DNA of 64,000 nucleotides from Neovahlkampfia damariscottae (taxonomy: Eukaryota > Heterolobosea > Selenaionea > Neovahlkampfiida > Neovahlkampfiidae): assembly GCA_016618085.1 (NCBI GenBank), contig JABLTG010000044.1:49559-113558 (forward strand), in the 5' to 3' direction. Each line of letters begins with the position of its first letter. The first letter of the stretch is position 1. This document shows positions 1 to 64,000 of the stretch, in pieces. The notes beneath the pieces are model-generated. The model saw only the letters and a program-made list of their open reading frames with translations. It had not been told where the DNA came from and ran no database searches. The position numbers and the translations under genes are program-made.

Positions 1-224
1 ATTCTGTGAAAGATGGAACCCTTATAATGAAGTGGTTTTCCAGATTTACCAATTCCACATTCTCCAGTGCATAAAGCTCTGAAATTTTCTGTTGTCATTT
101 TTAATCTTTTTTTTATTTTTTTTTTACCTGCTGTTTTTGGAACTGTTTCTGTGAAAAGTTCAAACACAATTCTTCCAAGAAATTCATCACCATAATTGAC
201 ATCAAAAAAAGTTCTAACTACCAT
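1..224 (-). CDS. Cyclophilin-type peptidyl-prolyl isomerase, N-terminal part
   Basis: This is the start of a cyclophilin, which catalyses cis-trans isomerisation of prolyl bonds and assists protein folding. The protein begins [20 protein letters not shown] and runs through a FELF strand to the family signature NFRALCTGE, ending near YKGSIFHRI at the window edge. The last segment is the start of the catalytic region (the usual F-H-R motif). One intron of 39 nt lies at 89..127 and splits a Glu codon at the K-T-A/E-N-F junction, which restores the family sequence exactly. The ATG at 222..224 is chosen because the family N terminus starts there and an ATTGGT box (270..275) lies 45 nt upstream. 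The C-terminal two thirds are outside the window. The family is certain, but the subtype (cytosolic, spliceosomal or other) cannot be judged. Confidence 0.93.
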
Positions 225-373
225 CTGTCGTTTCACTTCGGAATTTTATTAATTCAAAATTGTATTTTGATTGGTGGAAATTGGTATTTATGTTGTATCA
301 TTCCGATGAACATTAAATTGAGCATGACAATGATTTTGTGAATTTTTAAGACTTATGAACAACATTTTATTTA

Positions 374-2308
374 TTAATTGGAACCCCATGCATTTTGGGT
401 TGTTGATGATGTAGTTTGTGATCCTCCTAATGTCGGAAATTCATTTTTCTTTTTCTTTGGTTTCTTCTTTTGAGTTGGTTCAGAGATTTGCATGATCGGT
501 TTTGGAGTGACACCTAGAGTTGGAAAATCTTCTTTTTTCTTTTTTTTCTTTGTCGATTTATGTTTGTTCCAATCACCTTCTGGTACTGATTGCAATGTAA
601 CAATTGTATCTTTGATAAATTCTTCTTTTGAATCTTTGATTGATGGAAAATCGTTTGTTTGATACTGTTAAAAGGATTAATCATTTCATTGGTTTACTTG
701 ATATTTCGAGTTCTCCAATAGCCTTTTTTGTAATTCTTCTGTTTGTTTTTTTTCAATTTCTTCATTAACTCTTTTTTCTTCATCAACTTTTTTTTGTCTT
801 TTTGATCTTCTGATTGATATTTCCTTTTGAAAATTCTTCATTGTTTTTTTGGAAACAATATTCGATAAATCAATTTCTATGAATTGGATATCAGCACCCA
901 ATGGTATATATGATAAATATTTAAAATATCTTCTTATATCTTCACTCATTTTTTGTTTTTCAATTTCCAATATTTTTGCTGTTATCATTGGTGGTAATTT
1001 GTCAAAAGATCCAAATTCAAAAAGTAACATTTTGATATTCAATGGAATCAAAAAAATCAATTGATCATCTGAGCAATAAAAAAAAAAGTCTGAAATTTCT
1101 TTTTTGTTTTCATTTTGTAATTGAAGTTTTTTTAATTGTTGAATTGTTTGGTTTGTGGAATCTGATCCAAATGGATCTTCAAATTTTGATTCGATTTTTT
1201 TTTTTAATACTTTCAGATCTTCTTCTTCCTCTGAGACAATATGAAGTTTTTTCCATTCATTCCAATCCTTCTGTCTTGTCTTCAAAGTTGTTAAAAAAAT
1301 TGTTATTTTTCTACCTTAATTCGATCTTCAGCCAGCAATATGAATGAAGCATTTTCTTCTGAATAATTCTCAGACAATGCAACTTTTAAGTCAGAAAGTT
1401 CTCTATTCAAAATTCCTGTTATATCAAAGGTGATATTATATCTTGAATATTTTCCATTTTGATCAATATTCAAAGGAAAAACTAAAAAATTAAAGAAATT
1501 AAAATTGAAACCATGGCTTAAATTTGGTGAATTATTAGTCTTTTTATGTGGAAACAATGAGTTTCTAGGTCTTTGAAGTAAAAATAAGTCTATAGTGTGT
1601 CCAATTTGATATTTGCAAACATATTCAATATTCACACTCTTCAATTCAGTGAAATATACTGAGTCTTTACATAAAGGACATTTTTTAAATTTATAAGAGT
1701 TGTCAAATGTCAAATATTGAAGAATACCTAGTTTTTAATTTGAGAAAAAAAAATAAAAAAATTTTACAATGAGAACAGAAAACGTGACCGCATTTTGTGA
1801 TTTGTCTAAAAAGAATTTATCAAAAGGTTTTTTATATTCTTACGGTGCAAAAGGAATTTCCAAACAAATTGGACAAGTTATTTCTTCTTCTGTTGTTTTG
1901 AAATTTACCATTTCTACTGTACTCCAATCTACGAGTGAATCTTTTTAAATTTTTGAATAAAAAACATGTTTTGAATACCTGGTTTTAGTGAAGTTTGATA
2001 ATATTGAGACATATTTTCATTATTAATTTGAGAAGGAGGTCGTACGATGAATTGAAAACTTTGAAAAAAAAATTAAATGTTTCTTTTTTTTTTTTACTTT
2101 GAAAGAACAAATTGATCTCTATTAAAAGGAACAACATATTTTTGATATTTTTTACGGTTTTGCTTGATTTCTAGTTCTGAAATTACGTCAGATTTGTCAT
2201 CAATCCTGTTTTTTAAAGTTGTTTAGGAAGAAATGAAAATTCAAACCTGAAATTGGTCAAATGGTTCAAAGAAACTTCTTTCTTTTTTTTTTTCACTTGT
2301 TGTGACAT
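374..2308 (-). CDS. RNF10/Mag2-like RING E3 ubiquitin ligase
   Basis: Eight exons give a protein starting MSQQVKKKKKEVSLNH. A conserved pre-RING block reads VVPFNRDQFVLSKFQFIV, then LVDWSTVEMV, then a C3HC4 RING: CPICL, KCGHVFCSHC and CPLC. After it come DLKSV-like and LFLLQRPRNSL segments that match RNF10. Human RNF10 ubiquitinates 40S ribosomal proteins during translation surveillance, so a ribosome-linked role is inferred here. Introns I can place are 2206..2246, 2059..2097, 1941..1978, 1806..1843 and 1728..1767. Two more lie near 1270..1310 and 660..700. The RING only becomes complete after splicing at 1806..1843 and 1728..1767. The C terminus is Lys-rich and carries three short [DE]FP[ST][IL] motifs (DFPSI, DFPTLG, EFPTLG). 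A CCAAT box sits at 2373..2377, about 65 nt upstream. Confidence 0.88.
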
Positions 2309-3581
2309 GTTGTGAAAAGATTCACTCTTTCAACTCCGAGATTGAGTTTCTAAAAATAACAGATCTAATAATCCAATGAGAAACGTTCAAAATCAGTTTG
2401 TAACAAAACAAAATACAAACCTTTTCAATGTGATTTTTATTGTTGGAAAAAGAAAAATAAAAAGAAACCTAGATGATTGGATTGAAAAAGGCGCCAAAAG
2501 ATTAAATTTTTGCAATAAAACAAACAACAACTTTGTTAATTTTCTGAATGTTCTCCTTGGAAAATGTTTTTTAGTTATAGGTATTCTTCAAGAAGAACAA
2601 CAGGAAACCATAAGAAATCACAAATTTTTTTATATTCTTAAAGAAAGTTGATACGTTCAGAATGACCAACATTCAAAACTGTAAAACGGAATCACCAACA
2701 CTTTTCAATTCAATTTTTATTTTCAACCAAATTCACACCAAGTAACACTGATATCTAACTAATGAAACAATTTCAGATGTTATTTCTTTCAAATCCTCAT
2801 AAGTTGCAAAAAATTAGAGATTTTTATTTTTGTCAACCTGTTAGCTTCCAGAATAATAGTTCATTTTATATGATAATATATTGTGCAATTTTTAATATAT
2901 TTACAAAACATCTGGACAGGTTATTGCTTTCAAATCCTCAGAATCTTAAAAAATTACTATTTTTATTTTTTTGTAATGTTTTCTTGATTTTATAGGTGAC
3001 CTCAGACTAATATTCCAAAAAAATTAAATTAAAACGTTTATTCTTTCTTTTTTTTTGATTATTATGTTGTTTTGCCTCAAGACCTGTAATGAATAAATCA
3101 AATTTTATAATCTAACGAAATGAAGGAGAGGTAAGTTTCAAATGAGTATCGAATTATGTTAAAAGCTAGGATTATTCAGATCTTATCTGAAAAACCTATT
3201 CGAAAAAAAATTAGTTTTCTTTTGACATGTCATGAACATTTTTGACAACATCCATGTATCTTTTTCTTTGGAGAGTAGTTTTGCATCAGGATTCAAGTAG
3301 TCTATTTTTTCTTGAAGCAAGTAATGTTTTTGTTCACCTATAATTTCTGATAAATTTGTAATACTGAAGGTGGTCGGAATAATTTAAAGCTATTTATCTT
3401 GTGAAACAAACCAATATTTATATGAATCTGCTGTTCAAAGTAATCAAATGAGATGTGTAATTCAGATTTGAGCAAAATTGTCCCTTTTCATGTTTTGTTT
3501 TTGTAACGTTTTTTTTATGGATCTGATTGGATGAATTTATCAACCAATCATTTTATAATTTTTTACCTTAATGAAGTGAAC
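2309..3581. other. Intergenic stretch with repeats and coding relics
   Basis: No convincing gene is seen in this 1.27 kb. Two open frames on the plus strand (about 2376..2651 and 2762..2995) have no recognisable motif, skewed composition and no spliced partner, so I do not call them. On the minus strand a frame over roughly 3400..3215 has gene-like codons (including a stretch reading LSEIIGEQKHYLLQEKIDYL) but is closed by a stop just upstream and lacks a start. It looks like a fragment of a lost gene. A direct repeat pair is described separately. The last 40 nt hold the CCAAT box of the Myb gene. Confidence 0.5.
2779..2985. repeat. Degenerate direct repeat pair, about 60 nt per copy
   Basis: The segment near 2779..2840 begins TTATTTCTTTCAAATCCTCA. 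The segment near 2923..2985 begins TTATTGCTTTCAAATCCTCA. The copies share the following AAAAAATTA and ATTTTTATTTTT blocks and lie about 144 nt apart. They are diverged, and no terminal inverted repeat or target duplication is visible, so I call a simple local duplication and not a transposon. Confidence 0.55.
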
Positions 3582-3983
3582 ATGACCAGTTGGACTGAAT
3601 TAGAAGATGAAAAATTAACAAAAATAGTTGAAAGTATGAGTTGTAAAGAATGTGTAAATATCTACAGACCAGATTGTACATGTGAAGTTTTCAAGAAAAA
3701 ACAGACTTGGGAAGAAATAGCAAAACAAATGAAAAGTAGAACTTATGGTGCATGTCAAGGAAGATGGTGTTCTCAATTAGATCCTTTGGTTCATAAAGAA
3801 AGTTGGACAAAAGAAGAAGAGGAATTGTTAATGAAAATTTATTCAAAGAAAGAATACAACACTTGGGTGAAAAGAGCTCTAAAACTAATGGAAGTTAATG
3901 AAGGTAAAAGAAGAAATGGAGGTGATGTTGCATCAAAATACTTTCAACTTTCAAAAAAAAACAAAAAACGAAAAAGAGAATAA
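3582..3983 (+). CDS. Two-repeat Myb/SANT DNA-binding protein
   Basis: This single-exon gene encodes about 133 residues, a likely nuclear DNA-binding protein. Repeat 1 starts MTSWTELEDEKLTKIV and ends with WEEIAKQM...GRWCSQLDP. Repeat 2 starts ESWTKEEEELLMKIY and ends DVASKYFQL. Both show the regularly spaced aromatic residues of Myb helices. Repeat 1 carries a Cys-rich insertion (CKECVNIYRPDCTCEVF) between its first and second helices, which is unusual and could bind metal. The C terminus is a basic tail (KKNKKRKRE) that can act as a nuclear localisation signal. An in-frame ATG at 3531 exists, but the CCAAT box at 3544..3548 lies between it and 3582, so 3582 is the better start. No activation domain is seen and target genes are unknown. 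Confidence 0.8.
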   Translation: MTSWTELEDEKLTKIVESMSCKECVNIYRPDCTCEVFKKKQTWEEIAKQMKSRTYGACQGRWCSQLDPLVHKESWTKEEEELLMKIYSKKEYNTWVKRALKLMEVNEGKRRNGGDVASKYFQLSKKNKKRKRE

Positions 3984-4077
3984 AAAAATAAAAATTCATG
4001 AAAAAAACTTCAAAAAAAAATAAAAGTTGAAGGCTAAACTTTCATTGGTTAAATCTAAAACAACAAAAATCAACTGT

Positions 4078-6834
4078 ATGGAGTGGTATGAGGAGGTGAA
4101 GTTACAATTTCCGTATCTTTCTGGTCACTCAATGGTTCATTTTTCAAATCACAAAATTAATTATATTTTTATTTTTGGAGGACAAAAGGATACTGTACAT
4201 CAAAATTCACTTTACATTTATGACTTGGGTTTTAAAAAAAAAAAATAATAACATTTTTCAAAGATACTTTTAAATTTCATGAAGCAAGTTCATTTGAAAC
4301 CAAACAAAGAATAAATCATTCAAACACTATTTTTAAGCCAAATTTGAAAAAATTTCAACCAGAACCAAGAGAACGTCAAGGATTCACAAAAATAGATTTG
4401 GCTGGAAAACAATCGATAATGCTTTTTGGAGGTATTGGTCCTGCTAATCAAATTGGTGTTAGTTCAAAATTAAAATTTTTTGAGGAGTTATGGGAACTTG
4501 AACTTCCACATGAAAGATTTGAAAAAACTGTTTGGTCAAAACCGAAAGTAGACGGATCAAAGCAACCAAAAGGAAGATATGACCACACATTTTTAGGATA
4601 TGCTCCGCATAAAGTTGTACTATTTGGTGGATTTGGTGAGGAGAAAAGAGCATTAAATGATCTTTGGATTTTAAATTTAAAAACAGACAAACTGGGACAA
4701 AACACTGCAAAATGGAAATGTATATCAGAATCAGAGATAAATTATGGAACCGATTTAACAAAACCTGCTCCGAGATTTCAACATTCTTCTGTTTCAATGA
4801 AAGACAAAGTTTACATTTTTGGAGGAAAAAATGAACATGGAATATTGAATGATTTGTGGTATTTACAAGTTTCAAACTATACTTGGACAAGAATTAAACA
4901 CAGTTCTTTGACACCAACTCCTCGTTTTGGACATATGAGCACTATTATCTTTGATACTTTATTTATTTTTGGAGGATTTTCAAATGTTTTAGATGAATAT
5001 GAATCACATTACTCTAATACAGTTTTTAGTTATGATATTGGTAAAAAAAAAAAAAAAATGTTAAAAATTTTAAAGACGAAAATCGTTGGTTCAGCATGAA
5101 GATGAAAGAAAAAAATAAAATATTTCCAGATGGAAGAATAGGGTTTGGATCATGTGTTGTATCAGATCATATTTATATTTATGGTGGATTGGCTTATTCT
5201 AATGAGTTTGATGATTTTGGAAGAGTTTGTGATTTTTGGACGTTGAATACACATTTATTACATGAAGAAAGAAAAATTGGAAATTATACAATCATTAAGA
5301 AATTAGATTTTGGAAGTTTTTCTGATGTTTTTAAAGTTCGAGAAAAAAATACAAAAGATATATATGCGTTGAAAAGAATTCATGTAAATTGGAAAATGAA
5401 CTCCAATCAATTTATCGTACCAGATTTTGATGTTTTAGGTGAAACATATATTCCAAAGACACTTCAACATAAGAATGTTTTGTCCATCAAGACTTCATTT
5501 TTAGCAAAAAAAGGAGATTCAGTTTTTGTATCTTTGATAATGCCATTTTGTGATTTAGGTGATTTTTTGAAAGTTTTTCATAAAAATAACTTGACAGAAG
5601 TGGTATGTTATTTCTAATTTTCACCTTTGTTATTCAGGAAATTTTGTATTTTATCTTGCAGTTATTGGACGGAATGAATTATATTCATTCACAAAATGTG
5701 ATCCATCGTGACATCAAACCAAAAAATATATTGGTAATTTCTGAAAGAACTCATGATAATATTGTTGTTCCAATTGCAAAAATAGCTGATTTTGGTTTGG
5801 CCAAGAATGTGACCACTAACAAAGCAAAGACAGTTCTTGGAACTCAGATTTATATGGCACCCGAAGTAGAAAAACGAATTGGAAGTTATTCATTTTCTGC
5901 TGATGTATATTCACTTGGAGTTTTGATTTTCTTCATGTTTACCAAACAAGAAATAAATTTCAAAATCAAAAAAAATTCAAATTTGATTCACGAATTACAA
6001 AACTCAGATTTCAAATACAAGAATCAATATGTGGGTATTATCAAAGATATGCTCAATGAAAAACCTGAAAAGAGACCAAGTTGTTTTGAATGTCACGAGA
6101 TTTTTAAAAAGAACTTTTTGAAATTATTGGACACTGCAATTGGAAATCCAAATTCTTTAAATTATATTCCTTTGGAGGCTTTAAAATTAATTTCAACAAA
6201 AGGCTTCATCAGCAAAGGAATTGTCAATATTGCCACACCAACAACACCTGATTCATTTTCTCCTTTACCTTTATTGAAATTAGGTTCTAAAAATGATATG
6301 TGGTCTAGAAGTTTTCGAAAGAAGGATTCAAGTCGAGTATTGAAGGAACTTGATTTTGATTCGGACTCTCCTGGTCCAAGAGAAATCAATGATGACTATG
6401 ATGATTCTGGAATGTTTGATAGTTTATTCATTTGGTTGTGTAATTTACAAATGATTGATTATGAAGAACTTTTTATTGAACATGGTTATGATGATTTGAA
6501 TATTGTTAAGGATATGACTGTTTCAGATTTAAAGAATATTGGAATTCAAGAAAAAGACGATTTGAATGTGTTGGAACTCTCCATAGCTGAACTAAGAGAA
6601 TATTTAGATCCAAATGATATGTCTTTTGAAGAGTTTGAAATTAGATGTTGGTTGAATTTCAATTCTTTGGAAGTGTATGAAACAATCATTCTTGAAAAGT
6701 TCTCAAGTCTGAGAGAAATTTCTGAACTTTCATTGGAAGATTTAAAAAAATTGGAAATCACAAAAAGAGGTCACTTGAAGAAATTTGAACAAAAAATTCA
6801 AGAATTAAAACAAAAATTTTCACAATCAAAATAA
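4078..6834 (+). CDS. Kelch-repeat protein kinase with tandem SAM domains
   Basis: Four exons fuse an N-terminal kelch propeller to a Ser/Thr kinase and two C-terminal SAM-like domains. Six kelch strands are visible (IFIFGGQKD, IMLFGGIGP, VVLFGGFGE, VYIFGGKNE, LFIFGGFSN, IYIYGGLAY). The kinase has a Gly loop (DFGSFSDVF), the ATP lysine in YALKRI, the catalytic loop HRDIKPKN, DFGLA, and the substrate-loop motif YMAPE, so it should be active. The SAM segments are around VSDLKNIGIQEKDDL and LEDLKKLEITKRGHL and could mediate oligomerisation. Short introns fall near 4230..4262, 5042..5073 and 5591..5637, and each restores the frame. The start is ATG 4078, with ATTGGT at 4044..4049. Kelch-kinase proteins are expanded in amoebae, but the substrate is unknown. 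Confidence 0.88.
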
Positions 6835-6867
6835 AAACGTTTCATTGGTCGGATTTTTAACTGAAAA

Positions 6868-8971
6868 ATGAAAAGCATTAAAACCCTCTTGTCAAAAACA
6901 AAAGGAAAAACTATCATCTGTGATGCTTGTAAAGAAAGAATATATGATAAGGAAATGAAAGAAGTTTTTGATTTACATTATCACATTAGTTGCTTCAGTA
7001 AAATCAAAAAAAAAAAAATTAAACCAAATTTTCACTCTTAGAATGCACATGTTGCGGAAAAGAATTAAAAAATGATAGTTTCATACTTCATGATAATTTA
7101 CTTCATTGTGAAAGAGATTACGATAGAAAAGTTAAAAGAAGAAGTCATAGAAAAAAAGCTATTAAATTAGAACTACCTGATAGTATTTTTGATGAAGAAA
7201 AAATAGAATTTTACCAAAAAATAACAGAAAAAATACAAGAAGAACAAGATTTAGGAATAGATATTTTGGGTGGAAATTTCACTGTTTCACTCTCCATGAC
7301 TAAAGAAATCAATTTCATAGAGTTCAAGGTGGATTCCAAATTTGGAGAAATAATGAAGAAAATACAACAAAAATCAGAAGTTTATGAAAGTTTATTATCT
7401 TGGTTGAAACCATATGAAATACAAATGAAAGAAATTTCAGGTCTTGAAAGTAAAATTTTTCAAAAACTTCCAAAATTTGAGAATGATGAATTTTACAACT
7501 CCATTGAAAAAATTGGAAGTGAAAATGAAAAATGGAAATTTGTTCAAAATTTCAACAACATTTTACAAGAAACTCTAGATGTACATCAAAATTGTATTGA
7601 AAAAATGAATGAATTTGATGTAAAGTACCAAAAGTAAAAAAAAAACTTAGATTTAATAATTCAACTTTTAGGTATTTGAAGAATCCAACATTTCAAAATT
7701 CAATCATTGAAAATTTACATTTTTTGCATGATCAATCATTTGATTATGCCAAATATTGCGAAACCGTTGAAATTGAGGATTATTTATTGAAATCCTTGTA
7801 TTCCATTTTTCAATGTCCATTGGACACGTCAATAAAATCATTATTGACGGAAAAACAAATTCAAAAGTTGAAGACTTATAAAATACCTCGTTACATTGAA
7901 CCAAAATTCAGAAATCAAATTTTTGGTGTTGAACTTGAAGATATTATGAAGAGAAAAAATGAAGCTACAAAATTTTGTCCAACAGCAATTCAAGATTTGA
8001 TAGAATACTTGGAGAAGTTTGGTCCTGAAAAAGAAGGAGTTTTTAGAATTCCAGGAAGCCAAGAAAAAGTTTTTCTTTTTAAATCTTTGATTGATTCTGG
8101 GAGGTTCAATGAAATTGAAAAAGATCCATCTGAACTTCACTCATTGGGATCATTATTGAAGTTATTTTTCAGAGAATTACCAAATCCATTGTTGACTTTT
8201 GAATTATATGATGAGTTTATTTCATTCCCAACTGGAAATGATGAAGAAACGATTCAATATTTTTCACAATTGATTCCAAAATTGCCCACAGTTCGAAGGT
8301 ATACACTTGACAGATTGTTGTCACTTTTGTTCAAAATATCATTAAATTCAAGTGAAAATATGATGAATGCAACTAATTTATCAACATGCTGGGCTATAAA
8401 TTTGTTGAAATCTGAAGATGCGGAAAGATTTTCATTGGATGTTTCAAAAGTGATTCAATGTGTCACAAAATTGATCACTTTTTATCCAGAATTAAAAGAA
8501 AATTTCTTCCCTGTTAATCGAAATCCAAAAACTAAAAAAGAACTTCAAGAATTATTTCACAAATTTTCAAACAATGAAGGTTCCATCAACATCCACCAGT
8601 TACAAAATTTATTCATATTTGTTGGAGTTAAAGCTGATGAAGATGATATTAAAGCATTTTTAAGGTATGTTTCACCAGAAAATATTGAGATTTCATATTT
8701 AACTGATTTCACAAAATGGTGGGAAGATCTTCCATCCAGTAAATTTTTAGCTTGTGAATTGAAATTGAAATTATTGAAGAAAAGTTCAAAATTATTTGAT
8801 ACTTTTGATGTAGATAAGTCAAATTACTTGGATGAAAAACAATTGAAAGAGCTATTGAATCATCTGTTTGAAGAAGACCAATACTCTTATGAATCATGCT
8901 TCAAAGAAATTGATGATAATCATGATGGAAAAATTACTTTTGCACAATTAACTTCTTCAATGTTTACTTGA
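6868..8971 (+). CDS. LIM domain RhoGAP protein with EF-hands
   Basis: Three exons encode a cytoskeletal regulator that should stimulate GTP hydrolysis by Rho/Rac GTPases. The N-terminal LIM domain reads CDAC, HYHISC, CTCC, then C and D ligands in HCERDYD. It is complete only when a short intron near 6999..7040 is removed. A long helical segment follows (about residues 100-260, BAR-like by pattern only). The RhoGAP domain spans about residues 310-480 with the arginine finger in GVFRIPGS and the helix SLLKLFFRELPNPLL. The C terminus has EF-hand loops DVDKSNYLDEKQ and DDNHDGKITFAQ, so calcium could regulate the GAP. A second intron lies near 7636..7671. The gene begins 33 nt after the kelch kinase stop, with ATTGGT at 6844..6849. 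Confidence 0.88.
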
Positions 8972-9060
8972 AAAATTAAAACCAAAATAAATATTTTATC
9001 AAAAAAAACACAAAATATTTTCACCAATAAGAAATTTTGGAAGAAAAACTCACAAACATT

Positions 9061-11219
9061 ATGTTTGAGGATAAAAGTTACAAACCAACAATTTGTGTTG
9101 GTTTTATTGGTCCAAGGCACAATGGAAAAACTAGTTTTGTGTCACAATTAAGACAGAAATATGGAGAAGTTAACATGTATCAATTCCTGGATGCCTCTCT
9201 TCTTTCTATAGAAAAATCACCACAAGAAATTTCCAGGTCATTAATATACAAATTACCGCAAGAAATACAAACCAAATCATCAATAAATTCATATTTTTGC
9301 ATATTTGAAACTTCAACACATCATTTTGTTACTGTTGACATTCCTGGAAACCGAAGAAGAATTAAAAATTGTTTAAAAGGTATTTACGCATCAGATTCAG
9401 TTGTGTTGGTTATTTCAATGGTAGATGAGTATGAAGATATCACAAGTTCAGATTGTTTTGTTCATGACCAATTGGTTGATCAATAAACTAATCGTCTGTC
9501 TCAATAAAATGGATGAGGTAACTACAATGAAGAAAAATTCAGAGAACAAGAAAAAAAACAAGAGAATTGTTAAAAAAGTACTACACCAAATACAAAGAAC
9601 AATATTTTTATCCAAACCTCTTGGCAAAGAAAAATCATTCAAAACATCAACTTGCCCAATATTTTTTTTCCATACAACTCATGCATGTTGTGGGATTAAA
9701 TTTATCAAAAAGTGAATTCGGATGTTCCATTCAAAGATGATCCTAAAAAAGTTTCAATTGGCTGCTCATATGTTGTTGAATGTACGGTTGTTAATAATCA
9801 AATATTGAATATAGAAAGTGATCAGATGAACACTAAATTATCAAGATTTGTTCTGGTGGACCATGATTTTATTTTTGGGTATGGCTTAGTGACGGAAATT
9901 CTTTCAACCAAAAAACAAAAACACAGTGAAAATTCAAAGTTGCAATTTGATTTTCTTGATGAAAAATTCTTGAATGACAAAAATCTATTTTTGGATTCTA
10001 TTGGTAAAAATGCATTTGCATTATTATTTGCTTCCGAAGAAATTCAAAATGATAAAAAAATTATTTCAACTCTTTTAAAAAATGATATTATGAATCTTCA
10101 ATTTATGTCAAAAAGAGTCAGAAATGACAGAAGATTTTTTGAAGACGAATTGAAACATAATATTAATATTTTAAGATTTGCATCAAATGACCTCAGAAAT
10201 GATTTGAATTTCATTAAATTTGCTGTTTATTACAACCCAATAGCTCTGAAATATGCTTCTGAAGAAATTCAAAATGATTATGATTTGGTGCTGAATTGTG
10301 TATCCAGAGAAGGAAAAACGATAAAATACGCTTCAGAAACTTTAAAGTATCACCCAACTATCTATAAAGCAGCCTTGGAGAATAATGGATTTTCCATTGC
10401 CTTTTTGCCAAATTTGGAAATTTCCAAAAATTTAGCTTTGACAATTGTGAAAACTTATCCAGAGTTTCTTCACATTTTACCTTCAAAATTAAAACTTGAT
10501 GAATATGTAGTTGTTTCAATCCTGAAAAAGAAGGGTTCATTGATTAAATTCTTTCCTCGTGATTCAAAAACCGAAAAAATTTTATTGACAGCATTGGAGA
10601 CTGATCAATATTTTTTTAATTTCCATCTTAGTGATAAATTCAGAAATGATTTGAAATTCATGATAAAGGCAGTTCAAATAAATGGAAAAGCTTTTCAGTT
10701 TGCATCACAAGAATTGAAACAAACAAAAAACTAATCATGGCAGCTTTGAAAAATGGAATTAATAGCTATAATATCACTTATATTGAAAATATATTACATA
10801 AAAATGAAGAATTGTTCATTGAATTCATGAAAAATTTTTCGCCATTTTTCTTGTGTGTTGATTGTCATGATTTGAAATCAAAAATGAAAGAATTTATGAA
10901 AAATAATTTTGAAATTTCTTTAGATTTGGTTGAAATAAACCCGTATGCTTTTTTTTTTTTGCCAATTGAATTCCAAGAAGATGAACAATTTGTAGGAAAA
11001 TTATTGGAAAAAACACCTGATATTTACGAGTTTCTGCCATCAAAAACCAAAGAAAACTTGGAAATTGTTTTGAAGTTTGTTTTTTTGTCAAAATCTTACT
11101 TTCATTACAAAATACCAAAAGAGTTCCAAAATAACATTGAGGTAAAATGGATTTCTAACAAAAGGTTCAAAAGAATTTCAAAAATAGGAATTTTAGATTT
11201 AAAGTTTTTTTTCAATTGA
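9061..11219 (+). pseudogene. Broken EF-1alpha-like GTPase fused to DUF4116 repeats
   Basis: The N-terminal part matches an EF-1alpha GTPase domain: a P-loop in GPRHNGKTSF, VDIPGNRRRIKNCLKGIYAS for switch II, and CLNKMDEV for base recognition. Domain II appears to be missing. A domain III remnant follows, ending SRFVLVDHDFIFGYGLV, and then about eight DUF4116-type repeats with recurring FAS..IQND patterns. The frame breaks three times: an extra base near 9485, one A short in an A run near 9711, and one A short near 10730. No GT-AG intron explains these. The two A-run events could be assembly errors, but the first break and the lost domain suggest real decay. The preferred ATG at 9061 has a CCAAT box at 9024..9028, so the promoter may survive. 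Confidence 0.7.
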
Positions 11220-11489
11220 AAACCTCAAATAGATATTTTTTTCCGGAGTTTGGAGACTCTCGGATAGAAAATAAATCTTTGATCAATATTTCGTGGAAAA
11301 TTAAGGATATAGTGTTTTTTAACTAAAAAATGACAAATCAATTCTGGAGATGAAGAAAAAAAATTGATGGGTCAAACGTTTAGAAGCAAATTGAACAGAA
11401 AAATTCCTTCGAATTATCCAAATCCGGCAAAATGGAAGGTCAATTTGGATTCTGATTGGACCAGCAAATTTTTTTTCGGGAGAATGTGG
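11220..11489. other. Upstream region of the polyketide synthase
   Basis: This 270-nt stretch between the broken DUF4116 locus and the PKS promoter holds no gene I can recognise. It has a further ATTGG near 11454..11458. It is longer than most intergenic spacers in the window, where starts usually lie within 100 nt of the neighbouring gene, so it may hold regulatory sites. Confidence 0.4.
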
Positions 11490-11513
11490 ATTGGTCAATT
11501 TCAGGTATAAAAG
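11490..11513 (+). promoter_or_regulatory. CCAAT box plus TATA box of the PKS gene
   Basis: ATTGGT at 11490..11495 is followed by TATAAAAG at 11506..11513, and the ATG is at 11556. Many genes here have the CCAAT-type box, but this is the only one where I see a clean consensus TATA box at a normal distance. That suggests the PKS gene can be strongly and specifically induced. Confidence 0.6.
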
Positions 11514-11555
11514 CAAATCGATCTTTTAGCCTTTTTATATTCAAAGAAATACAAA

Positions 11556-14500
11556 ATGAAGGTAGCAGTTATCGGTCTTGGATGTCGTTTTCCAGGTTCA
11601 AGCAATACCCCAGATGAATTTTTTGATAATTTAGTTTCAAAGAAGGATTGTGTTTCAGAAATACCTGACAACAGATGGAACAAGGATTTTTTTTATGATA
11701 AAGAAAAAGGTACACCTGGGAAGATCAATTCAAAGAAAGGTGGGTTCATGGATAATATTTTCAATTTTGATCATGAAGCTTTTTCGATGAGTGTTAAAGA
11801 GTCCAGTAACATTGATCCACAACAAAAAATACTTTTAGAAACAACTTTACAAGCACTTGAAGATTCAAAGTTAGAGTACAGGGGATCAAAAACAGGTGTA
11901 TTCATCGGCACAGGACAAGTCGATTTTTCAGGTTTTTTTTTTTTTTAACACTTTTTGCAGATTTTTCTTTGAGCAAACTTGAATATGTCAATGAATATAC
12001 AGCTCATGGTAGTGCTTTATCTATCCATTCAAATATGCTTTCATACAAATTCGACCTTCAAGGTCCATCACTATCAGTTGACACAGCTTGCTCAAGTAGT
12101 GGAACAGCAATGTATTTGGCAACAAGAGCCCTTGAATCTGGTGATTGTGAACAAGCTGTAGTTGGTGGAATCAATATGATTTTGAATCATGGCATGTCTG
12201 TAGCTTTCAGTAAACTTGGAGTTCTTTCACCTGATGGAATTTGTAGATCATTTGACAAAGATGCAAATGGTTATGTCCGTTCAGAAGGTTGCGGTGTTGT
12301 TGTTATCAAACCTTTAGAAAAAGCTATTCAAGATAATGACAAAATTTACTCTGTTATTATTTCAACAACTTGTAATGAAGATGGAGCAAGAAGTCCATCA
12401 TTAACAATGCCATCATCAGAAGCTCAAAGACAAGTTATGGAAACATCAATCAAAAAATCAAAAATTGATCCAAAGAAATTATTTTACATTGAAGCACATG
12501 CTACAGGTACACCAGTCGGTGATCCAATTGAAATGAATACAATTGGATCTGTTTTTGGAATTAACAGAACAGATTCATTGAAAATGGGCTCAGTCAAATC
12601 AAATATTGGTCATTGTGAATGCTCAAGTTACATTGCAAGTTTAATTAAAGTTTCAATGATGATGCAAAAAGGATTATTATTACCAAGTATCAATTTTAAA
12701 ACACCAAACCCAAAAATCAAATTTGAAGAATATAAATTATCAGTTCAAACAGAAGTTGAAAAATTTGATCCAAAAGATAAATTATTCGCTATTTCTTCAT
12801 TTGGTTTTGGAGGATCAAATATTTGCACACTGTTGGAAGGATTTGAACAAAAAGTTGAAAGAAAAGAAACTTGGAAATTACAATCAACTCCAAACGTTTA
12901 TATTGTTAAAGCACAATCAGAAACAGCCCTCAAAGAAAGAGTTAAACTTATGCAAGAAAAATTTGCTTCAGAAGATCAACATAAAACAATGTTCACACTT
13001 AATTCATCATATCAAGATATTTATCGTTACATGAGTTTCGGACTTGGAAAGAATATTAAAGAAGCAAAATTCTCTGAACCAATCAGAACATCAGATGACA
13101 ACAAACCAATTTGTTTCGTTTTCAGTGGTCAAGGTCCACAAAATATCAATATGGGAAGAACTTTATATTCAAAATTTCCATGCTTCAAATCTACAATTGA
13201 TGAATGTGATGCAATTTATGAAAAAGCATCTGGTATTTCATTACTCAAAGATATTGGTGTTTTTGGTTCAAAAATTGGTCAAGAAAAAGATGTTCAACAA
13301 ATTCATATTACACTTCCAGCTTTGATATTTTTACAAATTGGATTATACAAATTATGGATTAATTTTGGATTAAAACCAGATGTCATTATTGGACACAGTT
13401 TTGGAGAGATGTGTGCGACTTATGCTTCTGGATCTTGTTCTTTGGAAGAAGTACTCACTATCACTGCAAAAAGAGCAAAATTAATGTCAAATTTTGATAA
13501 TTTAGGAACAATGATGGCTGTTGGAATTAGTGCATCAGAAGTCACAGAAATCATCAAAAAATTGGAAATCAAACAACTTTGGATCGCTGCAATCAATTCA
13601 CCTGTTTCATGCACTTTAGGAGGAATCGTTGAAAGTGTTCATAAGATGGCTAAATTTTGTGATGAAAAGAAAATTTTCAATAGAGTTTTAAGCGTTACAA
13701 ATGCATATCATACACCATTACTTTCTTCATTAAGAGAAAAAGCTATAACAGAATTTGAAGGTTCAATTGTTTCTTCAACTGTTCCAAAAGTCAAAGTCAT
13801 TTCAACTGTCACTGGAGATTTTTGGGAAACAGCTTTTGATGCTGATTACTTTTGGCAAAATGTTGAAAAAGGAGTTTTGTTTCAACAAGCTATTGAACTT
13901 GCAATGAAAACATTTGGAAATGAAACTGTATTTTTGGAAATGGCTGCTCATCCTGTTCTCTCAATTTCAATGAAACAAACTGGAGCTACAAACATCCTCA
14001 GTTCAATGAACAGAAAAGAAGATGAACAAACAACACTTTTCAAAACAATTGCTCATCTTTCTTCTCAAAAATTTGACTTAAATTGGAAGCAAATCATTGG
14101 AGAAGATGAAAAACTTTCAATTCCACCTTATCCATTTCAAAGAAAAACATGCTTTGCTGAAACTGAACAACACAAAAATTCAAGATTTATTCCAGAAGGA
14201 ACAACAGGTATTCTCGGAAATTTATCAGACAACTCAAGAAAAACTTGGAAAAATTTACTCAACACCAAGACTCATCCATTTTTAAAAGATCATATTGTTC
14301 AACAAACTACAATTTTCCCTGGCGCTGGTTATGTTGAACTTGCTTTAGAAGCACTTGGAAAGAATCTTCAAAATATTCAAATTCTTTCTGCATTGATGAT
14401 TCCAACAGACTCTTCGTTTGTTGGTGTTGAAGTTACAATTGAAGATGGTATTGCTTCAATTTTCAGTAAAAAAGAAAATGATAGCAATTGGACTTTACAT

Positions 14501-17500
14501 GCAAAAGCAACTTTGAAAAATAATGCTATTTTAATTGAAGATCTAAAATTAAACACTGAAGAAATCTCAAAAAGATGCTCAAAAAAATTGAACAAAGAAT
14601 CAGTCTACAGAAGATTTGATGTCATGGGATTGTCCTATGGATCAAATTTCCAATGTATTGAATCATTAGAACAAGGTGACGAAGAGTCACTCGGATTTTT
14701 ATCAACAAAACATCTAGATTTAAACAAATGGATTTTACATCCTTCTGTACTTGATTGTGCATTTCAATGTTTCTTGGGAGCTATTCAAAATTGTGCTAAA
14801 ACTTATTTACCAATTGGAATTGATGAATTATCAGTTTTTGAAAAAACACCTGAAGAATTTTTAACTTATTGTGAAATCACAAATTTGACAGAGAAAACAG
14901 TTAAAGGAGATATCACTGCAATTGACAAATCAGGAAAATTGCTGTTTAAAGTTGTAGGATTTACAGCATCTGCAATTCCACAACCAAAATCAAATACAAA
15001 AGAAATTAGTTATACACCTCATTGGCAAACAAAAAAACTTCCTGATGTTGTTTTCAAAAAAGAGAGTATTCCATTGGTCAATCATTTTTTGATAAAATCA
15101 TTACTCGAAGAAACTCCTAAAATGGAACAAAATATCATAATTTATTTAGAACAAACACTCAAGTCAATTGATGAATCAAAATTAACTTTAAATGCAAAGA
15201 AATATTTCAATTGGTGTAGTGAATTCTTAAAAAAATCAAAAAGTAAAATTCACTTTTCAGAAGTTTCACCACCAACAACAAGTGAAATTAAAAGAAAAAG
15301 TTCAAACCCTATAGAACCAGAAAAAGTTGAAATCAAGAGAAAAACATCAAATCCAAAAGATGGTCATGAAGTGAAAAGAAATTCAAATGGTGTTCAAGAA
15401 ATTGCAAGAAAGAATTCAGCAACGAAAGAAAAACCAGTACTTAAGGAAACAGAAGATTTCAAATTGGAAAATGAAATGATTAAAAAAATTGGTGATAATT
15501 TGAAGAACATCTTAACAATGGATGATGAATCAGTGAATGAGTTTATTTCATCAGATAATGCATTAGAAAAACTTTTTGAAAATTCCTTAACTTTCAAACC
15601 AACTTCAGATGTTATTCTAAATTTATTTCAAAAAACATTGGATACATTTGAAGAAACAAGAGTATTTCGTGTTTTACAATTGGCTCATGGATCAACATCA
15701 CTCACAACACAATTACTTTCAATTTTGAAGAATTACAAGGGAAGAGTTGAATTCTATTTTGCTGATTCTTCAAAATCATGTGAAGAAGCAGAAAAGAAAT
15801 TCCAAGAATACTCATTTATTCAATACAAAGTAATTGATGTTCAAAAATCATTTGAATCACAAGGAATTCCAAGAAGTTCAATTGATATTGTTATTGGTTT
15901 CAATACTATTGATTCAACAGTCAAAAACACAAAAATATTGTCAAATATTTCAAAATCACTTGTTCCAAACGGTTTATTGATTGTTGCTGAACATACAACA
16001 AGATCAAATGTGTTAAACTTTGTTTTTGGTGCATTAAATAATTGGAGTTTTGAAGGAACAATAGAATCTCAAATAAGTGCATCAGGATTCGAACAAGAAG
16101 AAATTTATACAGTTGAGAAACATCTTCATTCAGTTTTTGTAGCAAGAAGAAAAATGCAAATTGATGATGTTGCTGTTGATTTTACTGTTTTCCAAGATCA
16201 AGATCCATTGATGCTTTTGGAATATATCAAAGCAAATCATGTTGAAAAGAAACCACTTTTGATCATTTCCAAAGGAGCTCAAATCAAAGTAGAATCACCT
16301 GAACATGCTTCATTAGTAGGAATGACACGTGTCATTGCAAATGAGAACTTAGATTGGAATATCAAAACATTGGATATTTCAAATGACACAAAGAATGTTG
16401 AAGAATGGATTGAAAGAGTAAAACAATTTTCAAATGAATTTGAAGTTGAAAATGCAATTCAAGGAGATAAATTATTAGTTCCAAGATTTTTAGCAATCAA
16501 AAAAGAACCAAAAACAAATAGTGAAATCAAAACACCATTTAGATTAGAATCAGACAAACCAGGTCTTTTAAATTCACTTATACATCATCAATTTGAATTT
16601 CCAACTTTAAAAGAAGATGAAATCATTGCACAAGTAAAATCATCAGCATTGAACTTCAAAGATATTATGTTAGCAATGAATATGCTTGATTCATTTGAAA
16701 TGGATCTTGGTCTTGAATTTTCAGGTGTTATCACTCAAAAAGGATCAAATGTTAAATATGAAATTGGTGATGAAATATTTGGATTCTCTTCACATTCATT
16801 TGCATCACACGTAGTGACAAGTCAATTTTTGATTGTGAAAAAACCAAAAAATATTTCATTTGAAGAAGCAGCAAGTATTCCAGCTGTATTTGTGACTCCT
16901 TATTTTGCTCTTGTTTATAAAGCTAATGTTCAAGAAGGAGACAAAGTTTTAATTCATTCAGCTGCTGGTGGTGTTGGTCAAAGTGCAATTCAACTTGTAA
17001 AATGGCTCAAAGGAGATATTTATGCAACAGTTGGTTCTCAAGAAAAGAGAAATTTCCTTAAAGAAAAATATGGGGTTGAAAGATTTGGAAATTCAAGAAC
17101 AACTGAATGGGATCAAGAGATTTTATCACATGAACCAAAAGGAGTTGATGTTGTTTTAAATTCACTCTCCGGAGAAAATATCACCAAAGGAATCAACATT
17201 TTATCACCATATGGAAGTTTTATTGAAATTGGAAAACGTGATATTTTAGATAACAACTCAATTGCTTTGAAACCATTCTTACATAATCTTTCATATTACT
17301 CAGTTCATTTAGATCAAATGTTTAATCAAAAACCAAAATTGGTTGGAAAATTATTGAAAGAAATTGCTGATTTGTTTGAACAAAATATTTTGACTCCAAT
17401 TGTTGATAAAATATTCCCATCATTTGAAATTGTTGAAGCATTTAGGTATATGCAAAGTGGAAAACATATGGGTAAAATTATGATTAATTATGAAGAGAAA

Positions 17501-18538
17501 AATTATCCAAAAGAAATTGCAACACAAACCAATTTATTTTCAGCTGAAAAAACTTATGTTCTAAGTGGTGGTTTAGGAGCTGTTGGATTTGAAATTATGA
17601 AATGGATGATTTCGCAAGGAGCCAAATTTTTAGTTTTATTATCCAGAAGAGGAAATTTAACAAAATATCAATCAAGAGAATTACAATCATTAAAAGCAAA
17701 TATCTTCATTTCAAAGACTGATGTTTGTGATGAAACTGATGTTGTCAAATGCTACAAAGAAATTGAAATGAAAAATTATCCAAAAATTGGAGGTGTTATT
17801 CATTTAGCGATGGTTTTAGATGATGATAATATTTTGAAATTGACAAAAGAAAGATTCTCTAATGTTTATGAACCTAAAGTTCAAGGAGCAAAAAATTTAA
17901 TGAAACCTTTAAATCCAAAAGATTTAGATTTCGTTTTGTTTTTCAGTTCAATTTCTTCAATCATTGGAAATCCAGAACAAAGTAATTATGCAGCTGCAAA
18001 TTGTTTCTTAGATAATTATGCTCATCATTTATCAACTCTAGGATTTCCTGCTTATGCTTTAAATTTAGGTGCTGTTGATGATGTTGGTGTTATTGCAAAT
18101 GATTTTCAATTGAGAAAGATTATGAAATTGAGAGGAATTTCAAATGAAAATTTAACAGTTCAAGAAATTTTCAAAATTATAGATTCCATTCTCAGAAGCA
18201 AAACTGTTCAACATCTTCCTTCACTTGACTTAATTTCATTATGTAAAAATTATCCATTGATGGCTCAAAAATGTGGTCATCTTGTTGAAAGAGTTTATGT
18301 CAAAGTTGGAAATGAAAATAAACAAGAATTGAATGTTGAAGCTTTGAAAGTATTGATTGGTGGTCTTCTTCAAGTTGAACCAAGTGATATCAATGAAAAA
18401 GAGAAATTAACAACATATGGAGTTGATTCACTTTTGGCTGTTGAAATATCATCATTACTTGATACTAAATTTGATATCAAAGTTTCCCAAATGGATATTT
18501 TAAGTGGAGCTTCTGTGGCTTCTTTAATTAAAAAATAA
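11556..18538 (+). CDS. Highly reducing type I polyketide synthase
   Basis: Two exons (11556..11931 and 11961..18538) give 2,317 residues. Domains in order are: ketosynthase (residues 1-430, active Cys in VDTACSSS near 169, His in EAHATGTPVGDP and SNIGHCE); acyltransferase (GHSFGEM near 602); dehydratase (HPFLKDH near 896); a methyltransferase-like segment near 1355 whose SAM loop is degenerate (LQLAHGSTSLT); enoylreductase (1650-1970, SAAGGVGQ); ketoreductase (from 1985, SGGLGAVG, with Ser and Tyr in SSISSIIG and SNYAAAN); and one acyl carrier domain (GVDSLLAVE, Ser near 2281). There is no thioesterase, so release needs another enzyme. The N-A-Y-H motif in the acyltransferase hints at malonyl-CoA. 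The layout resembles the iterative reducing synthases of Dictyostelium. The product is unknown. A Ser/Lys-rich linker near 1230-1270 is unusual. Confidence 0.95.
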
Positions 18539-18541
18539 AAT

Positions 18542-21500
18542 TTATTTCGTGAATTGTTTCACTAAAGAGGAAATTTCTTCTGGTGATTCAAATGACATTA
18601 CTTTTAAGAAATTCTTCATTTTATCTTCGTTGACCAATTTTTCCAAAAGTTTCATTTGATTTTCTTTTGTCAAAGCATCAATTTCTTTTTCGATAACTGA
18701 ATCCAAATTTAAAGGAATAATTTTTCCATCTTTGTCAATTTGAATTTCACCAGCCCATGAATCAGGAAAATTATAATTTTCGTAAGTTGAGGAAACATTA
18801 TCAAGATATTTTGATGTAAAATCATATTCTTTCAATTGGGAGAAAATTTCCTTTGCTTGATGGAATTTTCTTGATTCGAATAAATGAAGTGCTTTTTTGA
18901 AATCTTCATGTTTTGTGTTTTGATCATTTAACATTTGAAAGAGCGAAATTGGATTCTTTTTCCCTTTTAAAAGGTATTTTCCAATAAATCTGCTTTTGAA
19001 ATTTAATTTTGAGCCCACCAATAAATCTTCAGTCACAACAAAAGTTGCTCCTAATGTTTTGGTTAAACTTTCAACTCTTGAAGCAGTATTAACAGTGTCA
19101 GAAATAACAGTAGCATCAATTCTTTCGTTATCACCAATGGTTCCAACCATTACATCGCCATAATGAATTCCAACTCCAATAGAAACTTTTGATTGATCTT
19201 TTCTGCATTCTATATTGTATTGTTTTAACGCTTCCAACATTTCAAAACCACATTTTATACTGTCATCAATTGCATTTGGAAATAATGCCATAATACAATC
19301 ACCAAAGAATTTATCAATGAATCCATTGTTTTTAGAAATGACAGGTGCCAAATAAGATAATATTCCATTGACAAATGAAAATGATTCTTCAGGATTCATA
19401 TTTTCTGTTAAATCTGTAAAGTTACGAATATCTGAAAACATGACACTCATATTTTTTGTTGCAGCATCTCCTCTTTTGATATTTCTGACATCTCCTTTTC
19501 CAAGTTGATCAAGAAATTGTTTTGGAAGAAATCTTTCGTATGATTTATTCAAACTGTTCATTTCATCATAAAGAGTTGCATTTTCGTAAGAAATTGATAA
19601 TTGAGATCCAATGTGTTCTAATATAACCTTTCTATTGTTATTAAAAATGCCTTCCAATGATTTGTTTTCCATATAAATCAAACCAACAAGTTCGTTCTTT
19701 TTTAAGATTGGATGAATAAATAATGACTTAATTCCATTCTTTTTGATGTAAGAATTTTCTGAATACTCTGATTGTCTTGCATTGTTTAAGATGATTTGTT
19801 TTTTCATTGCAATTGAAATATCAACCAATGCACTACAGTATTGATCATATTCTTTTAAATTTTGATCCATTTCTTTAAGATTTCCTTTTTTGTTGATTGA
19901 AGAAGTAACTTTGAATTCTTTTCCTTTTTTCAAAATGATCAAAACATTTTCAGCTCCAGTGTTTTCTTTAATGATGAAAAGTACTTTTTTGATCAAATTT
20001 GAAGTCGTTAATTCAACAGATAATGCTTGAGATGCTTTAATGATGCTCATCATATCCAACGAATCAGAGCCCATTTCTTCAAAACTTGAAGTTGAAGATG
20101 AATTTGATGATGAGGTTGTTAGATCAGATGACGATGTATTATGTTTTCTTGAAGCAATAAGATTGAACTTTGAATATTTTTTTTTCAATTTTGAAACTTT
20201 AGAAGCAGCTGCCATGGATTCCCAAATTGAAATTAATTTCTCAAAATAGTATTGACAAATAGCAGGAAGGAAATTTTTTTCAATACAATAATCTAACATG
20301 AGTTCATTAATAACTGCTGAAACAATTGGTAATCCATACTTTTGAGCTGATTCTGATGATTTGTTGAATAAATTTAACACAGATAATGTATCTGCATTTT
20401 GTTTAAAGGATTCACTAACTGCGCAAAGTAATTGATACATTGGGCCATAGTAGAAAGGTGATATAACATTATAACTCTTGAACAATTCAACAAAGGATTC
20501 AAATTTTGTTAAATGGATTTGTTCTCCTGTTTTTTTATAGAAATGTGCACAGCATAAGGCATGGTAGCATTGTGAAGCATAATAACCACAATGACCGATA
20601 GTTTCTACCAATCTTGGTTCTCTTTCATCCAATAAACCTTTAGCTTTTTCGATTTCACCATTATGATATGCAACCATTGCTTCCATGAATATGAAAAATG
20701 AACCAGCCCAATTTGCTTCTTTAATACCTTCAAGAAGGTATTTTGGGTTGAATTTACGAATTCCAGCAAGATCTTGTGCAAAATGCAAATCACATTCCAA
20801 CAAATCACGGACGAATATATTTCCAATTTTCTTGCAAAAAGATTGATACACTTCAAGTTTTGAAATAACATTAAAGAAATTCTCTCCATTTGTTACAGCA
20901 CGCATTCCCCAATTATTCATATTATAACATCCAAAAACATATTCTCCATGAGCAATTGCGTAATTACTACCAGTACTGAAATGATACAAACCTTGTTTGA
21001 ATGTTCCTCCAAAAATTTGATTAATGCCTATTGTAAAACGAACTAAAGCTTCATTAAAATTTGGATTTTTAGTTTTTTCCAAAAGTTTTTCAGCCAAGTT
21101 TGTCAATTGATAACCCATAGGATCTTGAAAAAAAGAACAAATCATCCAACCAGAAATCCCAAAACTGACTGGTGCATTCTCAGTTAATCCTTCAGTTAAA
21201 TGTAAATAAAGTGAAATCAATGAAACAGTAACAGGCATTAAAGGGTTAGTTTTTCCACTTACAAAAATTGTATCAAGACTTTCTGTTAAAAGAATACTAA
21301 ATGCAGCCATTTCTTTATCATTACATTGTTTGATTTTTTCAATTCCTTTTACTCCTCCAATTTGAACCAATTCAACATCAATTTTCTTTTTAAAATCATA
21401 AATCCATTCTTTATAAGCAACTGGATCATTTAAAGGAATATCTTTTGTCAAAGTGAATAATTGGAAAGCGTTCATTAAGAGATCATATGAACGATCAAAC

Positions 21501-24103
21501 TGAAATGATAACACAGACATTTTCATATAATCCTTGTAAACACTGAACTTTTCAACATTGCTATTTGAATTTTCAAGTAGAATTTGATATAATTTTTCAG
21601 ATTCTGAAATACGAGTTGCTCCAAAACATGACTCAGCATGAGTTACATGAGCTCTTCTTGCAAGTGAATAATCTGAACTCCAAACATCTTCAGTTAATGC
21701 TTCCATTGCTATTTCTGAAAAATTCACAGCTGCACTGAATGCACTGTTTTTCAATGATTTTTTTGAAGCGATCAAGTTCAAATTGATCAAAGTTATTTGA
21801 TCTTCAAAAAGATCTTTCGCAATATTCAAATGATTTACAACATCAAATATTCCGTTCTCTAATTCCTCTGAATCTTTTAATTTATTTAAAAGTGTAGTTC
21901 CAATGACTAAATGCATGTTTTTTCTTTCTTTTTCTTCTGCAATTTCATAAGCTGCTTGTCTTAACCTGTCATGGAAAAATTTATATCGGTCTGAGTCGAT
22001 TTGAATGATCCAACCATCTTGAAGTGGTTCAATGAGAGTAGCTTGTACAGAAGTTTTTTCATCCCAAATCCAATGCAATTCAGTCAATTTGAAAGTATCT
22101 CCAAAATAAGCTGCTTTGTTTAAAAAATTTTGCATCATTTTTGGTGTTTTCAATAAGTTTTCAATCATGAAATCAATGACATTTGAGCTGAAGTTCATTT
22201 TTTTAATTGAATCTAAATCGTAAATCCACTCTTTTTCTTCAAGTTTGATTAATTCTTCTTCATAGAGAGTATTAAGAAATTCTCTTGAAAAAAATGGATT
22301 TCCATTTGTTTTTAAGTGAATTAATCGACTCAATTCTATTGTTTCTGATTCTTTTTGTCCTAAAGTATCTGCTACCATTTGATTCAAATATTCAAGATTC
22401 AAAGATTGAATGTTGATGATTTTCAAATTTTGGAATTCTTTCAATAGGATTGAAAGTTGATGTCCTGAGTCTACTTCATTATCACGATATGCACCAAGTA
22501 CAAATATCTTTGGATCATTCTTTTGAAGGATTTTATTCAACAGAACTTTTGAAAATTTAAAAATAAATAAAAATTACCAAATGAAGCGGAATCTGCCCAT
22601 TGAAGATCATCAATAGCAATGATTAATGTATTATCTCCTGTGAAACAATTGAAAAATGAAAATAATGTTTCGAATAATCTTTTTTGAGTCTCTTCACTTC
22701 TATCAAGAGAAACTGGTACTTTTTGTTCTCCTAACAAAACTTTCAATTCAGGAACAAGTTGTGAAATGAGACCTGCATTTTCTTTTAATTCAAGTTTCAT
22801 AATGTTTTTTAAATTTTCTTTATACTCGTCTTCTTCAGATAAAACTCTGAGAATCAATGATTTGACAACACTAAAAATAGCAATTTAAAAAATGAATTTG
22901 AAAATCGAACTTTATGAATGCGAAATATGGTGTTGTACGATTAAATTGATCAAATTTACCATAACTAATGGTTACATTCATTTCTGGACGTTTTATCAAT
23001 TCTTCGATTAATCTAAAATTTAACATAAGAAATTTGAAATTTCATACTTTGATTTTCCAGAACCTGAATACCCAGAAATTAAACACATTCTTGTATCAGT
23101 TGAATCTGATTGAATAACATCACAAAGTAATTTAAGTTCTTCTTCTCTTCCATAACTAAATTTTTTTTAGTGTTTTTTTTTTTCTGTTACATGTTATTTG
23201 GTATTTGAAATTGTTTTAAATCATCTTTTCCTGGTTCAAAATCTTCTTCCAATGAGTCTAATTTTTTTAAAATGAATTCTAAATCTCTAAGGACACCATA
23301 AGCTGAAGAGTATCTATCAGTTGGACTTTTTTGACACATTTTTTGAATAACAACATTAATGGCATTTGGAGCTTCCAAAATGAACGGAACTTTTTTTGTA
23401 ATTTGAGAATGAACCACTGATAATTTATCTCCTTTGAATGGAACAGTTCCCGTTAACATTTCATAAAATGTGATTCCTAATGAGTAAATATCGCTTCTGA
23501 GATCCATATTTTTTGAAATTCTTGATGTTGCTTCAGGACTTCAAAAGATGTTAAAAAAATTTTTTTTCATTTTTTTTACCTCATGTAAAAGTATGTTCCT
23601 GTTGGTGAAGAGCATGAAATTGAAGGTGCTTTGTTTGAAACAATAACACTTAAACCGAAATCAATGAGTTTTACTTCTTCTTCACGTCCAAGAATAAAAT
23701 TAGCAAGTTTAATGTCTCTGTGGAGAATTTGTGAAGAATGACATTCATTAAGAGCTTTAGTCATGGAAATTGCAAGTTTTAAGAACTCTTCTGTGCCCAA
23801 AGTGTTGTTTTTCAAATAATTTGACAAACTGTCACCGTCTTGTTCTTCTACTAAAAATACTGAACCATTTTCTTGTTCCACCATTTCAATCATGTTTATG
23901 AAATGTTTTGGAAATTTTTGGTGTAAAGTTTGAGTTGTGTGAAAATCCTTTTTGAAAGATTCAACAACACGAAGTGAAGGAAAAGCATTTGCTGGCTTCT
24001 TAATGAGCAACGCTTTGTTGTCTGAATTCCTGGTGGCTTTTGTGATGACGGTATTTGAAGAAGAAAATAACACTTCAGTCCTTGAATAATCTACTTTGTT
24101 CAT
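18542..24103 (-). CDS. Kinase-ATPase-TPR-GAF class III adenylyl cyclase
   Basis: About six exons encode roughly 1,790 residues. The N-terminal Ser/Thr kinase has HRDIKLANF, LIDFGLS, a TYFYMSPE loop made by splicing, and DLRSDIYSLG. An NTPase module follows with P-loop GYSGSGKS and Walker B LIIAIDDLQWAD. A long helical repeat region leads to a GAF domain (SLFIHPILKKNELVGLIYME). The C-terminal cyclase has both metal aspartates (MFSDIRNFT and FFGDCIMALF), a purine-selecting Lys (FIDKFFGD) and a Thr seven residues before the Asn in VISDTVNTASR. The Lys/Thr pair is typical of class IIIb, bicarbonate-responsive adenylyl cyclases, so cAMP is the likely product. This architecture is known from bacterial signalling proteins and some protists. 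ATTGG at 24114..24118 lies just upstream of the ATG at 24101..24103. Confidence 0.9.
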
Positions 24104-24423
24104 GATGGAGATGATTGGCTGACGAATCAAATTAGGAAACTGTATTATAGAAATGGATGTGTGGGAAAAAATGGAAAACTGACATATTAAGTAATTCCAA
24201 ACACCAAAAAAAAATAAAGTGTTTGCCATTTAAAGCATTTTCTTAAGCCTTTTCATTGGTCCATTTTCCTCTTTGTTGAAGTTTTGAATTTTTTCATTGG
24301 TTACCTTCTTAATTAGTCGATTTTTAATCATAAATTTTGCCAAAGCAATATTTTTTTTTTTGTTTTGTGTTTTTCTGGCTAATTTGGTGTAAAAACGGAG
24401 AAATACCAAAAGACAAACATCCA

Positions 24424-25434
24424 TCAAAAAGAGCTTTCTTTCATAAGAAATCTAAAAATCCCAAATACAGAACCTGATTTCAGAACTTTATGAATAAAAG
24501 AATCAATATCAAACAAGCGTCTTTCCCCATCAATTGAAATTCCCAACTTGAAATCTATGATCTCTAGGTTCTGAAATGTCCTGTGTTTGTATCCAACTTG
24601 GTACCAAGTTTGAAAATCATTCCTAGAGGAGTGCAAAAAATTGAAGAAAAATGTTGAAGTTGACAAACTTTTATTCATTGGAATTTGATTTTTTGTTTTC
24701 AATTTCTTTTGATTTTTCTTTTGCTAGATTTGATGTAAATTCAAAAGTAATTTGACCAAAATGACCTGTTTTCAATTTTTTGTTCATTCTTTCTTCATCA
24801 AAAATTTCACCAGTATCATCCACATATTCGAGTTTTACCATCTGCTTTTGTAACATTAATTCCAATGAAATGATCAGTTGGACATATTTTTGATAATTGG
24901 TTCTGGAAACTTCAACACTGAATCAGTTCTGGTTGTTGAAGTAAAAAATTCTTGAAAAATCTTCTTCTGTTGAATTCTGAATTGTTTTTGATCCAAATAA
25001 TAATTCTTGACACAATGGTGATGGAAGTTTTTGTTTTTCTCATTCATAAAAAAAAGTGAATCAGCTCATTCAAATTATCATTGTTGCGAAGCCACATTTT
25101 TAAAAAAAGTATGGATGGTTTTCATTCTAATTTCAATAATGTAGTCAAATTAAAAATTTAAATGAACAACTGTAGATTCACATTAGCAACTCGTATCATC
25201 AACCTGTTCATCAATTTTTACCAATGGCTTCAATGATTGTTGATACAACACCATGAGCTCTTCGTTAACCTCACAAAAAACTCTGTTTTTTCTTCTCCAG
25301 TCAATTCCTTCAAGAAAGACCAGTAATATTGACAGACGTTCCATGAATTTTAAAAGTGTCTTTTTGCTGACTCTGAATGCTTTTTTGAACCGATTTTCGT
25401 TTTTATTGGTCAAATTTCCTGAGTTTGAGGACAT
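24424..25434 (-). pseudogene. Decayed coding region, unrecognised family
   Basis: Three gene-like frames lie on the minus strand (about 25434..25183, 24865..24671 and 24702..24424) but stops and frame changes separate them and no set of GT-AG introns joins them. The first starts MSSNSGNLTNKNENRFKK and is Lys/Leu-rich. The second includes VKLEYVDDTGEIFDEER, the third DFKLGISIDGERRLFDID. I do not recognise the family. Between them, phrases such as KICPTDHFIGINVTKADGKT sit in a third frame, which suggests one ancestral protein broken by indels. Alternatively the upstream frame alone (84 residues) could be a small live gene. The spacer 24104..24423 to the cyclase start shows nothing I can support beyond two more ATTGGT boxes. 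Confidence 0.4.
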
Positions 25435-25562
25435 TTTGGAAGACCCATTATTTTATCAATAATTTATTCCTAATTCCTCCACATTGATAAATTAGTTATT
25501 TATAAATGTTGGACCAATAATATTCCACTTTGCTGACCAATCCAATCATTCTCTTACAATTG

Positions 25563-26163
25563 ATGCATTACGTCGTTTTTCTCCTACTAACAGTCACCGT
25601 TGTTGTAGTGAATTCAGTAGCTTCTATTTCAGCAACCCCAGGAAATCCAATGGTGGGTAGAAAACTCCCATATGTTCGAGTTGTTGATTGTGAAAAGGTG
25701 GATTTAAGTTCAAAAGCAATTCTTCGATATTCTGCTTCATGTATGGGAGATTGTAACAAAAGCAAGTGCCAAGTGGTGAAGTTTTATTTTAGTTTTGGAA
25801 TAAGAGAGTAAGAACAACGTTTTTCTAAATGACTCAAGAGATTTATGTCCTGGTGACATTAGTACCTGCAAATGTTCTAATGTATTCAGCTCACTCGATA
25901 AATCTTCAAAGCTACAAAAAATTTCTGACACTGTTTCAGATTTATTAAGTTGTCCTCGAATTAACATCAATCTTTCAGGAAGAAGTAAAAGTGTTTCACA
26001 TAGAAAATTACCAAATTATTCTTCAATTGAAAAAATCAAACGTAAATACAGCCATGGCTTTAATAGATTAAAAAAATCAACCAAAAAATTCATCAGAAAA
26101 AAAAACAAATATCTCTTGGAGTTAGATTCTTTAGAGGAAGAGCTAGATTTTGATTTTGAATAA
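25563..26163 (+). CDS. Small secreted Cys-patterned protein, copy A
   Basis: Two exons encode about 190 residues. The ATG at 25563 opens a signal peptide (MHYVVFLLLTVTVVVV...SVASISA). The mature part has GNPMVGRKLPYVRVVDC, then a Cys cluster (SCMGDCNKSKC), and after the intron CPGDISTCKC. It ends in a basic region (KIKRKYSHGFNRLKKS) and an acidic tail. The intron is about 31 nt near 25776..25810. I do not recognise the family, but a second gene at 35659..36139 shares the layout and Cys spacing. Three CCAAT boxes (25513, 25537, 25542) lie upstream. An in-frame ATG at 25530 lies upstream of two of these boxes, so 25563 is preferred. It is likely secreted or lysosomal, and the basic tail may be cleaved. 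Confidence 0.72.
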
Positions 26164-26311
26164 AACCATTTTTTTATCTTGTTTTCTTGTTATTTTCATA
26201 AATCCTATATCTTTTGAACTATTTCTTCCGTTTTAATAAGACCTGTTTTCTTTCCAGATTTTGAAGATTCAAAAAACAAAGTTTGAGCTTATTGGTCAAC
26301 TGTTCAACTAA

Positions 26312-26968
26312 ATGATGAAAGTTCTCCAAACAAACAATAACACTTTTTCAAATCTAGATAATCTAGATGAATTATTTTCTCCTTTACCAGATATATCCAT
26401 ATCAGATGAAGAAAACCAAATTCAAGAACAAATAAATCCAAAAGAACAAATTGTAAAAAAAAAGAAAGCATCCAAACAAAAAAGTACAAAAATAAAGAAA
26501 CAACAGAAAATCTCTGAAAAGAATATATCCAAGGCATTTCAGAAACTAGAAAAAAGACATAAAAAAAAGAAAAATGAACCAAAAAAAAAATTTATACCAA
26601 CAACACCCATTTGTAAGTTTTATCAAGAAGGAAGATGTACAAATGATGAATGTCCATTTCGACATGAAGGTCCATTGATTCAAAAAAAAGAGATTTGTAA
26701 ATTTTATTTGGCTGGAGTTTGCCAAAAAGAAGAAGACTGTATTTATTCTCATGACACTCAAAATTATCCTTGTCGTTTTTTTTATTTAGGTAATTGTCGA
26801 CAAAATAATTGCAAATTCTCACATCAAGGAGAAATAACGGAAGAGCAAAGAATTGAATTGAAAAAGATCTGGTCTGCAGGAATGGATGAAGAAATCAAAG
26901 AAATTAAAGAAAAAAAACAACCAGAAGAATTGAATTTGGAAAATCCTTTTGCCAAAAAAATTTTTTGA
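26312..26968 (+). CDS. Triple CCCH zinc-finger RNA-binding protein
   Basis: This single-exon gene encodes 218 residues. Three C-x(6-8)-C-x(4-5)-C-x3-H fingers run in tandem: ICKFYQEGRCTNDECPFRH, ICKFYLAGVCQKEEDC with YSH, and PCRFFYLGNCRQNNCKFSH. The spacing resembles ZC3H4/6/8 and CPSF30-type fingers, which bind RNA in mRNA processing. The N-terminal third is acidic then strongly basic (KKKKASKQKSTKIKKQQK), which may give nuclear targeting. After the fingers there is an acidic/basic helix and an NPFAKKIF end. Two ATGs (26312 and 26315) lie side by side. ATTGGT at 26291..26296 precedes them. A nuclear role in RNA processing is inferred, and no partner is visible nearby. Confidence 0.87.
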   Translation: MMKVLQTNNNTFSNLDNLDELFSPLPDISISDEENQIQEQINPKEQIVKKKKASKQKSTKIKKQQKISEKNISKAFQKLEKRHKKKKNEPKKKFIPTTPICKFYQEGRCTNDECPFRHEGPLIQKKEICKFYLAGVCQKEEDCIYSHDTQNYPCRFFYLGNCRQNNCKFSHQGEITEEQRIELKKIWSAGMDEEIKEIKEKKQPEELNLENPFAKKIF

Positions 26969-27031
26969 ATAAAAAACGTTTTTGGATAAAGTGATTTCAT
27001 TGGTTCGGGTTTTTCAAACAAAAAATAGAAA

Positions 27032-27420
27032 ATGTTTGGAGCAACTTCTGTCAAAGCTGGTAAATTTTCATTAAGTTTAGATACTCCTTCTACTTTTGTA
27101 TGTTCTTTAAATCTTGATTCCGGTTTACATTTAAACGATGAAGCACCAAACGGTTTTAAAATTATTTCTTCCAACGGAATTCAATCAGAAAGTATGAATG
27201 GATCAATTCAAGATGGAAAAATCCAATTTAATTTCACAGCTACAAAAGAAACTGTCTTGACGTAAATTTTTTTTTAAAAAAAATTAACAATTCAAGTGTA
27301 CAAGTAAATGCTTTTGTTTGTAAAGGTGATGCTTGTTCAAAAAAAACTTATGATGTAGAATTCATTATTACAAAAGGAGATACTTCAAAAATTGAATATT
27401 CATTAAAAGTTGATTTTTAG
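27032..27420 (+). CDS. Small beta-rich protein, NHLRC2 C-domain-like
   Basis: Two exons encode about 117 residues. The intron is about 36 nt near 27262..27297 and splits a Thr codon. The sequence is mostly beta-strand-like with the phrase LHLNDEAPNGFKI and a late Cys pair (VCKGDACSKK). This resembles, from memory, the small beta domain that ends NHLRC2-type proteins, where a strand reads as lysine/asparagine-NEDAP or similar. Here the domain stands alone with no thioredoxin or NHL repeats around it. There is no signal peptide, so it is probably cytosolic. ATTGGT at 26999..27004 lies 27 nt upstream of the ATG. Gene reality is well supported by splicing and composition, while the family link is tentative. 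Confidence 0.65.
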
Positions 27421-27611
27421 TTAACACAATACTACATTTTATGATATAGACAAATGCTACATAGCACTTACTTATTCTGACAAATTTAAATACTCAAAAT
27501 CTAGCATTTACACAAATTTTGGCTTTCTTTCAATTTCACTTTGTCTGTGATACATTTTTTATTGGATTTTATTTGGTTGAGTCAAGCCAATCATATTTCC
27601 TAAATTTTTGA

Positions 27612-29421
27612 ATGTTTTTTCGTGGTCGTTCTAATTCACTAACGACAAAATCTGTTGTCAAAATATTTGGTCCATATATTGAAATCAAAGTAGAAGAAGC
27701 TCTTTTGAATTCAAAACGTAATTCTAAAATAATTCTAAAATTATAGAAACATCATCTCCGTATGTGATAGTTAGAATTGGAAGTGAACAAAGAAGTACAA
27801 AAATTTTGAAAAAAACACAGGTACCAGTATGGAACGAGACACTTTCGATTCCAATGACAGTTTCTCAAGGAAGTTTACATGAGTCAAAATTGGAAAGTAA
27901 AACAGAATTGTATTTTTTTAAATTAAAAAAAGTTGAATGTTGGAGTTTTGGTGGAACAAAAAAAGATATATTCATAGGAAAGACTTGTATAAATCTTGAA
28001 AATTTGAAAAATAATGAAACCACAAAATATGTAAATAAATTAGGTTTGAAAAAAATCAACTAAAAAAAATTTTCAGATCAAGTGGAATTCTGTACTATTC
28101 TATTTGAAATAACACCAAGAAATTATGACTTAAAAACATTTCGAAAAGATAAAGAAACCATCGCTAGAACAGTGATTAAAAATAAACTGAAAAGCTCACA
28201 TTATAAACATTTTGATGATAAGTTTTTAGAGAATCTAACACAAAAATTATCAAGTAATTCATGTATTATTTATTCTAAAAAATTGAAGATATTGACCTTT
28301 TCAAAGAAAATTACTTACCAAGTTCATGGGCTGATATTTTAGAACTTCATCGCAGTTTTACTCGACAATCCTCATTAATTAATTTTTCAATGGATGATTT
28401 AGATGATTTAGATTTCACAGTTGTTGAAGATGATGAAGATTTACAAGAAGAAATTGAAGAAGAGATTGAAAATGAAAAAAAATTTCATTTTGAAAAAGAT
28501 ATTAAAATTAAAATTGTTTTTGTTGATCAGTTACCAGAAAATGGAAAAAAACAATTGATAAAACTGATAACACCAATTGCAACTGAATATGGTTTCACAA
28601 ATGTTGGATTTTTTCATACAGCCTTAATTATTGGTCCATGGTATATTGAATGGACAAGTGACAGTCTGTGTATCCCAAGGAAATGTTTTTCAAAATCTGC
28701 TTTTTTAACTGTTGACGTTGGAGTTATAGCAACTGTTGAAAATTTGGAAATTGTTCGTGACAAAATTGCAAATGTGATTGTAGATTGGAATTCAAATGTA
28801 ACTTACGCAAAAATTGGAAATGGTAAAAACCATGGAAATTGTCAAAATTTCATTGATTCTGTATTGGAAAAACTTGAAATTGAATCATCATTTTCAGGAT
28901 ATGTTGCTGATTTTATTAATGATATCAAGAGAAATGGTTCTTCAAAATTGAAATTCAAAATGAATCCTGAGTTTAGATCAAAATTTACCATCAAAGAAGA
29001 TTTCATTATTTTTGAATCTCATGTTGAATTAGATAAATTTGTAATGGATCTATTGAAAATCGATTCTTCTTTTCACATCAATTTTCCAAATGAATCATCA
29101 CTGTTAAAAAGTTTTGATAGAGCATTTTGGTTGAAGAATTTTAAATATGAAACCATCATTTCTTTCAATCAAAAAAAGATTAAAGAGTTGAGATTGAATT
29201 CATTGAAATTTCAAAATCAAAAAAAAATGAAAGAGATGGGTCTCGAAGAGGAGTATATTACAAAAATGAAACAGAAGAAAATATTAATCAAGAATGTTGA
29301 AGAAGCTTCAAAGAAAAAAGAAACTTGTAGTCCAATGACACAAGAAAATTGTTATAATAATGAACATGTATCCATTTGTCCATTCGGAAATCCTGCAACA
29401 ACAAAATCTTTTTGGATTTAA
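27612..29421 (+). CDS. C2 domain protein with permuted papain-like domain
   Basis: Exon 1 starts MFFRGRSNSLTTKSVVK. Splicing near 27720..27748 and 28045..28076 yields a C2 domain (SSPYVIVRIGSEQRSTKIL, TQVPVWNETLSI), a membrane- or Ca-binding fold. Downstream, from about 28390, an acidic linker leads to a domain with GFFHTALIIGPWYIEW and later HGNCQNFIDSVLEKL. A His followed by a Cys in this order is the pattern of circularly permuted papain-like enzymes (LRAT, PPPDE, NlpC relatives), so a hydrolase or acyltransferase is inferred. The frame is broken once near 28275: one A is missing from an A run (reading then continues as IEDIDLFKENYLPSSWADIL). It is either an assembly error, or two genes, or a real defect. 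A CCAAT box is at 27587..27591. Confidence 0.65.
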
Positions 29422-29546
29422 CTAATTTAAATTAAAATGTTTTTTCTTTTTTATTTCAAGATTTGATTCACACCAAAAATTTGAAATTGATCTTTCACTA
29501 TTGGATAGAATGATTTTACGATACAAAACTAATTTATTGAATGACT

Positions 29547-30059
29547 TTATAAAATTATGCAATCTTTTTTCTTTTTTTCGTCATGTTTAGTTGCCCATTT
29601 TTCAGCACCATGGATCATAATTTCCATAATATGATCATAAGTTTCAGACCACAAATTGGCAAGTTCATCATTCCATTCATCACCAAGATGCTTTGATAAT
29701 GCAAATAGCAATGATTCTTTGACATCTAGAAATTGTTGTTTTGAGTCTACTCCAAATGAGGCATGTTTTTCTCCGAGTTTATCCAAAGTTGCAGCAAGTT
29801 TTTCTAAATTCTCAGCAGAGACTACACAAATTCCAACAATTTTGACTAATTTTTTTCCTTGTTCTTTCATATCTGTGGATTTGAATAATGGTTTATGCTC
29901 TGTGAAAAAAAAAGTGAGAAAATTGGAGACTTTGATACCTGGATGATTTTTGAAAAGATTTCCGTAGAAAGTTCCTGCAAAAGCTAATAAAGGAGGTTCA
30001 TTATTTACAGGAGTTGCTTCCTTCAATGTATTCCATGAGTTTTTTATTTTTTCTGCCAT
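29547..30059 (-). CDS. Globin with C-terminal CaaX box (CIIL)
   Basis: Two exons encode about 158 residues of a single-domain globin. The family pattern FKNHPEHKPLFKS forms across an intron near 29900..29942. The proximal heme His is in KHASFGV, and the distal position appears to be Gln (MKEQGKKLV), as in many microbial globins. The protein ends with a polybasic stretch and Cys-Ile-Ile-Leu then stop, a consensus CaaX box of the type used by geranylgeranyltransferase I. The start is ATG 30059: the earlier in-frame ATG at 30083 would put the CCAAT box (30076..30080) inside the coding region. It lies next to, and on the same strand as, a close paralog. Heme-based O2/NO chemistry at a membrane is the inferred role. 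Confidence 0.9.
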   Translation of the reverse strand: MAEKIKNSWNTLKEATPVNNEPPLLAFAGTFYGNLFKNHPGIKVSNFLTFFFTEHKPLFKSTDMKEQGKKLVKIVGICVVSAENLEKLAATLDKLGEKHASFGVDSKQQFLDVKESLLFALSKHLGDEWNDELANLWSETYDHIMEIMIHGAEKWATKHDEKKKKDCIIL

Positions 30060-30083
30060 TTCGGTTGACTTTGGACCAATCAT

Positions 30084-30354
30084 CCAACTTTTTCCAAAAT
30101 TGTCTATTTATCAGAAAAATTATCAGAAAATTATCATCCTCTATGTACAATTTTAATATATTTTAGAGTTTATTGTTCTTCAAACAGATTATCAGATTGA
30201 CAAATACACCAAAAAAGGAAATTTTTTAAAATCTTCAATTTGAATTCTTTCCCGATTTGAACAACACAAAATCATTTTACTGTTTTCAAAAAGTCAAATT
30301 TCACACAGAATGATAAGAGCACAATAATTTTTTAAAAAACAAAATAATAATTTA
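30084..30354. other. Spacer between the two globin genes
   Basis: This 270-nt AT-rich spacer separates two same-strand globin genes. It shows no open frame, RNA gene or repeat that I can support. The left end holds the promoter of the 29547..30059 gene. Confidence 0.5.
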
Positions 30355-30860
30355 TCAAGAAATAATGCATGGTTTTTTTTTCTTTTCATCAGGAGCATAT
30401 TTTAATCCACCTGATATCATAATTTCCATTACTCCGTCATAAGTTTCAGACCAAATTTGTTCCAATTCATTATTCCATCTCTCTCCTAAGTGCTTACTCA
30501 AAGCATAGAGTAAAGATTCTTTCAAATCTTCATATTGTTTTCTATCGTATACTCCAAAAGAAGCATGTTTAGATCCAAGTTTATCTATTGTTTCTGCAAG
30601 TTTTTCTAAATTTTCAGCAGAGACAACTGCAATTCCAACGATTTTGACTAATTTTTTACCTTGTTCTTTCATATCTGTAGATTTAAAAAGTACTTTATGT
30701 TCTAAAACAAAATGTCAAAAAAAAAAAAAAAAAAAGAACCTGGATGTAATTCAAAAAAATGACTGTAAAAAGTTTGAACAAAAGCAAGAAGAGGAGGTTC
30801 ATTATTTACAGGAGAAGCTTCTTTGAGGTAATTCCATGAGTTTTTAAGTTTTTCTGCCAT
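30355..30860 (-). CDS. Globin with C-terminal CaaX box (CIIS)
   Basis: Two exons encode about 155 residues, clearly a duplicate of the globin 300 nt away (shared blocks SPVNNEPPLLAF/TPVNNEPPLLAF, STDMKEQGKKLVKIVG, VVSAENLEKLA). The intron near 30703..30739 sits at the same HP/EHK junction as in the paralog. The proximal heme His is in KHASFGV. The protein ends KKKKPCIIS: a polybasic region followed by a CaaX box whose last residue, Ser, favours farnesylation. The paralog ends in Leu, so the two may carry different lipids. The start is the ATG at 30858..30860 (MAEKLKNSW), matching the paralog, with CCAAT at 30910..30914. Prenylation is predicted from the motif only. Confidence 0.9.
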
Positions 30861-31065
30861 GTGCTTTGTTTGATGGTTGAGGTTGTTTTTTTGGAGAAAT
30901 GAAAAGTGACCAATCACAGTTTTTTTTCCTTTTTAAAACATTCAATTTGACATTTTGGGAACATGATTGTCCCAAAATATACATGATTTACCCAGCCAAA
31001 TAAAAGTAAAATTGGAAATTTTTAACGGAATTCCATTTCAATACATAAATTCTCTTTATTCCAAT

Positions 31066-32979
31066 TCAGTATGGTATATCAATCAATTGATATTCCTTGC
31101 CATTCGATCTTAAATAATGCAAATTTTCAAAGGTAGTGAAATATGCAATGTCAATAGTTTCTGTGATTTCATTCCAACAACATGCAATAGGTGATGATAC
31201 TGATCCGAATTTATCATATAATTTATTCTCCCATTTTTTTCCATTCCAGTAAAAATGTTCGAGACCATGTTTTGTAGTGAAAAAAAACTCAGAGTGATTA
31301 GTTTTTTGATTAACACATGCTTTTAAGTCTCCTTTTACTATTTCTTTACAATTTATTTGTTCATTTTTCCAAGTTCCATTTGGAACGTGAAAATTTTTCA
31401 CAGTCGCTTTGTTAGTTACATAAAAGATGGAAGTGTGTTTTTCAGAGGGTTCGAAGAGAATTGATATTGGACCACCAATTGGATGTTTTGAAAATGATCC
31501 ATTGTCATGTGCCCAGACTCCTTTTTCAATGTAATAATAATGAATTTGATTGTCTTTTCCTTCAAAGCAAAATGCAGCATGTTGTCTTTGAGGTTCATAT
31601 GTGGCAGAAACGTCTCCTTTACAAGGATACTTTTTAAAAGCTGTATGAAGCCATTTTGTATCGAAATATAAATAATGAACAAATCCATCAACTCCTGGAA
31701 AGAAAACAGCTGAACGTGATTGTTGTGCTTCGAATACAACTGAAATTCTACCATGGACCTTACCAGCATCTTTAAAACCTTCATGTTGATGTTTCCAACC
31801 AACTTTTGTTTGATATTTTAAATTTAGACATCCATTATATCCAACATAAAAAATGGAAAGAAATTCATCTTCAATGATGGCTGAAATGTCACCATAACAT
31901 TCATCTAAATAAGTTGATTCCCATTTCTCTTTCTTTTCATTATAAATATTCAACAATAATTCATTATTTTGGTTGGTGATAATATAAGGATAAGATGATT
32001 TTGGGTTTGTAACTATTTCAACTGAAAAATCTTCAAAGACATCAGGTAAACTGAAAGGAATTGGTTGAAAACTACTTTCTTTCTTCATTGAATGTTTTTC
32101 AAGTTCTTTTAAATAATAAAAAGTGGCAAGTTCTTGAACATATTCAATATCATCATGTGAACGAAGTAGTTTTGTCAAATTTTTGTAATTTTTCAAATCC
32201 AATAATTTTGGTATGATTAATTCAAATGCTTGAATTTTAAAGGATGTAAACCTAAAACTTGAAATTAAAATATCAGCAGATGAAGTGTCAAAGTAATATT
32301 TTTCTGCCAATGATTTTAGAATTTCCATTCTGTCCTCTTCAAAAGGTAAATTGACACCTTTATTATATGAATTAGATAAAATATCACCAGGTATTAAAAA
32401 TTTCTTCAATTCATCCAATGCAGCACCTTGAAACAAGTTTTCAATTTGCATGTTTGGTAATTTTCCAAAATTGATAGGTTTAAACTTTAATTGAAGCATA
32501 CCAAATACAATAGAAAGTCCTTTTACTTTAGTTTTCAATGGCAATGAAACTTCTTCTTGTTGATCTTTTTTTAAAGAAACTAAATTATAACTTGATTGGC
32601 CAAAGACTTCATCTGAGTTTTCTTCATAAACAAGGAAATCAATCATACATTTAGAGTCATGGACACTTTGTTGAACATGTTAAATATTTTGTTTCTGAAA
32701 CCTGAATTTACATGTTTCTTCAAATTCTAAAATACCTTCTTTTGAGATGGTAGTTGTCTTTGTTTTGTATGATTTCTTTTTCATATTTAATTGTAAATAG
32801 TAATTCTTTTTTTTTTCCTTTTCTTTTTCTTTTGCATAATTTACATCAATGGCAATGAAATAAATTTGAATTTTCAAAAATGCTCCTTTTAATGGTAATT
32901 TTGAAGACAATGGTGAAACTGTTTCAATAGATAAATCTTTTACATATAAATTCTCTTCAACATCAACCATCACTTTCAA
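31066..32979 (-). CDS. C2-DUF4476 protein with lectin-like propeller
   Basis: Two exons encode about 625 residues. The first part is a C2-like domain that starts MKVMVDVEENLYVKDLSIE and continues over an intron near 32650..32690 into MIDFLVYEENSDEVFGQ. It is followed by a DUF4476-type helical domain (LAEKYYFDTSSADILISSF, FELIIPKLLDLKNYKNLTKL). The C-terminal 320 residues hold repeated Trp/His strands such as VHGRISVVFEAQQSRSAVFF and YLYFDTKW, roughly 47 residues apart, typical of fucolectin-like six-bladed beta-propellers. No signal peptide is seen, so it is probably cytosolic and may bind glycans or proteins on damaged or incoming membranes. A CCAAT box lies at 33006..33010 in the divergent promoter shared with the next gene. 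Confidence 0.75.
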
Positions 32980-33113
32980 CTGTCAACAAACGTATTTATT
33001 TTTATCCAATGAAATCAACAGAAATTTAAAAAGAAAAAGAATAAAAAATTCTCTTTCCAAAAACAATTTTATTCTGATTCCAGTTCTTTGAAAATCCGTC
33101 CAATCAAAACAAA

Positions 33114-34706
33114 ATGGAACAAACAAAACCAAATGAAGTGGTTGAAAAAAAAGAAACCGTCAAAATTGAAGAAACAAGGAAATACAACGTTTCAGATGGT
33201 GTTGCTAAAATAAAAAAAGAATATTTAATGATGACAGAAAAAATTGGTGAAAAAAGAAAATTAGACACAACCACTGAAAAAGTAGTTCCAAAAAATGAAA
33301 AAACTGGACAAAACCATGGAAGAAGAAAAAAGAACAAAATATTGAAATCAGACTTTAATGATGGAGAAACACAAAAACCACAATTAGAAGATGAATTCAA
33401 TGATATACCTTTAGAGATGGTTAGAACACTATCTAGAAATAAGTATCCATTTTTGGCTCACGATGAAGTTTTAAAACGTGTAAATGATTATGCAAATGAA
33501 CATAATAAGTTCAAAAATAACATAATTAAACAATTAAACCATGAAGTTTTTCCTGATATGGAAGATACAAAATATCGACCTAAAGAAATCAAAAAAATTG
33601 ATTGGAAAGGAAAAACAGTATTAGCACCATTGACTACAGTCGGTAATTTACCATTTCGTAAAAAATTTTTCAACTGAAATTTCATAGGTCGAATTTGTAA
33701 AGATTTTGGAGTTGATGTTACAGTTGGTGAAATGGCTGTGACTTATAATATATTGAAAGGAAAAAGAAGTGAATTGTCTTTATTAAGGCGTCATAAATCT
33801 GAAGATATTTTTGGAATTCAAGTTGCAGGTTCATCACCAAGCGAAATGATCAAATTAGCAGAATTTGTGAATAATGAATTAAAAGTAGATTTTGTGGATA
33901 TTAATTGTGGATGTCCAATTGATGCAATGTGCAGCAAAGGAATGGGTAGTGGATTAATGGAAAGACAAGCAAAATTACAAAACATTTGTAGAGGAATGAA
34001 ACAAGTTTTGAATGTTCCTTTGACTGTTAAAATGAGAACTGGAATGGCTACAACAAAACCATTTGCTCATCAATTATTTCCTGCTCTTGAAAAATGTGGT
34101 GTTGATGCATTAACACTTCATGGAAGAAGTAAGAAACAAAGATACACCAAATTGAGTGATTGGGATTATATAGAACAATGTGCTAAAACAGTTAATATTC
34201 CTGTCATTGGAAATGGTGATATTCTTTCATTTGAAGATTTTGACAATCACTTGAAAAATTCATCTGTAGATGGAATGATGATTGGAAGAGGAGCTTTAAT
34301 TAAACCTTGGATTTTCAAAGAAATAAAAGAAAGAAAACATTATGACATTAGTTCTTCTGAGCGTTTAGACATCTTAAAAGACTTTGTCAACTATGGTATT
34401 GAACATTGGGGTTCGGATGAATATGGATTACAAATCACCAGAAAATTCACTTTGGAATGGATTTCATTCTTATATCGATATATTCCAGTTGGTCTACTAG
34501 AGGTACTTCCTCAAAAGATCAATGAACGTCCACCACCTTTTTTTGGAAGAAATGATTTGGAAACTTTAATGGCAAGTCCGAGAGTTGAAGATTGGATCAA
34601 AATTACAGAATTATTGCCATTAGGTAAAACACCTGATAATTTTACATTCATTCCAAAACATAAAAGTAACTCTTATGATGATGGTTCATCTAATGTTGAA
34701 GGTTAA
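33114..34706 (+). CDS. DUS3: tRNA-dihydrouridine(47) synthase 3 homolog
   Basis: Two exons encode about 520 residues. An FMN enzyme of this family reduces uridine 47 in tRNA. The catalytic core starts VLAPLTTVGNLPFRRICKDF (formed by splicing out about 29 nt near 33657..33686), then FGIQVAGSSPSEM, DINCGCPIDAM with the catalytic Cys, MRTGMATTKPFAH, LHGRSKKQRYTK, GNGDILSFEDF and IGRGALIKPWIF. The N-terminal 150 residues are Lys/Glu-rich. The CCCH fingers found in human and yeast DUS3 are not visible here. CCAAT at 33100..33104 lies 9 nt upstream of the ATG. Its stop codon shares a TTAA with the facing carrier gene. Confidence 0.93.
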
Positions 34707-35603
34707 AAATTTAATAAATTCTTCATAAATTCATAGGTTGAAAATGTGATGATTCCACCAATCACAAACCGAGACATTGATGTAGATAATCCAGTATATA
34801 AACTCAAAAATCCTTCTTTTTTGACTGTTTGTCTGTAAGCATCAAAAAATCCATTGTAAACTTCTTCTTTGCCTTGGTACATAATTCTGGAAACAATGAA
34901 GTCATTTGGATAACAAATCAAAACAGAGATGATTGTTGATAATCCAGATATTAATGGTATTAACATTGCATCGTTGTATTTCATTTTTAATGGTTCATAA
35001 ACGCAAAAATAAATCGAAAATTGTGTAGCAAACATATATGTTCCTTTATAACCTTTGTACAATCCTAAGAAACCTTCTTCTTGAATAACTCTTTTCGCTG
35101 TATTAATTAAACCTGTTTCTTTATATTTTTTAGTTTGTAAACGAACTTTAATCAAGCTGATTGGTGATGTAAAAATAGATGCAATTGACCAAGAACCAAT
35201 TACACTTGGTATTATCGTAAATGGATGCTCTGCTGAAAAATTGAATTTGTTTCTAAAATAATTTCTAAAAATTTCGTATGTTGGAAAAAAAAGTGACATG
35301 GAAATACAACTTGCTTTTTTTTTTTGCATTAAATGTTAAAATTTACTTACAAAGTAAGGAAGGTGGTAAACCTTGATATAATGCTTTTAATCCTTCATTT
35401 TTATATATTGTATGAACACCACGAAATAGATTTTTATAAACAGGTTTTGTTTGATGTTCAATTTGTTGTTGGATTTTTGAAACTTGTTGTCTTGTTTTTA
35501 CTGTATCTATTGGCTGAGTAGATATAGTTGTTACAAGACCACTTGTTAAACCACTTATAAAAAATTTGTGTGGTTGAACTGGTGGTAATGTTCCTTCATC
35601 CAT
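34703..35603 (-). CDS. Mitochondrial carrier family transporter
   Basis: Two exons encode about 290 residues of an inner-membrane solute carrier. Three repeats each carry the Px[DE]xx[KR]-like signature: QPIDTVKTRQQ, SPISLIKVRLQ and YPNDFIVSR. The third is divergent. The glycine-rich follow-up motifs (GLKALYQGL, GFLGLYKGY, GFLSLYTGL) match the family. The intron is about 33 nt near 35317..35348. I place the start at ATG 35601..35603 and not at an in-frame ATG at 35681, because the latter would overlap the upstream gene and because ATTGG at 35632..35636 lies between them. Substrate cannot be assigned. The third signature lacks its acidic-basic pair (NDFIVS), which may affect the matrix gate. 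Confidence 0.9.
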
Positions 35604-35658
35604 TTTGCTAAATGGAGTATTGACAAAACTAATTGGTTTATTTTCGGAGTTGAAAATT

Positions 35659-36139
35659 TTATTCAAAACTGTATTCTTCAACTACTACAGTAGTTTCATC
35701 AGTGGCTTGGTTGATGCTTAAAGTTCTAAATGACTTTCTTGCTTTTTTGCATTGATATAAATCTTGACGTAAATGTTTTCGGAGTTTTTTTTCTTTTATG
35801 ATTCCAAGTTTTTGTAAAGCATCAAAGCAGTTGCATTCTTCGACTGTTGAATCACAAACTTTTCTATGAAAATTTCATTTTTATTTTTTTTGCTTACAAT
35901 AATTTTTTTGAAATCTCTTCAGTCACTGGAAAACTATGAATTGAACAACTATTTTTGTCTGGACATAGAGCTCTGCATGTGGCTCTTGTTGGTTGAACTG
36001 CTTGACTGTTAAGAACCGCTGAACTGCATGGAATTCCACCTACAACAGGTCTAGGACTCATTGCGAACGAAGATCTACTTGTTGATGAAAAAACAAATCC
36101 AGTGAATACCAACAATAACAAAAAAACTACTTTTTGCAT
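35659..36139 (-). CDS. Small secreted Cys-patterned protein, copy B
   Basis: Two exons encode about 150 residues. The ATG at 36137..36139 opens a signal peptide (MQKVVFLLLLVFTGFVF). The mature part has MSPRPVVGGIPCSSAVLNSQ, a Cys cluster (CRALCPDKNSC) and, after a 34-nt intron near 35860..35893, VCDSTVEECNC followed by a basic helix (KEKKLRKHLRQDL). The pattern matches the gene at 25563..26163 (GNPMVG for RPVVGG, CMGDCNKSKC for CRALCPDKNSC, STCKC for EECNC), so the two form an unnamed family. The tail is shorter here. ATTGG at 36152..36156 supports this ATG over one at 36169. The stop is 56 nt from the carrier's start. Confidence 0.72.
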
Positions 36140-36217
36140 AATTGCTTTTTGATTGGACGAAAATTCCAACTGACCCGATAAAATCTTGTTGTGAGATTGT
36201 TATTTTTTAAAATCTTT

Positions 36218-39200
36218 TTAAAATTCCAATTTTGTTTTTTTTGAAGGACTTGACTGTTGATGTTCAATCTTTCTTTTTGGAGTATCTATTTCATTCTCAA
36301 AAATATACTCTTCATCATCTTCCAAAATACTACTTTGATTTGAACCCAATGATTTCATCATTTCTTCTTCTTCTTGCATCATTTCTTCAATTTCTGCAAA
36401 CTGTTGATATTCTTCCTCAAAAGTTTCAAAATCAATTTCTTCTTCATCTTGTTTATTTTGATAAATAAAAGTAAAATCTTTTGCTCCAAGAATTGTTTTA
36501 TCACTCCATATTGAATTATTCAATTCTATTGAAGTTCAGAATATGAAACTCTTACTCTTTGCATGGTCAATGACAACTCCATATGATTTGCCTGTTGACA
36601 GCATATCCATTTTGCAAACAACAATTAAATGTCTTCTAGCTCTCGTCAATGCAACATTCAATCTTTTTTCACTTTCAATAAATCCTAATGATTCTGTCCT
36701 CACACAACTCAAAATTATGATTTCTTTTTCTCCTCCTTGAAAGGCATCCACTGTGGACACTTTTATTCCTTTTATTTGTTTAGTTTTAAAATCAGTTGAT
36801 ATTTTAGATGATTGTGTATTATATAAAGCAATTACTCCGATATCATGAGCATCTATTCCAGAATCAAGAAATAATGAAGTCAATTTCACAACAACAGAAA
36901 CTTCTTGATCATTAAAAGTACTGTTGGAATATTGAGAAAAATTTTCTCTTCCATTTGTATCAACAATCATCAATGGAGGCATTCCATCAATCAATGAATC
37001 TCTTTCTTTTTTAGAAACACCATTTTTCAATTTGTTATTGTAAAACAAGGTATTGGATAAAAAAGAAATATGAGGATGGCACTTTAAATATATATAAATC
37101 GATGAAAGGAAACTTACACGATATTGAGTGTGAAGCATGATTGGATTTGAACCAACATTTGCCAATCTCAGGAAAATTGTCTTTTCCAATGAATTATTTA
37201 CATCTGAAGCATTTCCTGGGAGAGTTGGTGGCAATTGACAAGGATCTCCACATGCAATCTATGAGTGTTAAATGAAAAATTGTAGTTTACTAATTTTTGA
37301 CAGGAAAATCGACTTAATGGAAGTAATGCCAAAGGTTCGAGACACTGACTACTTTCATCTAAAATCACAATTGAAAATTTTGATTCATCCAAAATTGGGA
37401 ATGAAGAAGCAGCACAAGTTACTCCTACAACTCTAACCTGTTGAAGAGTGTCTTTTTTCTTTTCTGATACTCCACTTTCTAGTTCACTAATTGCTTGTTT
37501 TATTGCTTTTGCATCTTCTTTGGACATTGCTTCTTTTAACATCTCTTTATATTCCTTGATTGTTTCTTTTGCACTTTTATCTGAGGAAACTGTGAATGGT
37601 AATATTTGTTTTGCAATTTTTCTTTGACTTCCGACTCTCAAAAAATCTGTATATCCAAGTTTCAGCAATCCTTGTAGAATTCCATCAACAGCAACATTTG
37701 TGACAGAAGAAACCAAAATTCTGACATTTTTGTTTTCTGCTTTGTCTAATACTTCTGAAAAGAATAAAATCAAAACAACCAACAAGAAACTTTTTCCTGC
37801 ACCAAATACACCATGTATTAATGTTATTGGATGTGATTTCTTATCTCCAGTGAACCATTTTGCGCATTCTTTGATTACTCTAATGTTGTTTAATATTTCA
37901 ATCACTTACTTTTGTTGATCTTCATTCATTCTATGTTTGATGATAAATTCATCTGCCATATCAAAAATTTCTTTATCATCTAAACCAATTTCTAAAGTTG
38001 GAAGAGCATAGTCCTGACTTTTACTACATAATCCAAATTTTCCGATCACCAATTGTTCTCCTTTTTTGTATTCTTTTTTTGAAACTTCTTTGCGATCAAT
38101 TTTTGGGTTTCCAAGAATTTCATAAAGAAGAGGTAAATCAACACCATTTAATCTCTTTAAACAATCAATCATTTCAAATTCTGTTGAAAAATTTGGTCCT
38201 CTAATAGCAAAGCAATCTTTACATGAATCTGTTGGTGATTTACTAAATAATGGTTTCAATTGAATAACGCTATTATTTGTTGGGCTGTGATACAAAGATT
38301 TACAAATCATAACAAACCCATCCTTGGCATCAAAAGAATCTGATGAAGAAATTATCCAAATATCATCTTTTGAATAAGGAGTTCCTTTTTCTTTGTCGTT
38401 CAGTTTTAAAAAATAACCATCTTTCTCATTTGATGGTGAACTCTTTTTTTTATCTGGGTTGCTTTTGAAAAAATCACAAGAATGATAAAATGGAATTCCA
38501 ATTGCTCTGAGTGCTGCTTGAATTTTATGTGTATCCAAAGTGATGAATTTTTTTTTTTTGTTTGAATTTGAAGTTGAATTTAAAGGTTTTTTGTATTCAT
38601 CTTTCCAAACAAAATATTTGCATTCTTTCTTTTTGCATGAATAGAATGATCTTCCAAAATTAATTGTTTTCTTTTTCACTTGATGAACAGAACAATTTCC
38701 ATGACCATGAGGACAATTTGGAGTGTCAAGTGAAAGTTCTCCTTGAGTTAATTTCACATATTTTTCTCGAAACTTAAAAGCCATTTCAAACATGACTACA
38801 TTCATCAATTCAAAAATACCATCCAAATAAGTAGTTCTGTATTCAGCAACATTCTTAAATTGATTTGGAATGAATACAACACGACTTGCATGAGCACCTT
38901 TTTGTAAAAACAGATTCCAACAATCTGTATCTGGAAAAAATAATGAATGAGCATCTCTATCAAATAAATGAGAATTTCAATTTCTTACGAAGTCGCTATT
39001 TTAACAATTTCAAGAACTGAAGGAACTTGATTTGAAAATTTTTGCATCAAATTTGTTGGAGGTTTGAAATTTCTGCTGACCACTTTTGTGATTTTTTTGT
39101 TTGGAACAACATCATTTGTATCATCATCTTGAATGACTTTTGAAAAATTTCCAGGAATTTCATCATCATCGTCATCATCAATAATGCATTTAATAACTTT

Positions 39201-40176
39201 AGGCTTTTGAAATGGAATAGGACGTGGTGACTTGAAAGTATTTTGTTTTGTAATGCATTCTGGTGGTACATCATCACGTTTTGAATCAAATTTTGAAAAG
39301 AAATCCTCTTCATCAGTATCACTTTCAAAACTCTTTGATAGTGAATTATTTACAGGGGACTTCTTGACTGGAATAATTGGTGATGACTTTTTAACTGGAA
39401 TAATTGCTGAAAATCTTTCAGGTGACATTTTAAGTTGAGTTTGATTTTCAATATTTTCTTCCTGAAATTCAAAATGATCTTCATTTGATGGAGTGAGAAT
39501 GTCTTTACTTTGTTCTGAAATTTCATCCAACTCAAAAAACAGATCATTCATTTTTTTTTGTGACTGAGGTAATTCAAAATTCTCTTCATCCAAATCAGCA
39601 ATTGAAAAATCTTCATCGTCATCAAATGAAATGCTGGTTTTTTTTGGTGATGGTTTTTTCTGTTTCAAAGGCAAAGAAATTGGTTTCTGAAGTTTTTTTT
39701 GTATTGATCCTTTTGGAATTATCTTTTCTGTTGGTGTAATTTGAACAACAACTTCTTCTGGTGTTTCAACTGTTTGTGGTTTTTTGAATGGAACTTTGAA
39801 ACTTCCAGCTTTTTTGAAAACTCTACGTGGTGGTACATTTCTAGGCTTGGATTTCTCTTGATTATTTTCTTCCGGTTTTGATTCATCTGAGGTCTTCAAA
39901 AGTCAGAAAAAAAAAATTAAAACTATTTTTTCATCCATTTGAATAAGATAAACACCAAAATCAAATTCCTCATCTATATCTGGATTTATATTTGGTTTTA
40001 GCGACATTTTATCGATGAATTTTTTTTCTTCGGTCAATAAAGTTGCCTTTGAAGTAAAATTTTGGTTTTTTAAGGCTTACTGTTTTTAACTCTTCATTAT
40101 AATCCATGAAACCATCTATCCATGATTTAACTTTCTTCGTTTTTTGTTTGGTATAGAGAACTTTGTACTTTTTCAT
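36218..40176 (-). CDS. ZGRF1-like superfamily 1 DNA helicase
   Basis: About nine exons encode roughly 1,190 residues. The N terminus is a DUF2439 domain (MKKYKVLYTKQKTKK, WIDGFMDYN, then EEFDFGVYLIQMDEK). A long disordered Ser/Pro/acidic region follows. A GRF zinc finger (CPHGHG, then FGRSFYSC, CKYFVW) precedes an SF1B helicase with Walker A GVFGAGKS, VILDESSQ, LMLHTQYR-type motif IV as LHTQYRCHPH, VSTVDAFQGGEKEI and NVALTRARRHLIVV. The C terminus is acidic and ends in a basic nuclear signal (KRKIEHQQSSPSKKTK). This order is that of human ZGRF1, which unwinds DNA during crosslink repair and homologous recombination. Introns are near 36527..36554, 37255..37300, 37890..37920, 38930..38990 and others. 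ATTGG at 40207..40211 precedes the ATG. Confidence 0.9.
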
Positions 40177-40293
40177 TTTCAAATTTTGGTTGGAAGGATA
40201 AGAATGATTGGTGGAATTATAGAGTAAAAAAAAGCATATATGTCCAGTATTCTTTTTCAATGTTTTTTTTATAAATGTAGTATATTCATCAAA

Positions 40294-40366
40294 GGGCTTC
40301 TAGCTCAGTTGGTAGAGCGCCTGCTTTGCAAGCAGGAGGTCTAGGGTTCGATTCCCTAGTGGTCCA
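40294..40366 (+). tRNA. tRNA-Ala (anticodon TGC)
   Basis: The 73-nt sequence folds into a cloverleaf. D arm GCTCAGTTGGTAGAGC, anticodon stem CCTGC/GCAGG with loop TTTGCAA (anticodon TGC at 40327..40329), and T arm TAGGG/CCCTA with loop TTCGATT. The acceptor stem GGGCTTC/GTGGTCC has two wobble pairs and one T-T mismatch at the sixth pair, which is unusual. The identity element G3-T70 wobble pair of alanine tRNAs is present. Internal A and B boxes are intact and no intron is seen. Confidence 0.93.
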
Positions 40367-40429
40367 CTGAATTTTTACCTTAGATTCCTTCTTTAATATT
40401 TTTTTTGTGTTCGCATTGAATTATTTCTT

Positions 40430-40505
40430 TTGTAGTTCAATTGGTTAGAAATATTACTCTTTATTCAATCTTTAAATTTGTGAGTGATGTTCTTTTGCCT
40501 CCATA
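40430..40505 (+). pseudogene. tRNA-like relic downstream of tRNA-Ala
   Basis: GTAGTTCAATTGGTTAGA near 40434..40451 is a good D arm and A box, but no matching T arm or B box follows at the right distance, and no acceptor stem forms. It lies 65 nt past the intact tRNA-Ala. It is probably the 5' half of a decayed tRNA gene. Confidence 0.35.
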
Positions 40506-40539
40506 ATTCTCCTTCACAAATATCTTTTCAAAAAGTTAA

Positions 40540-41434
40540 CTAAATTTCATTCTTTACTGTCAAATTCGATACTTTTTTAAATTTTACAGACTTCAACACC
40601 ATATGTACATTCTTTTCTTTTTCTACAATTTTAACTTCATTCTCTTTTGTCTCTTCTATGTTGTCAAAATCCAAACCCAACTTGTTTGTGTATAATTTCA
40701 AAATCTTTGGAGAAGAATCATTTTCTTTTGTGATAAAGCTAATTTTTTTCAAGTTGACAGGATTTTTCAGTTCAATAAAAATAATCAGCTGTTCATCAGT
40801 TTTGCTTTCAATAAAAACTTCTTTTTGAAATAATTCTTTTGGATTTTTGCAATTTAAGCAATCAAATGAGCTAATTTCTATTTTTTCGATAACTTTAGAA
40901 GGTGAATCAACCTCTTCATATATCTTTTTTTGTGAATCCTTTGAAACTTCAGTTGGAGCCAAAAATGAAAACCAAGAACCAATAGATGCTGCTCTGTTCA
41001 CCCAATTTGGAATTGTTTTACCATTTAACAATCTTTTACAAAATTCATTTGAAAAGTGATTACAATTTCTGGAAAAAGTTTTTTTACATTTTTTTTTTTT
41101 TTTACTTTGTTGTTACATTGTAAGTTTTTGAAGGAAAATCTTTTGAAAGTTCCTGAATGATTTGATTCAACTCTTGTATTGTTTTAATGTTTGTTTCACC
41201 CATATGAATAGATTCTCTGAATTTGGCATTGTCCACCTGTTTTGGTTTGCTAAAATTCAAATTAAAAAAAAAAAAAAAAAACTGATGAAATATTCCTGAT
41301 TGTGAGAATGTATACTCTGTATTTCTAATTTCTACACCTGAATGATATGCTCCAATTCCAATAGAATGAGTATATGAATTTGAATCAGCTAAATCATAAA
41401 CGTTTAAATATACTTGAAGATGAGAAGTGGTCAT
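40540..41434 (-). CDS. DeSI-type PPPDE peptidase fused to a PITH domain
   Basis: Three exons encode about 265 residues. The N-terminal PPPDE domain has the catalytic His in SIGIGAYHSGVEI, the strand EYTFSQSGIFHHKPKQ, and, after splicing near 41065..41103, the catalytic Cys in KNCNHFSNEF followed by GKTIPNWVNR. DeSI enzymes remove SUMO or ubiquitin, or remove palmitate from proteins. The last 130 residues look like a PITH domain (ISSFDCLNC, LIIFIELKNPVNLKKISF, LKLYTNK), which in TXNL1 binds the proteasome. A first intron near 41245..41278 is almost a pure T run. The fusion would place the peptidase at the proteasome (inference). The promoter region is shared with the divergent gene at 41541, with ATTGG at 41511..41515. 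Confidence 0.85.
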
Positions 41435-41540
41435 TTCAATTTATTAATAAAATTTTTTAACTTGTTGTGAATAACGTTTTTTTTGTTGAGTCAACTTGAT
41501 GTTCGATTTCATTGGACTAAATTATCAAACAAAAAAACTA

Positions 41541-44500
41541 ATGTCAAAAAGACCTGGAGCAAGTTGGAAATCAGGTAATTCTTTTATCAATATAACAACC
41601 CGGAAGTTATTGTTAAAAAATCAACAAAAAAATCCATGATGGAAAAACAGGCTCCATCTGTTTCTTCAGACGATAAAGTTTCAACTCCTGTTAAAATGGT
41701 ACCACTAGAAACAAAACCTGCATTAATTTCAGTTGAAAAATCAACTGACAATTCTGGTTCTCCAACAGAACCTGTAGTTTTAAATATTTCAAAAGTTGTT
41801 GAAAAAAAAGAAACGAATCAAATTGTTGAAAAGAAAGAATCTTCATCCACAAAAACAGAATCTTTACCGACAAAAACAGATTCTTTACCTACTAAAACAA
41901 CACCTTCAACAGGCTTAAAAGCAACGACAACTGCGCCAAGAAAAATTAGCGTTAGAGTGAATACCTCAAAAACTGCACCATCTCTTAAAAAAGAAACAGC
42001 AAAAACAGAAAAAGTACTTGCTGAAGCTGTTTCTGTTTCACCAATAGTCGAACAAAAAAAAGAAGTACAAATCCAAAAAGAAACAAAATCGATTGAAAAA
42101 AAACCAGAGAATGTAGTTTCTATGAAAGATTCAAGTTTATCAATAGATTCAAAACAACCAAAAGTTAGAACTTTGTCAATGTTAGGAGGTGGAAAAATCC
42201 GTAAATTGAGCACTATTAGAGCTGAAAAGAAAGAAGAACAAGCCAAAACACCAACACTTACATCACCAAAAACCGTCAAAAAATCACCTGTTGACAGTCC
42301 AAGTCCAAAATCAAATGTTTTATCATCAACACCAAGTTTAAAGGCACCTGTCAATCTATTGTCACCACAGACAACTTTAGAAGAATCAAAAGATGGTGAA
42401 AATAAGTCAATACGTAGACCATCAATTTCCATGAATAATGATCAATCAAAAGTCAAAGCTGTTAAAAGTTTCAAATCTGCTCATACAAAAAGTATCATTT
42501 CTGTTAGTTCAATTTCCATGAAAAAGGTAAAATCAGGAGATCTCGAAAAACCAAAAAATGGCAATTCAAACACAAAGAGTTCACCAAGAGACCTTGAAAA
42601 ACCAAATGTAGTTTCTTTGAAAAATTCACCAAGATCACCAAGAGATTTTGCTCATCTTGATAAGGTAAAAGCACCAAGAACCATTTTTGCATTACCTAAA
42701 ATTGATGGAAAAACAAGAGAAGAATATTTAAGTAGCTACAAACAAACTGTTAAAATGACTGAATATAATGAAGTATTCTCTGTTACAGATGAAAATATGT
42801 TTGTTTCTGTTTTTGAAGAAACAAAGGCATATGAATCATTTCAAGGGTTATTTGATCGACAAACAATTGCATTTTCTGATGAAAAACATAATCCAAAAGT
42901 GGTTGTTCTTTATAATGAATCTGGTACCAAATCTATTTCAACCATTTATGATAAAAATAAAGAAGAAGAAATTTCAGAAAATATTCAATATGGACCTGGT
43001 TGGGTGATCACTGAAAATGTTTGGCTTTATAATGACAATACAAAAACAAGTGTTGTAACAACAGAAAAGAGTTTCATGGTTAGTGAAATTTATGATCGAG
43101 TTCTTGATTCAAAGTACCAAATTACTTTGAAAAATCAACCAGATGATTGGTTAACACCAAACGAAGAATTTCATTTATTCAATCAATATAAGAAAGAATC
43201 AAAGAGTTTATATGAAACTAAACAAAAAAATGAATCAAAAGAAGAAGTCAAATTAGTAGTGAATTTAGATTTTCTTGATGATGACATTAACAATATTTAT
43301 CAAATTAGACAAGAATTACCACCTTATTATTCAGTTCCAAATATACCATTGAACACATTATCAAGAAATGATTCATCAAAATCATTGAACGGAATTGGAG
43401 GATCTAGTAAATCACTCACATCTGCAAGAGGTGATTCATCAAAGTCTTTACAAAATACGGGTGGTTCTAACAAAAAATTGCAACCAATTTCAATTCAATT
43501 GGATAATCCAACTCATGATGATACTGATTCTGTTCCAAGTACTCCTTCAAGTACATCAAGTGGTCATAAAAAATCATTCATGGGTTCAGCAGGTGGTTTG
43601 TTCACAAATTCAGGTCTCTTTGGAAAAAAGACACAAGCACCAATTACAAAGAATAGAAGTCCTTCAATGAAAGATACAAATTCACCAGTTGAATCTGCAA
43701 GAAATGCAGTAAATTCTGTACAAAAAGGTTCTTTTAGGAATTCATCATCAAATTTGACACCTGTTTCAGCTCCTTCTTCAACTTTTACTTCCCCTCGAAA
43801 TTCACTTTATGGAGATAACTCCATAACTCAATTGATTTTTGATCAAAGTGAAAATCCAAACGCTAATGTAGTTAGAGAAATAGTTATGAAAGATCTTGAT
43901 GTGATAGATTTTTCATTAATCAATCCAATCACTCAAGAAAATGGATTCATTTCGGTTTCAGAAGAAATTTCATCATACTCTTCAAAAAAAGGTCATTTTG
44001 ACAGAGATTTCAATTTCAACACTGACACACAAACCAATGAAAATTCAGTCATTTTTTATGATGATTCCAATGAAGAAATTAATGTAATTGAATTGATAAA
44101 GGATGTGAAACAAGGTAAAACCCAAAAAACGGGTGGTATAAGTGGTTTTGCTCTTTTGAAACAAAAAGTAAAAGGATTACCAAAAGTTGAGAGCTTCTCT
44201 AAAACAATTGACCAATACACCTCTGATGATATTATATTCATGAATCCATTGTATGATCCTTATGCTAAATCAGCAGAAGAAATGGCTTATGAAGCCATTA
44301 ATCATACATTAGGTTCAGTTCTTGAATCATTCTTTCAACATCAAATCGTTTTACAAAATGAAGAAGATGATTTCATTACTTGTCATGAAGAATATTTGAT
44401 GATTTATGAGAAATATGAAAAATCAAAAAAAAAAGCAGTTGACGAATATTTCATCAAACCAAAATCAGTTTCCGGTTTTAGTCTTTTTGGAAATATGGAT

Positions 44501-44545
44501 CCATCCAAAGTTCAATTGAAAAAAACTGGAAGTACTTTGAAATAA
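41541..44545 (+). CDS. Large disordered protein with repeated unknown domain
   Basis: Two exons, 41541..41574 (MSKRPGASWKS) and 41607..44545, encode about 990 residues. The 32-nt intron splits a Ser/Val junction. The first 340 residues are Lys/Ser/Thr/Pro-rich with KTESLPTKTDSLPTKT-type repeats. A folded region then begins. A block with ENMFVSVFEET...GLFDRQTIAF recurs about 380 residues later as ENGFISVSEEI...GHFDRDFNF, and a third partial copy ends the protein (DDFITCHEEYLMIYEKY). Between them lies a Ser/Gly-rich linker with SKSL repeats (DSSKSLNG, SSKSLTSA, DSSKSLQN). I do not recognise the family. It could be a scaffold regulated by phosphorylation. ATTGG at 41511..41515 supports the first exon. 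Confidence 0.8.
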
Positions 44546-44619
44546 ATATTTAATTTTCTTTCAAAAAAAATTTGAAACAAGAATCATTGGTCAGAATAAG
44601 ATTTTTTTGTTGGAGCATT

Positions 44620-45692
44620 ATGGAGAGTTTTGAAGTTATTAAATACTTAGGATCTCGAAAAGATGAACTTGAAGTCCAAGCTATCCTTCAGAAACTCGGA
44701 AATACTTCTTTACTGGAAGGTTGGAATCCTTTGGACATAAAAAAATTCCGTGGTTTGAATTCTCTTATTGTTCCTCTTGTTCATAAAAAACTGGATACCG
44801 AAGAGAATCTTACCATATTATTTGGACCTTACAGAAAAAGTATAGAATCAAATTTGACACAACAAAAATTGTATGCTCAATTCTCTCAACCAGGTTCACC
44901 TGCTTCTTTAATGAACCAACATTTTATGAAAATAGGAACAGAACCTCAAAAACCACTTGTTAAAAGATGCAGTTTTTGTTCAAAATCTTCACCAAAATTC
45001 AAATGTTCAGGACCTTCTCCTTTAGTTTGGACATTTTTGAATGTATCACTATCTGTTGAATGGTTAAAAATATAGTGTTAACACAAACCTGTGTCAAAAA
45101 CTGATCAGTTTATTATTGTTCTACTCAATGCCAAAAAAAAGCATGGCCAAAACATAAACCTTATTGTGTTCAAAAAACAGAACCTGAAAATAAAGAAAAA
45201 ATTGAAAAAGCTTGGAAAAGTGAAGAAAAAATTAGGAAAGAAGAAATGGAAAGAGAATGGGATGCCGCATAGAATTCTTTTAAAAGCGGAACTAAATCTT
45301 ATGATTGTAATGGTAAAATAAGAAGTAATGATACAGCTTGGTGTGCAATCAATAATCTCTATGATATTGGAATGAAATTAGGTTTGAAAGTTGAACAAAG
45401 AAATGAACTGTTAGTATCCAAAGAGAAACAAAAATTTTCGAAATATAATTTAGATAGAAGCATAAAATTTGAAAATGATAACTTCATTTTTGATATTTAT
45501 TTTACCAGATTGTTTCGAGAATATGGAGAAGGTAATCAAAATGGGAATGTTATTAATGGAATGTTTCTTTTTAATAAAACTGATGGAAAAAATGAATGGA
45601 TCAAAATTGATCATAAATTTGAACCACACACTAAAGATAATCATTTGATGGATCAATATGAAAAATTCATCAAAGAACTATTTGATGGTTGA
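44620..45692 (+). pseudogene. MYND-type zinc finger gene, apparently broken
   Basis: The frame starts MESFEVIKYLGSRKDELEVQ. The first half of a MYND finger is RCSFCSKSSPKFKC. The second half (VYYCSTQCQKKAWPKHKPYC) lies about 100 nt on, in another frame. I find no GT-AG intron that joins the halves cleanly. A TGA sits near 45105 and an in-frame TAG at 45270..45272, after REWDAA. Beyond it an open frame continues with WCAINNLYDIGMKLGLKVEQ to YEKFIKELFDG. The gene is therefore probably a recent pseudogene, or it uses introns I cannot see. MYND proteins bind Pro-rich partners. ATTGGT at 44586..44591 is intact, so transcription may persist. Confidence 0.55.
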
Positions 45693-45802
45693 ATATAACT
45701 TCTTTTTTGACAATGTTTGTAGAGTGTAATTTAGAGGAAATTGTGGAAACAATTGAAGATAAAATAGTTCTTCATGGTTTGTTTTTTTTGATTAAATAGT
45801 CG

Positions 45803-45881
45803 TCTCAGAAAGACAAGATTCTCAGATGGAAGAGCGTTCGTATTCAGGTTATGTGTTCAAATCACATCTTCGTCTCAATTT
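45803..45881 (+). pseudogene. tRNA-like relic with A and B boxes
   Basis: TTCTCAGATGGAAGAGCG is a plausible D arm and A box. ATGTG/CACAT with loop TTCAAAT is a perfect T arm. The region between is about 7 nt too short for a normal anticodon arm and variable loop, and the acceptor stem pairs only about five of seven positions. I therefore read it as a tRNA gene with an internal deletion. Confidence 0.35.
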
Positions 45882-46031
45882 TGTTTGGTGCATGAAAAGA
45901 CAATATCTATTTTTGTTAGCTGATATAATTTCTTTGTTTTCTTATCACTTCTTTGTCCAAAATTGAACCTCAATTATTTGGAAGTAGATAAAATTCGTTT
46001 TGATTGGACAACGGCTTATTTATTTTTAGAG

Positions 46032-46852
46032 ATGTTCAGTTTGAAAAACAAGAAGAATGAAAAGAAAGAAGATAACCCTGTTACAATAACAATAATAGGA
46101 GGTCCTAGCGCCGGAAAAAGGTAAAAAAACTAAAACAAGGTAAAAAGACTAAAATTAAAAAAACAGTTATCTCAATATTCACTTTTTAGTTCTCTGACGT
46201 TGAAGTATTTAAAAGATGTATTTTATGAAGACGTAAAACATTCAAAAAAAATATTTACTTTTTTCCAATAGTATGATCCAACAATTGAAGAACGATTCAC
46301 AACAAAAATTGAAATTGAAGGACATGAACCTATTCAAGTTGAAATATTAGATACAGCAGGTCAAGACCATTATCAAGTTTTATTAGATTCTTGGATACGT
46401 CAATCAGATTGTTTCATATTTTGTTATGATATTTCTGACAGAAGTGCTTTAGTTGAAATGGAAAAAATAATAAAAAAAGCAAAACAAGGAAAAGAACATG
46501 AAATGACTGTTCCATCGATTCCATTTGTACCATCTGTTTTGGTGGCTTGTAAATCTGATTTAAAAAGAAGAATAGAAGTGTCAGATGCTTTGGAATTTGG
46601 TGAACTAAACTTATTTTTTGATGATGAACCTGCAGAAGAATATCCTTATTTTGTTGAAACAAGTGCGAAAAGTAAAAAAAAAAAAAAATTTTAACATGTG
46701 AAAACTTTATTTTAGCTGGAGAGAATGTAGATATACCTTTTAAATATGTCATAAAACAATATATTAGAAAACTGAAATATTTAAAGGCTGTCAAAAAAAA
46801 ATCTCCAAGAAAATTAAATTTATTTTCTTCAGGTGGATTCAGTGAAGAATAA
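46032..46852 (+). CDS. Ras-like small GTPase
   Basis: Four exons encode about 210 residues. The P-loop GGPSAGKSSLTLKYL is completed by splicing near 46120..46188. A second intron near 46233..46272 leads to the effector loop YDPTIEERFTTKIEIEG, then LDTAGQDHYQVLLDSWIRQS for switch II. The base-recognition motif is ACKSDL, so Cys replaces the usual Asn of NKxD. The last motif is ETSAK. A third intron is near 46672..46715. The C terminus is basic but ends without a CaaX box, unlike most Ras proteins. The effector loop resembles Ras/Rap. The altered NKxD and missing lipid site suggest altered nucleotide binding and a soluble or partner-bound GTPase. ATTGG at 46003..46007. Its stop faces the NMNAT stop 9 nt away. 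Confidence 0.88.
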
Positions 46853-46861
46853 ATTTTTTTT

Positions 46862-47679
46862 TCAAAGATATAAATTTTTACCTGTTTCTTTAATGTACAT
46901 GATGACATCTTTATGAATCATAGTTTCATCAAATTCACCAGTTTCCATTTGTTTTCGAATTTCAGTTGAACTTATTGGTTTTAACTCATCAGATGAGATC
47001 AAATAAAAATTTGAAATGGAACTTTCAATACCATCTTGTTTCATCTTCTTCTTGACTTCATTTATCAAACCACCTCTATCCAAACAAACCATTGATTTTT
47101 TTTTCCAAGAAGAATATTTCAAAGCATCTGAAAATGATAAAAAAATTGATGATGAAACTTACAATCTGCACCTCCAATCTCTAAGAATTGGATTCTATTG
47201 TTTCCAAATATTTTTTTGTCCAGAGTTATGTTGCTGTTTAAAACTGACTCGATTTCAATCCCACTTTTTTTGGCACTTCCATAACCGAATGGACATACTT
47301 CGATGAAATCTGAATCTTTTGTTGCTAAACTACACATGGTGTTTCTGTGTTTCAATTTTATTGCTAGATTTTTGAGTTTTGATTCAACATAAGAATCTGA
47401 GGAAGGAGAAACAAAAGCTCCAACAACTTTCAGATTTTTTTTTGTAATTTCTGTTTCCAGAAACTTTTTAGAGATATTAAAAACTTCTACATGCCTTTGG
47501 TTTTAAATTTATTTTTTTTTACATAAACTGGAAATTTTGTAAGTTTTTTTTTTGCAAACATGAAGAGGATTTAAAGCACCACTAAGTACTAATATAATGG
47601 GGTTTATTTCTTTTCCAATGTTTTCATTTGTTTCCAAATGTTTGATGTTCTTCTTCACCTTTCCAATGGAAAGTTTCAT
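46862..47679 (-). CDS. NMN/NaMN adenylyltransferase with a 5-nt microexon
   Basis: This enzyme makes NAD from NMN or NaMN plus ATP. Exon 1 starts MKLSIGKVKKNIK and reaches LVLSGALNPLH. A 32-nt intron (47528..47559), a 5-nt exon (47523..47527) and a 28-nt intron (47495..47522) follow, giving NPLHFMHVEVFNISKKFL, the family N-P-x-x-x-M-H nucleotide-binding motif. Later come the KHRNTMCSLA helix, EIGGADYALKYSSWKKK (spliced near 47122..47159), and ISSTEIRK, the second ATP motif. No other splicing scheme that I tried keeps the frame. The ATG at 47677..47679 overlaps the CCAAT box (ACCAATG), so the 5' leader must be very short or the box is used differently. The subfamily (nuclear or mitochondrial) is unclear. 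Confidence 0.87.
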
Positions 47680-47781
47680 TGGTCAAATTTAAAACAAAGA
47701 AAAAGTTGCTCTTAAAGTCCAACAGGAATTTCCTCAACAATTCGACAAACAAATAAAATTAAAAATTCCCCAAAAATTATT

Positions 47782-47863
47782 TGCATACGGTGAGATTCGA
47801 ACTCACGACCGCCGTAGCGACTAGAACCTGGATCTAGCGTCTTCACCACTCGACCACGTATGC
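47782..47863 (-). tRNA. tRNA-Leu (anticodon CAG) with C33
   Basis: The acceptor stem GCATACG/CGTATGC is perfect. D arm TGGTCGAGTGGTGAAGACG, anticodon stem CTAGA/TCTAG with loop TCCAGGT, a long variable arm (TCGCTACGGCGG) and T arm GTGAG/CTCAC with loop TTCGAAT follow. The long arm marks a class II tRNA (Leu or Ser), and the anticodon CAG with G37 matches eukaryotic tRNA-Leu. Position 33, nearly always T, is C here because the two bases before the anticodon read TC and not CT. Confidence 0.88.
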
Positions 47864-47970
47864 TGCGGAAGTTTCTCAGAATTATTTATAAATGTTGTAA
47901 TTTGATTTTGCTTTACCTTTCTTGTCATCTTCTTTTCCACCAATAATATTAGTTCTCAAACTTGAACCTA

Positions 47971-49061
47971 ATGTCAAACTACCAAGTGCACTTTGACAGC
48001 ATCTCCTCTACTTTTGATAATAAATTTCCTGGAGTTTTAGAAAGAAAACAAGTACCGCAAGACTTGTATTTTGACACTTTGAGAATTTTTACAGAAAAAG
48101 TTAAAAAAATTGAAAACTTTGGTTTCATGAAACATATAATACTAACCTTTTCACCTTTTCAAATTGGTTTAATCTCCTTTTGTGCATTGTTGATGTTAAG
48201 ATATTTCATTGGCGACCTTATAACAGACAAACTTTGGTTTGGTAATTTAAACAAAAAAAAACTCACAACTAACTTTCAGATTATGTTTTTTATAGTTCTA
48301 TTTATATAATTTGTATTCCTGCGGTGATTTTTTCTGTTTGGTTCACAAAGTTATTCAGCAAACGTCAACTAGAAAAATTCGAATTGATGGATGCAGTCAA
48401 AGGAGAATGTTATGAAGATAGTAAATCAAAATATAAACCATATGGGGTTCAAATATTCTTAAAATTCAAAAAAGGTCCAATAATGTCCAAAGAGTCAAGA
48501 GCTTTTCTGGAAATTGTCACAATATCTAAAAATGAACTCAATCAAGTTCAAATAGGACCAAATGATTATCTTAAAGTTGACACAACATTTATTTATTTAT
48601 TAGAAGACAATGGTGTCACTGAAGAAGATTATATTGAAACAATGAAATCTCTCAATGAAAAATCAACAAAAGTTCAAAATTCCAAGTACAACATGATGTT
48701 TTTATTGGGATTTTTATTTGTATGTTTTCTATTCACTTCAATTGTCTATGCTTTTATTGTATCATTCTTGTTTTTGTTTGAAGGATATGAAAATCGATTG
48801 GCATATTTCGGAATCAGTGTGATGTCACTATTTACACTTTTCTTTTTCATGTTTGCATTTTTTATGATATTTTTTGGTATATTTTTATTTGCAAGAATGC
48901 ATGTAAAATTCAAAGAATATGTTTCCGATGTTAAAGATGAATCTGATAGATTTTATTCTCAATTGGGTGTTGAATTGAGTTTGAATAAGCAACATCCAAA
49001 TTCGGAATTTATGGTATCATGGAAATCAATTCCTCAATCATCTGAAAACAATAAATCATAA
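47971..49061 (+). CDS. Multi-pass membrane protein, unrecognised family
   Basis: Two exons (intron about 38 nt near 48241..48278) encode about 350 residues. Starting MSNYQVHFDSISSTFDNKF, it has membrane segments near FQIGLISFCALLMLRYFIG and IYIICIPAVIFSVWF, a soluble loop of about 120 residues, and two more long segments (MMFLLGFLFVCFLFTSIVY with the following residues, and FTLFFFMFAFFMIFFGIFLF). The tail is hydrophilic. The four-helix layout with a central cytosolic or lumenal domain is not one I can name. The loop includes KGPIMSKESRAFLEIV. The start at 47971 is chosen because it is the first ATG after the CCAAT box at 47940..47944. Confidence 0.75.
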
Positions 49062-49107
49062 TTTATCATTTAAAAACCATTTATAAATTTGTTGACGACA
49101 GGCTCTT

Positions 49108-49947
49108 TCAATTTTCAATTAAATTATTATTCTCATTTGAATATTCTTCAATTGTCTCTGGAGTCCATAAAAATTTGTTCAGTTTTCGTTTCAATAAACC
49201 CACAATTATTAAACGAATCCAAATCAAGAATTTCACTATGAAATATGCAATAAAGAAAGAAACTCCAACTGAAATATTAATAACTACAATCCATTGAATA
49301 GGAACTATTTTAGGATCATAAAATGGATAAATCCATCTTCCAGTCAAAGAATTGAAAACATAAACCCAAAACATGTAACCATATCCGTAACTCAAAACAA
49401 TAATCAAATCGACCCATGTAATTGGAAAATTCTCAAAAAATACATCAATGAGTAAAAATGCAGCAGAAACACCATGAGCAGCAAAATTATAATAATCAAA
49501 TTTTGGGCGAAGTGGAAAAACCAAACCCCAGTACAATGGTGGGATAAATAAGTTTAACATTGTCAACAACAGGTACATATAAGTTTGAATTGTTTTGAAA
49601 TTATTAGTTGTTTCACCTTTTGTTCTTTGAAAAAGTTGTGTTAAATTTTGTTTTTTGAAAACCTGATAACTTGAATGGATGAAATAACTCCAAGCAGAAA
49701 GTAAATAAAAGTCAGTACAAAAGCTTGATTTGTCAAAAAAATCAAATAATATTTTTTAAATGTGTCAGTGGAGGTGATGAGAAATTCCGCAAAAACTGTT
49801 AACATGAAAAAAATTGTGAATATTCGATAAATCAATTGAACAAAAGTGAATATTTTGACTTCTTTGAATGAAAAATGATAAATTTCTTTCAATTGTTCTG
49901 GACTGTTAAAAAATAAATTATTGTCTACCTTTTTGTTTGGTGAACAT
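49108..49947 (-). CDS. AIG1/Rolling stone-like six-TM protein
   Basis: Three exons encode about 255 residues, mostly membrane-spanning. The spliced start is MFTKQKEQLKEIYHFSF. The reading uses an acceptor at the second of two adjacent AG sites (CAGTCCAG), because the first gives a stop. The core contains PPLYWGLVFPLRPKFDYYNF, AAHGVSAAFLLIDVF and TGRWIYPFYDP, a pattern shared by the FAR-17a/AIG1 and Rolling stone families. AIG1 enzymes are Thr/His membrane hydrolases of fatty acid esters. The His in AAHG could be the catalytic one. The active Thr is not clearly seen, so catalysis is unproven. ATTGGT at 49972..49977. Confidence 0.7.
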
Positions 49948-50153
49948 GTTTGGAAGCAATGGAAAATTGTGATTGGTCATTGAAATGACTGAATACAAAG
50001 AATTGTATCAAAAAGCATTTTACATCAATTGTTTGTGCAAACATGAATGAACAATTGAAGAAATCTAATGATTGGATAAAAATTGTAACCAATTAAATTG
50101 GTCCTCACCAAATCTCATCTTCAGTGTGAAAAAAAAATTTAACTACTGTAATA

Positions 50154-51915
50154 ATGGGAAATGTATTCACCAATTTTACCTCTGTAAATAGAATAAGCTC
50201 AACAAATTCATTTTGGTCAATTTATGAAGCCTTTTATGAAAAAGAACCTGTAACCATTTTTTATCATCAATATAAAGACAAAAAAAGTTTTGAATCTGCT
50301 AAAAATGCAATACATGTAAGTTTTTATTTTAAAAAAATAATTTAATAATGGTAGTGTATCAGTCTATTTCGACATCCTTCCATTTTAAAATTCAAGTACA
50401 AATTTGTTGAAGAAAATCATTATTGTTTATTTGCATCTCAAAGAGTATATCCTTTAGAGAATGAAATAATGAATTTAAAAAAAGATGAAATATTATTCGG
50501 AATTCAAGAAATTATTGTATTGGTTAATTAATTAATTATATTTTTAGAATGGTATTGAGTTTTTGAATGAAGAATGTAATCAAAGTTTTAATAATTTAAA
50601 TTTAAATTCAATTTATATTACAAAAGATTTAAATTTTATTTTGGGAGATTTTCAATTTTCATGTTCTTTTGATTCGTTACAATCTTTGGAAAAATATCAA
50701 AATGATTTAAAGTATTTATTACCAATTGAAGTAAGTAAAAGCTTTGAAAAATTAAAATAACAGAAATTAAAACCACCTGAATTTAATGACAGGAAAAGAG
50801 ATTTACTATTATTTCCGAATTTTTTAATTGAAATTAATTTGTCCAATAGTTTGAAAGGTGTGTCTGAATTTAAAAGTTTTAAAGAAATTAACTCGAAAAT
50901 ACAAAAGAATAATAATTTTATCATAATTTTAAATTATTTAAAAAATATTAAAATTGAAAAGAAAAAAGAGGAATTTTTTAAAAATTTAAATTCAAAATTA
51001 GAAAAAATCAAAAATAAAAGTCAAGAAGAAAAAGATTTAATTTTAAAAAGGGTTATCCCAAAATTACTTCAATTTGAAATTTTGATTGAAAAAAATAGTG
51101 AAGTATTCTATTCAGAATTTTTTAATTTTTCAATGAACACAATTTTAAACGAAGAAGAATATAACAAAATAATTATAGATTCATTTATATTAAAATCATA
51201 TGTATATTCAAATCATAAAGGATTGAGAATAATATTATTAAAATATCTAAATGATTATATTTGGTTCATAAAACCTCATTTAGTTCAATCAATTATTTTA
51301 GAAGAAATATTGAAAAATTTAAATGAAAATGATGAAGAAATATATTTAAAATCTTTAGATTCTTTAATAATTTTATCAAATTATTTCATAAAATGTGACG
51401 AAGAGTATAATTTAGAAATTGGTTTAAATATTTTAAATGATCGTATTATTCAAGTACTTCATCATTCAATAAAAAATAAAAAAAAAAAAAGAAGATTGGA
51501 ATCTATTTTATTGATGTTTAAATTATGGAAAATACATTCAAATTTAAAAAAAGAAATAATTTTATCGAGTTTGAAATTTAACTTGGAAATTGATTCATCC
51601 AATGAATTTAAAGAATCTATTTTGAATTTAATTCTGTTAAATTTGAGCATCACTTTCAATTTAAAAGAATTAATTATTGATATTTTACCTTTAATATCAA
51701 AATTATTATTACATGAAGATGACAAAATTAGAAAAATTGCGAATCTGATTTTTAAGGATTCTCTTCCTTTAATTGTAAATTCAGAAGATGAAACTTTTAA
51801 AGAAGAAGAATTAACTCCATTGAAATATTTATTTCCTGGTATTTCAAATGTAAATTTGATTGAAAGCAATATTTTCAAAGATGGAGCAATCCCAAAGTTG
51901 GATTCATCAGAATGA
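50154..51915 (+). CDS. SCY1-like pseudokinase with HEAT region
   Basis: Four exons encode about 540 residues. The N-terminal kinase-like domain lacks HRD and DFG: where the catalytic loop should be it reads LNLNSIYITKDLNFILGDFQ. The lead-in ETSANS-type segment, RHPSILKFKYKFVEEN, and LLPIE/KLKPPEF around the third intron fit SCYL1/SCYL3-type proteins, and the following 340 residues are helical HEAT-like repeats. SCYL proteins act in vesicle traffic at Golgi and endosomes and in tRNA export. Introns lie near 50317..50355, 50521..50547 and 50730..50762. The gene is visibly richer in TTA, ATA and AAT codons than its neighbours. Several CCAAT/ATTGG boxes lie at 50071, 50099 and 50107. Confidence 0.8.
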
Positions 51916-52727
51916 TTCAAACATCAAGGAGAAAAGAATAATTCAAATCTTTAAATAAATTTTGTTGATTTTTTGATGTTTGGGAATTCATATAAGACCG
52001 AATTTGAACAATCTAAAAATTAGAAATTTCAATCATGAACTTTTTAATTTTCATTTTTTACAAAAAACAAAAAAAAAAAAATTTGATTTAACCAATGATT
52101 CATCCTGTTCAATCTCACATCAAATCACTCAAGTGCAATCAACTTCTCAAAATACAGTTTTTGAATCTTGTTCAAAATGCAACACACCAATTTATATTAT
52201 TGAAAAAAAAAACAAAAAAAAATAAAATAAATAGTTTTTTCAATAATATTTAAATAATGAAAATTCATCAGAAAATAAAGTTAATTGATCATTTTTTAGG
52301 TTGGAAATAAAAATTTTGACTGGAAGGAAAACCACGGTTGGATGGAAAATCCACCTGTGGTTGAAAAGTCTACGTTTGGTGAAAAAATCTATGTTTTGAT
52401 GAAAAATTCACCGGTCAATAAAATGTTCATGACCACCCCTCTCAATTGAGTTCTATCAAAGAGAAAACTTTGGTTCACAAACTTGGTCAAAAATCTCGTC
52501 AATGAATGCAATAAATTTTAAGGGTTCTGTTCCCCTTTCAATCATTTTTTTTGAATCATGGACAATTTACCACTCGATCACACTGCCACCAATGGCTTCT
52601 TTAAGAGTAAAAAGAAAACAGGTGAGAAGACGATTCGGAATGAAATGAAGTGGACTATTTTATGGTTGAAATACAAAAATCAGAAATTTCAAACTCCAAT
52701 AAACAATTGTCGAAAATTAACCTTTAT
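51916..52727. other. Gene-poor stretch with possible small Cys frame
   Basis: This 810-nt stretch shows no gene I can support firmly. A plus-strand frame at about 51980..52225 ends with FESCSKCNTPIYIIEKK and could be the last exon of a small zinc-binding protein, but no upstream exon fits. A frame at 52558..52776 is antisense to the receptor's 3' end at its right edge and looks random. A degenerate repeat block near 52303..52420 is listed separately. Confidence 0.4.
52303..52420 (+). repeat. Degenerate short tandem repeat block
   Basis: About six imperfect units of 18-24 nt follow each other, built around a core like GGTTGGAAAAATCYACS: for example GGATGGAAAATCCACCTG, GTTGAAAAGTCTACGTTTG, GTGAAAAAATCTATGTTTTG and ATGAAAAATTCACCGG. 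The units are diverged, so this is an old minisatellite-like array and not a CRISPR. No cas gene is nearby. Confidence 0.45.
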
Positions 52728-54611
52728 TTATATCAAACCCAAACTCTTTTCATTTTTCTTTTGTTCTATTTGGTAATTTGAATACAAATTAGAAACTAAA
52801 AATCTGGACATTGTGTCAGAGAGATTATTTTCCACAATTTTTTCCAATTTGTCAAACAATTCATCTTCAAAAATTCTAGCATCAATTTTCTTGACTACAG
52901 CAATTATTTCACTTTCAGTTGCATTAATTTCCAGTGTAGAGTGGCTAAATTGTAAATATCTTGTCTTTATCAATTGACAAATATTCATTCTTTCTGATGA
53001 ATTTGGTTTGTATTTTTTATATGCAACAACGTCCATTTTGAAGAATATATTTTCAGAGGACCATTCTAATTCTGTAAACTCAATGAATGTTTCTAACAAA
53101 TTCCCCTCGCCCAAGAAATCGAAAGTCGTCATTTTAGTGGTCAATGATCTTTTCTTTGTTTTGAAATTTTCACCAGCCATCTTTTCCTTGAAGGTACGAA
53201 AAAAACATTGTGTAATTGTGATAATCAATGCTTGTAATCCACATGCCCAAAATCCGACTAAAAAAATGAGGTCAACGATCAATCCACGTATAATATAAGG
53301 AACAGGAGCAGAAACCCAAAAAATGCAAAGAGGAATGACGAAAAAGATGCAAATCATATCTAATCTGTAGTTATAGGGATCATTTTTTATCAAATATTCA
53401 TACCAATTCCCACAAAATATATTTCTGGCATTCATAAACAAATCAAAACTAATTGAAATACAAATGATGGTGCAAAATAAAGCAATACAGCATAAATGAG
53501 CAATTCTAATAGCAAAAGCAGCTTCAGTGGAACAATTTAAGCCATATAATACATAAACGATAAATATGATTGTCTCAAATAAAGCACCCCATAAAATAGG
53601 AACTAAAAGATAGGCATATTGTGATGATATTAATTTCAAAACTACTTGAAAATAATTTTGAATCTTTTCAGATTTTTTGGTTAAATTTGAAGTCAATGTG
53701 TTATTTCTAAGTTTTCTAATCAATTTTCTCTTGTATTGATGGATTATTAACATCAATATGTATCGAACCATCATAATTGTCGGAATTGTCAGACTATTAA
53801 ACAAATAAGAAATAATTCATTGATTTTACGAGGCTTGAATAGATGCATATACAAAAAATCCGGTGAATTCACAATAAAACTTTGTAGATTCTTCAAACGT
53901 AAAAAAGTTCAATAAATATTCAGAAAACAAGTTGAAATACAGCAATCCAAGTGCAATAAAAGGACCTATAAATCTACTCTTTAGAGGTTGATGATTTCTA
54001 AAAAGCATAAAGAGGAATCCTAAAAAAATATAAAATCCAGATGCAATGATAAAAATGGATGAATGTTGTGCCAATAATCTTCCAGCAATATTTAACTCTG
54101 AATTACATTCAGGTATTTTTCCAGTTGAATTTAGTAAAAATTGTATTGGTGAACTTGTTATATAATGTTTTGGTATGTAATGTGTTCCATTGTATAAATA
54201 CGGAGTATCCCTCTCGTTCTGTGAAAAATAAAAAAACATATTGTCAACTATTTGAGTAGTATTGATTTTAAACCTGAAAGATAAAATTCCATCGATTCTA
54301 TTGTTGTTGAGTTCGTCAAATTCTTCGTCAAAAATAGTTTTGTTTTTTAACACATTTGTGTGATTTGTCAGCTGCAGAATAGTTGGTGGATAGTGTGCTA
54401 AAACTTGAAAAGAATTTGAATATTCTTCAGGTTTCGTCAGAGCTGTTATTCCAATCCATCCTTTTTGTTGACGAGATTTAACTGTGAAAAAAAGAAAGTC
54501 CTGATGAGTTTCTAAATAAATAAAAGAGTTTCTCCACGTTAAGCAGCCAATGGGTTTCTGTTGTAGCAAGTGAAATAATATGAGAAACAGAAATAAACCT
54601 AACGACCTCAT
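52728..54611 (-). CDS. DOMON-7TM-RGS receptor-like protein
   Basis: Two exons (intron about 35 nt near 53807..53841) encode about 615 residues. A signal peptide (MRSLGLFLFLILFHLL) precedes a lumenal DOMON-like domain (GCLTWRNSFIYLE, GWIGITAL, YFSQNERDTPYLYNGTHY) with several N-glycosylation sites. Seven membrane segments follow, and the C-terminal part from LLETFIEFTELEWSSENIFF is an RGS domain, which speeds GTP hydrolysis by G-alpha proteins. 7TM-RGS proteins occur in plants (AtRGS1) and several protists. The DOMON ectodomain could bind heme or sugar. I choose the ATG at 54609..54611, because the CCAAT box at 54620..54624 lies just upstream. It shares a 51-nt divergent promoter with the next gene. 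Confidence 0.82.
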
Positions 54612-54662
54612 CAATTTGACCAATCATTCACCGTTCTTTCTTCACTCTTTCAAACGATTCTC
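54612..54662. promoter_or_regulatory. Divergent promoter with one CCAAT box
   Basis: Only 51 nt separate the start codons of the RGS receptor (minus) and the UBA/F-box protein (plus). A single GACCAATCATT element (CCAAT at 54620..54624) is the one conserved motif visible, so it probably serves both genes. Confidence 0.55.
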
Positions 54663-56852
54663 ATGGACGAAGAAGAGTTGTTGTCCTTGGACACATCAAC
54701 AAATGAAGATTATTTGATATCAATGGGATTCAAAAAAAATGATGTGAAGAAAGCACTTTCCATCAACAAAAATACAGAAGTTGCTTTGGACTGGCTTTTA
54801 CAAAATGTTGAAACAAAAGTGGTCGAAATAGAATTAAAAAACACTTCTGAAAAAGAAAAACAATTAAAAAAAAACAAAGAAAATGAAGTTTTGGTTCTTT
54901 TTCAAAGTGATGAGGAAGAAAATGAAGAAAATAAAACAGAAACATTTGAAGAACAAATTAAGAACTACAGGTTTAACAAGAGTAATTCAAAGTCTCAAAA
55001 AGATTTAAGTTCTCACAAAAAAAGAGCAGAAGAACGAGAAATTCAATCCAAAAAAATTAAAGAGATGAACTTCACTGATGCGGAATACAATTTTATTGTA
55101 TCTAAAGATAATCAAAGAACAATAGATTTAAAAGTAAATATGTTATTAAAAATGAAAAAAGAAATATTCAAGTTCGGTTTAAATCAAAAAGATATTGATT
55201 TTATGTGTGAAATGAAGAAAAATTCAACAAATACTGAATTTTCTATTGATGACATAATTGAATTGAAGTCAGCAGAAAAATTGAATCAATTGAATCCTAC
55301 TGATTATTGGAAAATGAATCCTGATTATAAACCACCAAATGAAGTTTATTATCCACATAAATTGGATGAACTACCCAGAGACACTATTGCTCATATTTTA
55401 TCGTATACTGATAAGTCAACTGTCATGAATGCATCAATTATTTCCACTGGATTTGATGTTGCAAAGTCAAATTTAATATGGAGAAATTTTCTCAGAGATT
55501 TTGTTGCTTATGAAGAAAGTAAAGCACATTTATTACCTGAGAGTCAAAAACACCACAAATTGATTCTATTGGAAGATTCAATTGATCAGTATACTGTGAA
55601 ACAACAATATGCAAATCATGTCAAAGGGAATGTATTAAGGCAAAGAAGAATCGAATTAGAAGAAATCGAAGAAAAAAATATTGTCAAATGGCAAGTTAGT
55701 TGCACAAGATTTTTTATGTGGACAGTTTATTTGAGTATATTAATTTCCTGTATTACAGTATCAGGGATTTACATTCCTTTTAATGTTGATTTTTTCAACA
55801 CTTCATACTATTGGTTGATTGGATATGCACCTTTGTTGTTGATTTCATTAATTCATTTTCCATTGATAACATTTGATGGTTACAAATCTGGTTTTTATCC
55901 ATTTCCTAAATTGGAATGTGGAGGTGTCACGCAAACCACTCCTTCATTAGATGTTGTGATCTATTTTATGTCATTGTTCAACTCCATCCCTATTTTAATT
56001 GTAATTACAGGATTGATATCATTCATACCAGGAGCAAAAGAATTAAAATTATGGACTATTTTTTTGACACCTGTCATATTATGTGCACTTTGGGATGTTT
56101 TTACTTTCTTCATTGTTGGGATTAGAGTACTATTGACAATAAGAGAAGATGAAGAGTATGATCCAACTCTGAAAGGAATATTATATGGAGGATTTGTTGG
56201 CACAGTAATCTGTCTTTTCTTTACATTCATTTTTTACTCATTATCTATTTTATTTATTAGTCTCAAACTAGATGGACATATTCCAACAATGTATTGGTCA
56301 ATAATATTCATATTTATGGAAATTGGAGGTTTTTTTTTGGTTGGATTACTTTGTTGTTTTGCCATTTCAATGGCTCTTCATTATGTTTATCTAGGAAGAA
56401 GATACAAAGATCTCAATTTTGGTTCATCTGTTTTGAGAATAATTAGTTGTGACGATGACTCTGAAGGTTTTTTTTCTGATTATGACGATGATGAGTTCAA
56501 TTTATGGGTGTTTCTTGCATTTATTTTGACTTTGGTTGTTACTATACTTGTCACAGTTTACTGTTCATTCTTCATCTCGATTTTACTTTTGGGATTGGTA
56601 ATGGATGGTATTTTCAACACTTGGATTATATTGGTCACTGCTGTTCCATTTATTGTTGGAATGGTTGTTATTTTTTTGACATTGGTATGTTGTTCTCTTT
56701 CAATTGCATGTTGTATTTGTTTTGTTTGGTGTTGTGCAAGCATGCTTTGTTGTTTTGATTGTTGTGATGATTTGGATTGTGATGACTGGTTCTGTAATCC
56801 TTTTGCATATCTATTTGGTTTATGTTCTTTGTGTTTCGGAGACGATGATTAA
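54663..56852 (+). CDS. UBA and F-box protein with multi-pass membrane part
   Basis: This intronless gene encodes 729 residues. A UBA domain (EDYLISMGFKKNDVKKALSI, NTEVALDWLLQN) begins the protein. A charged coiled segment follows. An F-box-like motif (LDELPRDTIAHILSYTDKST, ASIISTGFDVAKSNLIWRNF) precedes about seven hydrophobic segments from residue 350 on. The last 80 residues are extremely Cys-rich (SIACCICFVWCCASMLCCFD) and acidic, likely lipid-modified. UBA binds ubiquitin and F-box recruits SKP1-cullin ligases, so this could be a membrane-anchored ubiquitin ligase adaptor. I know no family with this combination. The stop is 24 nt from the facing coiled-coil gene. Confidence 0.82.
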   Translation: MDEEELLSLDTSTNEDYLISMGFKKNDVKKALSINKNTEVALDWLLQNVETKVVEIELKNTSEKEKQLKKNKENEVLVLFQSDEEENEENKTETFEEQIKNYRFNKSNSKSQKDLSSHKKRAEEREIQSKKIKEMNFTDAEYNFIVSKDNQRTIDLKVNMLLKMKKEIFKFGLNQKDIDFMCEMKKNSTNTEFSIDDIIELKSAEKLNQLNPTDYWKMNPDYKPPNEVYYPHKLDELPRDTIAHILSYTDKSTVMNASIISTGFDVAKSNLIWRNFLRDFVAYEESKAHLLPESQKHHKLILLEDSIDQYTVKQQYANHVKGNVLRQRRIELEEIEEKNIVKWQVSCTRFFMWTVYLSILISCITVSGIYIPFNVDFFNTSYYWLIGYAPLLLISLIHFPLITFDGYKSGFYPFPKLECGGVTQTTPSLDVVIYFMSLFNSIPILIVITGLISFIPGAKELKLWTIFLTPVILCALWDVFTFFIVGIRVLLTIREDEEYDPTLKGILYGGFVGTVICLFFTFIFYSLSILFISLKLDGHIPTMYWSIIFIFMEIGGFFLVGLLCCFAISMALHYVYLGRRYKDLNFGSSVLRIISCDDDSEGFFSDYDDDEFNLWVFLAFILTLVVTILVTVYCSFFISILLLGLVMDGIFNTWIILVTAVPFIVGMVVIFLTLVCCSLSIACCICFVWCCASMLCCFDCCDDLDCDDWFCNPFAYLFGLCSLCFGDDD

Positions 56853-56876
56853 TCTCCCAAAATAAAAACTTTATTC

Positions 56877-59800
56877 TTACAACTTCAATGAAAATCTTTG
56901 ACTTCTTCTATTTCCTCCAGTTGTTTGTCTTTTTTGTAAATCTTGGATTTTCAAATCTTTGTCTTTGATAATATTTGTTTTGATTCTGATTTCTTCATCT
57001 TTGAACATTAATTTCTTTTCAACTTGTTCAACTTTTTGATCATATCTTGCAATTTCACCTTGTATCTTTTTTAATTTCACTTGAGCTGCAAAATTCTTCT
57101 TTTGAGTAACTTTTAATCTTTCTTTTATTTCCATTTTTTCAGTGGTTGTATTTTGTAAAATTGAACTCAATTCTGAATAATCATTCTTCATTGCAGAAAA
57201 TTGTTCATTCCAATCTTTCATAAATTCCATTGTTTCAGCTCTTTTTCTTTCATTTTCAATTTGTGCTTCTTTTGCTTTTTTTTCAATTTCATTTTCTTCT
57301 TTCATTCCTGGACTGGATGGATTTGAATTTCTTTTTCCAAGGTTAAAGTTTCTCAAGAACTTTCTTTTATCTTCATCATTTGATTCGCTAGTTGGTGAAC
57401 TAGGACCTGCTGATTTAGATGATCTTTTCAAAATATTTTTCCAACCACCAGAACTTCTTTTATCAAGCATATCTACTTTTTGTTTGTCTATTTTTTTGAC
57501 AAATCCTTTCCAAGCAAATTTTCCAAGTAATTTTTTTTGCTTTTTTGGTTCCTCTTCATTACCTCTTGGACTTGTTTCATCAGGTGATTCAACTGAAATT
57601 TCATCATCATTTGATTCATTTTTCCCTTGGGATTGTAATATTTCTTCTTTGGAAATATCAATTTCCGATTTTAATTCATCTGGTTTTATCATTGAAATTT
57701 CTTCAGAACTTTCATCACCTCTTGGTGTCAATGTACTTCTTGTTTCATAATCAATGTTCAACATTTCTTTTAATTGTTGTTTTTGATATTCAATCATCTC
57801 TTTTGCATCATACAATTCTTCAAACAAATCCTCTTTTTCATACAAAATCTTTTCCAGTTTTTTTTCATAAAGAAACATTCGATCTTCGTATTCAGTCACT
57901 TGTTTCACATACTCTTCATTCATTTCTGTCAAATCATTCTCATGTTCTGTTTCGAGTTTTGAATTTTCCAAATCTTTCAATTGAATTTGTTGAGTTAATT
58001 CTTCAATTTGTTGGTTAAACTGAAGGAGTATTTTTTCATTTTTAAGTTTCTCTTGAGTTAAATCATCAATTTGATCATTTAATTGTGAAATAAAATCTTG
58101 ATTTGATTTTTTTTCTTGCTGAAAACTTAAACTTTTCAATTTAAGCTCTTCATTTTCTTGTGACAAGCTGTCAAGATTTTCAGTCAATTTTTGAATCTTT
58201 TCTGAGAGATCTGAAATTTTTGATGTTAAATTTTGTTTTTCAGTTGTCAAGTACTTTTTGCTTGATTGAGATTCTTGAATGTCTTTTTCTAAATCCTGAA
58301 TTTTCATTTGTTGTTCTTTAATTTTTTCAACAGAATTTTTCAATAATTCTTCATTTTCTTGTAATTTTGAAGAATTTTGTTCAATTTCAGTTATTTTTTT
58401 TGACATTTGATTTTTAAAGTCTTCTTCCAATTTCAAAAAACGTTCAGAAGATAATTTGTTTTCATTTTGTAAAGATGTACATTTTTGATTCCATTCTGAT
58501 ATTTCAACATCTTTCTTATGTAAATTAGATTCAAATTTTGAATTATTTTCAGTTAATTGATTCAAATCTTCAATATTTTGATTCAATTTTGTTGATAAAG
58601 TTACAACTTCAAGATTCTTGCTCTCTATTTCTTTAATTTTTCTGTTCAATTCATTTTTGAGTTGATCAAGGTTCTCTTGATATTGTAAACTTTTTTCAGT
58701 TAATTCTTCAAGTTCTTTTTGGAGTTGTTGTTGCTTTAAATTTTGATTTGAAATCTCAAGATTTGATTGGACTAATTGTTGTTCATTTTCGAATAGTTTT
58801 TGCTCTAATGAATCATTTCTATCATCTTCTTCTTTTAATTTATTACTTAAATCTAATTTTTCTTGATTTAAATTATTAACACTCAATTCAAGTTTTTGAT
58901 TCATGATTTGAAGATTGTCAAATTCTTTTTGTTTTGATTTGATCATTATTTCATTTTTCTGAATTTCTAAACTTAAATTGGATTCAATAGTTTCAATTTT
59001 TTGGTTTTTCTCATCAATCTCTTTTTTCAATTTGTCAACTTTATTGGATTCTTCAGATGCTTCTTTTTCAAATGATTTATCAAAATTCTCTTTTTCTGCC
59101 ATCAATTTATTGAGTTTTTCTTGTTGTGATTTCAATTGATTTTGAAGGGAAAATTCTAAAAGAGATTTTTGATTCAATTCTTCTTCTAGTGTGTTTTTTT
59201 CAACTTGAGCATCATTTAAGGATTTTTCTAACCCATCTTTAAGTTGTTTTAATTGATCTAATGAGCTTTTGTTTTCAACAATTTCCACTGATAAATTTTC
59301 ATTGGTGATTTCTAAACTCTTTTTTTCATTGTTAAGTTTGACAATAGATTCATGAAGTTGTTTGGTTTCTCTTTGGTTATTTTCATCAAAAATCTTTTTT
59401 TCTTCTTTTAATTCTTCAATTTTTGATGTTAAATTTTTCTTGTCAGAAGTCAATTGATGTATTATAGTATCTGATGATCCACTTTGATTTTGAGCATTTT
59501 GAAGTTCTTGTTCTAACTGAGCAAATGCAACTTCAAGTTCATCTTTTTCTACATTGCTAGAAATCATGATTTCTTCTAATTCTTTACTTCTTTCTTTCAT
59601 TTGATTCATTGATTTTTCAAAATATTGAATTTCTGAAATTAATTGAGAAAGGGTGGTTTCAAATGAACTTTCTTTCTCTTTAAGGATTAGTTTGTATTCA
59701 ATGACTTCTTGTTGGTATTTTAATGACGATTCTTTCAACTTTTGATTTTCAACTTTGATCTCATCCAATGTGATTTGAATGTTCGATTTTTCTTGAGATG

Positions 59801-61031
59801 TTTGTTGAATAGTTTCTTGAATTTTAGAAACTTCTTGGGTTAATTTGAGTTTTTCATCATTAAATTGATTCAGTTTCATTTCTAAATTAAATTTCTCTTC
59901 TTTTAACTTTTCACTATTTTGTTCTAAAATTAAATTTTGATTCTTCAAATCATTCAATGTTGACTTTGTTTTTTCAAGATCTTTTTCAGTCTCTGTATTC
60001 TTTTCAAATGCTTCAACATTTTTCGAAGTCAATTTTTGAATTTGATTCATCAACTCTTTGTTTTGTTTATTTAGTCTTGAAATTTCTTCATCCATTGTAG
60101 AAACTGTTTCTGATGATGCTTCATAATTTGAGTTCTTTTTATTTGATTCTTTCAATAAATTTTCAAGTTTTTCATTCGAATTTTCCATTTTTCCAATTTT
60201 TTCTTGCAGTTCTTCTGTCAACAAATCTGACAAATTTTTTTCATTTTCAAAAATTTTAATTTCTTGGTTTTTTTGTTGTAAGAGTTCTTTATTTGATGAT
60301 ACTTCTGCTTCTAATCTGATTTTTTCTTCTTTTTGTTGATTAAAAGCATTTTCAAAAAAAGTTTTTTCATCAAAAATTTTTTGTGTTAATTTTGTTGAGT
60401 TTTCTGAAGTTTGAATCAAATCTATGATTTTTTCATTTAATTTATTGATCTCTGTCGAAAAATTAGCCTTTTCTGTTGCCAAGTCATTCACTGAAATCAT
60501 GTACAAAGAATTTTCTTGTTTGAGTTCTTCATTCACTTTTGTCAGTGATTCAACCAAAGCAGACATTTTATTTTCTTCATTTTTATGATATTCTATGTCC
60601 TGTTTCAATTGTTGATTTTGGGTATTTACAGCTAAAATTTCCTCTTTTACGTTTTCAACTTGTTGATCAAAATTTTCACTTGAAAAAGTTTTTTTTTGAA
60701 AAGAGTGAATTTCATCCAAATACTTATCAATATTTTCTTTTGATTTTACAACTTCTTCTTTCAAATTATCGTTTTCATTTTTTAATTTTTTAACTTGAAC
60801 ATTCGAAGATGAATTTAATTTTTCAATTTCTAATTCATGAGATTCCTTCAGTTTCTCAAAATCTTCTTTGTTTTTTGATTCCATCAGTTTCATTTTTTCT
60901 TCATATTCTTTAATTTCACTTTCCAGTTTTTTGATTTTTTCTGATTTTTTATTGATTTTTTCGGTTTGTAGTAAACTGTTCTTTTCATCCTCTTCATTTG
61001 GAAGAGATTCTTTGCTACCACAACATCCCAT
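56877..61031 (-). CDS. 1,384-residue coiled-coil protein with acylation N terminus
   Basis: A single exon of 4.15 kb encodes 1,384 residues. It starts MGCCGSKESLPNEEDEK: Gly2 followed by Cys3 and Cys4 is the pattern for N-myristoylation plus palmitoylation, so the N terminus should be membrane-bound. From residue 25 to about 1120 the protein is almost unbroken heptad coiled coil, rich in Gln, Glu, Lys, Asn and Leu. A disordered Ser/Pro region (SSKSAGPSSPTSES) interrupts it before a final coil and a basic tail (NRRSQRFSLKL). No motor or GRIP domain is visible. It resembles golgin-like tethers in form only. The lack of introns over 4 kb is notable, as is the divergent CCAAT at 61053 and 61069 upstream. 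Confidence 0.85.
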   Translation of the reverse strand: MGCCGSKESLPNEEDEKNSLLQTEKINKKSEKIKKLESEIKEYEEKMKLMESKNKEDFEKLKESHELEIEKLNSSSNVQVKKLKNENDNLKEEVVKSKENIDKYLDEIHSFQKKTFSSENFDQQVENVKEEILAVNTQNQQLKQDIEYHKNEENKMSALVESLTKVNEELKQENSLYMISVNDLATEKANFSTEINKLNEKIIDLIQTSENSTKLTQKIFDEKTFFENAFNQQKEEKIRLEAEVSSNKELLQQKNQEIKIFENEKNLSDLLTEELQEKIGKMENSNEKLENLLKESNKKNSNYEASSETVSTMDEEISRLNKQNKELMNQIQKLTSKNVEAFEKNTETEKDLEKTKSTLNDLKNQNLILEQNSEKLKEEKFNLEMKLNQFNDEKLKLTQEVSKIQETIQQTSQEKSNIQITLDEIKVENQKLKESSLKYQQEVIEYKLILKEKESSFETTLSQLISEIQYFEKSMNQMKERSKELEEIMISSNVEKDELEVAFAQLEQELQNAQNQSGSSDTIIHQLTSDKKNLTSKIEELKEEKKIFDENNQRETKQLHESIVKLNNEKKSLEITNENLSVEIVENKSSLDQLKQLKDGLEKSLNDAQVEKNTLEEELNQKSLLEFSLQNQLKSQQEKLNKLMAEKENFDKSFEKEASEESNKVDKLKKEIDEKNQKIETIESNLSLEIQKNEIMIKSKQKEFDNLQIMNQKLELSVNNLNQEKLDLSNKLKEEDDRNDSLEQKLFENEQQLVQSNLEISNQNLKQQQLQKELEELTEKSLQYQENLDQLKNELNRKIKEIESKNLEVVTLSTKLNQNIEDLNQLTENNSKFESNLHKKDVEISEWNQKCTSLQNENKLSSERFLKLEEDFKNQMSKKITEIEQNSSKLQENEELLKNSVEKIKEQQMKIQDLEKDIQESQSSKKYLTTEKQNLTSKISDLSEKIQKLTENLDSLSQENEELKLKSLSFQQEKKSNQDFISQLNDQIDDLTQEKLKNEKILLQFNQQIEELTQQIQLKDLENSKLETEHENDLTEMNEEYVKQVTEYEDRMFLYEKKLEKILYEKEDLFEELYDAKEMIEYQKQQLKEMLNIDYETRSTLTPRGDESSEEISMIKPDELKSEIDISKEEILQSQGKNESNDDEISVESPDETSPRGNEEEPKKQKKLLGKFAWKGFVKKIDKQKVDMLDKRSSGGWKNILKRSSKSAGPSSPTSESNDEDKRKFLRNFNLGKRNSNPSSPGMKEENEIEKKAKEAQIENERKRAETMEFMKDWNEQFSAMKNDYSELSSILQNTTTEKMEIKERLKVTQKKNFAAQVKLKKIQGEIARYDQKVEQVEKKLMFKDEEIRIKTNIIKDKDLKIQDLQKRQTTGGNRRSQRFSLKL

Positions 61032-61473
61032 TGTGGTGAAAAAGAATTAGTTTCCAATGAAAAAATATCCAATCAAAATGTTTCCAAGTTCATTCACCTT
61101 TCGTTGAGTTTTAACAATTTCTTCACATAATTCTCAGCGTATTTTTCTGGAGAGTAAATAAAGAGCAATAAAGTAACAACTAATTTGACAAATACATCTG
61201 GTAACTCTGGTATCTCTAGTCTTGGTGTCTATATCTGAACTTTATCTTCCTGTTCAGGTTAACAAACGACTTAAGTCTTTCTAGCTCCGAATCAAGCCAA
61301 GTAAATTCTTCACTCAACTCGTTTTCATCTCTTGAATTGGTTGAACCTATAAAACTCGCATTATCTTGAATAATTTTATTAATAACCAATGATTAATAAT
61401 TAGATATTTATATATTCTCATGTCTTATTGGTGGAGTTTTTCAAATCCAATCATTTTGATTTGTTGACAGAAA
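61032..61473. other. Intergenic region between divergent genes
   Basis: This 440-nt spacer lies between two divergently transcribed genes. CCAAT/ATTGG boxes sit at both ends (61053..61057 and 61069..61073 on the left, 61427..61431 and 61447..61451 on the right). The middle (about 61100..61380) shows no gene, RNA or repeat I can support. Confidence 0.5.
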
Positions 61474-63099
61474 ATGAAGTGTATTCAGTTCTTTTTACTT
61501 TTGTTTGTGGTTTTTGCTTCAGCCCACAGTTCAAGTGAAACTAAAATTCAATTCACCTCCAAAATCGGAAATGCTTGCTTGTACACCAGAGAATGTTCAA
61601 AAGACCAATACTGCTCAGGAAACCCAGCTGAAAAAATTTACGGAAACTGTGAAAAAAGATATTCAGGTTTCTGTCAAGGTGGTCATCAATGTGATCATTC
61701 AAAATCCATGGGTTGTATTTTAACAAATGGTAAAAAAAAATAGTCCATTAAGTCTCTACCAGTCAATTTTGGAAGATGCCAAAAAATTGATGCTCCACGA
61801 ACAGTTTCTGAAGATAACTCCGAACTCAATATGTTTATTCCACATCTTACTAAAGAAGAATATGATGCCATTCCATATCCAAGTAATCAAGACTTAATGG
61901 ATGTTGAAGGTGCTGGTTCAACTTGTGGAAATGAACATCATGATTTTGGTTATGATTTAATGAATGAAATTAAAAATAGTTCATCAAAAGATATTAAAGC
62001 AAATTGTTGGACAACTGGATCATGTGATGAACCTGCTGTTAGAAACACGTATACTTCTGCTCCAAATGTAATATTAAGAGTTCAATGGATAGTATTCAAA
62101 TGTGGAACTTGGTATCAAAATGCAGCTGCAAAAATTGCTGAAGCTACTTATGACTTAAATCAAAGATTTACAACAGCTGGATTTACTTTCAATTCATATC
62201 TCAGTTTATACCCATGTACTGGATCAACTGGAAATCAAGATTATAATACTATTTCAGATTCAGAAGCTACAAATGCTGTAACTTTAGAAAGAGGTTCAAA
62301 TTGGAGAAATGAAGGTTCTTTGATGGTTGTTGCAGGAACACCAACAGAATCGTTATTAAATGGATTCTTTTATTTTCCATGTAGCAGAGCTCCATGTGGA
62401 AGTGGATTTATGAACACAAGAGTTGTAGCAAAAGGTTATACCGTAATTTTTTATTTTTTATTTTAACAAATTTTGATAGACACTTTCACATGAACTTGGT
62501 CATGGTTTTGGACTTCAACATACATTCCACGGTGTTTCAGAAATATCATCGTGTTCTTCTTGCCGTGAAACTGTTGCTTCTGACGATACAGGTGATTTTT
62601 GTGCTGATACACCTCCTGTTGTCAAAAATTGGGATTGTAAATCACCAATCTCAGCAAATGATCCATGTAATACCCAAAGAACTCAATGGGATCCAAATCC
62701 TTATAAAAACATCATGTCATATGGAAACTGTAGAGATGTCTTTTCTGAGTGCCAAAAACGAAGAGTTAGATGTTGTAAGATCAAAAAAGAATTCAATTTT
62801 TATTAGATTACTCAAAGTCTGGATCATGGTTAAAGAAAGATGCAACTGCTCAAACAAGTTCAGTTCCAACAGTAAGTCATGGTTTTTCATACACCACTTG
62901 TTTCGGTGTCTCTTCAACTTCATCATCTGTTTGTTCAGGGAATGGAAAGTGTGTTTCAAAAGATGTTTGTCAATGTTATGAATTTTGGATTGGAAGCAAA
63001 TGCTCCACTTTTAGTATCTTTGGTGCTGGAAATTCAATCCAAGTGAACATCATTGGTACAATTGTATTTATGCTTTCTATTTTTGCAATTATTTTGTAA
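61474..63099 (+). CDS. Membrane-anchored M43 (pappalysin-like) metallopeptidase
   Basis: Four exons encode about 505 residues. A signal peptide (MKCIQFFLLLFVVFASAHS) precedes a Cys-rich domain (CLYTRECSKDQYCSG, CEKRYSGFCQGGHQCDH). The catalytic domain has the zinc motif HELGHGFGLQHTFHG, then CADTPPV, and the Met-turn NIMSYGNC, which is the M43 family pattern. An EGF-like module (CSGNGKCVSKDVCQC) and a hydrophobic C terminus (IIGTIVFMLSIFAIIL) follow, so the enzyme is probably cell-surface anchored by a TM or GPI signal. Introns are 33 nt near 61731..61773, 37 nt near 62442..62480 and 32 nt near 62774..62805. The zinc motif is at the start of exon 3. It may degrade extracellular or phagosomal protein. 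Confidence 0.88.
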
Positions 63100-63399
63100 A
63101 TATTAATAAATTCTTTTGGACATTGTTAAAAATACTCATAGAAGCAATGGTACTCTAAGAATACTCATATAGTAGTTTAAAAATAGCTGATTAGTTCATC
63201 CAGTCATTTTCTTTTTTTAACAGTTAACGATAGATGAAGTATTCCATTTTTGCACACCATTTTTGTTTGTTTGTGTTCACATACGCGCTTACATTGGAAA
63301 AAAGATATATTTTAAATTCTTAAATAGAATCTTTTTTATATCTTTGTATAATTTTCCAAAACTTGTAAATAGTACATATATTATCAATTATAGTAAACA

Positions 63400-63522
63400 A
63401 GACCAATACTGTACAGGAAATCCAGAAAAAAAATTGTGAAAAAAGATATTCAGGTTTCTGTCAAGGAAGTCATCGATGTGATCATTCAAAATCCATGGGT
63501 TGTATTTTCACAAACGGCCAAT
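63400..63522 (+). pseudogene. Truncated duplicate of the M43 peptidase first exon
   Basis: About 120 nt repeat the end of exon 1 of the peptidase 1.8 kb upstream (61602..61732) at roughly 85-90% identity, including AAAAAAGATATTCAGGTTTC and GATCATTCAAAATCCATGGG. A gap removes the bases around the GNPAEKIYGNC codons and shifts the frame. No signal peptide, donor site or later exons remain. It lies directly between the peptidase and the Fanzor-like gene. Confidence 0.8.
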
Positions 63523-63610
63523 GAATTGATGGTTATCAACATCAACAACAGAAGTGATAAAAAAGTGAAAACTTGAAGAAACAAAAAGTTCAACAAAAGA
63601 AACAGGAAAT

Positions 63611-64000
63611 ATGAAATCAACATATAAACAAGGAAAAGATTCGTATCCTTTTTGGTGGACTAAAGAAAAAGAAGACATGCTACAAGTGAAAAGTATACCT
63701 TCAAGTTCTTCTTCAGTTGACAAGAATATTTGTTGGACAAAAAAGTTGGTAGAACAATCTTCATTAACAGAAGGTGTTTTATTTTCATCAAAAGATGTTC
63801 CAAAAGAAAACAAACAAGTTTCACATAAAACTGGTTTATCAAAAAAACAACTTGATACAGATGAAATTATTCAATCAAGAAAAATTCTTTTAAAACCAAC
63901 AAGTGAACAAAAGAAAAAAATACAAGAATGGATGAGAATTACTCGATTCGTTTACAATTTAACTCATCATTTTGTTGAAGATCTTGGATAGGATGCAAAT
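63611..64000 (+). CDS. Fanzor/TnpB-like protein, N-terminal part
   Basis: The frame from ATG 63611 has a variable 100-residue N terminus (MKSTYKQGKDSYPFWWTKEK) and then SRKILLKPTSEQKKKIQEWM followed by RITRFVYNLTHHFVED. That is the classic start of TnpB and Fanzor proteins (R-K-[IL]-x-L-x-P-T-x-x-Q, then R-x-x-Y-N), which precedes the WED and RuvC regions. Fanzors are eukaryotic RNA-guided DNA nucleases derived from bacterial transposons and occur in protists and giant viruses. The catalytic part lies past the window. A TAG occurs at 63989..63991. It may mean decay, or a GT donor just before it (GTTGAAG near 63972) opens an intron. Activity cannot be judged. Confidence 0.62.

Follow-up and report, generated by a model that had tools for sequence, protein, structure and literature searches.

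The right edge of the window, a stretch of 64,000 nucleotides from Neovahlkampfia damariscottae, carries an open frame that resembles the beginning of a TnpB or Fanzor nuclease and includes an unusual N-terminal extension with a YPFWW motif. The locus raises the question of what kind of gene begins there and how the extension came about. We consider it very probable that the element at the right end of the window is a dead member of a multicopy Fanzor2 family, and that the conserved N-terminal extension of its protein arose by overprinting and was later released.

The Fanzor2 copy at the contig end

Contig C246 (113,558 bp) physically ends at position 64000 of the window, which precludes the proposed extension to the right, and positions 63513-64000 hold the left end plus roughly the initial quarter of a Fanzor2 element. 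The left end itself, ACGGCCAATGAATTGATGGTTAT, covers 24 bp of the forward strand (63513-63536, with the start at 63513 or 63514) and is 95.8% identical to element positions 5-28. Left ends of this type, with single-base variants, were present at 15 of the 16 other left boundaries listed, the exception being locus L044. The 5' part of the element then continues after an internal deletion up to the contig end (63535-64000, forward strand) and shares 95.05% identity over 465 columns with the copy on contig C144. The deletion comprises 183 bp near the 5' end, corresponding to element positions 29-211.

The forward-strand open frame at 63569-63991 comprises 140 codons and encodes RKILLKPTSEQKKKIQEW..RFVYN, the segment that had been read as a TnpB/Fanzor-like start in the preliminary description. 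A TGA (63566-63568) precedes the frame and a TAG (63989-63991) terminates it. In the profile search that had been proposed as a check, the TnpB-type domain HTH_OrfB_IS605 (PF12323), the start of the TnpB/Fanzor core, was matched at residues 103-130 (63875-63958, forward strand; E 2.8e-7). The score of 30.4 bits exceeded the Pfam cut-off of 21, hence the match of the window frame goes beyond chance. The YPFWW motif lies at 63644-63658 on the forward strand. Its second W corresponds to the first of the two tryptophans that are invariant in the N-terminal extension of Fanzor2, as placed against relatives via an alignment of the sister copy L031. The second conserved tryptophan, in the motif NICW, is encoded 26 codons further on (63734-63736, forward strand), according to the translation aligned with the same sister copy.

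The copy in the window is a dead pseudogene cut off by the contig end, as evident from the internal deletion, the TGA before the frame and the TAG after it. The initial description was correct in recognizing a Fanzor at the right edge, but the element starts at 63513/63514 and not at 63611, and its gene is dead. That the window contains the start of a live gene, with an intact Fanzor concealed only by the contig end, as the 140 open codons and the 95% DNA identity to other copies might indicate, is hardly credible in view of the two stop codons and of a deletion that took out the first methionine and the N-terminal motif of the fuller copies. The TAG could be an assembly error, as it lies no more than 12 bases from the contig end; such an error would account for the TAG at most, and neither the deletion nor the TGA is an assembly error.

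The insertion site is visible on the left flank. A host gene for an M43-like metallopeptidase with the motif HELGHGFGLQH was located on the forward strand at 61468-63099 (approximate limits taken from the open reading frames, which apparently represent several exons), with a PF05572 match at 62480-62803 (E 6.4e-7). A piece of this gene is duplicated at 63399-63517 on the forward strand, with 84.6% identity over 130 columns to 61601-61730, and stops at the left end of the element; the broken duplicate of host DNA that had been suspected at the flank is thus real. The duplicate ends with ..ACAAACGG, and the parent gene reads ..ACAAATGG at the corresponding place. The element is inserted within the duplicated metallopeptidase piece, and the parent gene is the source of that fragment; the empty-site comparison was based on this diverged parent gene only. 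An Rfam scan of the window revealed nothing apart from two tRNA genes (40294-40366, forward strand; 47782-47863, reverse strand). The window also contains a reverse-strand frame of 1389 codons (56877-61046) that by eye resembles a long coiled coil.

Two Fanzor2 families in the genome

The proposal that the gene belongs to a mobile element agrees with its occurrence as a multicopy family with defined ends. In the genome (20.4 Mb in 307 contigs), the N-terminal frame of the window matched at least 67 places, fragments included, and a DNA search, in which 40 of 196 candidates were scored, yielded at least 47 places. The TNB domain was found at no fewer than 81 places, 79 of them above the cut-off, a count that covers fragments and both Fanzor2 families of the genome. 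Among these 81 places, 22 begin at most 500 bases from a contig start, and five of the 22 share base 56 as their starting point. This crowding at contig starts indicates that assembly breaks fall within Fanzor2 copies.

The near full-length reference for the window's family (family 1) is locus L013 on contig C144, with a length of about 1.87 kb from the left end ACGGC[CT]AATG to the right end GATAGCGG, the latter situated 8 bp past the stop codon. The trinucleotide CGG is present at both ends (ACGGC..GATAGCGG), which is compatible with a short crossover, and no inverted repeats were noticed at the ends of this family. Because the L013 copy is frameshifted, natural open frames served as search queries. 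L013 and L014 read ALDPGVRTF, the DPG signature of RuvC, and L013 yielded a TNB match (PF07282) with an E-value of 3.4e-15. RuvC and zinc ribbon, which the preliminary description expected further to the right, were therefore both encountered in other genome copies, the window copy ending upstream of them. Together with the HTH of the window copy, the DPG signature and the TNB zinc finger of the other copies substantiate the assignment to the Fanzor/TnpB family. Judged by its sequence, the window family is a Fanzor2-type TnpB with presumed RNA-guided cleavage activity.

Ten distinct family 1 copies, L013 and nine others (12 locus lines), share the N-terminus MSKQLKLDSFWKEK; they were retrieved with a DNA pattern that itself fixes the first residues. 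The related proteins P0007 and P0008 start with MSKQL[TK]LDSFL and diverge from family 1 in the residues that follow. We take MSKQLKLDSFW, or more generally MSKQL[KT]LDSF[WL], to be a putative motif resembling a PCNA-interacting box. Of the literature searched, one paper contains both Fanzor and PCNA, a review on AlphaFold 3.

Family 1 is devoid of tnpA in the assembled sequence, where all six resolvase places belong to the second family, and all frames of the family 1 element were searched without detecting a TnpA relic (best E 0.14). RNA structure at its right end was not in excess (z -0.40 for 90 nt and -0.85 for 130 nt). No Rfam guide RNA matched L011-L014 at the gathering threshold, and across 15 sources Rfam returned only a tRNA and, in a control element, a Transposase-1 RNA. 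Some family 1 copies have internal deletions in common while retaining the 3' part: one is shared by L024-L027, and its right breakpoint recurs at the contig end of L028; another is shared by copies on the contigs C236, C8, C234, C22 and C245. The shared deletions suggest non-autonomous derivatives that moved.

The second Fanzor2 family of the genome (family 2) carries the IS607 transposase TnpA, a serine recombinase (PF00239, E 2.7e-19). In locus L011 the TnpA frame extends over 2419-3147 and the Fanzor frame over 2450-3133 and 3137-4348 with one stop between the two parts. The TnpA ATG (2446) and the Fanzor ATG (2456) are located 10 nt apart, hence the N-terminal part of the Fanzor lies inside tnpA. 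The family 2 motifs PWW and SWF align with PFWW and ICW of the window family. Both frames were complete at none of the six TnpA places in the genome, several of which are cut by contig ends. Mobilization of family 1 by the family 2 TnpA is not supported, as the ends of the two families differ.

Further observations concern individual sequences. The right end of family 2 (L011 4324-4413) is predicted to fold strongly (-34.5 kcal/mol, z -6.28) and represents a candidate guide RNA. The proteins P0250 and P0330 each combine a resolvase with an HTH_OrfB domain; P0250 runs from the TnpA frame into the Fanzor frame, by a frameshift, a fusion or an assembly error. A EukProt host gene model (P0283; L048 1919-2737) joins a sirtuin to a Fanzor2 fragment, either as a host fusion or as a gene-model artefact.

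Overlap between the extension and tnpA

Relatives were collected from viral contigs with the DPG motif as the sole pattern (17 loci from 23 stretches) and from a genome collection with a similar motif, which yielded 307 relatives, the best 80 of which were kept, all cyanobacterial by title. Full-length tblastn queries that include the extension served to confirm the candidates and to rank these 80, which may favour intact extensions. No relative emerged from a first viral scan that used the core of family 2, and a scan with the family 2 TnpA yielded the single locus L069.

Ninety-seven Fanzor/TnpB open reading frames (L052-L149) were evaluated. TnpA was located nearby in 92 cases and overlapped in 86, in 72 of them by at least 300 nt, and wherever the overlap reached 100 nt the frame offset was +1 (84 of 84). 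When the TnpA frame was at least 540 nt long, the overlap amounted to 450 nt or more in 55 of 61 loci; it was shorter despite a long tnpA in L058, L086, L113, L131, L140 and L145. A pattern search for P-x-W had no match in 12 of the 97 frames, mostly short ones. The Fanzor ATG follows the tnpA ATG by 4-22 nt in 23 of the 59 loci listed, all cyanobacterial (by 13 nt in the Calothrix PCC 7103 copies L125 and L128), and the first Fanzor ATG lies at least 64 nt downstream of the tnpA ATG in 10 of 11 viral-contig loci; these distances say little, since at several loci tnpA does not start at an ATG close to the beginning of the frame.

Twelve IS607 elements from plasmid records with a TnpB lacking DPG served as controls; they were a non-random choice from the listed matches, with pathogens left out. 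Their annotated tnpA/tnpB overlap ranged from -39 to +29 nt and reached a maximum of 184 nt when all upstream open codons were counted. Stops (1-23) interrupted the +1 frame of tnpA in 12/12 controls, a long overlap occurred in 0/12, and tnpB was in the +1 frame relative to tnpA in eight. Locus L150, from a Nostoc plasmid, belongs to the overlapping lineage but has decayed. It encodes an intact TnpA of 195 residues, yet its +1 frame contains five stops and a decayed motif, which shows that TnpA alone fails to keep the frame open.

The second frame is conserved beyond the demands of the TnpA frame in the cyanobacterial and viral-contig loci and in L011; the window copy has no tnpA. Across 33 non-redundant overlaps (of 60), synonymous shuffles predicted 141 stops in the +1 frame and none was observed, compared with 431 observed and 460 predicted stops in the +2 frame. 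As the overlaps were picked for being open, the overlap counts weigh more than this stop test. Third positions of TnpA differed at 0.311 per site versus 0.475 at third positions of the C-terminal part (49 pairs). Fourfold sites differed at 776 of 2845 in the overlap versus 2317 of 4793 in the C-terminal part (47 pairs, each locus being used in at most two). Permutation of the TnpA-synonymous changes lowered the BLOSUM similarity of the Fanzor frame in 40 of the 47 pairs (mean z 1.33; z negative in 7) and would add 43 stops where 0 were seen. The first tryptophan requires the codon pair NTG-GNN in tnpA. Given the TnpA protein and its codon usage, the probability of retention by chance in 33 loci was 10^-22.5 for the first and 10^-25.3 for the second tryptophan, with the nearer SW taken for L063. 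Both tryptophans were invariant in 49/49 Fanzor2/pro-Fanzor proteins of the chosen alignment (A3), which comprised no window-family copy. The extension with YPFWW, which had not been recognized at first, is a conserved Fanzor2 feature of probably unusual origin.

Structure models provide a further view of the extension. In the cyanobacterial protein P0118 most of it was modelled with low confidence and is predicted to be disordered, with a helix (residues 95-105) and a strand (135-139) at the two tryptophans, where mean pLDDT rose up to 83 and 67, respectively. In P0007, a relative of the window family, the blocks within residues 51-100 reached pLDDT values of 74-80, apart from a single drop to 52. 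The solved mimivirus Fanzor2 9b0l was the top match of the fold search for both models, with Z tied with TnpB rows. Its alignments begin at residue 89 of P0118 and 48 of P0007, those of four TnpB chains near the top at 165-167 and 121-123; such ranges only state where an alignment begins and ends. For the extension the fold lists contained no other folds, which says little as the nuclease core fills them.

Of 50 loci with an intact tnpA, 45 place the two tryptophans 39 codons apart, as do 18 of 25 with a broken one. Eukaryotic Fanzor2 proteins with a spacing of 39 are P0242, P0243, P0256 and P0265. Among 233 Fanzor-like proteins from the searches, 151 were without the motif pair by pattern, many of them fragments, and at least 43 had a spacing of 39, an undercount caused by a script that takes the first pair met (P0043 and P0064 also have 39). 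Seven full-length loci were missed by the script (L125, L127, L128, L134, L137, L139 and L146). Proteins near the window family have spacings of 25-30, and the window copy has 26. A tree was built from 375 core columns of 72 sequences. Among the overlapping sequences it contained, with a support of 99, a clade of 15 tips, of which 14 were labelled as relaxed in spacing and one is a Pandoravirus protein; the family 1 copy L014 was placed inside this clade beside P0001. The root is tentative because the classic TnpB of L. salivarius falls inside the ingroup. P0079, P0094, P0288 and P0293, with spacings of 27-32, were located outside the clade, and release from the overlap seems therefore to have occurred more than once; a single release was not borne out. 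Absence of tnpA is demonstrated for family 1 of this genome only, and the spacing suggests the same for the relaxed-spacing metagenome proteins.

Two other explanations of the overlap have to be weighed. The +1 frame might be open merely as a result of tnpA codon usage, with translation of TnpB/Fanzor starting past tnpA as annotated and the extension being no real part of the protein. The Plectonema protein P0100 of locus L070 (391 aa) fits this explanation, as it begins at a TTG 19 nt past the tnpA stop in a frame that stays open over 561 codons, and so does the predicted disorder of most of the P0118 extension. We nevertheless regard it as very unlikely, given the lack of stops against the expected number, the constrained fourfold sites and the retention of both tryptophans, as well as the interrupted +1 frames of all controls and of L150 despite its intact TnpA. 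The motif is also kept in the tnpA-less window family and in relaxed-spacing proteins, and the solved mimivirus Fanzor2 aligns with both models from within the extension. Alternatively, overprinting may have proceeded in the reverse direction, with the extension as an older separate domain that was later overlapped by tnpA. The insecure rooting of the tree leaves room for this order of events, which would also be in line with the extension of relaxed-spacing, presumably tnpA-less proteins, but it appears improbable: the 12 IS607 elements possess full-length TnpA and no such extension, so that tnpA is unlikely to be the newcomer, and overlapping loci mostly have a spacing of 39, with variation in the other sequences.

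Origin of the extension and known systems

The comparison of these elements points to an overprinting of tnpA by the nuclease gene. In IS607 elements outside the pro-Fanzor/Fanzor2 lineage, tnpB mostly begins in the +1 frame near the 3' end of tnpA (8 of 12 examined). Within the lineage the start of tnpB appears to have shifted upstream until the +1 frame traversed most of tnpA, which would have added about 100-200 residues with two tryptophan anchors. A single message may yield both proteins: the start codons observed are often 4-22 nt apart, and translation could proceed by leaky scanning in eukaryotes and by coupled or internal initiation in cyanobacteria. Such close start codons would couple the dose of the nuclease to that of the transposase. 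In the window family tnpA would then have been lost and the extension freed of the overlap, with an altered spacing and both tryptophans retained, as these probably dock on the nuclease core according to the structure prediction and the solved relative. The nuclease presumably acts like TnpB, with an RNA from the right end guiding a cut at the empty or sister site and thus favouring retention of the element. Cutting of the empty or sister site in favour of retention is described for TnpB in the part of the literature available to us (PMC10432273).

It is probable, with less assurance than for the reading given at the outset, that the overprinted nested dual-coding gene is common to cyanobacterial, giant-virus-like and eukaryotic elements, that more than one eukaryotic escape, including that of the window family, took place with the tryptophan anchors kept, and that the window family gained the PCNA-binding-like MSKQLKLDSFW and a basic stretch. 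To our knowledge, it is rare for a same-strand overlap of about 200 codons to persist from bacteria to eukaryotes. If true, the proposed history explains the origin of part of a genome-editing enzyme family, the step from an overlapping to a free element can be read from the 39-codon spacing, and P0100 shows that a nuclease of this kind may be listed in databases with its N-terminus missing.

The Fanzor2 and pro-Fanzor families are known, and the new part is the YPFWW extension, whose counterpart in relatives is nested in tnpA. Fanzors acquired N-terminal extensions according to the sections seen of PMC10432273, and the serine recombinase and TnpB genes of IS607 elements are described as overlapping or separate, with no such length given, in the available text of PMC9956272. 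The word 'overlap' has no occurrence in the main texts, as far as accessible, of PMC10711439 (Yoon et al. 2023) and PMC3627910 (Bao and Jurka 2013). The nested overlap is unreported in the accessible portions of the literature searched, which included PMC9956272, PMC11061315 and PMC10432273 with subscription titles mostly outside, and it may be in print elsewhere.

Among known systems, the Fanzor2 proteins of IS607-like elements resemble the present ones in the HTH, the DPG RuvC signature, the TNB domain and, apparently, ends without inverted repeats, as far as the available text of PMC3627910 and PMC10711439 goes; the IS607 serine recombinase accompanies family 2, whereas the window family has no TnpA. 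The cyanobacterial pro-Fanzors (PMC10711439, seen in part) possess the same extension with the same two tryptophans, which at most of the loci examined is encoded in the +1 frame within tnpA. Unlike the window family, they have for the most part retained this overlap. The mimivirus Fanzor2 9b0l (TnpB-like protein L79) contains by sequence, in the region of residues 53-124, the counterpart ISKWIPTPKK..NSWYEH without P-x-W. In classic IS607 TnpA/TnpB pairs tnpA is followed by tnpB, in the +1 frame in 8/12 controls as in the overlapping lineage, but these pairs differ from that lineage in their short annotated overlap (-39 to +29 nt) and in the stops that interrupt the +1 frame of tnpA in every control.
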